The notes below the pieces were generated by a model that ran no database searches, was not told the origin of the DNA, and worked only from the letters and a program-made list of their open reading frames with translations. Below, in pieces: positions 1-38,179 of a DNA stretch of 38,179 bases (the first letter of the stretch is position 1; each line of letters starts with the position of its first letter). The position numbers were made by a program, and so were the translations under genes. This DNA comes from Candidatus Saccharimonadota bacterium (GTDB lineage Bacteria; Patescibacteriota; Saccharimonadia; Saccharimonadales; Saccharimonadaceae). The stretch spans positions 1-38,179 of the forward strand of contig JAFWMC010000002.1 in NCBI GenBank assembly GCA_017510805.1. The letters are read 5' to 3'.

Positions 1-582
1 AGTAACAATACCTGGTGTAGTAGAAGCAAGAGCAAAGCCCCAAGTATTAGGAGATAGAGCAGAAGCAGAACTAAGAGAAGAGGTAGTAGTATTACCAATA
101 GGAGCAATGTAAGTATTAGTAATAAGACTACCACCCGTCTCCTGAGTATTAGTACCAGTTAGGTTATTGGCTACAAGACTACTAGGTATAGTAGACTCTG
201 TATGTGTACCAGAAGTAGAGAGAAGTAATTGATGAACCATTGGACTATTAGTTTCTAAATAGACATTGTCACTACTACTAACTACATTGCCAAGTGTACC
301 ACCAGAACTACCATCTTGAGAATAAGACAGAGAGACTGGAGTACCAGCAGAGCCATGAGAACTACTAACACTAATGTAGTAGGAGAGAGGAGAGTTAGAG
401 ACAGAAACGGAGACTGGGGAGGTGGATGAGCCAGAAACTACTGAAGGAGAGGAAGGATCAAGAGGAGTGGCAAAAGTAGATTCTATGGGAAAGATAGAAA
501 TAGAAAATAAGAGAGTAAACAAAAACGCTACGGAAATGGTAGCATAAGGTATAAATATTTTCTTTGATATAATTTTGCGCAT
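1..582 (-). CDS. Surface/secreted protein, N-terminal part (runs off the left edge)
   Basis: An open frame on the minus strand runs from an ATG at 580-582 to the window edge (194 codons, no stop), preceded by a near-perfect Shine-Dalgarno (AAGGAGGTG) a few bases upstream. The first 12 residues are basic, followed by a hydrophobic stretch (about residues 12-34) that looks like a signal peptide or membrane anchor. The rest is rich in Ser, Thr, Gly and Asn with predicted beta strands. Near residue 180 there is an NTWG motif in a context (Y-x-hydrophobic-V-S ... L-x-x-NTWG) also seen in the DGR target at 16322 and, as GTWG, in the protein at 36202. I infer a cell-surface protein of a local paralogous family. 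The C-terminal domains lie outside the window, so the function is unknown. Confidence 0.75.
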   Translation of the reverse strand, partial: MRKIISKKIFIPYATISVAFLFTLLFSISIFPIESTFATPLDPSSPSVVSGSSTSPVSVSVSNSPLSYYISVSSSHGSAGTPVSLSYSQDGSSGGTLGNVVSSSDNVYLETNSPMVHQLLLSTSGTHTESTIPSSLVANNLTGTNTQETGGSLITNTYIAPIGNTTTSSLSSASALSPNTWGFALASTTPGIVT

Positions 583-793
583 TGACACCTCCTTAATTTT
601 TGAACTATCCTGGTGCCTTTAATAAAAATCAGCACCGTATGGGGTCGTCGAACCAATTACGGTGCAGTTTGTACTCTGCCGTAAAACCATACGATGCTGA
701 TTTTTGGCAACGTACAGATTACTGCACTGTAATGTAATTGATTCGACAGTCTAATTATAGCACGAGTTTGGTTTTATGTATATAATTTTTATG
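583..793 (-). promoter_or_regulatory. Structured 5' leader of the left-edge surface gene with crossing helices
   Basis: The gap between the surface gene and fmt has no gene. On the minus strand a TATAAT at 753-758 could start a transcript with a leader of about 150 nt. Complementary segments are 624-642 with 687-705 (19 nt, one G-T position) and 647-660 with 734-747 (14 nt, G-U allowed). These helices cross each other, as in a pseudoknot or two alternative folds. A third hairpin (656-684, stem TTACGG/CCGTAA plus CAG/CTG) competes with the second helix. No known riboswitch class was recognised. Confidence 0.45.
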
Positions 794-1576
794 CTATTTT
801 TTATAACCATTTAAGAAAGATTTGGCATCCATGGATTTTTTGCCAGCGGGCTGGATTTCGTCAATAATAAGATATTTGCCGTCTGAGCAGAGAATTGATA
901 GGGGCGACTCGGCAGTATCGGCAATGTGGGCGGTATGAATAATACACTCCTTGCCGTAGAAAGTATAGGTACTTTTAGGCCAGCTGGCAAAGGCGCGGAT
1001 TTCGTAAAGCAGACGAAGGGCGGGCTTTTTAGGATCTAGAGGAGACATGGAGCGGTCTAATTTTTCGCAATAGGTGGCTTTATCTTCATTCTGAGCAATA
1101 GGAGCGGGTAAATTGAATAAATTGTCTACGAGCCACTCGGTACCAAGCGTGGCAAGCTGATGATAAAGTTCGGCTTTGGTAAGGCTAGCGCCGTCAATGG
1201 TAGTCTGGTAGTAAATTGGGCCGGCATCCATTTTTTTGCCAAGTTTCATGATGCTAATACCAAATTCTTCATCGCCATTTAAAATGGCAGATTCTATGGG
1301 GCTAGGGCCACGATATTGAGGCAGCAAAGAAGGATGAAGATTAATAATTCCGCCGGTGTTTTCAAATAGGTCTAGTAGATCTTGGTGAATGATGACGCCA
1401 AAGCTAGCTAAAACTGCGGGAATATCAGGATTTTCAAGTTTTAGCTGCTTGACGATGTCTAGATCGGACTTGGTGCGAGCGTGGAATAAAATGTTAAAAT
1501 TTTTACTCAAGGTGGCAAGGGCGGCGTCGGCAAGGGGGCCGTTACCGAGAAAAATGATGGATTTTTGGCTATTCAT
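794..1576 (-). CDS. fmt: Methionyl-tRNA formyltransferase
   Basis: Transfers a formyl group from 10-formyl-tetrahydrofolate to Met-tRNA(fMet) for translation initiation. The 260-residue product carries the family signature around residues 79-101 (INLHPSLLPQYRGPSPI, then AILNGD) with the catalytic triad equivalents N79, H81 and D117 (KKMDAGPI). It is short compared with the usual length of about 310 residues; the C-terminal tRNA-binding domain is reduced. The start ATG lies inside the end of def (8-nt overlap), so the two are translationally coupled in a def-fmt operon, the classic arrangement of the formylation/deformylation pair. Confidence 0.93.
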   Translation of the reverse strand: MNSQKSIIFLGNGPLADAALATLSKNFNILFHARTKSDLDIVKQLKLENPDIPAVLASFGVIIHQDLLDLFENTGGIINLHPSLLPQYRGPSPIESAILNGDEEFGISIMKLGKKMDAGPIYYQTTIDGASLTKAELYHQLATLGTEWLVDNLFNLPAPIAQNEDKATYCEKLDRSMSPLDPKKPALRLLYEIRAFASWPKSTYTFYGKECIIHTAHIADTAESPLSILCSDGKYLIIDEIQPAGKKSMDAKSFLNGYKK

Positions 1577-2150
1577 CAGGGAAGAGCTCTTTGTTATTTT
1601 TGATATATTTATCGTAATCTAGCGGCTCTAGCTCGCCGTTATCCTCGCGGAGATGGAAGAAGGCGTCTTTTTTGTCTTTGATATGGTCAATAAAGAGGGT
1701 GCCCTCTAGGTGGTCTATTTCATGAAGTAAGGTGCGAGTAAGAGGGCCTTTGGCCTTGATGCGGACCTCGCTGCCGTCAATTAATTTGGCTTTGATGCGG
1801 GCCTTTTCAGGGCGGGGAACTAAGCCATAAATACCATTAGGAACAGAGAGACAGCCCTCGTAATCTTCGGTGATTTTACCTTCGGTTTTGATGACCTCTG
1901 GGTCAATGAGCGCAGTGAAAGATTGGTCGTCTTTGTCTTCTAGATTGTCACGGATGATGATGATACGTTGATTAACACCCATCTGGGGAGCGGCCATAGC
2001 AGCAGAAAGCTCGTGGGGGTGAGCCTTTTCCCAATCAAGGGAAAGGTCTACCATATCTTGGATGATTTTTTTGGTTTCGTCGGTGATATGGTTAACTTTT
2101 TTGGACTTTTCACGTAGACGTGGATCTGGGGTAACGATAATCTTCTTCAT
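1569..2150 (-). CDS. def: Peptide deformylase
   Basis: Removes the N-formyl group from nascent proteins. The 193-residue product has the three deformylase motifs: a degenerate motif 1 (AAMAAPQMG, residues 51-59; the first two glycines of the usual GxGLAAPQ are replaced by Ser and Ala), motif 2 EGCLSVP with metal-binding C100, and motif 3 HEIDHLEG with metal ligands H143 and H147 and catalytic E144. First gene of a def-fmt operon. The ATG is 7 nt from a TGATATAAT box (2158-2166), so the mRNA is probably leaderless. Confidence 0.95.
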   Translation of the reverse strand: MKKIIVTPDPRLREKSKKVNHITDETKKIIQDMVDLSLDWEKAHPHELSAAMAAPQMGVNQRIIIIRDNLEDKDDQSFTALIDPEVIKTEGKITEDYEGCLSVPNGIYGLVPRPEKARIKAKLIDGSEVRIKAKGPLTRTLLHEIDHLEGTLFIDHIKDKKDAFFHLREDNGELEPLDYDKYIKNNKELFPDE

Positions 2151-2157
2151 TGGTACT

Positions 2158-2166
2158 ATTATATCA
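2158..2166 (-). promoter_or_regulatory. Extended -10 of def (leaderless type)
   Basis: TGATATAAT on the minus strand, 7 nt upstream of the def ATG. No clear -35 element. The spacing puts the transcription start at or next to the start codon. Confidence 0.6.
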
Positions 2167-2284
2167 TATTTTTGTCAGATATGATTCTGTGCAGGCGAAA
2201 AATGCATATAGAGCAAAAGAGAGATGCGTTTTTGCTATTGGGCATGGTATGCTGGAGGAAATAGGTAAAAAGGAAAAATAATAG

Positions 2285-3010
2285 ATGTTGAAAGCTGTAG
2301 TATTTGATAGTGGGTGGGGTGGGGAGATGTTTGCAGATTATCTGGAGGAAAAAGTGCCAGTAATAGAGGTGGTTCGGGTGATTGATTGGCGAGAAGCGCC
2401 ATATAGCAAGAGGGGTAGAACCGATATTTGCATTATGGCAGATAAAGCTTTGGCGCCGTATATCGGCGAAGTAGATGTGATTGTACTGGCAAGTTTTGCG
2501 GTGACGGTTTCGGCGATGGCTTATCTTAAATGGAAGTATCCAGAGCAAAAATTTGTGGGGTTTGAAATGAATTTGAGTGATTATGTAGAAAATAGGTGGA
2601 ATGCAGGTGCGGTGATGGCGCTAGCAACTGGGGTAGTTGCGGAGTCGGTGAGCTTTGAGAAAGAGTTAATGAAATTGAGTGATTTAACGGTAATTACGCC
2701 AGAATGTAGTAGTTGGATTCAGAGGGTGGATGATGGTGAAATGACAGAGGAAATTTTGCGTGAAGAGCTGGGAGTGTTTACCAAGATAAATGTAGGGACG
2801 ATTTTACTTTATTCAACGGGCTTTACAGATTTAACGTCAATGTTAAAGAATATTTACGGCCAGAGCGTAGCGGTGGTGGATGATTTTGCAAGAGTAGTGC
2901 ATCGTGTATGTATGGCGTTAAATTTGCGAGGTGCAGATGGGCGAAAAAAAGAAAAAGCACAGAGGCAGGCTACAACAAGGATGGTGGGTCTAGTTGAACA
3001 TGTGTGTTAG
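2285..3010 (+). CDS. Glutamate/aspartate-racemase-like protein lacking both catalytic cysteines
   Basis: The 241-residue protein begins with the racemase-like motif FDSGWGG (residues 7-13), and its layout follows the MurI/Asp-Glu racemase fold (ATG-V-V-x-S near 114-121, TPECSSWIQ near 138-146). In true glutamate racemases the two catalytic cysteines sit in xCNTA and GCTHYP motifs. Here the corresponding positions read LASFAVT (S70) and LYSTGFTD (S178), so both are serine. It may be a non-catalytic or altered-function homologue. A weak -10 (TGGTATGCT, 2245-2253) and an A-rich SD-like stretch precede the ATG. Its 3' end overlaps that of priA by about 41 nt (convergent). Confidence 0.6.
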   Translation: MLKAVVFDSGWGGEMFADYLEEKVPVIEVVRVIDWREAPYSKRGRTDICIMADKALAPYIGEVDVIVLASFAVTVSAMAYLKWKYPEQKFVGFEMNLSDYVENRWNAGAVMALATGVVAESVSFEKELMKLSDLTVITPECSSWIQRVDDGEMTEEILREELGVFTKINVGTILLYSTGFTDLTSMLKNIYGQSVAVVDDFARVVHRVCMALNLRGADGRKKEKAQRQATTRMVGLVEHVC

Positions 3011-4934
3011 AATTTTTAGGCAAGAATTTTAGGATACCCAAGAGTTTTTGGCGAGAGGTGGATTTGATAATAATTTGCCAAGTATAGCCGCTGGTAGTGC
3101 GTTCGTGAAAGGCGGGGGTAGGGGCGGAGATTTCTATGGATTTGCTAGAGGTGGATTGATTAGCAAGGCTAGCTTGGTGCTGCAAGATTTTTTCAGCTTC
3201 GCGGATGCGGGCGAGGGTAGTCTTCTCAGTTTTATAAGTGATGGATACTTTGGCAAGATAACAAAAAGGTGGCAAATGAGACTTGTGACGTTTCTTGATT
3301 AGATAATTATAGAATGATGTATAATCGGCGGAAATGGCAGAGGTGATGGCGGGATGATCTGGCTGGTAAGTTTGTATGAAAGCATTAGCCTCCTTAATAT
3401 GGCCACGGCCGACACGTCCGAGGACTTGAGTAAGCAAATGAAAGGTGCGTTCCTCGGCGGAATAATCGGGCAGGGAAAGACCAGAGTCGGCTTGGACGAC
3501 ACCGACAGTAGCGAGGTTTGGTAAATCAAGGCCTTTGGCGATAGTCTGGGTGCCAATAATGATATCTATTTTACCAGATTTTATGTCGTCATACTTAGCA
3601 TTTAATGTAGTAGATTTAGTATTGTCGGCATCAAAGCGGGCAATGGTGGCATCAGGGAAGAGTTGAGATAATTCGGACTCTAGTAGTTTGGTGCCAAAGC
3701 CTTTATGGATGATATTTAGTCCACCACATTCTGGGCAAGAGTGAGGTATTTTAGCCTGATGGCCGCAAGTATGGCAGGCAAGCTGATAATTATCAGTATG
3801 GAGAGTAAGCGGGAGAAAACAGTTAGGACAGAGGGCTTGCCATCCACAATTTTCACAGATGGTAAGAGGGGCGGAGCCGCGACGGTTATGGAAAATGAGG
3901 GTTTGGCGGTGGTGAGCTAGGTTATCTTTGATAGTATTTAAGAGAGGGGTGCTGAAATAGCGGTTTTTAGAGAAGACTTCCTTAGACTTAAAATCAATGA
4001 TTTTGATGTCTGGCTTTTTGGCGGTGGTCTTGGCTTTTTGATTGAGAGTGATAACGGAATTATGTTGTTTGGCTAGGTGATAATCGGCAACAAGAGGGGT
4101 GGCGGTGCCCTGGATACAGGGGATTTGTAGGCTACTAGCAATAAAACTAGCTAGGCGGAGAGCGGAATATTTAGGAGTGTTTTCTTGATAATAGGCGGAC
4201 TCGTGGGCTTCGTCAATAATGATAAGGCCAAGGTCTTTAACGGGGGCAAAGAGGGCAGAACGAGGACCGATGATAATCTGGGGATGTTTAGAAATGAGGA
4301 GTTTCTCCCAGATTTGATGTCTAGTAGATTCGGTTTGGTTGGAGTGGATGAGGGTTACTTGTCCGCCGAAAGTATTTTCAAAAACTTGGACAAGTTGGCT
4401 GGTGAGGGCGATTTCTGGAACTAAAAGAATGGTAGATTTTTGCTGTTTTAGGGCCTCAGAGGCCATTTTTAGGTAGATATTGGTTTTACCACTACCAGTA
4501 ATGCCATGGAGTAGTTTCGTGGGCGTAGGGCACTTCTGAAGGCCTTGTAGGGCCTGTTTTTGGGCAGGGTTGAGGGGGATGATGGGTAATTTTGGCGGAT
4601 TTTCAGGTGTTTCGGGAATCTTGCGGCGGTTTTTGTCTAAACCTTTAGGGAGAACCATCTGGGCGATAGTGGGGAGGGGTGTGAGATAATATTGACTAAG
4701 CCAATGGATAGATTTTAAGAGATGGTTAGGGATGGGTGTTTGATAGGTGGTACTTTTGATGGGTTTGGTTTTGATGGGCGGTTTTGGTACTTTTTGGTTA
4801 ATAATACCAGTGGTGGTGAATTTGCCGAGCGGAATAGTGACGAGTTGGCCAGGCTGTAATTCGGTATCAGAGGAATAAGTTAGCATGCCAGCATCTTGGC
4901 GGAATAATTTCAGGGGTATCACCTCGTAGTACAT
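2970..4934 (-). CDS. priA: Primosomal protein N' (replication restart helicase)
   Basis: PriA recognises stalled forks and reloads the replisome. The product (654 residues from the preferred start) has an N-terminal DNA-binding region, Walker A (GITGSGKT), a DEAH box (IIDEAHES), a zinc-binding cysteine cluster (CENC..CPNC..CHTC..CPEC) inserted in the helicase core, and a C-terminal PriA domain. It is somewhat shorter than E. coli PriA (732). An in-frame ATG lies 25 codons upstream, but I choose the ATG at 4932-4934 because a TGCTATAAT box ends 6 nt before it. The upstream ATG would overlap the divergent femX-like promoter and gene. Convergent 3' overlap with the racemase-like gene. Confidence 0.93.
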   Translation of the reverse strand: MYYEVIPLKLFRQDAGMLTYSSDTELQPGQLVTIPLGKFTTTGIINQKVPKPPIKTKPIKSTTYQTPIPNHLLKSIHWLSQYYLTPLPTIAQMVLPKGLDKNRRKIPETPENPPKLPIIPLNPAQKQALQGLQKCPTPTKLLHGITGSGKTNIYLKMASEALKQQKSTILLVPEIALTSQLVQVFENTFGGQVTLIHSNQTESTRHQIWEKLLISKHPQIIIGPRSALFAPVKDLGLIIIDEAHESAYYQENTPKYSALRLASFIASSLQIPCIQGTATPLVADYHLAKQHNSVITLNQKAKTTAKKPDIKIIDFKSKEVFSKNRYFSTPLLNTIKDNLAHHRQTLIFHNRRGSAPLTICENCGWQALCPNCFLPLTLHTDNYQLACHTCGHQAKIPHSCPECGGLNIIHKGFGTKLLESELSQLFPDATIARFDADNTKSTTLNAKYDDIKSGKIDIIIGTQTIAKGLDLPNLATVGVVQADSGLSLPDYSAEERTFHLLTQVLGRVGRGHIKEANAFIQTYQPDHPAITSAISADYTSFYNYLIKKRHKSHLPPFCYLAKVSITYKTEKTTLARIREAEKILQHQASLANQSTSSKSIEISAPTPAFHERTTSGYTWQIIIKSTSRQKLLGILKFLPKNSNTHVQLDPPSLL

Positions 4935-4940
4935 ATATTT

Positions 4941-4949
4941 ATTATAGCA
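4941..4949 (-). promoter_or_regulatory. Extended -10 of priA (leaderless type)
   Basis: TGCTATAAT on the minus strand with 6 nt to the chosen ATG. It is back-to-back with the promoter of the FemAB-like gene at 4958-4966; the two divergent starts are only 38 nt apart. Confidence 0.6.
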
Positions 4950-4957
4950 TTTATTGG

Positions 4958-4966
4958 TGGTATAAT
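4958..4966 (+). promoter_or_regulatory. Extended -10 of the FemAB-like gene (leaderless type)
   Basis: TGGTATAAT ends 6 nt before the ATG at 4973, and there is no Shine-Dalgarno sequence. Confidence 0.6.
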
Positions 4967-4972
4967 TGAGAT

Positions 4973-6031
4973 ATGGAATTCGTGGAGATAGAGAGAGAAG
5001 AATTTGCAAAGTTTGCGGAGAGGCAAGTCAATGCGAATTTTTTGCAGAGTGCAGAGATGTATGATCGGTATAAGGCAAAGGGGAGAGAAGTGTATTTATT
5101 AGGGGTGAAACGGAGTCAGAAATTATGTTTGGTGGGGCTAGTGGTGGCGATGCGGAAAGTGGGAAAATGGAAGATTTTTAATTGTCCAGGTGGTCCGTTG
5201 CTAGATTATAATAATACAGAGCTGATGGAGTTTTGGACGAGAGAAGCAAAGAAGTTTCTAAGAAGTAAAGGTGGGATGATTTTGCAGATTAGCCCAAATA
5301 TCATTGCTAGGGAGCGAGATATTGATGCGGAGGAAGTGCCAGGTGGCGAAAATAATTTGGCGGTGAAAGATAATTTGGTGAAGATGGGGTATAAATATTT
5401 AGGAGAGTATGAACAAGCAAAATGGGTGTATAAATTAGGGGTGAAGGGAGCAGATTTGGACCAGATGTATAAAAATTTTCGTAAAGGACATAAACTTTCT
5501 ATTCGGTATGCTAAAGATAGGTATGGAGTAAAAATTCGCGAGCTAAAATATGATGAGCTGCCGATCTTGAAAGAGTTAGCGGCAGAGGCAGGGGAATATC
5601 ATGGGTTTCGGCCGCCAGAGGTGACTTATTTTCAGGAGATGTATAAGGCATTTGGAGATAAAGTGAAGTTTTTCGTTAGTGAGATGAAAGATCCAGAAAC
5701 AGGAAAGAAAGTGGTGACTTCGGGGGGGATGTTTATGCTGTATGGGCCGGAAGTGGTATATCTATATTCTGGGTCGCGGAGAGAATATAAAAAATATGGT
5801 GGGCCACATCTGATACAATGGCAGATGATTCAATATGCAGCGAAAAATGGTTTTTCGGAATACAACTTTTATGGGGTGCGGCCAGTGAAGGGAAACGGAG
5901 TATATGCTTTTAAGAGAGGCTTTAAGGGGCGAGTAGTGGAGCTTTTGGGGACATTTATTTTGCCACTAAATATGGCAGGAAAAGCCTACGTTTTAAGGAA
6001 GAAAACTGAGGAGATGAGGGGCGTAGCGTAA
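4973..6031 (+). CDS. FemAB/MurM-type peptidoglycan bridge aminoacyltransferase
   Basis: Proteins of this GNAT-fold family add amino acids from aminoacyl-tRNA to the lipid II stem peptide. The 352-residue product shows an N-terminal NFLQS motif (about residues 23-27), a central basic YKNFRKGHKLSIRYA region, and the C-terminal signature SGGMFMLYG ... YSGSRREYKKYGGPHLIQWQMIQYA followed by YNFYGV, which is diagnostic of FemX/FemAB-like proteins. The start is set by the promoter 6 nt upstream. It stands alone here but belongs functionally with the wall genes at 22.9-28 kb. The transferred residue cannot be deduced. Confidence 0.85.
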   Translation: MEFVEIEREEFAKFAERQVNANFLQSAEMYDRYKAKGREVYLLGVKRSQKLCLVGLVVAMRKVGKWKIFNCPGGPLLDYNNTELMEFWTREAKKFLRSKGGMILQISPNIIARERDIDAEEVPGGENNLAVKDNLVKMGYKYLGEYEQAKWVYKLGVKGADLDQMYKNFRKGHKLSIRYAKDRYGVKIRELKYDELPILKELAAEAGEYHGFRPPEVTYFQEMYKAFGDKVKFFVSEMKDPETGKKVVTSGGMFMLYGPEVVYLYSGSRREYKKYGGPHLIQWQMIQYAAKNGFSEYNFYGVRPVKGNGVYAFKRGFKGRVVELLGTFILPLNMAGKAYVLRKKTEEMRGVA

Positions 6032-6105
6032 TTGTTGTATAAAATACTTGATTTTTATTATTAGATACGATAAAATAGAGAAGAGAAGAGTTAAGGAGAG
6101 GTAAA

Positions 6106-6402
6106 ATGCTAGATGTATTCGTGACTTCGCGAGTGCGGAGAAAGATATTGGTAGTCTTTGCGAAGTATCCGGATTTTAAAACACACACACGGGCTTTGGC
6201 CAAATTAATCAAAGAGGACCCGGGCAATATTCAGCGCGAATTAAAGCGTTTGGAGAAGGGGAAGTTTTTGATTATGACTAAAAAAGGGAATATGAATATT
6301 TATCAGACAAATAAACAATTCCCGATTTTGAAGGAACTACAAAGTATGGTGATAAAGTCTCAGCAAATGTCTTCTAGCGGCAAATCCAAGAAGGTAATGT
6401 GA
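6106..6402 (+). CDS. Winged-helix transcriptional regulator
   Basis: The small 98-residue protein has an ArsR-like wHTH layout: helix, TRALAKLIKEDPGNIQRELKRLEKG (recognition helix region, residues 29-53), then a beta wing (FLIMTKKGNMNIYQTN). It has no cysteine metal site and no effector domain. A good SD (GGAGAGG) precedes the ATG. Its TGA stop overlaps the GTG start of recJ (ATGTGA), so the two genes are coupled. The target is unknown. Confidence 0.7.
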   Translation: MLDVFVTSRVRRKILVVFAKYPDFKTHTRALAKLIKEDPGNIQRELKRLEKGKFLIMTKKGNMNIYQTNKQFPILKELQSMVIKSQQMSSSGKSKKVM

Positions 6403-7994
6403 GCCTGCTTGCTAAAATCATGAAGCAGAGGGGGTTTGATGAGGGGTTTTTGTGTCCAGAATATGGGAATTTTGGGAAATTACCAGAGGTGGAGTTGGCG
6501 GCAGAGCGAATAATGCAGGCGGCGGAAAAAGGTGAAAAAGTGATAATATATGGGGATTATGATGCAGATGGAGTGACGGCAAGTACGGTGATGCGAGAGG
6601 CGCTTTCCCTGGTGGGAATTAAAGGGATAGAAGTGATGTTGCCAGATAGGTTTAAAGATGGCTATGGGATGAGCCAGCGGCTAGTGGAGCGGGCAAAGGA
6701 GATCTCGGTGGGGCTGGTAGTGACAGTAGATTGTGGGAGTGGAAATGCGGAGATTATTGATGAGCTAAATAATTTGGGGGTGGACGTGGTGGTGACAGAC
6801 CATCATGAATGTTTGAAAGATTTGCCGAGGGCGGTGGCAGTGGTGAATCCGCATCGGCGGGATGTAGAAACGCCTGAAGATTTGAAGAATTTAGCAGGGG
6901 TGGGGGTGGCTTTTATGGTAGCATATGAACTGATGCTAAAGGGGGCAATACCAGAGGGGCAAGAAAAGTGGCTGCTAGATATGGTGCTGATTGGGACGGT
7001 ATGTGATTCAATGGTGTTAACTGGCGCAAATAGGATATTATGCTATTATGGCATGAAAGTAGTGGCAAAGACTCGGCGAGCGGGGCTATTGGAACTGATG
7101 CGGCGAGCAGGGGTGAAACAGATTAATTCTGAGGCAATAGGTTTTCAGATAGGGCCAAGGATAAATGCGGCAGGGCGGATGCAGTCGGCAGATTTGGCTT
7201 TTGAATTATTAAATGCGAAGTCGCGGGTGGAGGCGGCAAGGTTGGCAGAGGAACTGGAACATTTGAACGGGCTGCGTAAAGAGGAGCAATTGAGAGCGGG
7301 TAGAGAGATTGCGGAGAGGGGTATTGGCTCAGAGAAGGTACTGGTGGAAGTGGGGGATTGGCATGAGGGGGTACTAGGGATAATTGCGGGGAGATTAGTA
7401 GAAGATTATAAGAGGCCAGCTTTTGCCTTGACAGAGGTAGATGGGGTGATGAAAGGGTCTGGGAGAAGTTTTGGTGAATTTAATTTAGCAGAAGCACTAT
7501 TGGAGTGCCAAAATTGCCTTGTGGGAGGTGGCGGGCATGCTGGCGCTTGTGGATTGAAATTGCTAAAAGAGCAAGTGAACAATTTTCGTAAAGCGGTGAA
7601 TAAATATTATGATAGTTTGGGCCTGACTGGACAGGAGAAATATTTGGAAGTGGCGGAAGATTTGGTACTGGATGATTTGTCGGAAGTAACAGTAGAAGAA
7701 ATAGAAGATTTGAACCGACTGGAGCCATATGGGGAGGGGAATAGTGAGCCGGTAGTGCTATTAAATGGAATGGAAGTGGTGGAAGTGCGAAAGATGGGGG
7801 CAGATGGCCAGCATTTAAAGCTGATTTTAAGAGATAAAAATGGAAGAACGATGGCAGTGATGGCCTTTTTTGCACCAGAGGAGTGGCTAAAAATACAGCC
7901 AATGCAAAAGGTGAGCGTGAAAGCTCACCTGATGATAAATGAATGGCAAGGTGTGAAAAATGCCGAAGGTAGGATTATTTCAATCCAAGCTTGA
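6399..7994 (+). CDS. recJ: Single-stranded-DNA-specific 5'-3' exonuclease RecJ
   Basis: RecJ degrades ssDNA during recombination and mismatch repair. The 531-residue protein has the DHH phosphoesterase motifs YGDYDADGVTAS (about 50-61), TVDCGSGN, and VVTDHHE (motif III), then a DHHA1 domain with GRSFGEFNL and the glycine-rich VGGGGHAGACGL motif, and a C-terminal OB-like domain (LEPYGEGNSEPVVLL). The start is GTG at 6399, overlapping the previous gene by 4 nt. The 3' end overlaps the convergent rpsU by 20 nt. The length fits the family (about 550-580). Confidence 0.93.
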   Translation: MSLLAKIMKQRGFDEGFLCPEYGNFGKLPEVELAAERIMQAAEKGEKVIIYGDYDADGVTASTVMREALSLVGIKGIEVMLPDRFKDGYGMSQRLVERAKEISVGLVVTVDCGSGNAEIIDELNNLGVDVVVTDHHECLKDLPRAVAVVNPHRRDVETPEDLKNLAGVGVAFMVAYELMLKGAIPEGQEKWLLDMVLIGTVCDSMVLTGANRILCYYGMKVVAKTRRAGLLELMRRAGVKQINSEAIGFQIGPRINAAGRMQSADLAFELLNAKSRVEAARLAEELEHLNGLRKEEQLRAGREIAERGIGSEKVLVEVGDWHEGVLGIIAGRLVEDYKRPAFALTEVDGVMKGSGRSFGEFNLAEALLECQNCLVGGGGHAGACGLKLLKEQVNNFRKAVNKYYDSLGLTGQEKYLEVAEDLVLDDLSEVTVEEIEDLNRLEPYGEGNSEPVVLLNGMEVVEVRKMGADGQHLKLILRDKNGRTMAVMAFFAPEEWLKIQPMQKVSVKAHLMINEWQGVKNAEGRIISIQA

Positions 7995-8193
7995 TGCGCT
8001 CGGTTTTTTCGGCTTTGCGAATCTCGCGGAGAATAGCCTTTTTGCGGCGCTCGGTCTTGGAAATGGGTTTACTAAAACGCATTTGAGACTTAGCCAAAGG
8101 CATGTTGCCACTCTGGAGAACCTTGCGATTAAAGCGACGAATGATGTTTTCGTTAGCTTCGTTCTGATCTTTTCTTGTAACTTTAATAGACAT
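7975..8193 (-). CDS. rpsU: 30S ribosomal protein bS21
   Basis: Small basic protein of 72 residues from the chosen start (MSIKVTRKDQNEAN...). It has the bS21 pattern RRFNRKVLQSGN, then KPISKTERRKKAILREIRKAEK. It sits near the 16S 3' end on the 30S subunit and takes part in initiation. A longer reading frame exists upstream, but the ATG at 8191-8193 matches the family start and has a TGGTATAAT box 10 nt upstream. Convergent with recJ (20-nt overlap). Confidence 0.9.
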   Translation of the reverse strand: MSIKVTRKDQNEANENIIRRFNRKVLQSGNMPLAKSQMRFSKPISKTERRKKAILREIRKAEKTERIKLGLK

Positions 8194-8203
8194 ATTGCTT
8201 CTC

Positions 8204-8212
8204 ATTATACCA
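8204..8212 (-). promoter_or_regulatory. Extended -10 of rpsU
   Basis: TGGTATAAT on the minus strand, 10 nt before the rpsU ATG. The mRNA is leaderless or has a leader of only a few bases. Confidence 0.55.
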
Positions 8213-8218
8213 GAGATG

Positions 8219-8227
8219 TGATAAAAT
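8219..8227 (+). promoter_or_regulatory. Extended -10 of the first adenylate kinase gene
   Basis: TGATAAAAT ends 6 nt before the ATG at 8234. There is no SD, so a leaderless start is likely. Confidence 0.55.
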
Positions 8228-8233
8228 TGCAAT

Positions 8234-8779
8234 ATGAATATATTATTTTTGGGGGCGCCAGGATCTGGCAAAAGTACAATTGGGCAGACTTTGGCCCAGG
8301 AGATGGGGTGGGAGTGGATATCTACAGGGGAAATATTGCGGCAGAGTACCGAGCCGTGGGTGGTAGACCGGCTAAAAACAGGGCAATTATTTGATGATGA
8401 AATGGTGATGGGGCTGGCGATACCGAGAATAGAAAGCTCGCAAAATACAATTTATGATGGTTTCCCGCGGACGGTGCGGCAGGCGGAAATGCTGGTAGAG
8501 AAGGGGTTGCAGCCAGATTTGATGATAGAAGTAAATGTGCCATTAGAGGAGATTTTTGAGCGGCTGGCTTTGAGAGGGAGGGAGCAAGATACGCCAGAGA
8601 TAATAGAACAAAGATATAATATGCACGAAGATACTAAAAATGAAATAATGGCATATTTGGTGGGGCATGGAGTGAAAGTGGCGGTGATAGATGGGGTAGG
8701 AACGCCAGAGGAAGTATATGCAAGGGCGAAGGCGGAAGTAATGAAGATGGTTGATGGTGATGGAGGTGTATCTGCATGA
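8234..8779 (+). CDS. adk: Adenylate kinase (first of a tandem pair)
   Basis: Interconverts ATP + AMP and 2 ADP. The 181-residue product has the P-loop GAPGSGKST (7-15), the AMP-site sequence STGEILR, the family signature YDGFPRTVRQAE, and a short LID (LRGREQD). It is a short-LID type without zinc cysteines, shorter than the E. coli enzyme (214). The ATG overlaps nothing upstream; its TGA overlaps the ATG of the next kinase-like gene. Confidence 0.85.
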   Translation: MNILFLGAPGSGKSTIGQTLAQEMGWEWISTGEILRQSTEPWVVDRLKTGQLFDDEMVMGLAIPRIESSQNTIYDGFPRTVRQAEMLVEKGLQPDLMIEVNVPLEEIFERLALRGREQDTPEIIEQRYNMHEDTKNEIMAYLVGHGVKVAVIDGVGTPEEVYARAKAEVMKMVDGDGGVSA

Positions 8780-9291
8780 TAATGATATTTGGGCCGGCGG
8801 GGGCGGGTAAGAGTACGCAAGCAGAATTATTAGCGGAAGAATTGGGGAGAAAGGCATTATCTGTGGGGCAGATTTGCCGGGAAGAATTTGTAGAATATAC
8901 TAGAAATGGCGACATGGTGCCACAGGGGGAGCTGGCAAAGGCGGTGATGCGGCGAGTGAAGGAGGTAGAATCTGGCGGACATCAAGTAGTGCTGGATGGA
9001 CAGCCGTGGGGTGGGGATTTTGTTGATGATATGAAAGATGCGGGAATGTTGCAAGCAATAGAGATAGCAATAGTATTAGACGTGCCAAAGGAGGAATGCT
9101 TAAGGAGACTTTCGGCAAGGGGGCGAAGTGATGATAGGGAAGAAGTGTGGAATAAAAAGCTTAATATGTTTGAACAAAAAATTTATACATTTTTGGCGGG
9201 ACTAGAGGAAAACGGCGTTGTTATCAAGCACGTTGACGGAAATGGTGATATAAATACCGTTAACGAGCGGTGTTTAAGCAGGATTTGGTAA
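8776..9291 (+). CDS. Second adenylate-kinase-like NMP kinase
   Basis: The 171-residue product has the P-loop GPAGAGKST near the N-terminus, an SVGQICREE segment where adenylate kinases have STGDxLR, and VLDGQPWGGDF where they have xDGFPRxxxQ. The Arg-Thr of that motif is lost, so the substrate may differ or activity may be weak. A lid-like RLSARGRSDDREEVWNKKL follows. The start codon overlaps the stop of the first kinase (ATGA), so the pair is coupled and likely arose by duplication with divergence. The 3' end overlaps the convergent map by 18 nt. Confidence 0.75.
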   Translation: MIMIFGPAGAGKSTQAELLAEELGRKALSVGQICREEFVEYTRNGDMVPQGELAKAVMRRVKEVESGGHQVVLDGQPWGGDFVDDMKDAGMLQAIEIAIVLDVPKEECLRRLSARGRSDDREEVWNKKLNMFEQKIYTFLAGLEENGVVIKHVDGNGDINTVNERCLSRIW

Positions 9292-10032
9292 TGTCAAGAT
9301 CTCGTGGCCGGAGTCGGTGACGAGGATGGTTTGCTCGCAGTGGCAGGCAATACTACCATCTTTTAATTTGACGGTCCAATTGTCGCCATTTCTTTCTACG
9401 TAATTGTTTGGCTTGCCAAGCGAGGACATTGGCTCAATACAGATGCAATCGCCAGGCTTTAGGATATAGCCGGTGCCTTTTTTGCCATAGTTAGGTACCT
9501 CTGGGTCTTGGTGCATTTCGCGACCGATGCCGTGGCCAATGTAATTTTCAATGACGCCAAGTTTACCCTTTCTTAGTACTTTTTCAACGGCGTGGCCGAT
9601 GTCGCCAATATGGGCACCAGGGCGAACTTCTTTGATGCCAGCCCGTAAGGCTTCGGAGGTGGTCTTGATCATTTGCTTAACGGCAGGATTGCCTTTGCCG
9701 CCGACAAGCATAGTGAAGGCGCAGTCGGTGTAGAAGCCTTGGTAGAGGATGACAAGATCAAAAGATGCTTTGTCGCCTTCCTCTAGGACATAATCTGAAT
9801 TAGGGGCACCATGGACTAGTTCGTCGTTAACAGAAATGCAAATACTGCCAGGAAAGGGCGGGTCTAGTAAATCGTAAGCAACGCCGGCACCGCGAGCAAC
9901 AATTTGCTGCCGAACCCAAGTGTCTATTTGGCGCTTGGTCATACCGGGTTTGACATAGGCTTTTAAATCGCGCATGATTTCGCCGAGGATTTTGCCACCG
10001 GCGCGCATGGCAGAAACTTTTTTCTCATCCAT
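9274..10032 (-). CDS. map: Methionine aminopeptidase, type I
   Basis: Removes the initiator methionine after deformylation. The 252-residue product shows the dinuclear metal site of MetAP: two Asp in SFDLVILYQGFYTDCAF, His in GHGIGREMHQDPEVPNYG, Glu in CIEPM, and Glu in CHCEQTILV. It lacks the N-terminal extension of eukaryotic enzymes. With def and fmt it completes the N-terminal processing pathway in this window. The start is set by TGCTAAAAT 9 nt upstream. Confidence 0.95.
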   Translation of the reverse strand: MDEKKVSAMRAGGKILGEIMRDLKAYVKPGMTKRQIDTWVRQQIVARGAGVAYDLLDPPFPGSICISVNDELVHGAPNSDYVLEEGDKASFDLVILYQGFYTDCAFTMLVGGKGNPAVKQMIKTTSEALRAGIKEVRPGAHIGDIGHAVEKVLRKGKLGVIENYIGHGIGREMHQDPEVPNYGKKGTGYILKPGDCICIEPMSSLGKPNNYVERNGDNWTVKLKDGSIACHCEQTILVTDSGHEILTLPNPA

Positions 10033-10041
10033 ATAATATAT

Positions 10042-10050
10042 ATTTTAGCA
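10042..10050 (-). promoter_or_regulatory. Extended -10 of map
   Basis: TGCTAAAAT on the minus strand, 9 nt before the map ATG. Divergent from the ftsA promoter at 10076. Confidence 0.5.
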
Positions 10051-10075
10051 TTTTTTATTAAAAATGCTAGATATG

Positions 10076-10084
10076 TGATATAAT
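10076..10084 (+). promoter_or_regulatory. Extended -10 of ftsA
   Basis: TGATATAAT. The first ATG (10086) is only 1 nt after the box and cannot be the start of a transcript from this promoter. The second in-frame ATG (10092) is 7 nt away and fits the leaderless pattern. Confidence 0.6.
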
Positions 10085-10091
10085 TATGCTT

Positions 10092-11303
10092 ATGGATGAA
10101 GTATCGCGATATGCAGTCGGGATAGATGTTGGCACAGAAAATGTGCGAGCAGTAGTGATGAGTGTCGCGAAAGATGGGGCGACTTCGGTGGTGGGCTATG
10201 GGGAAGCTCGTAATTCTGGAATGAGAAAAGGGGTAGTAGCGAATTTAGTCGGCCCAGGGGAAGCAATAGATAGGATGCTAGTAGAGGTAGAGAGGATGAG
10301 TGGGCACGAGATTAATTCGGCATATCTATCTATTAACGGTGCGCATGTGCTATCTACAAAGACAGAGGGGATGATTGCTTTAGGGCCAAAAGACCATGAA
10401 ATAAATTTATCAGATCTTGAGAGAGTGGAAGATTCGGCGACGACTGGGCGGATTCCGGCAAATAGGGATGTATTAGAGGTGTTACCAATGGGGTATATAC
10501 TAGATGGGCAGGCAGGGATTCGTGACCCACTAGGGATGACTGGCTCGCGGCTAGAAATAGAGGCAAACGTATTGTCGGCACTTACTCCTAATTGTAACAA
10601 TCTTAGAAAGGCGGCAGAAGATATTGGTAAGGTGCAGGTAGAGAAATTGATACCAAGCGTGGTAGCGTCGGCAAGGGCAGTGCTATCGGAACGGCAAATG
10701 GAGAACGGTGTAGCAGTGGTAGATTTTGGGGCGGCGACGACGAGCGTGGCAGTATTTGAAGAGGGGGATTTGCAATATGTGGGAGTGCTTCCAGTGGGCT
10801 CTAATAACGTAACAAATGATTTGGCAATAGTACTTGAGATAGACCCAGATCTCGCAGAGGACATAAAGAGGCGATTTGTGACGGGAGCTTTTGTAGACGG
10901 CGATAAAGATATTATTGTAAAACGTGGCAGAGAAGAGGCTCATTTTAAGAGAAATGAGGTTAATAAAATTGTTCAGGTAAGATTACATGAGATATTTATG
11001 GGGGTGAGGAGCGAGCTAAAGCGTGCAGGATATGACAGGAGGTTGCCAGAGGGGATTGTCTTGGTAGGTGGGGGAGCAAAGATGCGTGATATTGAGGTGT
11101 TTGCAAAAGATGTACTAGAAGCGGCAGTAAGGATAGGGGTGCCGTCTGGGCTAGGGGGAGTATCGGAGGCGACGGAGAAGCCAGAGTTTGCGGCGGCCGT
11201 GGGGCTAGCATTATATATGGCGGAATATGGTGGAGATAGTGGTAATGCGCGGAAGAAGCCAAAGAAAAAAGGCGGAATATTGAGTTTTTTCAATAAGGTG
11301 TGA
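10092..11303 (+). CDS. ftsA: Cell division protein FtsA
   Basis: Actin-like protein that tethers FtsZ to the membrane. From the preferred start (MDEVSRYAVGIDVG) it has 403 residues with the actin-fold phosphate 1 loop GIDVGTENVRA, the 1C domain, the phosphate 2 region VVDFGAATTSVAVF, the adenosine motif IVLVGGGAKM, and a C-terminal basic amphipathic tail (KKPKKKGGILSFFNKV) that matches the membrane-targeting helix. An ATG two codons upstream is in frame but lies against the -10 box. Followed by ftsZ in the usual order. Confidence 0.94.
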   Translation: MDEVSRYAVGIDVGTENVRAVVMSVAKDGATSVVGYGEARNSGMRKGVVANLVGPGEAIDRMLVEVERMSGHEINSAYLSINGAHVLSTKTEGMIALGPKDHEINLSDLERVEDSATTGRIPANRDVLEVLPMGYILDGQAGIRDPLGMTGSRLEIEANVLSALTPNCNNLRKAAEDIGKVQVEKLIPSVVASARAVLSERQMENGVAVVDFGAATTSVAVFEEGDLQYVGVLPVGSNNVTNDLAIVLEIDPDLAEDIKRRFVTGAFVDGDKDIIVKRGREEAHFKRNEVNKIVQVRLHEIFMGVRSELKRAGYDRRLPEGIVLVGGGAKMRDIEVFAKDVLEAAVRIGVPSGLGGVSEATEKPEFAAAVGLALYMAEYGGDSGNARKKPKKKGGILSFFNKV

Positions 11304-11309
11304 TATAAT
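11301..11309 (+). promoter_or_regulatory. Extended -10 of ftsZ
   Basis: TGATATAAT whose TGA is the stop codon of ftsA. Unlike most promoters in the window it leaves a leader of about 20 nt containing an SD-like AGAGAGGA before the ftsZ ATG at 11337. Confidence 0.55.
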
Positions 11310-11336
11310 AGAGTAAAGAAAAGAGAGGAATAAATA

Positions 11337-12572
11337 ATGCCCGAAGTCAAACCTACAGAGGTGGAAAGCACAGCAAGTATTAAAGTCGTTGGTGTCGGCG
11401 GAGCCGGTGGCTCGGCGGTAAATCGCATGAAAGAAGTTGGTCTTTCTGGTGTGGAGTTTATATCTGTAAATACAGATGCTCAGGCTTTGCATCATTCAGA
11501 GGCTGATGTAAAAGTCCATATCGGAAAGGGCTTGGGTGCGGGTGGCGATCCAGAGAAAGGTCGTGAAGCAGCAGAGGAAAGTCGGGAGGAAATCGGCAAA
11601 GCTATTGATGGTGCAGACATGGTATTTATTACTCTTGGTGCTGGTGGTGGTACTGGCTCTGGGGCGGGGCCGGTAGTGGCACAGGAAGCTAGATCTAGAG
11701 ATATTTTGACGGTCGGTGTAGCAACGAAGCCATTTACTTTTGAAGGTTCTACAAGGAAGGCTAATGCAGATGTAGCTATTGGCAAATTGGCACAGGAGGT
11801 GGATGCTTTAATTACTATCCCAAACGATAGATTACTCCAGACGATTGATCCACGCACGCCACTGCTTGAAACTTTCAAGATTGCCGATGATGTCTTGCGT
11901 CAAGGTGTGCAGGGTATTTCAGAGCTAATTACTGAGCATGCTTTGATTAACCTAGACTTTGCCGATGTAAAGGCTATTATGAAGAATGCTGGCTCGGCGC
12001 TGATGGGCATTGGCCGGGCAAGTGGGGAAAATAGAGCAGTGCTTGCTGCGCAGCAGGCGATTGAGTCACCGCTAATTGAAGTAAAGATTGAAGGTGCAAG
12101 AGGGGTGCTATTCTCGGTGGCTGGTGGCTATGATATGTCAATGTCGGAAATCCAGGAAGCGGCAGAGGTAATCACCGGGGCAGTTTCGCCAGATGCAAAT
12201 ATTATCTTTGGTGCGGCTATTCGCCCAGAGCTAGAGGATGAAGTAATAATTACTGTAGTAGCAACTGGTTTTGATTCCGATTATTATCAGAATTTGCGCG
12301 AGCAGAGTGAGGCGGCAGCCGCCAAAATTGCAGCAAATAATGAGGCTGCGGCAGTAGCTTTGGGTGTGCCAGAAACAACAGAAGTGGTGACGACCTCTAT
12401 CGTGGAAGAGCCAACGATCCCTAGTACAGAGGAAGCAGTGGCAAGTACTGAGCCTGCTGGAGATTTTTCCTCAGAAAACAAGGTGAATATGTGGGACTCC
12501 ATCAAGACTACAGATGCCGAGGAAGAAGATTTAGATATTCCACCTTCTTTGCGTGGTAGATTACGGAAGTAA
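11337..12572 (+). CDS. ftsZ: Cell division GTPase FtsZ
   Basis: Tubulin-like GTPase that forms the Z ring. The 411-residue product has the N-terminal [14 protein letters not shown] loop, the tubulin signature [15 protein letters not shown] (about 100-114), the T7 loop [11 protein letters not shown], a Glu/Thr/Ala-rich linker (about 320-390) and the conserved C-terminal peptide [14 protein letters not shown] that binds FtsA. Full length. First gene of a run ftsZ-nrdR-thioredoxin-like-HD with gaps of at most a few bases. Confidence 0.97.
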
Positions 12573-12577
12573 GTTTT

Positions 12578-13045
12578 ATGCCAAGGTTTGATAAAATCAA
12601 AATTGGCGACAGTAAAGTATTGGAGAGTAGGGAACTGCCAGATGGCTCAATGATACGTCGGCGGAGGGTGACTTCTGATGGCAAATATAGGTTTACCACT
12701 TACGAACGGATAGAAATGCCGCAGCTTTCGGTGAAAAAATCATCAGGAAACAAGGAGCCATTTGATAGAGATAAACTATCAACGGCAGTGCGTCGGAGTG
12801 TGGGTAAGTTTTTTAATTCGGAAATGGAAGTAGAGGAAGTGGTGAATCGGGTAGTGAATAGGGTATATGATATAGGTGAAGACGAAGTTACTTCGCATCA
12901 GATAGGCGAAGCTATTTTGGATGTGCTTGCAGAGATGAACGAGGTGGCATATGTGAGATTTGCGAGTGTGTTTTTGAAATTTAAAACAATGGATGAATTT
13001 GAAGAAATTATCCGAAAACAAAGAGAAAGGAGAAGTAAGAAATGA
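12578..13045 (+). CDS. nrdR: NrdR-type ATP-cone repressor without zinc-ribbon cysteines
   Basis: NrdR normally represses ribonucleotide reductase genes through an N-terminal zinc ribbon and an ATP-cone. The 155-residue protein keeps the segments SKVLESRELPDGSMIRRRR and YRFTTYERIE of the ribbon region and a full ATP-cone (KKSSGNKEPFDRDKL ... EVAYVRFASVFLKF). However, all four cysteines that should bind zinc are absent (positions occupied by Met-Pro-Arg-Phe at the N-terminus and by Val-Thr-Ser-Asp after RRRR). The protein has no cysteine at all. DNA binding must be metal-free or lost. It overlaps the next gene by ATGA. Confidence 0.85.
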   Translation: MPRFDKIKIGDSKVLESRELPDGSMIRRRRVTSDGKYRFTTYERIEMPQLSVKKSSGNKEPFDRDKLSTAVRRSVGKFFNSEMEVEEVVNRVVNRVYDIGEDEVTSHQIGEAILDVLAEMNEVAYVRFASVFLKFKTMDEFEEIIRKQRERRSKK

Positions 13046-13308
13046 AAGTTGTAGTAGTGTGGCGCGACAATACAGATTATGCGCGTGAAGTGGAGATGTG
13101 GATGAACGATTTTCAGCATGACACTGGTAAAGAAGTAGAAAGTTTAGATCCGGATTCAGTAGAGGGGGAGATTTTTGCAAAGGCGAGAGATATTGTGGAA
13201 TATCCGTCGGTGGTGGCAGTGAGTGATGATGGAGCAGTGTTGAAAATCTGGCGGGGGACGCCGATGCCACAGATAGATGAAGTTAGTTATTATGTAAGGG
13301 AACAATAG
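13042..13308 (+). CDS. Small thioredoxin-fold-like protein without CXXC
   Basis: The 88-residue protein begins with a beta strand (KVVVVWRD), and later has EYPSVVAVSDDGAVLKIWRGTPMPQIDEV, which resembles the cis-Pro loop, beta hairpin and last helix of thioredoxin-like proteins. The CXXC active site is absent, so a redox role is unlikely. ATGA overlap with nrdR and 1 nt before the HD gene indicate one operon. The assignment is by pattern only. Confidence 0.5.
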   Translation: MKVVVVWRDNTDYAREVEMWMNDFQHDTGKEVESLDPDSVEGEIFAKARDIVEYPSVVAVSDDGAVLKIWRGTPMPQIDEVSYYVREQ

Positions 13309-13309
13309 T

Positions 13310-13918
13310 ATGCGAGACAAGGCAGAGGATGTTTTTGTACGGAGATTTCCGGAGGTACTAGCGATTGGTTGGGAAGGCTGGGATAGGCATTCGCGGAATG
13401 TGGCAACTGTGGCAGAGAGGATAGCTGGAGCCTGTGGGATGGATGCGGATAAAGCTTATGCCCTAGGACTATTACACGATATTGGCAAGAGCGTGAGTAC
13501 TCCAGACGAAAACATGACGCATCATTTGACTGGCTATGATGTTTTGATGGCAGAGGGGATGCCAGAGGCTGCACGAATAGCAATTACGCACACTTTCTAT
13601 GAGGGGCAGGAAATGGATCATTTCTGGGATATTATGGCGAGAAATGGCTATGCAGAGCGTACACAAAAGCTTTTGGCGGAATATCAACCTTTTGATGATT
13701 ATGACAGATTAGTTCAGCTGGCAGATAATATGGCAACATCTTGGGGAATTACGACGGTGGAAAATAGATTTTGCGATATAATAACTCGGCATCTTTTACC
13801 AAATCCAGGAAAAAACGTAAAGGTGTTGTGTGGGCTGAGGGATTATTTTAGTGAAAAATGTGGGCAAAATGTTTATAGTTTATTTCGCAGCGATATTGAA
13901 CAGACGATTTTTATGTAG
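13310..13918 (+). CDS. HD-domain metal-dependent phosphohydrolase
   Basis: The 202-residue protein has H-x(n)-HD ordering: RHSRNVATVAERIA (first His), LGLLHDIGK (HD pair at about residues 54-55), MTHHLTGYDVL, then LVQLADNMA as the distal Asp. This is the metal-binding set of HD hydrolases acting on nucleotides or related phosphates. It follows ftsZ-nrdR without a gap, so it is co-transcribed. The substrate is unknown. Confidence 0.8.
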   Translation: MRDKAEDVFVRRFPEVLAIGWEGWDRHSRNVATVAERIAGACGMDADKAYALGLLHDIGKSVSTPDENMTHHLTGYDVLMAEGMPEAARIAITHTFYEGQEMDHFWDIMARNGYAERTQKLLAEYQPFDDYDRLVQLADNMATSWGITTVENRFCDIITRHLLPNPGKNVKVLCGLRDYFSEKCGQNVYSLFRSDIEQTIFM

Positions 13919-13950
13919 AGACGCTTACGTTTGGGGATAGGGGAGAAATA

Positions 13951-13959
13951 TGATATAAT
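13951..13959 (+). promoter_or_regulatory. Extended -10 of the CYTH-like gene
   Basis: TGATATAAT ends 6 nt before the ATG at 13966. No SD. Confidence 0.6.
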
Positions 13960-13965
13960 TGCAAT

Positions 13966-14511
13966 ATGAAGAAGATTATTCTGAAGTGTCGGCTAAAAAA
14001 TCGTGATGATTTTGAACGTAAACTTTCTGACATTGATATGGATTTTGGGTCAGTATATTGGCAGTATGACAGAGTATTTGTACCTAGGGGATACAAACCA
14101 CACTCTAGCTACCCACGTTTAATTATGCGGACAGAAATGCGAGCTTTGGATAGACCGCCAAGATATGAATTTATCATGAAACGCCACGTAGAAGATAGTG
14201 GCATAGATATCGTTGACGCTACGGTGGTAAGAGATTATTCAGAAACAGTAAAAATCATTCAACAACTAGGCTTCAAACTAGAGGCGGAGATTTCCAGAAG
14301 GCGGCAAGAGATCACAATGGAATCCGGAATTAAACTTTATCTAGATAAAGTAGAAAATGTAGATGGATATTACGCTAAGATGGAAGCAGTTTTAACGGAA
14401 GACGATAAAGTTTCAGAAGTTAGAGAAGAAATCATGAATACCTTCAAAACTCTTGGTCAGAGCAATTTTAGCGGTGATGGCTATTACGAAATGGTTAGAA
14501 ATAACATTTAG
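13966..14511 (+). CDS. CYTH-like (CyaB/thiamine-triphosphatase fold) protein
   Basis: The 181-residue protein has alternating charged beta strands typical of the triphosphate tunnel fold: LKCRLKN, YDRVFVP, RLIMRTEM, YEFIMKRHV, DATVVRDYSETVKIIQQLGFKLEAEISRRRQEITM, KLYLDKVENVDGYYAKMEAVL. The last Lys/Glu pattern matches class IV adenylate cyclase/CYTH proteins. The N-terminal ExExK signature is degenerate (ILKCRLK). It probably acts on a triphosphate, nucleotide or RNA end. Transcribed alone from its own leaderless promoter, next to the accessory island. Confidence 0.65.
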   Translation: MKKIILKCRLKNRDDFERKLSDIDMDFGSVYWQYDRVFVPRGYKPHSSYPRLIMRTEMRALDRPPRYEFIMKRHVEDSGIDIVDATVVRDYSETVKIIQQLGFKLEAEISRRRQEITMESGIKLYLDKVENVDGYYAKMEAVLTEDDKVSEVREEIMNTFKTLGQSNFSGDGYYEMVRNNI

Positions 14512-14548
14512 CCTATTTTATTAAAACCCCACTCTATTTTACTTATGC

Positions 14549-14577
14549 TTGCAAATAGCCTTTACCCTTGCTACAAT
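14549..14577 (+). promoter_or_regulatory. Sigma70-type promoter of the structured small-ORF RNA
   Basis: TTGCAA (14549-14554), 17-bp spacer, TACAAT (14572-14577). The predicted start near 14584 coincides with the 5' strand of a long-range helix (14582-14591). Confidence 0.6.
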
Positions 14578-14581
14578 AGCT

Positions 14582-14851
14582 TTGTTGTGTAAAAAGTTCT
14601 TTAGCTCACAAACTCAGTGGAGTCTCGGCGCAGGTGGGGCGCGTAAAGCGAGGTGTAGTGGAGTTACACTCGGCAGGGACTACACTAAAGCGGTTATACT
14701 AGGCGACCAGAGTCCCTATGATAGAAAGGAGGTAAAAAATATGTCTTTAATAGATGTGCATTTATTAAGGCTTTTTCACCTTACACTTTCTTTGGAGCTT
14801 GAGCCAAAGAAAAAAGTTAAGCGCTCTAAGTAGCGCTTAACTACACAACAA
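14582..14851 (+). ncRNA. Candidate structured RNA with an embedded 30-codon ORF
   Basis: The stretch between the CYTH gene and the KwaB-like element holds nested complementary segments: 14582-14591 (TTGTTGTGTA) with 14842-14851 (TACACAACAA), 14599-14608 (CTTTAGCTCA) with 14800-14809 (TGAGCCAAAG, one G-U), AGGGACT 14675-14681 with AGTCCCT 14711-14717, a GTGTA/TACAC hairpin near 14653-14669, and GTTAAGCGCT/AGCGCTTAAC at 14816-14841. Together with the promoter whose start falls at the first helix, this looks like a compact RNA of about 270 nt. It has no tRNA-like ends, so it is not an obvious tmRNA, and it matches no RNase P or SRP motif known to me. Confidence 0.4.
14741..14833 (+). CDS. Small ORF of 30 codons with perfect SD
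   Basis: The ATG at 14741 is preceded by AAAGGAGGT (14725-14733), a perfect anti-SD match with 7-nt spacing. The peptide starts MSLIDVHLLRLFH and ends EPKKKVKRSK: hydrophobic first half, lysine-rich tail. A decayed copy of the last 20 or so codons exists in the right inverted repeat (minus strand, about 16110-16175), where nucleotide changes are mostly conservative at protein level and the tail EPKKKVKRSK is identical; that copy has no start codon. This supports real coding at some time. Function unknown; could be a leader peptide or a toxin-like peptide. Confidence 0.5.
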   Translation: MSLIDVHLLRLFHLTLSLELEPKKKVKRSK

Positions 14852-14930
14852 CAGCATGTTACATATACAAATCCTAGCCAAGTATATGTAATGTGCTTTA
14901 TGATCTAATTATATTACGGTTATTTTTTAT
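14801..14930 (+). repeat. Left terminal inverted repeat of the KwaB-like element
   Basis: 130 bp that match the reverse complement of 16021-16149 with one 1-nt indel and about eight mismatches. Contains two internal hairpins: GTTAAGCGCT/AGCGCTTAAC, and a 15-bp stem ending in ACATATAC/GTATATGT around a 12-nt loop (about 14854-14895). Read on the minus strand the first hairpin is followed by a T-run, so it acts as an outward-facing terminator. Confidence 0.85.
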
Positions 14931-14955
14931 TGTCAATTTATTCTTAAGTAATCTG

Positions 14956-14964
14956 TGGTATAAT
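14956..14964 (+). promoter_or_regulatory. Extended -10 of the KwaB-like gene
   Basis: TGGTATAAT just inside the left repeat, 29 nt before the ATG at 14994. No good -35. Confidence 0.55.
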
Positions 14965-14993
14965 AAGAGATAACAGATAAAGTGGAGAAAATT

Positions 14994-15998
14994 ATGGAAA
15001 ATGAGAAGACCCCAGCCCCAACCTCAGAAAAATTTGATGTATTTCAGTGGGCTAATGAGATAGATGAGATTAAAAATAATGTCTCCGTGGAGCTATTTCT
15101 ATTTAATAAGAATTATACTCCTTATAAAGTCCGTTATTCTGATGCGCTTGCCAGCAACATTAAGGCGATGTTTATGGCTGAAGCCATCCAATATATTATT
15201 AAAGAGGCTGATAAGGGCTTGGTATGCGTTGACTACGAAAACCCTTCTGGCGAAGATAAGGAGATTTATCGTACTAAGCTTGAAAAGGTTGGGCGTGCTG
15301 AAACTTTGCTTCATTTGATTGAGCATGAATATAAAGATATTGATTATTTTACTGATAACGAGTATGAATTCAAAAAGGTAAAAGGTATTATTGCTAAATT
15401 TTCCTATCCAGGTGGAGATAGTGGCACCAAGACCTTTTATATTGCTAAAGGCATCCCTGCTTCCTCTGCCCTCAAGGGGGCTACTTCCTGGGAGCTAAAT
15501 GGTGAAAGCTTTGAACCTTTTGCTGCTGAAGTTGGCATCAAGATGCCAGATGATAATCAAGTTGCTATTATTGATGATACGATCATCGTATTTAATCAGT
15601 CCAAATTTGAAAATCTTTTCCAATACGATTATAAGACTGAGGCAATTGCTGCCGCCAAAGCTAAAGAGCTACAAGAAAAGTATAAACTATCTTTCTCCGA
15701 AGGTCTTACGCTCAATGATTTGCTCGTTGATAGAAAACCGCTCGTCAAAAAGCTTCAGGACCTTGACATCGCCGAGGAAATGTCTCAGGAAGATTTGATT
15801 GATTATGCCGACCAAGTCCAGCTAGAATTAATGACGGACGACGATGGCTCTATTATTATCATGGACGATAAAGATTTGACAATGTTTGTAAATCTCCTGA
15901 ACGAAGATTATTATGTTTCTCCCGTCAATGGGCGCCGTTATGAAATAAAATCTAAAAAACTCCTAAAAGACGCTGAAGGTGAGCCACCACGCGGTTAG
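14994..15998 (+). CDS. KwaB-like (DUF4868) protein, candidate anti-phage gene
   Basis: The ATG at 14994 has GGAG 6-7 nt upstream; an in-frame GTG at 14982 is less likely. The 334-residue protein resembles the DUF4868/KwaB family of the Kiwa defence system: an N-terminal alpha/beta half, a central FSYPGG ... FYIAKGIP segment, then VAIIDDTIIVFNQSKFENLFQY followed by a helical stretch, and the typical ending LLNEDYYVSPVNGRRYEIKSKK. Kiwa pairs KwaB with the membrane protein KwaA; no KwaA is present here. The gene is alone between long inverted repeats and its coding strand is C/T-richer than its neighbours, both signs of acquisition. The family assignment is by memory of the pattern and should be treated as probable. 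Confidence 0.6.
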   Translation: MENEKTPAPTSEKFDVFQWANEIDEIKNNVSVELFLFNKNYTPYKVRYSDALASNIKAMFMAEAIQYIIKEADKGLVCVDYENPSGEDKEIYRTKLEKVGRAETLLHLIEHEYKDIDYFTDNEYEFKKVKGIIAKFSYPGGDSGTKTFYIAKGIPASSALKGATSWELNGESFEPFAAEVGIKMPDDNQVAIIDDTIIVFNQSKFENLFQYDYKTEAIAAAKAKELQEKYKLSFSEGLTLNDLLVDRKPLVKKLQDLDIAEEMSQEDLIDYADQVQLELMTDDDGSIIIMDDKDLTMFVNLLNEDYYVSPVNGRRYEIKSKKLLKDAEGEPPRG

Positions 15999-16020
15999 AA
16001 TGGTGCAGCCAAAGTTGACG

Positions 16021-16149
16021 ATAAAAAATAACCGTAATATAATTAGATCATAAAGCACATTACATATACTTAACTAGGATCCGTATATGTAACATGCTTA
16101 GTTGTGTGGTTAAGCGCTATTTAGAGCGCTTAACTTTTTTCTTTGGCTC
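16021..16149 (-). repeat. Right terminal inverted repeat of the KwaB-like element
   Basis: Reverse-complement copy of 14801-14930, beginning 22 nt after the stop codon. It carries the same two hairpins, and on the minus strand a degenerate copy of the tail of the 30-codon ORF extending to about 16175. Confidence 0.85.
16109..16144 (+). terminator. Intrinsic terminator of the KwaB-like gene
   Basis: Perfect 10-bp stem GTTAAGCGCT / AGCGCTTAAC (16109-16118 and 16125-16134) followed by TTTTTTCTTT. It is part of the right inverted repeat. Confidence 0.8.
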
Positions 16150-16238
16150 GCGTTCAAGAGCTAAGAAAAAGTGAATATACTTAAATTATGATAGGAGGGG
16201 GTGTGGAAAAGGGAATTAGAAAGGCAATGAAAAAGGTC

Positions 16239-16267
16239 TTGCTTTTTGGAAAAGGCTTGTGTATAAT
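16239..16267 (+). promoter_or_regulatory. Promoter of the DGR target gene
   Basis: TTGCTT (16239-16244), 17-bp spacer, TATAAT (16262-16267). The -35 and flanking block GAAAAAGGTCTTGCTTTTT is repeated almost exactly at 20811-20829 upstream of rsmH. The leader is about 50 nt and ends with GGAGG 5-6 nt before the chosen ATG. Confidence 0.7.
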
Positions 16268-16321
16268 AGAGGAAGATAGGCAAAAAATGTCAGATGTTAA
16301 TATTTAATTATGGAGGTATTA

Positions 16322-18076
16322 ATGAGCGTTAAGTTCAATATAACCAGGGGTAGGGGGACGAAAAATAGCGGATTGTCGCTGAAAAAGAGTACGACGCACA
16401 AGGCGTATAATACATTTGCTTTGGGCGCTTTTGCTTTCTTGGCGGCGTATGTAGTGGCGAGCGTGATAGCGCCCGTCAAAAATTCCAGCGCCGAAACCCA
16501 GGAAGTCGCCGCCAAAGTCCTAAATACAGATACCCAGATTAGTATCACCCCAGGCCAAGAAAAGGTCACCCTAAACGTAGGCCAGCCAGACCCAACGGGC
16601 ACCTTCATTTCTGGCAACGATACTCTCACCGCCAAGTCCACCTCCGATAGCGGCTACCAACTATACGTTTCTATGGACAATAACCATACTAATGGTAATC
16701 GTCTATACCTCAACGGTGATGAATCCTCTGGTTATATTTCTGCTAATAATAATGGTAGCGGCACAGATATCGTCTACCCTACTACCGCTACTCTCGCTAA
16801 AAACACTTGGGGACTTACCTTCTCTGCGGAAGATAACAATAATCAAGTATACGGTGCAGCCCCACTAATGGGTAATGAATACCTACTAAAGACTAGAAGC
16901 ACTGCTACGCCCATAGAAGGTGATGCTGTGCCTGTGTGGTACGCAGTAAAGGTAGATACTAATATGGTAACTGGCACCTATTCTGGCAATATTCTCTATA
17001 CTATTATTGCCGAAGCCAGCAATGCAGATTTAGGCATCCCCAGTATCAATCCACAGGCAGGCGCATTAAATGATACCGTAAACATCAGTGTACCACTCCA
17101 ATCTACCTTGGAAAACAACCAAGTTTCAGACCTTGGCACTATCACCGCCAAGATTGGCAACGAATCCTGCAACATCACTAATACAACCCTAGGTGGCGCT
17201 ACAGTAAATCTCACCTGCACCGTCCCACAACTTACTGTAGGGAGTACTTACAATGTATCTGTCTATATCCAGAAATACGATAGCACCTATGTAGCAGAGA
17301 ATGCCTTTGAATATACTTCGCCAACACTAGCAAACATCACCACGATGCAGGAAATGACATCAGACATCTGTGCGGCTACAGATACGGGCACTAAAGTAAC
17401 ATTAAGAGACACCCGTGGTGGCGGTAACGCTGGCAGCCAGGTAGCTAACTACGGCGTAGTAAAAGCTGCTGACGGTAACTGTTGGATGACAGACAACCTC
17501 AACATCTACAACTACACCATTAGTGCCGAAACCTCAGACTTCACTTCTCCAGCAAACTACACCATTCCAGCTGGCATCACCGCCACCACTGATTGGAATA
17601 CAAATGATTATGCTACAAAGAAGGTAGAAGTATCCCACGGTCTAGGCCAATATGCCTCTCAAGATCAGCAATATTGGAATGAACCATACTACAACTGGAC
17701 AGTGGCAGTAGCTAAGGAGACTACGGCAGGAGTCACTACCGCTCCAGATACCTCCATCTGCCCCAAGGGCTGGACATTGCCTACTAATGGCGATAATGGC
17801 GTAAACAAATCCTGGGCAAAGCTCTTACATGTATATGGTATTGATACTGGTGCGAAGCTACTAGCAAACGGTACCTTAGGCTTTACTAAGTACTACGGCT
17901 ACTGGGGTTGGAACTACGCGTCCGAGTACACTCAGGGTAGCTACGGCTACTTCTGGTCTGGTACGCCTTCCGCTGAGACTAATGCGTACTTCCTGTACTA
18001 CTATTCCGGAGGCGTCTACCCGCAGAATAGCAACCATAAGGGCGTCGGCTTCAGTATTCGGTGCGTTGCTCGTTAG
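16322..18076 (+). CDS. DGR target protein: anchored surface protein with variable lectin-fold domain
   Basis: 584 residues from the ATG at 16322, chosen because GGAGG sits just before it; an ATG four codons upstream lacks an SD. A basic N-terminus and a hydrophobic segment (31-51) give a membrane anchor or signal peptide. Residues about 70-230 form a beta module with NTWG (161-164) ending in VTGTYSGNILYTII, shared with the protein at 36202. A second beta-sandwich domain follows (about 236-335). Residues 340-584 resemble the Fibrobacter-type major paralogous/C-type-lectin-like domain (MQEMTSDIC, TLRDTR, DGNCWMTDNL, CPKGWTLP). The last 66 residues are the VR: sites that are Asn in the template are mostly Tyr here, also Gly, Thr, Phe, Ser, His and Val. 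Codons are C-rich, unlike neighbouring genes. Confidence 0.9.
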   Translation: MSVKFNITRGRGTKNSGLSLKKSTTHKAYNTFALGAFAFLAAYVVASVIAPVKNSSAETQEVAAKVLNTDTQISITPGQEKVTLNVGQPDPTGTFISGNDTLTAKSTSDSGYQLYVSMDNNHTNGNRLYLNGDESSGYISANNNGSGTDIVYPTTATLAKNTWGLTFSAEDNNNQVYGAAPLMGNEYLLKTRSTATPIEGDAVPVWYAVKVDTNMVTGTYSGNILYTIIAEASNADLGIPSINPQAGALNDTVNISVPLQSTLENNQVSDLGTITAKIGNESCNITNTTLGGATVNLTCTVPQLTVGSTYNVSVYIQKYDSTYVAENAFEYTSPTLANITTMQEMTSDICAATDTGTKVTLRDTRGGGNAGSQVANYGVVKAADGNCWMTDNLNIYNYTISAETSDFTSPANYTIPAGITATTDWNTNDYATKKVEVSHGLGQYASQDQQYWNEPYYNWTVAVAKETTAGVTTAPDTSICPKGWTLPTNGDNGVNKSWAKLLHVYGIDTGAKLLANGTLGFTKYYGYWGWNYASEYTQGSYGYFWSGTPSAETNAYFLYYYSGGVYPQNSNHKGVGFSIRCVAR

Positions 18077-18115
18077 ATAGCATTCCTTCTTCCAGCTTTC
18101 CCCTTGGTTTTCCAC
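17871..18115 (+). repeat. DGR variable region (VR)
   Basis: 245 bp that align without gaps to the minus-strand TR at 20238-20482. Of 20 mismatches, 19 are at template adenines (17900, 17906, 17907, 17915, 17927, 17931, 17942, 17948, 17990, 17991, 17996, 18002, 18017, 18030, 18035, 18044, 18045, 18070, 18107); A to T dominates. The one non-A change is T to C at 18007 (silent). The VR covers the last codons and stop (18074-18076) and continues 39 bp into the 3' UTR. The unchanged stretch 18046-18069 is the likely initiation-of-mutagenic-homing core. Confidence 0.95.
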
Positions 18116-18140
18116 GATTGAAAAAACCGCAGGGGAGAGC
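18095..18140 (+). other. Hairpin at the 3' edge of the VR
   Basis: Two stacked stems: outer GCTTTCCCCT with AGGGGAGAGC (18095-18104 and 18131-18140, one mismatch) and inner GGTTTT with AAAACC around an 11-nt loop. The hairpin straddles the end of VR/TR homology (18115), where DGRs often carry a target-recognition hairpin or cruciform. It may also terminate the target mRNA, although there is no T-run. Confidence 0.6.
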
Positions 18141-18197
18141 GCCGGAAGGTGAAGTCGGATAAGAAAAAGATAAAATGATGGAGGTAGCTAGAAAAAA

Positions 18198-19115
18198 ATG
18201 CCGGTAGAGAAAGCCGAGAGGCGGACCGAGGAAAGAGTCAAGGCGGAACGAGCAAAGCAAGAAAAAGCTGCACAAAAGAAAAAGCTTGATCGGGACGCTA
18301 AATCTGCCGCAGGGCGTGAAAGCCAGTATCGCTACAGAAAACGTAAGAAAGCTGTGGCGGAAAAGGAGGAGAAAAACTATCGTTATCTTTATATCTTTCA
18401 ATCCAATGAAAAAGCTTGGTGGAAGATGGGCTGGCACAGTGTGCTATTTTTTCGTTATATTGTAGCAAGAAGAATTCAGCACGAAGCCAATGTTAACAAT
18501 GACCATGATTTTGGTTTGAAATCACCGACAGGGATAATATCATTGAGAGATGAAGGATTGCCGAGTTTGATTTCACAAATGTACGAACTGGGGTACAGAG
18601 TGGACAGGCGGAGATCTTCAGAAACGGTGAAGGTAGTGGATCTAGGCTACAAAATTAGTGCTGAAGATGTGAAGAGATATGAACATGAGGAAGAAGCAAA
18701 GCTAGAGAGGCTAAATAAATTAGCGCCGGTGGTGATAAATATCCCAGAAGTTGATGGGAAGTTGAGAGAGATAACTAAAAGAATATATAATGCAGTGAAT
18801 CGGATGCCAGAGCCAGGCCGGAAAATGATGGGATATGGGATAGCTGAGCTGGCAATTTCTGCTATGAAAACGTATCAATATATGACATGGGGAGGAATAA
18901 CGCCAGAGGAAGCATTAAAAAGAATAAAGAAAGCGCTGATGGCGCTAAAAGTGCAGGTGAATGTGGCAACGAGAATAGACATCTTGGACAGAGATGTGGC
19001 GACAAAACTGGGGGTGGACATAGTTGAGGCGGAAAGATTGGTGAAACCGTGGCTGGGAGAGAAAACTGATGATGTGGCAGGAGATGTGATACGCAAAAAT
19101 GAGGGACTTAAGTAA
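18198..19115 (+). CDS. avd: Avd-like DGR accessory protein with long N-terminal extension
   Basis: Avd partners the DGR reverse transcriptase in mutagenic cDNA synthesis. The 305-residue protein is more than twice the usual Avd length (about 120-130). Residues 1-60 are a charged Lys/Glu/Arg coiled segment. Residues 61-160 (YRYLYIFQ ... LPSLISQMYELGYRVD) form an unassigned alpha/beta region with faint resemblance to MutS domain I. Residues about 185-290 are a four-helix Avd-type bundle: ITKRIYNAVNRMPEPGRKMMG, then paired helices ending in LVKPWL. A GGAGGT lies 11-12 nt upstream of the ATG. It overlaps the RT gene by 17 nt, so the two are coupled. The C-terminal call is good; the N-terminal one is uncertain. 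Confidence 0.7.
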   Translation: MPVEKAERRTEERVKAERAKQEKAAQKKKLDRDAKSAAGRESQYRYRKRKKAVAEKEEKNYRYLYIFQSNEKAWWKMGWHSVLFFRYIVARRIQHEANVNNDHDFGLKSPTGIISLRDEGLPSLISQMYELGYRVDRRRSSETVKVVDLGYKISAEDVKRYEHEEEAKLERLNKLAPVVINIPEVDGKLREITKRIYNAVNRMPEPGRKMMGYGIAELAISAMKTYQYMTWGGITPEEALKRIKKALMALKVQVNVATRIDILDRDVATKLGVDIVEAERLVKPWLGEKTDDVAGDVIRKNEGLK

Positions 19116-20229
19116 AGTCGCAGAAATGCCGCGTGGGCAGTTTGCTGATTGGCTACTAAAGGAATTGTGGCGAGCATATTATGATGCTAGAAAAGGTAAG
19201 AGGACGACGGTGGATGAACATATGTTTGAAATAAATGCAGCAGAAAACATATTGAATTTAAGAGATGTGATAATGTCGGGATATTATAGGCCAGGGCGAG
19301 GAATTGCCTTTATTGTATGGCGGCCAGTGACAAGAGAGATATTTGCTGCACCATTTAAAGATAGAGTAGTGCACCATTTTTTATATAATATGGTGGCGGA
19401 ATGGTGGGACAAAAGGCTAATTTATGATGCTTATTCTTGCCGGAAGGAAAAAGGCGTACTATTTGGAGTGCAGCGAATACAGCACCATATTAATAGCGTG
19501 TCGCAAAACTACGAGAAAAAGGCCTATGTGATAAAACTAGATATACAGGGATATTTTATGAGTTTGCCACGAGAGGGGCTGATGGAGAGGGTAGAATGGG
19601 GGCTGAAGCGACAATTTCCAGAAAGAGGACAGTTATACCAGACCTTAATGGAGTTATGGGCGGCGGTGATTTTTGATGACCCTTGTAAAGGGGTGATACG
19701 AAAAGGGTCGCTGGCAGATTGGGACTGTTTGCCGCGGAATAAGAGCCTGTTTTGTCAGCCACCAGGGCAGGGAATTGTGATTGGCAATCTTTCCTCGCAA
19801 TTATTATCAAATATCTATTTGGATCCGATGGATAGATTCATTATGCATGATTTGGGCTATAAACATTATGGGCGGTATGTGGATGATTTTTATATTATAG
19901 TGCCAGAGGAAAAATTAGAGCAGGTAAAACAAGATATTATGTTGATTAGAGATTATTTAGCAATGAGAAAATTGACTTTACATCCGAAAAAGGTACAGGT
20001 GATAGAGGTGCATCAAGGAGTGGAATGGCTGGGAGCGATGGTATGGAAGTGGGGGTTGTGTCCGGGAAGGAGGATGGAGCAGTTTTTTAGGGAAGCGGCA
20101 GAGCTGTATTTGGTAGATGACGGCGACGTAACATCAATAGCGTCATATCTGGGGCATATGAAGCATTTAAGAAGTAAGAAAGTGGAGAAGAAAATCTTTG
20201 ACAGAATGGGGTGGGAATATAGATTTTAG
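19099..20229 (+). CDS. DGR reverse transcriptase
   Basis: The 376-residue single-domain RT copies the TR RNA with adenine-specific errors. Motifs visible: RT1/2 region APFKDRVVHHFL (84-95), motif 3 IKLDIQGYFMS with catalytic D148, motif 4 CQPPGQGIVIGNLSSQLLSNIYL in which QG-x3-GN-x2-SQ (224-234) is the hallmark that separates DGR RTs from group II intron and retron RTs, the catalytic YVDD (260-263), and a thumb region to the end. No endonuclease or maturase domain. It starts within the Avd-like gene and ends 8 bp before the convergent TR. Confidence 0.95.
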   Translation: MRDLSKVAEMPRGQFADWLLKELWRAYYDARKGKRTTVDEHMFEINAAENILNLRDVIMSGYYRPGRGIAFIVWRPVTREIFAAPFKDRVVHHFLYNMVAEWWDKRLIYDAYSCRKEKGVLFGVQRIQHHINSVSQNYEKKAYVIKLDIQGYFMSLPREGLMERVEWGLKRQFPERGQLYQTLMELWAAVIFDDPCKGVIRKGSLADWDCLPRNKSLFCQPPGQGIVIGNLSSQLLSNIYLDPMDRFIMHDLGYKHYGRYVDDFYIIVPEEKLEQVKQDIMLIRDYLAMRKLTLHPKKVQVIEVHQGVEWLGAMVWKWGLCPGRRMEQFFREAAELYLVDDGDVTSIASYLGHMKHLRSKKVEKKIFDRMGWEYRF

Positions 20230-20237
20230 GGGGCGTA

Positions 20238-20482
20238 GTGGAAAATCAAGGGGAAAGCTGGAAGAAGGAATGCTATCTAACGTGCAACGCACCGAATACT
20301 GAAGCCGTTGCCCTTATTGTTGTTATTCTGCGGGTTGACGCCTCCAGAATTGTAGTTCAGGTTGTACGCATTAGTCTCAGCGGAAGGCGTACCAGACCAG
20401 AAGTTGCCGTTGCTACCCTGATTGTTCTCGGACGCGTTGTTCCAATTCCAGTTGCCGTAGTACTTAGTAAAGCCTAAGGTAC
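20238..20482 (-). repeat. DGR template repeat (TR)
   Basis: Minus-strand copy of the VR, located 8 bp after the RT stop codon and opposite in orientation to the RT and target genes. Read in sense it encodes the same C-terminus with Asn at variable sites (GNWNW, ENNQGSNGN, NPQNNNNKGNG), that is AAC/AAT codons that maximise the effect of adenine mutagenesis. It also includes the stop codon and 39 bp of downstream sequence. Confidence 0.95.
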
Positions 20483-20667
20483 TGAGCATGAGAAGTAGCT
20501 TATTAATCTAGCAAGGGCGTACCACTGATAGATATTTTGGTATAGACCTCGGTTTTTATTCGCCAAGGGTACTTCCGTTTTTCCACGATTATAGCCGGTG
20601 AAAGGGCAGGTAAAACACATATAGGAATATGTAGCCTGGCCTCTGAGCGGCGTACCCCCTTATGCTT
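20483..20667 (-). promoter_or_regulatory. Leader of the TR RNA
   Basis: About 180 nt between the predicted TR transcription start and the TR. It contains no ORF of note. It shares the 12-mer TTTTCCACGATT (20579-20590) with the VR 3' hairpin (18108-18119). The leader may bind Avd/RT or prime cDNA synthesis, by analogy with other DGRs in which sequences flanking the TR are required. Confidence 0.4.
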
Positions 20668-20695
20668 ATTATAGCACCAAGATGGGGAATTGCAA
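20668..20695 (-). promoter_or_regulatory. Promoter of the TR RNA
   Basis: On the minus strand TTGCAA (20690-20695), 16-bp spacer, TATAAT (20668-20673). It drives transcription toward the TR and convergently into the 3' end of the RT gene. The only promoter-like sequence found that would produce the adenine-rich sense of the TR. Confidence 0.7.
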
Positions 20696-20754
20696 GGCTG
20701 GACTGTTCGGTTTTTGGCGTATGGTTTGTTCGGGCGTTTGTTCGGGTTTTTGGG

Positions 20755-20849
20755 TGTGGAAATGTGTGGAAAAGTTAAAACCTGTGGAAAACTTTTATGC
20801 AAAAAAGTGCGAAAAAGGTCTTGCTTTTTTGGAAAAATTAATATAAACT
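20755..20849 (+). promoter_or_regulatory. Promoter region upstream of rsmH, with GTGGAAA repeats
   Basis: TTGCTT (20821-20826), 17-bp spacer, TAAACT (20844-20849). The block matches the DGR target promoter. Just upstream are three GTGGAAA repeats (20756, 20766, 20784). It is divergent from the TR promoter. It probably drives the structured leader described next. Confidence 0.5.
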
Positions 20850-21300
20850 AAGGTCAGTGGACAACAAAAGACCACAAACAAATACAACAAACAAAACAAA
20901 TGGCAAGAATAAAAACAGAATCAGAGCAGGTGAACTACGAAATAGTGCGTATGACAAAAATTCGGTAGTTGTAACCTACGTACCTTTAAATAGTTTGAGA
21001 TTGGCCAACTAGGAGTTTTGGCGCGCGTTTAGGACACGCGACACCAAAACCGCAGGTACTTCTAATAGAAACACCTCCCAATTAACTCTAAACAACCTTT
21101 ACACAATAAACTCTCAACTGTCACAATTATGACACCGGCCTAGCGCTAGTGAATTGCGACAAAAAAGGTTTTACCGTTATCCTTTGTGTAAGGCCAAACA
21201 AAAATCGAACAAAAACAAAAACGCTAAAGTTTCTAGTTGGGCGATCTCAAACGAAGTGATATTAAGGCATAAGTAGCAGACTGCTTTAGGGGCAGGAAGC
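20850..21300 (+). other. Structured leader region with a 22-codon ORF, upstream of rsmH
   Basis: Gene-free except for a tiny ORF at 20900-20968 (begins MARIKTESEQ, no SD, A-rich lead-in). Helices seen: GTACCT 20980-20985 with AGGTAC 21054-21059 enclosing GTTTTGG 21015-21021 / CCAAAAC 21044-21050 and CGCGT / ACGCG inside it, then CCTTTACACAA 21096-21106 with TTTGTGTAAGG 21184-21194. The nested helices suggest a stable RNA or regulatory leader; no known family was recognised. Confidence 0.4.
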
Positions 21301-21309
21301 TAGCAAGTA

Positions 21310-21318
21310 TGTTATAAT
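21310..21318 (+). promoter_or_regulatory. Extended -10 of rsmH (leaderless type)
   Basis: TGTTATAAT ends 6 nt before the rsmH ATG at 21325. No SD. Confidence 0.6.
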
Positions 21319-21324
21319 ATCAAT

Positions 21325-22200
21325 ATGAATAAACTTCATATTCCAGTGTTATTATCAGAAGTCTTGGATGTGACGCAGCCACAGCCGGGTGAGAACTATT
21401 TAGACCTCACGGCGGGATATGCGGGACACGCAAGTAAAATTTTGGATGTGACACAGCAGTATAAAACTTCGGTCCTTTGCGACCGGGATGATTTCGCGAT
21501 AGATTATCTTCGGAAAAAATTTGCGAGTACGGATATAACTATCATGAAAAGTGATTTTTGTAATGCGGTGTGGCAGCTTTTAGAAAGTGGAGCAACATTT
21601 GATATAATACTAGCGGATTTTGGAGTTTCTTCTCCGCAGTTGGATAATCCAGATAGAGGATTTTCTCTGATGCAAGATGGACCACTAGATATGAGGATGG
21701 ACCAGACGCAAGCCTTGACGGCTGATGTGGTAGTGAATAAATGGCGTGCAAGAGAATTAGAGGAAATTTTCATGAAATATGGGGAACTTAGCCCGGGATT
21801 ATCAAAGAGATATGCAAGAGAAATATGCATAGGGCGGCCGTGGAAATCTACCTTGCAGCTGGCGAATGCGCCGTTTTGGGGAAAACGAGGGCGAATTCAT
21901 CCAGCGACGAGAGTTTTTCAGGCGATAAGAATCGCTGTAAACGATGAGCTAGGCGAGATAGAGCGGACATTGCCGGCTTTGCCAAAGCTTTTAAAGCCTG
22001 GTGGGCGGCTAGCAATCATTTCTTTTCATAGTTTGGAGGATAGGCTGGTGAAGCAATTCTTTAAGGAACAAAGTAGTATGGGTGAGGAGAGTAGTTTGGA
22101 GATATTGACAAAGAAACCAATGACTGCAGGAGATGTGGAGCTTGGTATCAACCCTCGGGCGAGGAGCGCAAAGTTGCGAGCAGCGCGAAAGAGGATGTGA
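21325..22200 (+). CDS. rsmH: 16S rRNA m4C1402 methyltransferase RsmH (MraW)
   Basis: SAM-dependent N4-methylation of C1402 in 16S rRNA. The 291-residue protein has the N-terminal HIPVLLSEVLD motif, the SAM loop LDLTAGYAGHA, DFGVSSPQLDNPDRGFS with the catalytic-region Asp, and the C-terminal GGRLAIISFHSLEDRLVKQFF motif. Full family length (about 300). It opens the division and wall cluster, as in the mra/dcw clusters of most bacteria; mraZ is absent here. Confidence 0.95.
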   Translation: MNKLHIPVLLSEVLDVTQPQPGENYLDLTAGYAGHASKILDVTQQYKTSVLCDRDDFAIDYLRKKFASTDITIMKSDFCNAVWQLLESGATFDIILADFGVSSPQLDNPDRGFSLMQDGPLDMRMDQTQALTADVVVNKWRARELEEIFMKYGELSPGLSKRYAREICIGRPWKSTLQLANAPFWGKRGRIHPATRVFQAIRIAVNDELGEIERTLPALPKLLKPGGRLAIISFHSLEDRLVKQFFKEQSSMGEESSLEILTKKPMTAGDVELGINPRARSAKLRAARKRM

Positions 22201-22241
22201 TACAAATAAAAACAACAAAAATAAACAAAAGGAGGCAATAT

Positions 22242-22307
22242 ATGCCAAAGCAAATCAAAGTTTCTAGCAAATCTAGAGCACAACAAGTAAAAGTGCACTT
22301 TCGCTAG
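22242..22307 (+). CDS. Small ORF of 21 codons with strong SD
   Basis: The ATG at 22242 has AAAGGAGG 7-8 nt upstream after an A-rich, unstructured stretch. The peptide is basic (starts MPKQIKVSSKSR, ends VKVHFR). It lies 41 nt after rsmH and directly before a strongly structured RNA segment, an arrangement like a leader peptide or a translated decoy. Too short for homology. Confidence 0.4.
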   Translation: MPKQIKVSSKSRAQQVKVHFR

Positions 22308-22574
22308 ATAAACAATCTTGGTGTGGGGTGGCTTTCAGACACTTGCCACCCCGGAAACACCAGATAGATACAATTTGCATGGGGCAAAATTTGTAGAGAA
22401 TGGAGTCCCACCTTGGTTGTAAGAGTCAAGGATGTGTTTCAAAAAAATATGACCTTCGGTAGGCGGTAATATGATGAAATGCGGTGGCGCTGTGATATTA
22501 CCGTCCTCCACTCTAAGAAACAACCCAAAAATAAAAACAGAAATAATTTTTAATGCGAGGATTTTAAAACAAAA
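22308..22574 (+). other. Structured non-coding segment between the small ORF and ftsL-like
   Basis: Helices: 22320-22332 with 22345-22361 (13 bp, GGGGTGGC/GCCACCCC plus GGTGT/ACACC), CCTTG/CAAGG near 22412-22432, CGGTAATAT 22464-22472 with ATATTACCG 22495-22503, and an enclosing AGAG-TGGAG (about 22396) with CTCCA-CTCT (about 22505). Looks like a multi-branched RNA. Could be an attenuator for the fts genes or an independent small RNA. Confidence 0.4.
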
Positions 22575-22925
22575 ATGAGAGCACAAACATCATATACGGC
22601 AAGGCGAGGAGATTTCCGAAATGCTAGCTGGGGGAGGAATCGTAATACAGTGCGACACGCCGGACAAGCTTTAGGATCAGTATCTACAGCTTTGATTATG
22701 GGGATGATGGTGCTAATTGTGGGGCTAATTTATATTACGTCAACGACAAAAGCTTCGGCGTATGATTATGAACTATCGCGGATTGAATCGGAAATTGATG
22801 AGCTTTCTGCCAAGAAGGAAGATTTAGCAGTAGAGAAGGCGCGACTAACTTCTATTGCGGCAAGTCAAAAAAGTGAAGTCGCGGCGGAGATGGCAAATGC
22901 TTCTAGTGCTTATTATGCTGATTAA
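22575..22925 (+). CDS. ftsL: FtsL-like divisome protein
   Basis: The 116-residue bitopic membrane protein has a basic cytoplasmic N-terminus (1-35), one transmembrane helix (about 36-57, VSTALIMGMMVLIVGLIYI) and a coiled coil (about 65-110, IESEIDELSAKKEDLAVEKARL). This layout and the position between rsmH and ftsI are those of FtsL, which links FtsQ/FtsB to FtsW/FtsI. Sequence similarity in this family is always low, so the call rests on topology and context. Confidence 0.7.
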   Translation: MRAQTSYTARRGDFRNASWGRNRNTVRHAGQALGSVSTALIMGMMVLIVGLIYITSTTKASAYDYELSRIESEIDELSAKKEDLAVEKARLTSIAASQKSEVAAEMANASSAYYAD

Positions 22926-22928
22926 GCG

Positions 22929-22937
22929 TGTTATAAT
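22929..22937 (+). promoter_or_regulatory. Extended -10 of ftsI (leaderless type)
   Basis: TGTTATAAT ends 6 nt before the ftsI ATG. It suggests that ftsI and downstream genes can be transcribed separately from ftsL. Confidence 0.55.
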
Positions 22938-22943
22938 AAAAAT

Positions 22944-24677
22944 ATGAGCAGGAGCAAATTGCTAAAAGCTGGCCTGTTTCTGGCGGTGGGGGTGATAGCC
23001 GTCAGGCTTTTTGTGATTCAGATTTTGGAATATGATAAATGGGTGGCGATGGCAGACGAGCAACATACCATGCAAAATACCATTTTGGCAAAGCGGGGGG
23101 AGATTTACATGATGGAGGGGGAAGAGGCAGTGCCGGTGGTGATGAATGAAAGTGTCTTTACGGTGCTGGTAGACCCAATGACGGCGGACGAGCAGCAAGT
23201 AAAAGAAGTGGTAGATAAATATGCAAGTAATTATCGCACAGCTGAATGGAATGAGGTGTTTGCCGATAAAGAACGACGATATTATGTGATAGCAAAGGAA
23301 GTGCCGAGGAGAGTAGCAGAGCAAATTAAAGAGGAAAATCCGACGGGAGTATGGTTCCAGGAAGGGGTGCGGAGAGTGTATCCAGAGGGAGAATTGGCAT
23401 CAGGGCTGCTTGGCTTCGTGAATGCAGAGGGGCAGGGGCAGTATGGAGTGGAAGGTTCGCTAAATGTGGATTTGTCTGGTAAAAATGGACTGTTAAAGAC
23501 GGTGAAAGATGTGAATAATATTCCGCTAACGATTGGCGATGAAAATGTGCGAGTGCCGGCAGAAAATGGTAAAAATGTGGTGCTTTCGGTAGATAAAAAT
23601 ATTCAGAGTAACGTGGAGCGGCTAGTAAAAGAATCCATGGACGAATACAAGGCGGCACACGCGGCAGCGCTGGTGATGGACCCGCAGACAGGCAAGGTGC
23701 TAGCGATGGTAAATATGCCAAATTACAATCCAGCAGAGTATGGTAAGGTGGAGGATGCGGCGCAGTTTGTGAATTATACCTTGGAAGATCCATACGAGCC
23801 GGCTTCGGTATGTAAAACATTCACTTTTGCGGCGGCAGTAGAAGAGGGAAAGATGACGCCAGAAACGACGTATGTAAACAAAGGCTATACCACGGTAGAT
23901 GGCTGGGATATTGCTAACGCCGAAAAGGGGCAGCTAGGGACAATCCCAATGCAAATTGCTTTTAATTATTCTTTAAATACTGGCTCAATGCAGGCGTTGA
24001 TGTGGCTAGGGGGGGATTCGGGTGAAATTACTAAAGCGGGGCGGGAAAAACTTTATGAATATTATCATGATAGATTTGGTTTTGGCGAGGCAACGGGAAT
24101 TGAGCTTTTGGAATCTACCGGTCTGATCGTAGGGCCAAATACTGGCTATGGGCTAAATTCGCGCTATGCAAATATGACCTTTGGGCAGAATTTGGATCTG
24201 ACGATGCTGCAGGTGGCTTCGGCTTTCTCGGCGGTAGTAAATGGTGGGCATTACTATACACCTACGGTGGTGGAGGGGGAAATGGTGGATGGTGCCTTAA
24301 AGAAGACTGCTGAAAAACAGGCGGTGCGAAATGTAGTGAGTGAAAGCACTTCGGCGACGATGCGACAGATGCTGTGGGGAACGAGGAGCGCTCGGAGAAT
24401 TTTGGGAATAGATAAGGCGGGATATTATGTAGGAGGTAAAACTGGTACGGCGCAGATAATTCGTGACGGGGAATATGTAATGGACGAAACTGCGGCGACA
24501 TATATTGGCTATGGCGGGGCGGGGAATTCGCCAGAAACGGCCAAGCCAGAATATGTGGTAATGGTAAGAATTTGGGAAAAGGGAAAGGCTTTTGAGGGGC
24601 AGTTGCACGCATTGCCAATGTTTGATAAAATTAGTAATTATATGCAGGAATATTTAAGGATAAAGCCGGCGGAATAA
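22944..24677 (+). CDS. ftsI: Class B penicillin-binding protein (FtsI/PBP2-type transpeptidase)
   Basis: Crosslinks septal peptidoglycan. The 577-residue protein has an N-terminal transmembrane helix (5-25), a pedestal/dimerisation region (GQYGVEGSLN, SGKNGLLKTV), and a transpeptidase domain with SxxK (EPASVCKTF, catalytic Ser then Cys-Lys), SxN (NYSLNTG) and KTGT (GGKTGTAQI). A single PBP gene is visible in the window. It is followed by mraY after 1 nt. Confidence 0.93.
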   Translation: MSRSKLLKAGLFLAVGVIAVRLFVIQILEYDKWVAMADEQHTMQNTILAKRGEIYMMEGEEAVPVVMNESVFTVLVDPMTADEQQVKEVVDKYASNYRTAEWNEVFADKERRYYVIAKEVPRRVAEQIKEENPTGVWFQEGVRRVYPEGELASGLLGFVNAEGQGQYGVEGSLNVDLSGKNGLLKTVKDVNNIPLTIGDENVRVPAENGKNVVLSVDKNIQSNVERLVKESMDEYKAAHAAALVMDPQTGKVLAMVNMPNYNPAEYGKVEDAAQFVNYTLEDPYEPASVCKTFTFAAAVEEGKMTPETTYVNKGYTTVDGWDIANAEKGQLGTIPMQIAFNYSLNTGSMQALMWLGGDSGEITKAGREKLYEYYHDRFGFGEATGIELLESTGLIVGPNTGYGLNSRYANMTFGQNLDLTMLQVASAFSAVVNGGHYYTPTVVEGEMVDGALKKTAEKQAVRNVVSESTSATMRQMLWGTRSARRILGIDKAGYYVGGKTGTAQIIRDGEYVMDETAATYIGYGGAGNSPETAKPEYVVMVRIWEKGKAFEGQLHALPMFDKISNYMQEYLRIKPAE

Positions 24678-24678
24678 T

Positions 24679-25713
24679 ATGGAACTGATGAATACAATTG
24701 ATGGTGAAGCGTTTTACGGGCTAGTATTGGCGCTGGCGGCGTTTTTCTTATCTATGTTTCTGACGCCAATTTATACGCATTTTGCTTATAAATATAAATG
24801 GTGGAAAAAGCAAAAAAAGACCACAATGGATGGTAAATCTTTGCCGGTAATGACAAAGCTACACGCGCATAAATTTAAACGAGCTTTTCCAACGATGGCG
24901 GGAGTAGTGGGAGTGATAGCGGTATTTGTGGTGACTTTTGTGTGCAACTGGAACAGAGGCCAGACATGGCTGCCGATAGCTGGGTTTGTGGGGGGCTCGG
25001 TAGTGGGGCTGATAGACGACATGATTAATGTTTTTGGCGATGGTCATGGGGCAGCGGGCTTGAGGGCACCAGTGAAATTTGCGATGATTACGGCGATAGG
25101 CTTATGGATGGGCTGGTTTTTTACCTATAAATTGGGCTGGACAGATGTGCAAGTGCCATTTGTGGGGCCGCTGGAGCTAGGGTCGGTGGGGATGATGCTA
25201 TTATTTACTTTTGCGGTGGTGGCGACATCTAATGCGGTGAATATTTCCGATGGATTAGACGGTCTGGCTGGAGGGATAACGATGATAGCCTATGGAGCAT
25301 TTGGGGTGATAGCATTGTTTCAGGGGCAGTGGCAGCTAGCAGGGTTTTGCTTTACGGTGGACGGATGGCTGCTTTCTTATGTGTGGTTTAATGTGCCGCC
25401 AGCAAGGTTTATGATGGGGGACGTAGGGTCTTTTGCGTTAGGGTCGGGGCTGGGGGTAGTAGCAATGATGACGGACGCATTTTTCCTATTGCCGGTGATA
25501 GGAGTGCTACTTGTAGTAGAGGCAGGGTCATCGTTAATCCAGATATTTTGGAAGAAAGTGTTTAAGAAGAAACTATTTATTTCGGCGCCGATTCATCATC
25601 ATCTAGAGGCGAAAGGTTGGGGGGAAGCAAAGATTGTAATGAGATTTTGGGTGATTGCCGCAATTGCTGCGGTGGTGGGAGTTTTCTTGGCAGCGGTTGG
25701 GGGAATAGTCTAG
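24679..25713 (+). CDS. mraY: Phospho-N-acetylmuramoyl-pentapeptide transferase
   Basis: Makes lipid I from UDP-MurNAc-pentapeptide and undecaprenyl phosphate. The 344-residue polytopic membrane protein has the conserved cytoplasmic Asp motifs GLIDDMINVFG, ISDGLDGLAGG (nucleotide/Mg region), RFMMGDVGSFALG and the PIHHHLEAKGW histidine motif in the last loop. Full length. Directly abuts ftsI and ftsW. Confidence 0.95.
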   Translation: MELMNTIDGEAFYGLVLALAAFFLSMFLTPIYTHFAYKYKWWKKQKKTTMDGKSLPVMTKLHAHKFKRAFPTMAGVVGVIAVFVVTFVCNWNRGQTWLPIAGFVGGSVVGLIDDMINVFGDGHGAAGLRAPVKFAMITAIGLWMGWFFTYKLGWTDVQVPFVGPLELGSVGMMLLFTFAVVATSNAVNISDGLDGLAGGITMIAYGAFGVIALFQGQWQLAGFCFTVDGWLLSYVWFNVPPARFMMGDVGSFALGSGLGVVAMMTDAFFLLPVIGVLLVVEAGSSLIQIFWKKVFKKKLFISAPIHHHLEAKGWGEAKIVMRFWVIAAIAAVVGVFLAAVGGIV

Positions 25714-26916
25714 ATGCGGCGACATAAATTTAATAAATTGATTTTAATTTTGACGATAGCTTTGATAATAATGGGGCTGATTATTATCTATGCAATTGGG
25801 CCTCTAAGAGTTAATTTTATGAATATGGCGTATGGATCTGATTATGATACAAACTATTTCTTCATTCATCAGCTAATAAACGTAATAGTGGCACTTGCGA
25901 TGTTTATACTGGCATTTTTTGTGCCGTACCAACAGCTGAGGAAATATGCAAAAATCATCTTGATAGCAGGGCTGGTACTGTGCGCACTGCTACAGTTAAT
26001 GGCACTGGCGAATATTCCGCTGGCAAAGTGTGAGCTGGGGGCATGCAGATGGTATAATTTGGGGGTGACGTCCTTTCAGCCAGCGGAGCTTTTAAAGTTG
26101 GGGCTGGTGTTATATTTGGCGCAGCTGGTAGCGCAGCGGCGGAAAGAAGGGAAGCTGGATACATTTGATTTTTGGAAGCCACTTGGGTTTTATGCGGGGC
26201 TGTCTCTATTCTTTGTAGTAGTATTGCAGAAAGATTTGGGAACGGGGATAGTAATAATTGCGATTATTTTGGCAATCTTGCTGATGAGTGGGCTGAGCTG
26301 GAAAAGATTAGCGATGGCGGTGGGGGCGATTGCAGTGGTGGGGGTGCTGGCGGTGGTAAGTTCGCCACACAGAATGGAACGCCTGATGACGTATGGGCAG
26401 GAAGGGTCGTCTGATTCATACCATATTGATAATGCGATGCTGGCAATTGGTACCGGTGGGTTTTTTGGAGTGGGGCCGGGAAATAGCGTGCAGGCGACAG
26501 GCTATTTGCCGGAATCAATTAACGATTCGGTGTTTGCGGTGATGGGGGAGACGGTAGGGTTTGTGGGGCTGATGGCGGTAGTGGCTTGCTATACGATATT
26601 ATTATCGCAGCTTTTAAAGGTATCTGACCACCTAGCAGATTTAGAGCAGAGTTTGGTGGTGGTGGGAGTGTTTGCGTGGGTGGCAGCGCACGTAGTGGTA
26701 AATATTGGGGCAATGACGGGGTTGATACCGCTTACGGGTATTACTTTGCCGCTGTTATCTTATGGTGGGACAAGTATGATGTTTATTTCCTTTGCACTAG
26801 GTGCATCATTGCAGCTTTCGTGTTATACTAGTAGAGAGGTAAGAAAAAATGAAGATACTAATAGTCGGAGGGGGGTCAGGGGGACACATTACACCGGCAG
26901 TAGCCGTCGTGCATGA
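25714..26916 (+). CDS. ftsW: SEDS peptidoglycan glycosyltransferase FtsW
   Basis: Polymerises lipid II at the septum together with FtsI. The 400-residue protein has about ten hydrophobic helices and the SEDS features WYNLGVTSFQPAELLKLGLVLYLA (family PROSITE-like region), LQKDLGTGIVI, PESINDSVFAVMGE(T)VGF, and GLIPLTGITLPLLSYGGTSM. Starts immediately after the mraY stop. Its last 22 codons overlap the start of murG by 68 nt in another frame. Confidence 0.95.
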   Translation: MRRHKFNKLILILTIALIIMGLIIIYAIGPLRVNFMNMAYGSDYDTNYFFIHQLINVIVALAMFILAFFVPYQQLRKYAKIILIAGLVLCALLQLMALANIPLAKCELGACRWYNLGVTSFQPAELLKLGLVLYLAQLVAQRRKEGKLDTFDFWKPLGFYAGLSLFFVVVLQKDLGTGIVIIAIILAILLMSGLSWKRLAMAVGAIAVVGVLAVVSSPHRMERLMTYGQEGSSDSYHIDNAMLAIGTGGFFGVGPGNSVQATGYLPESINDSVFAVMGETVGFVGLMAVVACYTILLSQLLKVSDHLADLEQSLVVVGVFAWVAAHVVVNIGAMTGLIPLTGITLPLLSYGGTSMMFISFALGASLQLSCYTSREVRKNEDTNSRRGVRGTHYTGSSRRA

Positions 26917-28093
26917 GATTTTGGCGCTAGCGCCAAGGGCGGTTTTGGAATTTTGGACAGATAAAAAATACTATAAAAATGTTGTTAAATTGACAACGGA
27001 GCTAGGTGTGTCTTGGGGTGGCTCAGATAAGGCTAATGCTGGGCGGACAGGGCAATATATTAGGGTGAGGAAGATATCTGCAGGAAAGTTTCGCCGGTAT
27101 AGTGGCTGGAAATTTGCTGATTATTTTTCTAATATTGGTTTTACTTTACGGGAAATTGTGTGGGGCAACATAAAAGGGTTCTGTGGCTTTGTTTTTGGTC
27201 TATTTCAGGCGTTTTTCCGGCTTTTTCGTAAGAATAGTCGTCCGGATGTAATTTTTCTAAAAGGGGGGTTTGTGAGCTTGCCAGTGGGGCTTGTTGCGCG
27301 GCTTTTTCATATTCCGTATGTAATACATGAGTCGGATGCAGCGGCAGGGCTGGCCAACCGGATACTCAGCAAGAAAGCAACGAAAATTGCGTTAGGATTT
27401 GAGTCAGACAATTTCATGCGGGAGGCGCGTTTCATTATTACAGGTATTCCGGTGGGCGAGGAGTTTGCGAAGGTGTCGGAAAGTCGGCAGCGGACACTGA
27501 AGCGTGCGGCGGGGTTTGACCCAGAGAGGCCGCTAGTGATGATTACTGGAGGGTCGCAAGGGTCATTACATATTGATGAGGCAGTGCGGGAGATTTTGCC
27601 AGAAATGCTGAAATTTTCCTCGGTAGGGTTAGTGGCTGGTCGGGCACACTACGAAGAAATGGTAGATTTGAAAAAGTACGAAGAATGGGACAAAGCAAAA
27701 TTACAGTCTAATTTTAGAATATGGGAGTTTTCTACGGTAATGAACGAGCTTCTTGGGGCGGCGGATGTGGTGGTGTCGCGAGCAGGGGCAACGACGATTG
27801 CCGAGCTGGCTTCTTTAAAGAAAGCGGTAGTGCTGGTGCCATTTGAAAAATTGCCGGGTAGCCATCAGGTGAAGAACGCAGAAAAGTTGGCAGAAGCTGG
27901 CGCAGCGGAGGTAGTATTAGACGAAAAGATGGTGCAGCAGCCAGGAATACTACTAGAAAAAGTAAGAAATTTGGTGCGTAGCCCAAAGAAAAGGGAATTA
28001 CTGGCTGCTAATTTGCACGAATTGGCGCGGCCGGATGCAGCAAAAGATTTAGCAGAGATAATAATTGGAGTGGGAAAAGGTGGTAAGAAATAA
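26849..28093 (+). CDS. murG: UDP-GlcNAc:lipid I GlcNAc transferase
   Basis: Makes lipid II. The 414-residue GT-B protein has GGGSGGHITPAVAV (N-terminal G-loop, 7-20), FLKGGFVSLPVG, a HESD motif, GGSQGSLHIDEAV (start of the C-terminal Rossmann domain), and SRAGATTIAELASLKKAVVLVP with LPGSHQVKNAE for UDP-GlcNAc binding. Longer than E. coli MurG (355) because of an insertion near residues 45-105 (IRVRKISAGKFRRYSG...). The ATG has an SD-like GAGGTAAG and lies inside ftsW. Confidence 0.94.
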   Translation: MKILIVGGGSGGHITPAVAVVHEILALAPRAVLEFWTDKKYYKNVVKLTTELGVSWGGSDKANAGRTGQYIRVRKISAGKFRRYSGWKFADYFSNIGFTLREIVWGNIKGFCGFVFGLFQAFFRLFRKNSRPDVIFLKGGFVSLPVGLVARLFHIPYVIHESDAAAGLANRILSKKATKIALGFESDNFMREARFIITGIPVGEEFAKVSESRQRTLKRAAGFDPERPLVMITGGSQGSLHIDEAVREILPEMLKFSSVGLVAGRAHYEEMVDLKKYEEWDKAKLQSNFRIWEFSTVMNELLGAADVVVSRAGATTIAELASLKKAVVLVPFEKLPGSHQVKNAEKLAEAGAAEVVLDEKMVQQPGILLEKVRNLVRSPKKRELLAANLHELARPDAAKDLAEIIIGVGKGGKK

Positions 28094-28646
28094 AAATCAG
28101 GTAGATTTTGCCAGGCAGATGCGGCGAGGGCAGACGATTGTGGCGGAAAGGGAACGATCCGTTTCTGATTCGGAGCGGATGAGTCTGCGGAAAAAGGCGA
28201 AGCAGAAAAAGATAATGTCTGGAGTAATTTTGATAGTTGGCCTAGCGGGAGCTGTTGTTTTGGCGGTAATTATTTTTATTAATATATACGGTAATTTGAA
28301 AGAGCCGGAAACTTTGTCTGAGGAAGTTTTTACACCGACGGTGGCGATTGAAGATGAGAGTGGCTCGGGCTTAGTGACTTCGCGGATGAAGGAGTATGTG
28401 GGGATGCTAGAGAATGATTTTAAAGATAGTGGATATAAAGTGGTGCGAGCGGTGGTGCCATCTGGCAAGACGCGCGAGATAGATATTTATCTGGATGGGC
28501 GAAATGAATTTTATAAGACAAATATAGACAGGGGGGCTGGTGTGACGGTGGAGGATGTAGTGCGGATGATTCGCTATCTAGACAAGAATGGCGTGGGGCC
28601 TAGCTACGTAGATGTGCGGGTAGCGGGAAAAGCGTACTATAAATAG
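28080..28646 (+). CDS. FtsQ/DivIB-like divisome protein
   Basis: 188 residues if the GTG at 28080 is the start (GGAG 9 nt upstream); a TTG at 28065 would add five residues. It has a basic cytoplasmic tail (about 45 residues), one transmembrane helix (about 46-70, IMSGVILIVGLAGAVVLAVIIFINI) and an extracytoplasmic domain of about 115 residues with VDVRVAGKAYYK at the end, like the last strands of FtsQ. The POTRA domain is not clear. Position after murG fits FtsQ/DivIB. It overlaps murG by 14 nt. murC, murB and ddl are not in this cluster. Confidence 0.6.
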   Translation: MVRNKNQVDFARQMRRGQTIVAERERSVSDSERMSLRKKAKQKKIMSGVILIVGLAGAVVLAVIIFINIYGNLKEPETLSEEVFTPTVAIEDESGSGLVTSRMKEYVGMLENDFKDSGYKVVRAVVPSGKTREIDIYLDGRNEFYKTNIDRGAGVTVEDVVRMIRYLDKNGVGPSYVDVRVAGKAYYK

Positions 28647-28892
28647 CCTAAAATAGGGGATGCTATAAGTTCGGTTTTTGTTCGGTAAGAGGGAAGAGGG
28701 GGATTTTTTTGAGAGGGAAGAAAAACGCAGTTTGGGCTGGGTGGAGTGAAATTGATGCAAAAGTAGGAAAATAAAAGGGAAACAAGGGAATTAGAAAAAT
28801 TTTGAAAAAATTTGTTAAATGTGGCAAAATAAGTGATTAGGACACGTAAAATGAGGGTTGGCAAATGGGTTAACAGGGGTGGGGTGGAAAAA
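28647..28892. other. AT-rich intergenic stretch after the ftsQ-like gene
   Basis: No gene. Contains GTTCGGTTTTTG (28669-28680), also present at 20705-20716, and AAGGGAATTAGAAA (28784-28797), also present at 16209-16222 next to the DGR target promoter. A promoter-like TTGAAA-17-CAAAAT lies near 28802-28830 on the plus strand but leads to no ORF. Confidence 0.4.
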
Positions 28893-29250
28893 GCAATTCT
28901 GGAGTAGTTCTCCGGGGTTCAGAATTGCTCCAGAGCGGCGCTTATAAACCCCGAGCGGCGTTTACTTCAAACGATTTTCTTTGCTGGCGCCTACGTTTTC
29001 AAAAAAGTAAAGCCCTAAAGGGCGTTGACTTTTTTGAAAGCCTCCGGGAAATTGCCTGTAAAGAAAACATTTGAAGTTCCGCCTTGCGTTTTTTTCAAGC
29101 GATAAATCTTTTGCGTTTCGCGGGGTGCGGAGGCTGCTGCCGAGCATTAGCGGCCGAGCCCCGTAAAGACGGGCGCGAGGAACGCGCAAGCGAAACCAAA
29201 ACGATTTATCGCTTGGCGAGAGACTAAGCGAAACCAGAATGATTTTATTA
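28893..29250. repeat. Cluster of nested palindromes and a direct repeat
   Basis: Three inverted-repeat structures in a row: GCAATTCTG/CAGAATTGC (28893-28901 and 28920-28928); a large imperfect palindrome 28964-28984 with 29058-29077 whose centre (28996-29039) is a perfect nested hairpin TCAAAAAAGT..GCCCTAAAGGGC..ACTTTTTTGA; and 29096-29121 with 29190-29215 (about 26 bp, near perfect). The right arm of the third is repeated in direct orientation at 29224-29246. The segment is more GC-rich than its surroundings. Could be MITE-like debris, a transcription barrier or a non-coding RNA. Confidence 0.65.
28996..29039. terminator. Possible bidirectional terminator
   Basis: Symmetric hairpin with A-run, GC core GCCCTAAAGGGC and T-run on both strands. 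It lies between the plus-strand wall cluster and the minus-strand ATPase gene, where a bidirectional terminator is expected. Confidence 0.5.
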
Positions 29251-29388
29251 TTTGTTAGTCGTTAGTAGAAAGTTTACTTAATGACGTAAAAGAGTGATTG
29301 TGCGACATTAAGGATTTATAAAAAAGACGGTTATGTATGCGTGGTTGTGACCCCTAAATATGCCGAATTTGGCATTTTAAGTATGATT

Positions 29389-32163
29389 CTAGCGGTGATT
29401 TCCTTTTTTATGATACTGTTTATGCTTTTTGTTGTTTCCGGCTTGATTTTGGCTCTGGTGAGCTTCTGCGGGCTGTTTTGGCTGGGTGGAGGCCTCTTTC
29501 TGGGCCAAGATAGCCTTTAAATCTTTAAGTCCAGGAGCGGATTTTTCCTCGGCGGCATTAGGGGATAGCTTGAGGCGTTTGAAGTCTGCTTGGGGTGTAA
29601 CAGGGGTGGGGAAGGATGGTTTACGGGGGCGAGAGGGGGAATTAACAGGGGCAAAAACAGGGGATTGATTCCCTTTTGGGGTGGCGCCACGCATACCAGC
29701 CTCGCGGCCAGAATCAGACAATTCCCTCTTGTATTTCTCTGCCTGCTCAATTGTTTCTTTGATTTCGGCTTCTACTTCCGTGCGAGGACGAGAGTAGACC
29801 CGGCGAGATTCGGCGATAATTTCTTCAAAATTATCATCTGGTGTACTAGGGATAGATAAGGTGGTGGCGGAAAAAGCAGGCACTTTTTCCCCGTTTATAA
29901 TCATAGAGATAACGAAGTTACGATTATTGAGGGCGAGGAGATCTGCTGCCTCAAAGGTAGGCTCAAATTGTTTGGAGAGGATCGGGGCGTCGTCGGCGGA
30001 GACACGGAAAGAGATAGTGGTGCCGACGTTGCCAAAAACGGCGTCGCGGACAGAATCTGTCATCTGGGCGGTATATTGATTGGCAACGGTGAGGTTAAGG
30101 CCATATTTGCGAGCCTCGGAGAGAATTACGGCAAAGGAATCGGTGGCGAAGTTTTGGAATTCGTCTACATAGAGATAAAATGGGCGACGGTCCTCAACGT
30201 TTTCGATGTCGGAACGGGACATAGCGGCCAGCTGAACCTTAGTGACAAGGAAGGCGCCAAGAATACCCGCATTATCCTCCCCTATCAGACCTTTAGAGAG
30301 ATTAACGACTAAGATTTTGCCTTCGTCCATAATCTGGCGAATATTAAAGGATGATTTGGGCTGGCCGACGATATTCCTAATGATAGGGTTAGCGGTGAAG
30401 GCACCAACTTTGTTTAATACTGGCGCGATAGATTCGTTAATTTGCTTTTCGCTCCATTGACCAAATTCATGTTTCCAAAATTGTAAAACAGTTACGTCTT
30501 TACAGTAATCTAAGGTTTCTTTGCGGAAATCTTTATCAGTGAGCATGCGAGAAATATCTAGAAGGGTTGTTTCGGGGCGGTCTAGCAGGGCAAGCAGAGT
30601 ATAACGGAGAATATGTTCCAGTCTAGGACCCCAAGAGTCGCCAAACATTCGCTTCAAAACACCGATAACTTCTGAGGAGATATTAGGCTTTCTGGTGTTG
30701 TCGATGATTTCTAGAGGGTTAAAGGCGACAGGATGGGCGGTGTCGGAAGGATTGAAATAGACAACGTCTTTGATGCGATGCTTTGGAACAAAACGGAGAT
30801 TGTTAACGGCAAAATCTCCATGTGGGTCAATAATACAGTAGCCTTGATTGTAATAGATATCAGAAAGGGCAAAGAGTTCCAAAAGACCGCTCTTCCCTGC
30901 CCCAGTTTGACCAATGATATAGACATGGCGGGAACGGTCGCGGCGAAGCATGCCAAATTGATAATTTATGCCACGGAAATTGGTGAGACCAAAGGCAGAA
31001 ATATTTTCATCATTGGCAGGGGAGCCAGTAATGAGTGGAAGCTGGGCGGGCGGCTCGGCGGTCTTGGAAGTAGCCCAGACGATATTAGGCGTTTCTACAG
31101 AGGTGTGTGGCAGGTGGTAAACAGAGGCAAGCTCGGAGATATTAAGGATGAAACCTTTATCGGAGAACCGGCGATGACTGTAACTATCAAGGGCGGCTGG
31201 ATCAAAGCTAGCACTAACCATTTTGAAGCCATTAAGATTGGTAGAATTAAATTGTTTAAAGGTGCCAACGAGGGCTTGCATGTTTAATTTGGCGTCGGTC
31301 TGGTCATTGCCGAGATAGGCAAGGCGAATTTTTACTTCAAAGCCAAGCTTGGTGGCTTTTTCCTCGGCCTTTTCTACTTGGGTTTTAAGACGGTCTGATA
31401 ATTTGACTTCTGGGGCAGGATTAGAGGTGCCACCTTCTGGGGGGCGGAAGAGTGCACCAAGCGCCTCTACTAGCCAGACCCAATCAATGCCAAGAATTTT
31501 GAGGGATTTTTGGCCGGATTTGACGCGCTTGACCCATTTATCGGTAGTTTCCTTATGCCAATCATCAGAAACAGGGCGGATAAGGATCTGAATCCACATT
31601 TCTTCAGATTTGTCTGGATTGAGCTTGGCGAGGGTGCCGGTGATGCCAGCGAGTGGGTCTACTTCAAAATCGTCAAAGGTTTTAATAGGGAGAACTTCAT
31701 CTTCGGTGAGTGATAGTTCTGAGCTATAGGCAACTTGGTGCTTTTTCCTGGCCTTTTTGACGTAATCTTCGTCTACGGTTTGGATTTGGACGGAGGGGTA
31801 TTGGGCGTAAATTTGTCCCTCTACGAAATTTTGTAAAATGGTAGGCGTCCAGATATAAAAGCGAATCTGGCCGCCAGTAGAAACGATTTCAAAACTAAGA
31901 TACTCCTGTACGCCGCTGGAATTTTTGAGCTCCTCGGCGTCGCGCAAGATGCCATGTAGTGAGGCAAAAAGCTGCTCGGCGGCTAATTCCTTTTTGTCGT
32001 TGGTGCGGGGAATCTCCAACATGAGAATGGTGGAATCTACGTCAAGTTCCTTTTTGATTTGATGTAGTTTTCTGTAATTGCGGTAGGTCAAGAAGCCCAA
32101 AATGGCGACAATCGGTATCCAAACGATTGGCATAAGAATGAAATTGATAATTTGACCTATCAT
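29389..32163 (-). CDS. VirD4/TraD-like membrane ATPase (type IV secretion coupling-type)
   Basis: The 924-residue protein has an N-terminal membrane helix (about 7-27), an N-terminal alpha/beta region (40-380), a RecA/HerA-type ATPase core with Walker A IIGQTGAGKSG (418-425), CIIDPHGDF, Walker B FYLYVDEFQ (662-670) and the sensor-like LTVANQYTAQM, and a C-terminal low-complexity tail rich in Pro, Gln, Lys and His. This domain order resembles conjugative coupling proteins and the CPR-wide DUF87-type ATPases. No other secretion genes are nearby, so the partner (pilus, DNA uptake or secretion) is unknown. Start set by a -10 box 7 nt upstream. Confidence 0.8.
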   Translation of the reverse strand: MIGQIINFILMPIVWIPIVAILGFLTYRNYRKLHQIKKELDVDSTILMLEIPRTNDKKELAAEQLFASLHGILRDAEELKNSSGVQEYLSFEIVSTGGQIRFYIWTPTILQNFVEGQIYAQYPSVQIQTVDEDYVKKARKKHQVAYSSELSLTEDEVLPIKTFDDFEVDPLAGITGTLAKLNPDKSEEMWIQILIRPVSDDWHKETTDKWVKRVKSGQKSLKILGIDWVWLVEALGALFRPPEGGTSNPAPEVKLSDRLKTQVEKAEEKATKLGFEVKIRLAYLGNDQTDAKLNMQALVGTFKQFNSTNLNGFKMVSASFDPAALDSYSHRRFSDKGFILNISELASVYHLPHTSVETPNIVWATSKTAEPPAQLPLITGSPANDENISAFGLTNFRGINYQFGMLRRDRSRHVYIIGQTGAGKSGLLELFALSDIYYNQGYCIIDPHGDFAVNNLRFVPKHRIKDVVYFNPSDTAHPVAFNPLEIIDNTRKPNISSEVIGVLKRMFGDSWGPRLEHILRYTLLALLDRPETTLLDISRMLTDKDFRKETLDYCKDVTVLQFWKHEFGQWSEKQINESIAPVLNKVGAFTANPIIRNIVGQPKSSFNIRQIMDEGKILVVNLSKGLIGEDNAGILGAFLVTKVQLAAMSRSDIENVEDRRPFYLYVDEFQNFATDSFAVILSEARKYGLNLTVANQYTAQMTDSVRDAVFGNVGTTISFRVSADDAPILSKQFEPTFEAADLLALNNRNFVISMIINGEKVPAFSATTLSIPSTPDDNFEEIIAESRRVYSRPRTEVEAEIKETIEQAEKYKRELSDSGREAGMRGATPKGNQSPVFAPVNSPSRPRKPSFPTPVTPQADFKRLKLSPNAAEEKSAPGLKDLKAILAQKEASTQPKQPAEAHQSQNQAGNNKKHKQYHKKGNHR

Positions 32164-32170
32164 TAATTCA

Positions 32171-32179
32171 ATTTTACCA
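32171..32179 (-). promoter_or_regulatory. Extended -10 of the ATPase gene (leaderless type)
   Basis: TGGTAAAAT on the minus strand, 7 nt before the ATG. Confidence 0.55.
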
Positions 32180-32204
32180 TAAACGCTGAAAAAATGTTAG
32201 AAAA

Positions 32205-32238
32205 AATCAAAAAAGTGACTGGAATCAGCCACTTTTGG
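32205..32238 (-). terminator. Intrinsic terminator after the coiled-coil gene
   Basis: Read on the minus strand: AAAAGTGGCTGATTCCAGTC then ACTTTTTTGATTTTTT, giving an AAAAGTG/CACTTTT stem with a T-run. It ends the coiled-coil transcript before the ATPase promoter. Confidence 0.65.
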
Positions 32239-32264
32239 TTCTTAATTATATTATACCACAGAAT

Positions 32265-32549
32265 CTACAATTTTTCAAGAGCAGTTTCAAAGACTCGGAG
32301 TTTAGATTCAATATCTTCCTTTTCGGCGGTAAGCTGGCTAATTTCATCTTCTAGATCTTTTAATTTTTTGTGGAGATTAGACAGGCGCTGCTCGGTGCGT
32401 TCCTGGATGTTTTCTAGTTTTTCTTCGGTTTCTGTCTTTTTGCGGCCAGTAGATACCTTGTGGCTCTGGATTTTGGGGCGGCGGGGCTCGGAAATAGGCT
32501 CGTCGCTATAATTGTTGTCTGGGACATCTATTCGTATCTGTTCACTCAT
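32265..32549 (-). CDS. Small coiled-coil protein
   Basis: The 94-residue protein has a disordered polar N-terminus (1-35) and a long heptad-rich helix (about 38-92: EEKLENIQERTEQRLSNLHKKLKDLEDEISQLTAEKEDIE in pattern). No membrane segment and no known domain. Probably an oligomeric scaffold or a partner of a neighbouring protein. A TGGTATAAT box ends 6 nt before the ATG. Confidence 0.7.
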   Translation of the reverse strand: MSEQIRIDVPDNNYSDEPISEPRRPKIQSHKVSTGRKKTETEEKLENIQERTEQRLSNLHKKLKDLEDEISQLTAEKEDIESKLRVFETALEKL

Positions 32550-32555
32550 ATTTTA

Positions 32556-32564
32556 ATTATACCA
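32556..32564 (-). promoter_or_regulatory. Extended -10 of the coiled-coil gene (leaderless type)
   Basis: TGGTATAAT on the minus strand, 6 nt before the ATG. It overlaps the last codons of the upstream regulator gene by a few bases. Confidence 0.55.
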
Positions 32565-33597
32565 TATCGGCAAGCATATAGGTATTTTTATCAACTTTTT
32601 TGAATAATTTCTTGTTTTGTAAGTTGAGCAAGATAGTGGTTTCTTTGACTTTGCGGGCGTGGAGAACTTGTTTGACGATTTCCTCGCGAGTAAGAGGCGT
32701 ATCGGCCTTTTTCAGAATATCGGTGATGATTTCGGAGACAGTTCCCTTTTTATAGCCCCAAGAGCTAAGAGCGTAAATGCCACGACCAATTAAAACAAAG
32801 CGAGAATCTTTAATTAGCTCGTTATGAATAGCCTGAATGGTGACATTTTTACGCTTAAAATCGGAATCTTTAATGGCTTTGGCGATGTCAGCAAAATGCA
32901 TTGGCTCTTTGTTGTTTTCAAGAATAACATAGATTTTATCGCGGATATTTTTAGGGTTGACTGTTGGCCACTTGGCTAGACCCCAGAGACCATTAAGGGT
33001 GGCTAGTTGTTTTGAAATAGAAGCGACGGCACGGATATGATCTGGGTGTTCGTAGCCAGTTAGCTGATTGTCTAGCTCGTCTAGGGTCATTGGGGCTTTG
33101 TTTTTGCGGATGACTGAAACAATTTCGTCAACTTTTTCTTTGATGGCTTTGTCATCGCCATAGTCGGCGATACCTACGGCCTGATGGTACTTGTCGTTTT
33201 CGTCAACAATGGTGAGTGAGGCGGAAATATTTCCAAGGAAAGCGATGGCAGAATGTTCTGCTTCTTTGGTGGGATGACCATAGATTTTGTCGGCAAGATC
33301 GGCGACTTTAGCGATGCGGCCCATTTCGGTGAGATTTCTGATGATGATTTTTTCGGCGGCGGCAAGCTCTGGGATTTGGCTCTCTTCTGAGGCGATGCGG
33401 AGGCGAATCAGAATGGCTTTTTCTAGTTGGCGAACGCGTTCGCGCGTGATAGAGAGCATGTCACCGATTTGCTCAAGAGTTTCCTTTCTGCCGGTAAGCC
33501 CGAAACGACGAGAGATGATTTCTTTTTCTCGGTCTTGTTCTATGATATTCAGACTTCCTGAAATCGCATTAGCGATTATTTCCGCATTTTGGTCCAT
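32557..33597 (-). CDS. Sigma-70 region 4 / HARE-HTH fusion regulator
   Basis: From the preferred ATG (33595-33597, AGGA 7 nt upstream; an in-frame GTG lies 7 codons earlier) the protein has 346 residues. Residues about 20-75 form sigma-70 region 4: EIISRRFGLTG, LEQIGDMLSITRERVRQLEKAILIRLR, the -35-binding helix-turn-helix. There is no region 2. The rest holds two to three winged-helix units, including a HARE-HTH domain (NIRDKIYVILENNKEPMHF ... FVLIGRGIYALSSWG), as in the RNA polymerase delta subunit RpoE of Firmicutes, and a last wHTH. It probably binds RNA polymerase as a delta-like or anti-sigma-like regulator. Confidence 0.75.
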   Translation of the reverse strand: MDQNAEIIANAISGSLNIIEQDREKEIISRRFGLTGRKETLEQIGDMLSITRERVRQLEKAILIRLRIASEESQIPELAAAEKIIIRNLTEMGRIAKVADLADKIYGHPTKEAEHSAIAFLGNISASLTIVDENDKYHQAVGIADYGDDKAIKEKVDEIVSVIRKNKAPMTLDELDNQLTGYEHPDHIRAVASISKQLATLNGLWGLAKWPTVNPKNIRDKIYVILENNKEPMHFADIAKAIKDSDFKRKNVTIQAIHNELIKDSRFVLIGRGIYALSSWGYKKGTVSEIITDILKKADTPLTREEIVKQVLHARKVKETTILLNLQNKKLFKKVDKNTYMLADMV

Positions 33598-33644
33598 TGA
33601 TTTTTCCTTTATTTCCACCCCTGTTAATATTTAACCTTATACTT

Positions 33645-33653
33645 ATTATATCA
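33645..33653 (-). promoter_or_regulatory. Extended -10 of the sigma4/HARE-HTH gene
   Basis: TGATATAAT on the minus strand, about 47 nt before the ATG, so this gene has a real leader with SD, unlike its neighbours. Confidence 0.5.
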
Positions 33654-33769
33654 CATTTTTACATAAAATGCAACATAAAATTCCGTGAATTTTTATTAAG
33701 TACCTCACTTATTTTATTCACTTACTACTATTGTATCATAAATTTTACAAAAATTGCAAAAAAGTGTGC

Positions 33770-36046
33770 TTATGCTTTTTTCTTTTTAGTGCGAGGAGCG
33801 TGTTTGCGGGTGGACGGTTTGTTTTCAAGCATTTCACGGGCTTGTTTTTCGGTGATTTTCTTCGGATCTTGGTCTTTTGCGATTTTGAGATTGTTGCGGC
33901 GGCCAGGACCTTTAATATAGGGGCCATAGGCGCCATTGATAATCATCACGTCGCCCCAGTCGGCAATAATACTGTCTATTTTAGCCTGATAAAGTGGCTC
34001 GGCGTCGCGAAGCAAGATAGTGTAAGGATCGTAGCCTTTCATGGGAATATTGTATTTCCCTGCTTTGAGATAGGGGCCGAAGGGGCCGGCAGCAGCGATG
34101 ATTTCGGTGCCATCTTTGGCTTTGCCAAGGGTGCGCGGCAGGGCAGGTAGAGCAATTTGCTTGAGAGCTTCTTCAAAGGTGACGGTTTTGACGGTTTTAC
34201 CCTTTGGTAAAGGTGCAAAGCGGGGCTTTTCGCCAGATTCCTTTTCGTTTTCGCCGACTTGGATAAAGCCGCCATTTCGGCCAATTTTGGCGTAGATTTT
34301 TTTACCAGTCTTGGGGTCTACCCCTAGCTCGGTGGAATTATTGTATCTTTCAATGGTGGATGAGCCGCCAACAAGTTTAGAAAATGGGGTGTAGAAATCG
34401 CGAAGCATTTTGACGCGGTCTAACTTTTTGTCGGCAATTTTGTCTAATTTTTCCTCTACGCCAGCGGTAAAGCCGTAGTCTACAATTTGGTTGAAGTGAT
34501 CAGTGAGGAAGTCGGAGACAAGCTCGCCAACTGGGGTGGGGAGGAGTTTGCCTTTAGTGGCGCCGGATTTTTCTTGAACGGTTTGCTCTGTGATTTTATC
34601 TTTTTCAAGGGATAGTTCAATGACATCACGTTCCTCGCCTTCGGAGTCACCTTTGACGACGTAGCCGCGAGATTGGATGGCGGTCATGATGGAGGCGTAG
34701 GTGCTAGGCCTGCCAATGCCGAGTTCTTCCAATTTTTTCACCAGAGAACCTTCGGTATATCTGGCAGGCGGCTTGGCGAAAGTTTGGCGGGCGACGATTT
34801 TCTTGGCATCTATAAGGTCGCCTTCTTTTAGATCTGGCAAAGTGACATCTTTGGCTTTGCCATAGACTTTAAGGAAGCCGTCAAAGATGACGATTTCACC
34901 TTTGGCTACAAAAGAAAGCTTTTTATTAGATGCTGGAGTAAGGTTAATAGTCGTCTTGGCGACTTTGGCGTTAGCCATTTGCGTAGCAAGGGTGCGGGAG
35001 CGGATTAAATCATATAATTTCTTTTCATAATTGTTTTTGCCGGCGGAAACAGTGGTGATATTGGTGGGGCGGATAGCTTCGTGCGCCTCTTGGGCGGAAG
35101 CGTCTTTAGTTTTAAAATGGCGGACTTGTAGATATTCTTTGCCATATTCTTTTTCAATGTAACTAGCAATAGCAGTGAGAGCTTGATTTGAAAGATTTAA
35201 AGAATCGGTACGGTGATAAGTAATTAAACCGGCTTGGTAGAGGCCTTGGGCAGCACTCATGGTGGTCTTGGCGGAATAGCCAAGGCGCGAGCTAGCCTCT
35301 ATTTGCATGGCGGCAGTGGTAAATGGAACGGGATTAGCTTTCTTTCCCTCTGTCTTAGATACGCTAGAAACGCTGTATTTGGCCCCTACAAGGCTTTCTA
35401 ACAAAGCTTTAGCTTCATCCTCGGTATTGATACTACTTTTTTCTAAAACGGCTGGAAAAGTGGGTTTACCGAACTCTCCAGACACTTTAAACGAGTATTT
35501 TTTATCAAATTTTTCAATTTCGCGCTCTTTTTCAACGATGAGGCGCAAAGCCGGGCTCTGGACGCGGCCAGCAGAGATGGCGCCAGGGACTTTAATGCGG
35601 ACTACTCCTGATAAATCATAACCTACTAGCATATCTAAAGATTGGCGGGCTTGCTGGGATGAAACCATATCCATATCTACGGTGCGAGGGGATTTGATGG
35701 CGGCCTCTAGGGCAGGCTTGGTAATTTCGTGGAAAGTGATGCGTTTGGTATTTTTGGGCAATTTCAAAACTTCAATCAGATGCCAAGAGATACTTTCTCC
35801 TTCGCGGTCTTCATCGGTAGCGAGCCAGATGGTGTCGGCGGATTTTGCAGCTTTTTTTAGCTCGGAAACGACTTTTTTGTGGCCAGGGTCAATTTCGTAG
35901 GTAACGGTAAAGTCATTTTCTGGGTCTACCTTAGTGTCTTTTCGGATATGTCCGACGCTAGACATTACCTTGAAATCTTTACCGAGGTATTTTTCAATGG
36001 TCTTGGCTTTGGCCGGGGACTCTACTATTACTAAGTTCTTTGGCAT
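33770..36046 (-). CDS. topA: DNA topoisomerase I (type IA)
   Basis: Relaxes negative supercoils. The 758-residue protein from the preferred start (MPKNLVIVESPAKAKTIEKYLG) has a TOPRIM domain (IVESPAKA, ATDEDREGE), active-site Tyr in GLITYHRTDS, the GRPSTYASIM motif, and C-terminal topoisomerase repeat units (DPKTGKKIYAKIGRNGGFIQVG; AAGPFGPYLKAG; NGAYGPYIKG). Zinc fingers are absent and a Lys-rich tail ends the protein. A frame extending 12 codons upstream is unlikely because the promoter TGTTATATT lies just before this ATG (7 nt). Confidence 0.95.
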   Translation of the reverse strand: MPKNLVIVESPAKAKTIEKYLGKDFKVMSSVGHIRKDTKVDPENDFTVTYEIDPGHKKVVSELKKAAKSADTIWLATDEDREGESISWHLIEVLKLPKNTKRITFHEITKPALEAAIKSPRTVDMDMVSSQQARQSLDMLVGYDLSGVVRIKVPGAISAGRVQSPALRLIVEKEREIEKFDKKYSFKVSGEFGKPTFPAVLEKSSINTEDEAKALLESLVGAKYSVSSVSKTEGKKANPVPFTTAAMQIEASSRLGYSAKTTMSAAQGLYQAGLITYHRTDSLNLSNQALTAIASYIEKEYGKEYLQVRHFKTKDASAQEAHEAIRPTNITTVSAGKNNYEKKLYDLIRSRTLATQMANAKVAKTTINLTPASNKKLSFVAKGEIVIFDGFLKVYGKAKDVTLPDLKEGDLIDAKKIVARQTFAKPPARYTEGSLVKKLEELGIGRPSTYASIMTAIQSRGYVVKGDSEGEERDVIELSLEKDKITEQTVQEKSGATKGKLLPTPVGELVSDFLTDHFNQIVDYGFTAGVEEKLDKIADKKLDRVKMLRDFYTPFSKLVGGSSTIERYNNSTELGVDPKTGKKIYAKIGRNGGFIQVGENEKESGEKPRFAPLPKGKTVKTVTFEEALKQIALPALPRTLGKAKDGTEIIAAAGPFGPYLKAGKYNIPMKGYDPYTILLRDAEPLYQAKIDSIIADWGDVMIINGAYGPYIKGPGRRNNLKIAKDQDPKKITEKQAREMLENKPSTRKHAPRTKKKKA

Positions 36047-36053
36047 ATCACTT

Positions 36054-36062
36054 AATATAACA
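36054..36062 (-). promoter_or_regulatory. Extended -10 of topA (leaderless type)
   Basis: TGTTATATT on the minus strand, 7 nt before the topA ATG. Divergent from the strong promoter at 36089. Confidence 0.5.
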
Positions 36063-36088
36063 TACAATAATATTTTTTGCAAAATCTA

Positions 36089-36117
36089 TTGACAATGCGA
36101 TAAAGGTTATATAAAAT
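36089..36117 (+). promoter_or_regulatory. Strong promoter of the 36202 surface gene
   Basis: TTGACA (36089-36094, perfect consensus), 17-bp spacer, TAAAAT (36112-36117). The best full -35/-10 pair in the window. It leaves a leader of about 78 nt. Confidence 0.75.
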
Positions 36118-36201
36118 GATATTAGAGTGAAGAGTCATGTAACGGCTAAGGATAATATTAAATATAAACATTTTTACCTTCAAGAAAGGATCGCCGTAAA
36201 A

Positions 36202-36933
36202 ATGAAAAAAACAAATAGAAATAATTACAGGGCGTTTGCTCTGGGGAGCGTGGGAGCTTTGATGCTGACGGCATCGGTTTTTGCGATTTATCCAGAGATA
36301 GACAATCGTTCTTTTGCCGTTACGTGTACTAATGGTGTAACAGAAAACAACGCAATATGCGACACTGCAAACACAGAAATTAATGTAAATATTGGTGAGG
36401 TGCTAAGCATTGCCAGTGTGACGATAGATGGTATAGTTTATCCAAATGATGGTACTTCTAATCCAGAGGCAGATTATGGCTCGGTGACTCCTGGTGCTTT
36501 GAGTTCTAAAAATATCTTGGTGACAGCCGATACAAACGTAGCAGCTGGTTATCAGATGCAATTACAGGGTATAAAAACCGTGGAGGCCGTGGATCCAAGT
36601 GATGCGACTGACCCAATCAATCAGGCGGCAGTAAATGCTTTGATTAACACCGATCATCCAGCAGCCACAATTGAGAGTATGACTGGCTCGGATGTGGCGG
36701 CAGCTAGTATGGTTGGTGGGACTTGGGGGTATTCCCTGAATGGCGGCACAACTTACAGTGCAATTCCTACTTCTGCGACTACGGTCCAGACCTATACTTG
36801 GCAGGAAGATCAGTCTACTGGTGAATATGAGTTGAACCAAGATACCACTTTCACCTTTGGAGTGAAGCCGGCTGACGATCAAACGGCTGGTACTTATCAA
36901 GGTGGGGTAAGATTTACCGTAGTTAAAAATTAG
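36202..36933 (+). CDS. Small secreted/anchored surface protein
   Basis: 243 residues from the ATG at 36202 (AAAGGA about 12 nt upstream); a frame open 25 codons earlier is less likely. A basic N-terminus (MKKTNRNNYR) and hydrophobic stretch (about 11-31) form a signal peptide or anchor. The mature part is one beta-rich module: TEINVNIGEV start, YQMQLQG, GGTWGYSLNGG, and PADDQTAGTYQGGVRFTVV at the end. The last motif aligns with VDTNMVTGTYSGNILYTII of the DGR target, and GTWG with its NTWG, so this is a short single-module paralogue. Strong promoter and terminator suggest high expression. Confidence 0.75.
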   Translation: MKKTNRNNYRAFALGSVGALMLTASVFAIYPEIDNRSFAVTCTNGVTENNAICDTANTEINVNIGEVLSIASVTIDGIVYPNDGTSNPEADYGSVTPGALSSKNILVTADTNVAAGYQMQLQGIKTVEAVDPSDATDPINQAAVNALINTDHPAATIESMTGSDVAAASMVGGTWGYSLNGGTTYSAIPTSATTVQTYTWQEDQSTGEYELNQDTTFTFGVKPADDQTAGTYQGGVRFTVVKN

Positions 36934-36939
36934 CGAGAA

Positions 36940-36973
36940 TAAAAAATAGTCCTTCGGCGAGGGCTATTTTTTA
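36940..36973 (+). terminator. Intrinsic terminator of the surface gene
   Basis: AAAAAATAGTCC / GGGCTATTTTTT hairpin around a CGGC-containing loop, followed by T-rich sequence, 6 nt after the stop codon. Confidence 0.85.
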
Positions 36974-36984
36974 TTAACAATCTA

Positions 36985-37388
36985 ATTTGAGTCTTGGAGT
37001 GGTTAGAGCTTGGGTAAGGGTGGGCATCACCCAAGCTCTAATCGCCCCACGACTTTATCAAATCTTGGCACCCCACAACGCTTCTTTTAGATACCGGGGA
37101 AGCCCCGGAAGCGCGACCCACCTCACACAATTCATAGGGGCCCGCCGGTTGTGGGGGTTGCTACGTCTTCAAAATGGTTCCCTCTATAAGTGGAGGTAAT
37201 ACTTAAACTAAAAAGCCGTAAAGAAACTTTTAAGCCGAGGGGGTTTTAAAGACGCGCAACTTCTGCTACAATCAGAGATGTAAGCAGAAATTAATTGATT
37301 TATTTAGGTGCGGTGTAGGGAATTATCCCTAACTGTTTTAATTATATCACGCAGGAGGAAATAAGTCAATACTTTTTTCACACTTTTT
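36985..37388. other. Structured gene-free interval before dprA
   Basis: No convincing ORF. Perfect helices: TTAGAGCTTGGGT 37003-37015 with ACCCAAGCTCTAA 37029-37041 (13 bp); CCCCACAAC 37071-37079 with GTTGTGGGG 37148-37156 (9 bp) enclosing CCGGGGAAGCCCCGG 37094-37108; a CCTC/GGAGG hairpin near 37180-37197; and TAGGGAATTATCCCTA near 37316-37331. A TACAAT at 37267-37272 could start a transcript toward dprA, and an isolated AGGAGG lies at 37352. The strand of any RNA is uncertain; I could not match it to RNase P, SRP, tmRNA or 6S RNA. Confidence 0.45.
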
Positions 37389-38179
37389 ATGAAAATCAAC
37401 CAAATACGACCCCTAGAGGGAAAATTTACAGAGGTGTTAGGCAGCATTGCGGTTATGCCTAAAATGTTGTATTACTATGGCAAAATGCCGAAAAAACGTG
37501 TCACAACAGTTGCAATTGTGGGGGCAAGAAGAAACACCGACTATGGCCATGAGGTAGCCTATAACATTGCTTATGCGCTAGCGAAGCGGGGAGTTTTGAT
37601 TATTTCTGGCTTGGCGCTAGGGATAGACTCGGTTGCGCACAGGGGGGCGCTGGATGCGGGCGGAGTGACAATTGGGGTGTTGGGGACGCCAATAGAGAAA
37701 ATTTACCCCTTGCGGCACCGGGCATTGGCGGAGGAGATGGTGGAAAAGGGCGGGGCGGTGACGAGTGAATATAGATTAGGTGATAATATGGACTGGAAAG
37801 CAAGTTTCTTGCATAGAAATCGTTTGATTTCAGGGTTGGCAGATGTGATAATAGTAGTAGAGGCGGCAGAAAAGAGCGGGTCGCTAAACACTGCTATGCA
37901 TGCTTTGGAACAAGGTAAGGAGCTATTTGCAGTGCCGGGAGACATTAACAGGGTGACATCCCAGGGGTGCAACCGGTTAATAATGCAAGGGGCGCAGCCT
38001 CTGACGCGCGTAGAGGATGTTTTTGCGGTGCTTTTTCCGGAAGACGTGCCTAGTGGCTCCCGTAAGCGTAAGCGGCTAATTTCAGGCGATAATGAGCTAG
38101 AAACGGCAATTTTACGGTGCATTGACGGCGGAATGAGGGGCGGCGAGGAAATTCTTAATTCCCTGGCGATTTCGGTGGC
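37389..38179 (+). CDS. dprA: DNA-processing protein DprA (Smf), 5' part
   Basis: Loads RecA on incoming single-stranded DNA during natural transformation. 263 complete codons are visible and the frame runs off the right edge. The Rossmann-like fold of the family is clear: AIVGARRNTDYG (about 43-54), SGLALGIDSVAHRGAL, LGTPIEKIYP, SEYRLG, SFLHRNRLISGLADVIIVVEAAEKSGSL, AVPGDINRVTSQGCNRLI. The N-terminal SAM-like domain is almost absent. The start of the C-terminal winged helix is visible (ETAILRCIDGG). No SD adjacent to the ATG; an in-frame stop lies 8 codons before it. Together with recJ and the coupling-type ATPase this hints at competence. Confidence 0.93.
   Translation, partial: MKINQIRPLEGKFTEVLGSIAVMPKMLYYYGKMPKKRVTTVAIVGARRNTDYGHEVAYNIAYALAKRGVLIISGLALGIDSVAHRGALDAGGVTIGVLGTPIEKIYPLRHRALAEEMVEKGGAVTSEYRLGDNMDWKASFLHRNRLISGLADVIIVVEAAEKSGSLNTAMHALEQGKELFAVPGDINRVTSQGCNRLIMQGAQPLTRVEDVFAVLFPEDVPSGSRKRKRLISGDNELETAILRCIDGGMRGGEEILNSLAISV

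Follow-up and report, generated by a model that had tools for sequence, protein, structure and literature searches.

This study revealed that a gut Saccharibacterium genome carries a complete diversity-generating retroelement (DGR), with target, accessory and reverse transcriptase (RT) ORFs together with a TR and a VR. This chromosomal element is a genuine DGR, belonging to a Saccharibacteria genus, and it likely brings variation to the C-type-lectin-like end of a surface protein by means of a rearranged template RNA. DGRs are bacterial devices that rewrite part of a surface-protein gene via error-prone reverse transcription. All the evidence on the cassette is comparative, and no experiment stands behind any of the claims: RNA-seq data, cDNA ends and a homing assay are all lacking. 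The cassette lies in a window of 38,179 nucleotides, which is the whole stretch of DNA that was analysed. Its features, numbered from the first letter of the window, are as follows:

16239..16267, plus strand: promoter-like site of the target gene, TTGCTT-17 nt-TATAAT, read off the sequence
16310..18076, plus strand: target gene, 588 aa (ORF; N-terminal membrane/signal stretch, C-terminal FISUMP, i.e. C-type-lectin-like, domain)
17871..18115, plus strand: VR, defined by A-specific mismatches to the TR
18095..18140, plus strand: hairpin spanning the VR 3' end and the adjoining flank (fold z -4.6)
18106..18119, plus strand: IMH-like target element, made up of the last 10 nt of the VR and 4 flanking nt, with complementarity to the leader element
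18198..19115, plus strand: accessory protein, 305 aa (AlphaFold pLDDT 93; Foldseek)
19099..20229, plus strand: DGR reverse transcriptase, 376 aa (8ub7_A by sequence, 5.5e-27, and by fold)
20228..20234, minus strand: 3' strand of helix P1 (MFE fold and 40-locus test), overlapping the RT stop codon in antisense
20238..20482, minus strand: TR (repeat arms and A-specific alignment), antiparallel to RT and target
20238..20247, minus strand: TR 3' end (IMH*), pairing with the leader element (P2)
20483..20661, minus strand: 5' leader of the TR RNA; start predicted at about 20661 from the promoter position, and P1 starts at this predicted 5' end
20577..20590, minus strand: leader element AATCGTGGAAAAAC, the proposed primer or guide, complementary to the VR end and flank (13/14)
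20654..20660, minus strand: 5' strand of the closing helix P1, AGGGGGT (MFE fold; leader/TR 3' flank z 6.9, 40 loci)
20668..20695, minus strand: promoter-like site of the TR RNA, TTGCAA, 16 nt, TATAAT, with extended -10 (consensus scan)

The VR and the A-strand of the TR, which is the minus strand, align over 245 bp without gaps and with 20 mismatches, 19 of them at TR adenines (hypergeometric p = 2e-11). The adenine changes comprise 12 A>T, 5 A>G and 2 A>C, including a silent one at 18070, and the sole non-adenine mismatch is a silent T>C. Asn codons of the TR become Tyr, Gly, Thr, Phe, Ser, His and Val in the VR. The same repeat arms were recovered by an independent repeat search of the window, and the target, accessory and RT ORFs are all intact. 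A sequence-only reading had already claimed these coordinates and mismatch counts, which held exactly, as well as the codon changes, the intact genes and TR, and the RT motifs, which also held. Given that the A-specific signature requires it, the TR RNA must come from the strand opposite the RT; this strand assignment is established, albeit by inference from sequence alone. One adenine-site difference, at 18107 (TR A237), falls within the terminal IMH/IMH* element of the repeat, and it is possible that mutagenesis was not needed to produce it.

With regard to the proteins, the VR forms the 3' end of the target gene, at its FISUMP domain. The Fib_succ_major and TIGR02145 matches of this C-terminus fall slightly under the curated cut-offs, and Pfam and NCBIfam agree. 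The promoter-like site of the target gene was missed by a stricter consensus scan. An 18-mer flanks the cassette in two exact copies, the left one inside the target promoter, and was considered as a possible element end. The RT reading frame is open and carries QGIVIGNLSSQ (QGxxxGNxxSQ) and YVDD, and the BPP-1 DGR RT is its top PDB match, both by sequence and by modelled fold. In the accessory protein, an N-terminal portion made of a helix and an alpha/beta part is joined to an Avd four-helix bundle at the C-terminus. The bundle matches 8ub7_E and 4dwl (Foldseek, TMt ~0.8) and has the fold of BPP-1 Avd. No Avd match was found at the sequence level, and the earlier label of the whole protein as Avd-like holds only for its C-terminal half. 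A MutS domain I in the N-terminal part was seen in only 1 of 30 members (E 0.04) and is not claimed.

The layout is not peculiar to this genome. The genus offers 76 informative RT loci, and in 72 of them the TR lies just downstream of the RT in antiparallel orientation, so that the usual 3' spacer is absent. Across 80 loci, 1732 of 1851 TR/VR mismatches fall at TR adenines. Disruption of the RT or the TR in closely related strains had been named beforehand as an outcome that would refute the DGR; this did not materialize, as the genus has an open RT and an A-specific TR/VR pair at most RT loci, and only a few RTs are split or fragmentary.

The TR is preceded by a leader of about 170 nt. Apart from promoter-like words, such as TATAAT in 25 of 70 clade leaders (7.2 expected), few conserved sequence motifs were found in the clade leaders, and Rfam gave no match in the window, nor near the TR at a loose threshold. 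The clade leaders do carry an element of 8-15 nt complementary to the VR 3' end (IMH), often reaching into the VR flank. Complementary six-mer hits at VR positions -10 to 0 numbered 180 against 46.9 expected, and those in the leader bin near -110 numbered 56 against 4.0. In our window, the leader element lies about 105 nt 5' of the TR and includes a 12-nt exact complement of the IMH-like element, AATCGTGGAAAA. It is also complementary to the TR end over 8 nt (P2), and its base facing TR A237 agrees with neither TR nor VR. An excess of direct matches, as opposed to complementarity, is explained by self-overlap of the leader and the VR flank. As a source of the complementarity, such self-overlap was ruled out by restricting the analysis to 40 loci with the VR beyond the RT, where it is impossible: z was 11.6 for the VR end, 6.7 for the TR end, 6.9 for the TR 3' flank and 0.8 for the VR flank from +7 to +40.

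In a blind test, in which the anchor was picked without knowledge of the positions where VR and TR differ, the leader fitted the VR 31 times, the TR 3 times and neither 3 times, as against means of 5.7, 5.9 and 10.6 in shuffled loci. The test was scorable in only 31 of 53 non-redundant loci. Downstream of the TR it gave 4:3 (VR:TR), with no VR-matching element there. Non-adenine TR/VR differences amount to 8.5% in the last 10 nt and to about 1% in the next 40 nt (71 loci), so the IMH at the VR end differs from the IMH* of the TR. The VR-end region has a fold z below -2 in 45% of 71 loci, compared with 4% in the VR interior, which favors a hairpin of some kind there. Pairing of the VR end with its own flank was rejected as a general same-locus rule, the mean duplex energy being equal to the cross-locus mean. 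As a positive control, the BPP-1 segment Sp 48-56, AGGTGGTCA, located 3' of the TR, is the complement of the VR IMH, TGACCACCT, and mismatches the TR. In viral DGRs, the spacer element gave z 3.5 against the VR and -0.3 against the TR.

In the mechanism we propose, the RNA would be closed by the terminal helix P1, formed between its 5' end and the TR 3' flank, two stretches that are complementary in sequence. The leader element would, by analogy, be the counterpart of the BPP-1 spacer segment ending at the priming adenosine A56, and its inferred shift from the 3' to the 5' side of the template would represent a circular permutation of the DGR RNA. Pairing imperfectly with the TR 3' end, it may prime or position cDNA synthesis by the RT and the Avd-domain protein; priming is suggested by analogy with BPP-1, and a guide-only role is possible. 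The mutagenised cDNA would be sent to the VR and not back to the TR because the leader element fully matches the VR rather than the TR. As no 3' spacer would be needed, the TR unit could sit backwards behind the RT and be moved.

The single TR also matches 12 further genomic sites, and there are at least eight remote, near-complete VRs. Among eight remote VRs and the cassette VR, any two differ at 15-29 of the 56 TR-adenine sites, whereas the other 136 sites show only 2-15 differences. The eight remote VRs are independently adenine-diversified, which supports recent activity in the same genome and, indirectly, mutagenic retrohoming, which is itself inferred. The earlier reading of a complete DGR with an active-looking adenine signature is supported. 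In this observation, that reading had described neither of the most unusual points, the remote VRs and the rearranged TR RNA with its 5' element matching the VR end. As part of the best explanation, we infer that this one TR acts, or once acted, as template for at least eight remote VRs. The leader-match rule leaves these sites unexplained, because they lack the TR 3' 45 nt and a matching leader element. They were not found to be a genus-wide trait, as none were detected for two cassettes tested in relatives.

Several alternative explanations were considered. One is an ordinary DGR RNA with a 3' spacer: the TR would simply be inverted, and the antisense strand of the rt 3' end would encode the spacer needed for RT-Avd binding and cDNA priming. 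This could be invoked on the grounds that the 3' spacer is required in BPP-1 (PMC12875486) and that, as P1 shows, the first 20-30 nt past the TR matter. We consider this very unlikely, given the 4:3 outcome of the blind test downstream of the TR, the intrinsic-terminator-like hairpins that 17 of 71 loci carry in the TR-RT interval, immediately after the TR, and two loci in which a matching leader sits beside a displaced TR, 1.6 kb from the RT in L127 and upstream of it in L063. It is less improbable, but still unlikely, that the leader element is only a guide, pairing with the VR coding strand to pick the target while the cDNA is primed otherwise, for example from a target nick or the RNA 3' end. 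The better match to the VR than to the TR and its extension into the VR flank would fit this model. However, the last nucleotide of the matching BPP-1 segment is precisely the one published as the priming site, and pairing of the leader with the TR end, as expected of a primer, likewise exceeds chance.

The remote VRs might instead have been diversified by another TR, lost or unassembled, or by recombination with the cassette VR, rather than by this TR in trans. This is a serious possibility, though somewhat less likely than not: the assembly is only 83.5% complete, in 65 contigs, and the absence of the TR 3' 45 nt and of a leader match favors it, but the remote VRs show only 1-9 differences from this TR at the 136 non-adenine positions, their adenine sites differ both among themselves and from the cassette VR, and the assembly holds no second TR or RT. 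A non-functional relic or an assembly artefact could be suspected from the metagenome-style draft assembly and the absence of activity data. It is all but excluded by the intact ORFs, the layout shared by 72 loci across many genomes, and the A-restricted divergence with almost unchanged silent sites.

The reading we prefer, a rearranged template RNA, can be extended to a bolder one, toward which the evidence leans without settling it: the template RNA of the genus is circularly permuted, with the primer or guide preceding the template and a terminal helix closing the RNA, and, as a general rule, what makes a DNA site an IMH is full complementarity to the RNA primer, the IMH* being the mismatched copy. 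If this is true, one rule would account for the one-way transfer of information from TR to VR, target sites would be predictable from the RNA, and the permutation would demonstrate that the DGR ribonucleoprotein can work with a rearranged RNA. The remote VRs pose the opposite question of how sites without a matching element are served. The pairing rule was obtained blind from about 30 diverged loci and also lands on the known BPP-1 priming site, which makes it a testable statement. In the literature, cDNA entry into the target is described as incompletely understood (PMC12875486), and the IMH is presented as a directionality element with no pairing partner (PMC12875486, PMC3240598). Part of the rule may nonetheless already be known for BPP-1, as the literature examined covers the key BPP-1 RNA and survey papers incompletely.

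Compared with known systems, the cassette shares with the Bordetella phage BPP-1 DGR (mtd, avd, TR, brt) the RT fold, the Avd bundle, the A-specific TR/VR pair, the VR-end hairpin, the difference between IMH and IMH*, and an RNA element that complements the IMH but mismatches the IMH*. It does not meet the canonical BPP-1-type layout, with the TR on the RT strand, upstream, and a spacer of about 140 nt, which was found in 68 of 68 viral loci. In BPP-1, the TR is on the RT strand and the element lies about 50 nt 3' of it, whereas here the TR is antiparallel and the IMH-complementary element, absent from a 3' spacer, is found 5' of the TR. The accessory protein also has an extra N-terminal part relative to BPP-1 Avd.

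Inversion of TR and RT is itself already known, but rare; here it is the rule for a whole genus. The three known 'inverted' DGRs of DiGReF group 4 (Shewanella, Vibrio, Photobacterium; PMC3521204) likewise have TR and RT on opposite strands. In that group, however, TR, VR and target are all opposite the RT, whereas in our genus usually the TR alone is flipped, and in this cassette target and RT share one strand. Cassette group G5 (PMC6642488) also has an RT inverted relative to the canonical cassette, and the accessible text mentions neither CPR members nor the anatomy of the RNA for it. As a cellular DGR of a CPR bacterium, the cassette has counterparts in the Patescibacteria (CPR) DGRs of RT clade 2 of Roux 2021 (PMC8144416), which are common in the phylum; its own RT may or may not belong to that clade. 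Sampled CPR loci outside the genus are mostly canonical, with the TR upstream of the RT on the same strand in 50 of 57. The leader signal is weaker in other Patescibacteria (z 3.6), where the blind test does not reach significance, and we do not claim a phylum-wide extension. Finally, VRs away from the cassette and on either strand are shared with the multi-target DGRs of Pseudogulbenkiania (PMC3521204); here, in comparison, a single TR is matched by at least eight remote VRs that are nearly complete.

The sequence-only reading had placed the template repeat (TR) at 20238-20482 on the minus strand and the variable repeat (VR) at 17871-18115. This held exactly: the two repeats align over 245 bp with 20 mismatches, 19 of them at TR adenines (p 2e-11), and an independent repeat search of the window recovered the same arms. 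Its claim of a DGR-type reverse transcriptase (RT) also held, by motif, by sequence (8ub7, 5.5e-27) and by predicted fold, the best PDB matches of the RT model (pLDDT 91) being the RT of BPP-1, the Bordetella phage model DGR. The cassette ORFs are open. The accessory protein, for which no fitting family was found in Pfam or NCBIfam, is predicted (pLDDT 93) to have a four-helix bundle preceded by a long helix and an alpha/beta region, and in structure comparison the modelled bundle resembles BPP-1 Avd (TMt about 0.8). The C-terminal end of the target is a FISUMP domain scoring just under the curated cut-offs. A search of the same genome, an incomplete draft, gave no further RT.

Of the 174 genomes of the genus, 97 contain relatives of this RT, with at most four matches each. 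A TR/VR pair could be detected in 76 loci whose RT identity exceeds 40%. The TR is antiparallel to and downstream of the RT in 72 of these, nearly always within 400 nt; it is antiparallel but upstream in two more (L033, L063) and lies on the RT strand in the remaining two (L046, L120). Mismatches fell at TR adenines in 1732 of 1851 cases, summed over all 80 loci having a pair. The canonical layout was observed in four loci of this genus and order whose RTs are more distant (L053, L065-L067), in all 68 viral BPP-1-like loci and, in a sample from across the phylum, in 50 of 57 loci. At locus L062 a single TR is flanked on either side by a VR, the two VRs lying on opposite strands. In CPR DGRs of canonical orientation (L249-L308), the distance from the TR to the RT that follows it is usually about 350-540 nt, much greater than the spacing in phage DGRs, and a weak match to the VR end is seen 5' of the TR (z 3.6).

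For the adenine signature to arise, the template RNA must be transcribed from the strand that does not encode rt. Since 9 nt separate the end of the TR from the RT stop in the window, a BPP-1-like spacer would here be antisense to rt. We compared each leader, the sequence 5' of the TR in this RNA, with the 3' ends of its own TR and VR, using those of other loci as the control. The excess of complementary six-mers was confined to the last 10 nt of the TR and the first 20 nt beyond it; it was flat in the TR interior and past +20, and direct leader matches to the TR region were also flat (666 vs 641). The excess was greater and sharper against the VR (180 vs 46.9 at VR -10..0). The element responsible is 8-15 nt long and often runs on into flanking sequence of the VR that the TR lacks, as in the following leaders:

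Window: AATCGTGGAAAA
L043: CAAAAAAGGAGATGG
L050: CAAAGCAGGAACG

In a blind test, with the anchor picked only on positions identical in VR and TR, the leader base agreed with the VR 31 times, with the TR three times and with neither three times; shuffled pairings gave means of 5.7, 5.9 and 10.6, respectively, and a previous run, under slightly altered settings, had counted 30, 2 and 5. Self-overlap was excluded by keeping only the 40 loci with the VR beyond the RT, in which complementarity remained at the VR end (z 11.6), the TR end (z 6.7) and the TR 3' flank (z 6.9), with z 0.8 at VR flank +7..+40 and a blind-test ratio of 21:2 for VR over TR. In L063 and L127, in which the TR is not located at the RT end, a leader match to the VR accompanies it. 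The leader element of one related set of loci, GGAAAGGC, complements VR GCCTTTCC, where the TR has GACTTTCC.

The leaders are enriched in TATAAT (25 vs 7.2 expected), and an intrinsic-terminator-like hairpin was found between TR and RT in 17 of 71 loci, in a scan without a background rate. In the window, a consensus scan and minimum-free-energy folding gave the following features:

20695-20668, minus strand: promoter-like site (consensus scan)
20654-20660 with 20228-20234, minus strand: predicted helix P1 (fold)
20577-20590 with 20238-20247, minus strand: predicted helix P2, leader element with TR end (fold)
18095-18140: VR-end hairpin (fold z -4.6)

The TR RNA would start near 20661 and extend to at least 20228 (minus strand). 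With the Avd-domain protein, the RT would initiate cDNA synthesis at the P2 edge; copying of the TR, with errors at adenines, would follow. The chimeric strand so formed would match the bottom strand of the VR over the IMH, the VR 3'-end element. Priming, protein binding and integration are inferred in this model and not shown, as all evidence is comparative. The VR-end hairpin is consistent with BPP-1, which requires a hairpin adjacent to its IMH (PMC3240598). In five leaders (L044, L110, L139, L141, L148), GGAAAGGCAAAGAA is nearly invariant around the proposed primer element, and the P1 strands vary by locus with complementarity kept (GTAGACCGC/GCGGTCTAC, GTAGGCCGC/GCGGCCTAC, GCGGTAATCG/CGATTACCGC).

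Beyond the cassette, the TR has 12 further matches in its own genome, including:

L150-L160, remote TR-like stretches: contigs C17, C42, C5, C49, C58, C29, C23, C2, C65, C33 and C60 of G000, the genome of the window

At least eight of the remote stretches are diversified specifically at adenines and lie in surface proteins related to the cassette target, at the C-terminal ends. Compared with the TR, the eight near-complete remote VRs carry changes at 16-24 A sites and at 1-9 non-A sites; pairwise, and with the cassette VR included, differences amount to 15-29 of 56 A sites vs 2-15 of 136 other sites. The TR match stops near the stop codon in the remote VRs, which lack the 3' 45 nt of the TR and contain no leader complement; both absences are left unexplained by our model. 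No such remote set was found for two cassettes tested in relatives.

Direct repeats of 25 bp (92% identical) lie on either side of the cassette, at 16229-16253, overlapping the -35 of the promoter-like site of the target, and at 20811-20835; the 18-mer common to both copies occurs exactly only at these two sites of the genome. A KwaB-like protein adjoins the DGR at 14982-15995 (Pfam 3e-9; NCBIfam KwaB far under cut-off). Between the DGR and cell-division genes lies an intergenic stretch of about 480 bp (20840-21320) with a 31-nt inverted repeat (20993-21023 and 21222-21252, 198 nt apart), possibly an unannotated structured RNA, without a match in Rfam.

TR/RT inversion has already been described, as rare (PMC3521204; PMC6642488), but in those DGRs the TR, VR and target are all opposite to the RT. 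No description of the permuted arrangement turned up in the literature searched, which did not include key papers on the BPP-1 spacer and CPR cassettes; the novelty of the general rule is thus uncertain. BPP-1 served as the positive control. Its cDNA is primed by an internal spacer adenine (PMC12875486), and the priming nucleotide is A56. The search 3' of the BPP-1 TR returned spacer positions 48-56 as the top match, AGGTGGTCA being the exact complement of VR TGACCACCT, where the TR reads TGCCCATCA. Because an equally long match, AATCAGGTG, occurs 5' of the TR within avd, this single case is not unique by length. Across 15 non-redundant viral loci, the match to the VR was stronger on the 3' side than on the 5' side (z 3.5 vs 1.9), and the 3' side showed no match to the TR (z -0.3). 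Given this control, the leader element of the Saccharibacteria is best read, by analogy and on comparative evidence only, as the functional counterpart of the BPP-1 spacer element, relocated to another position.
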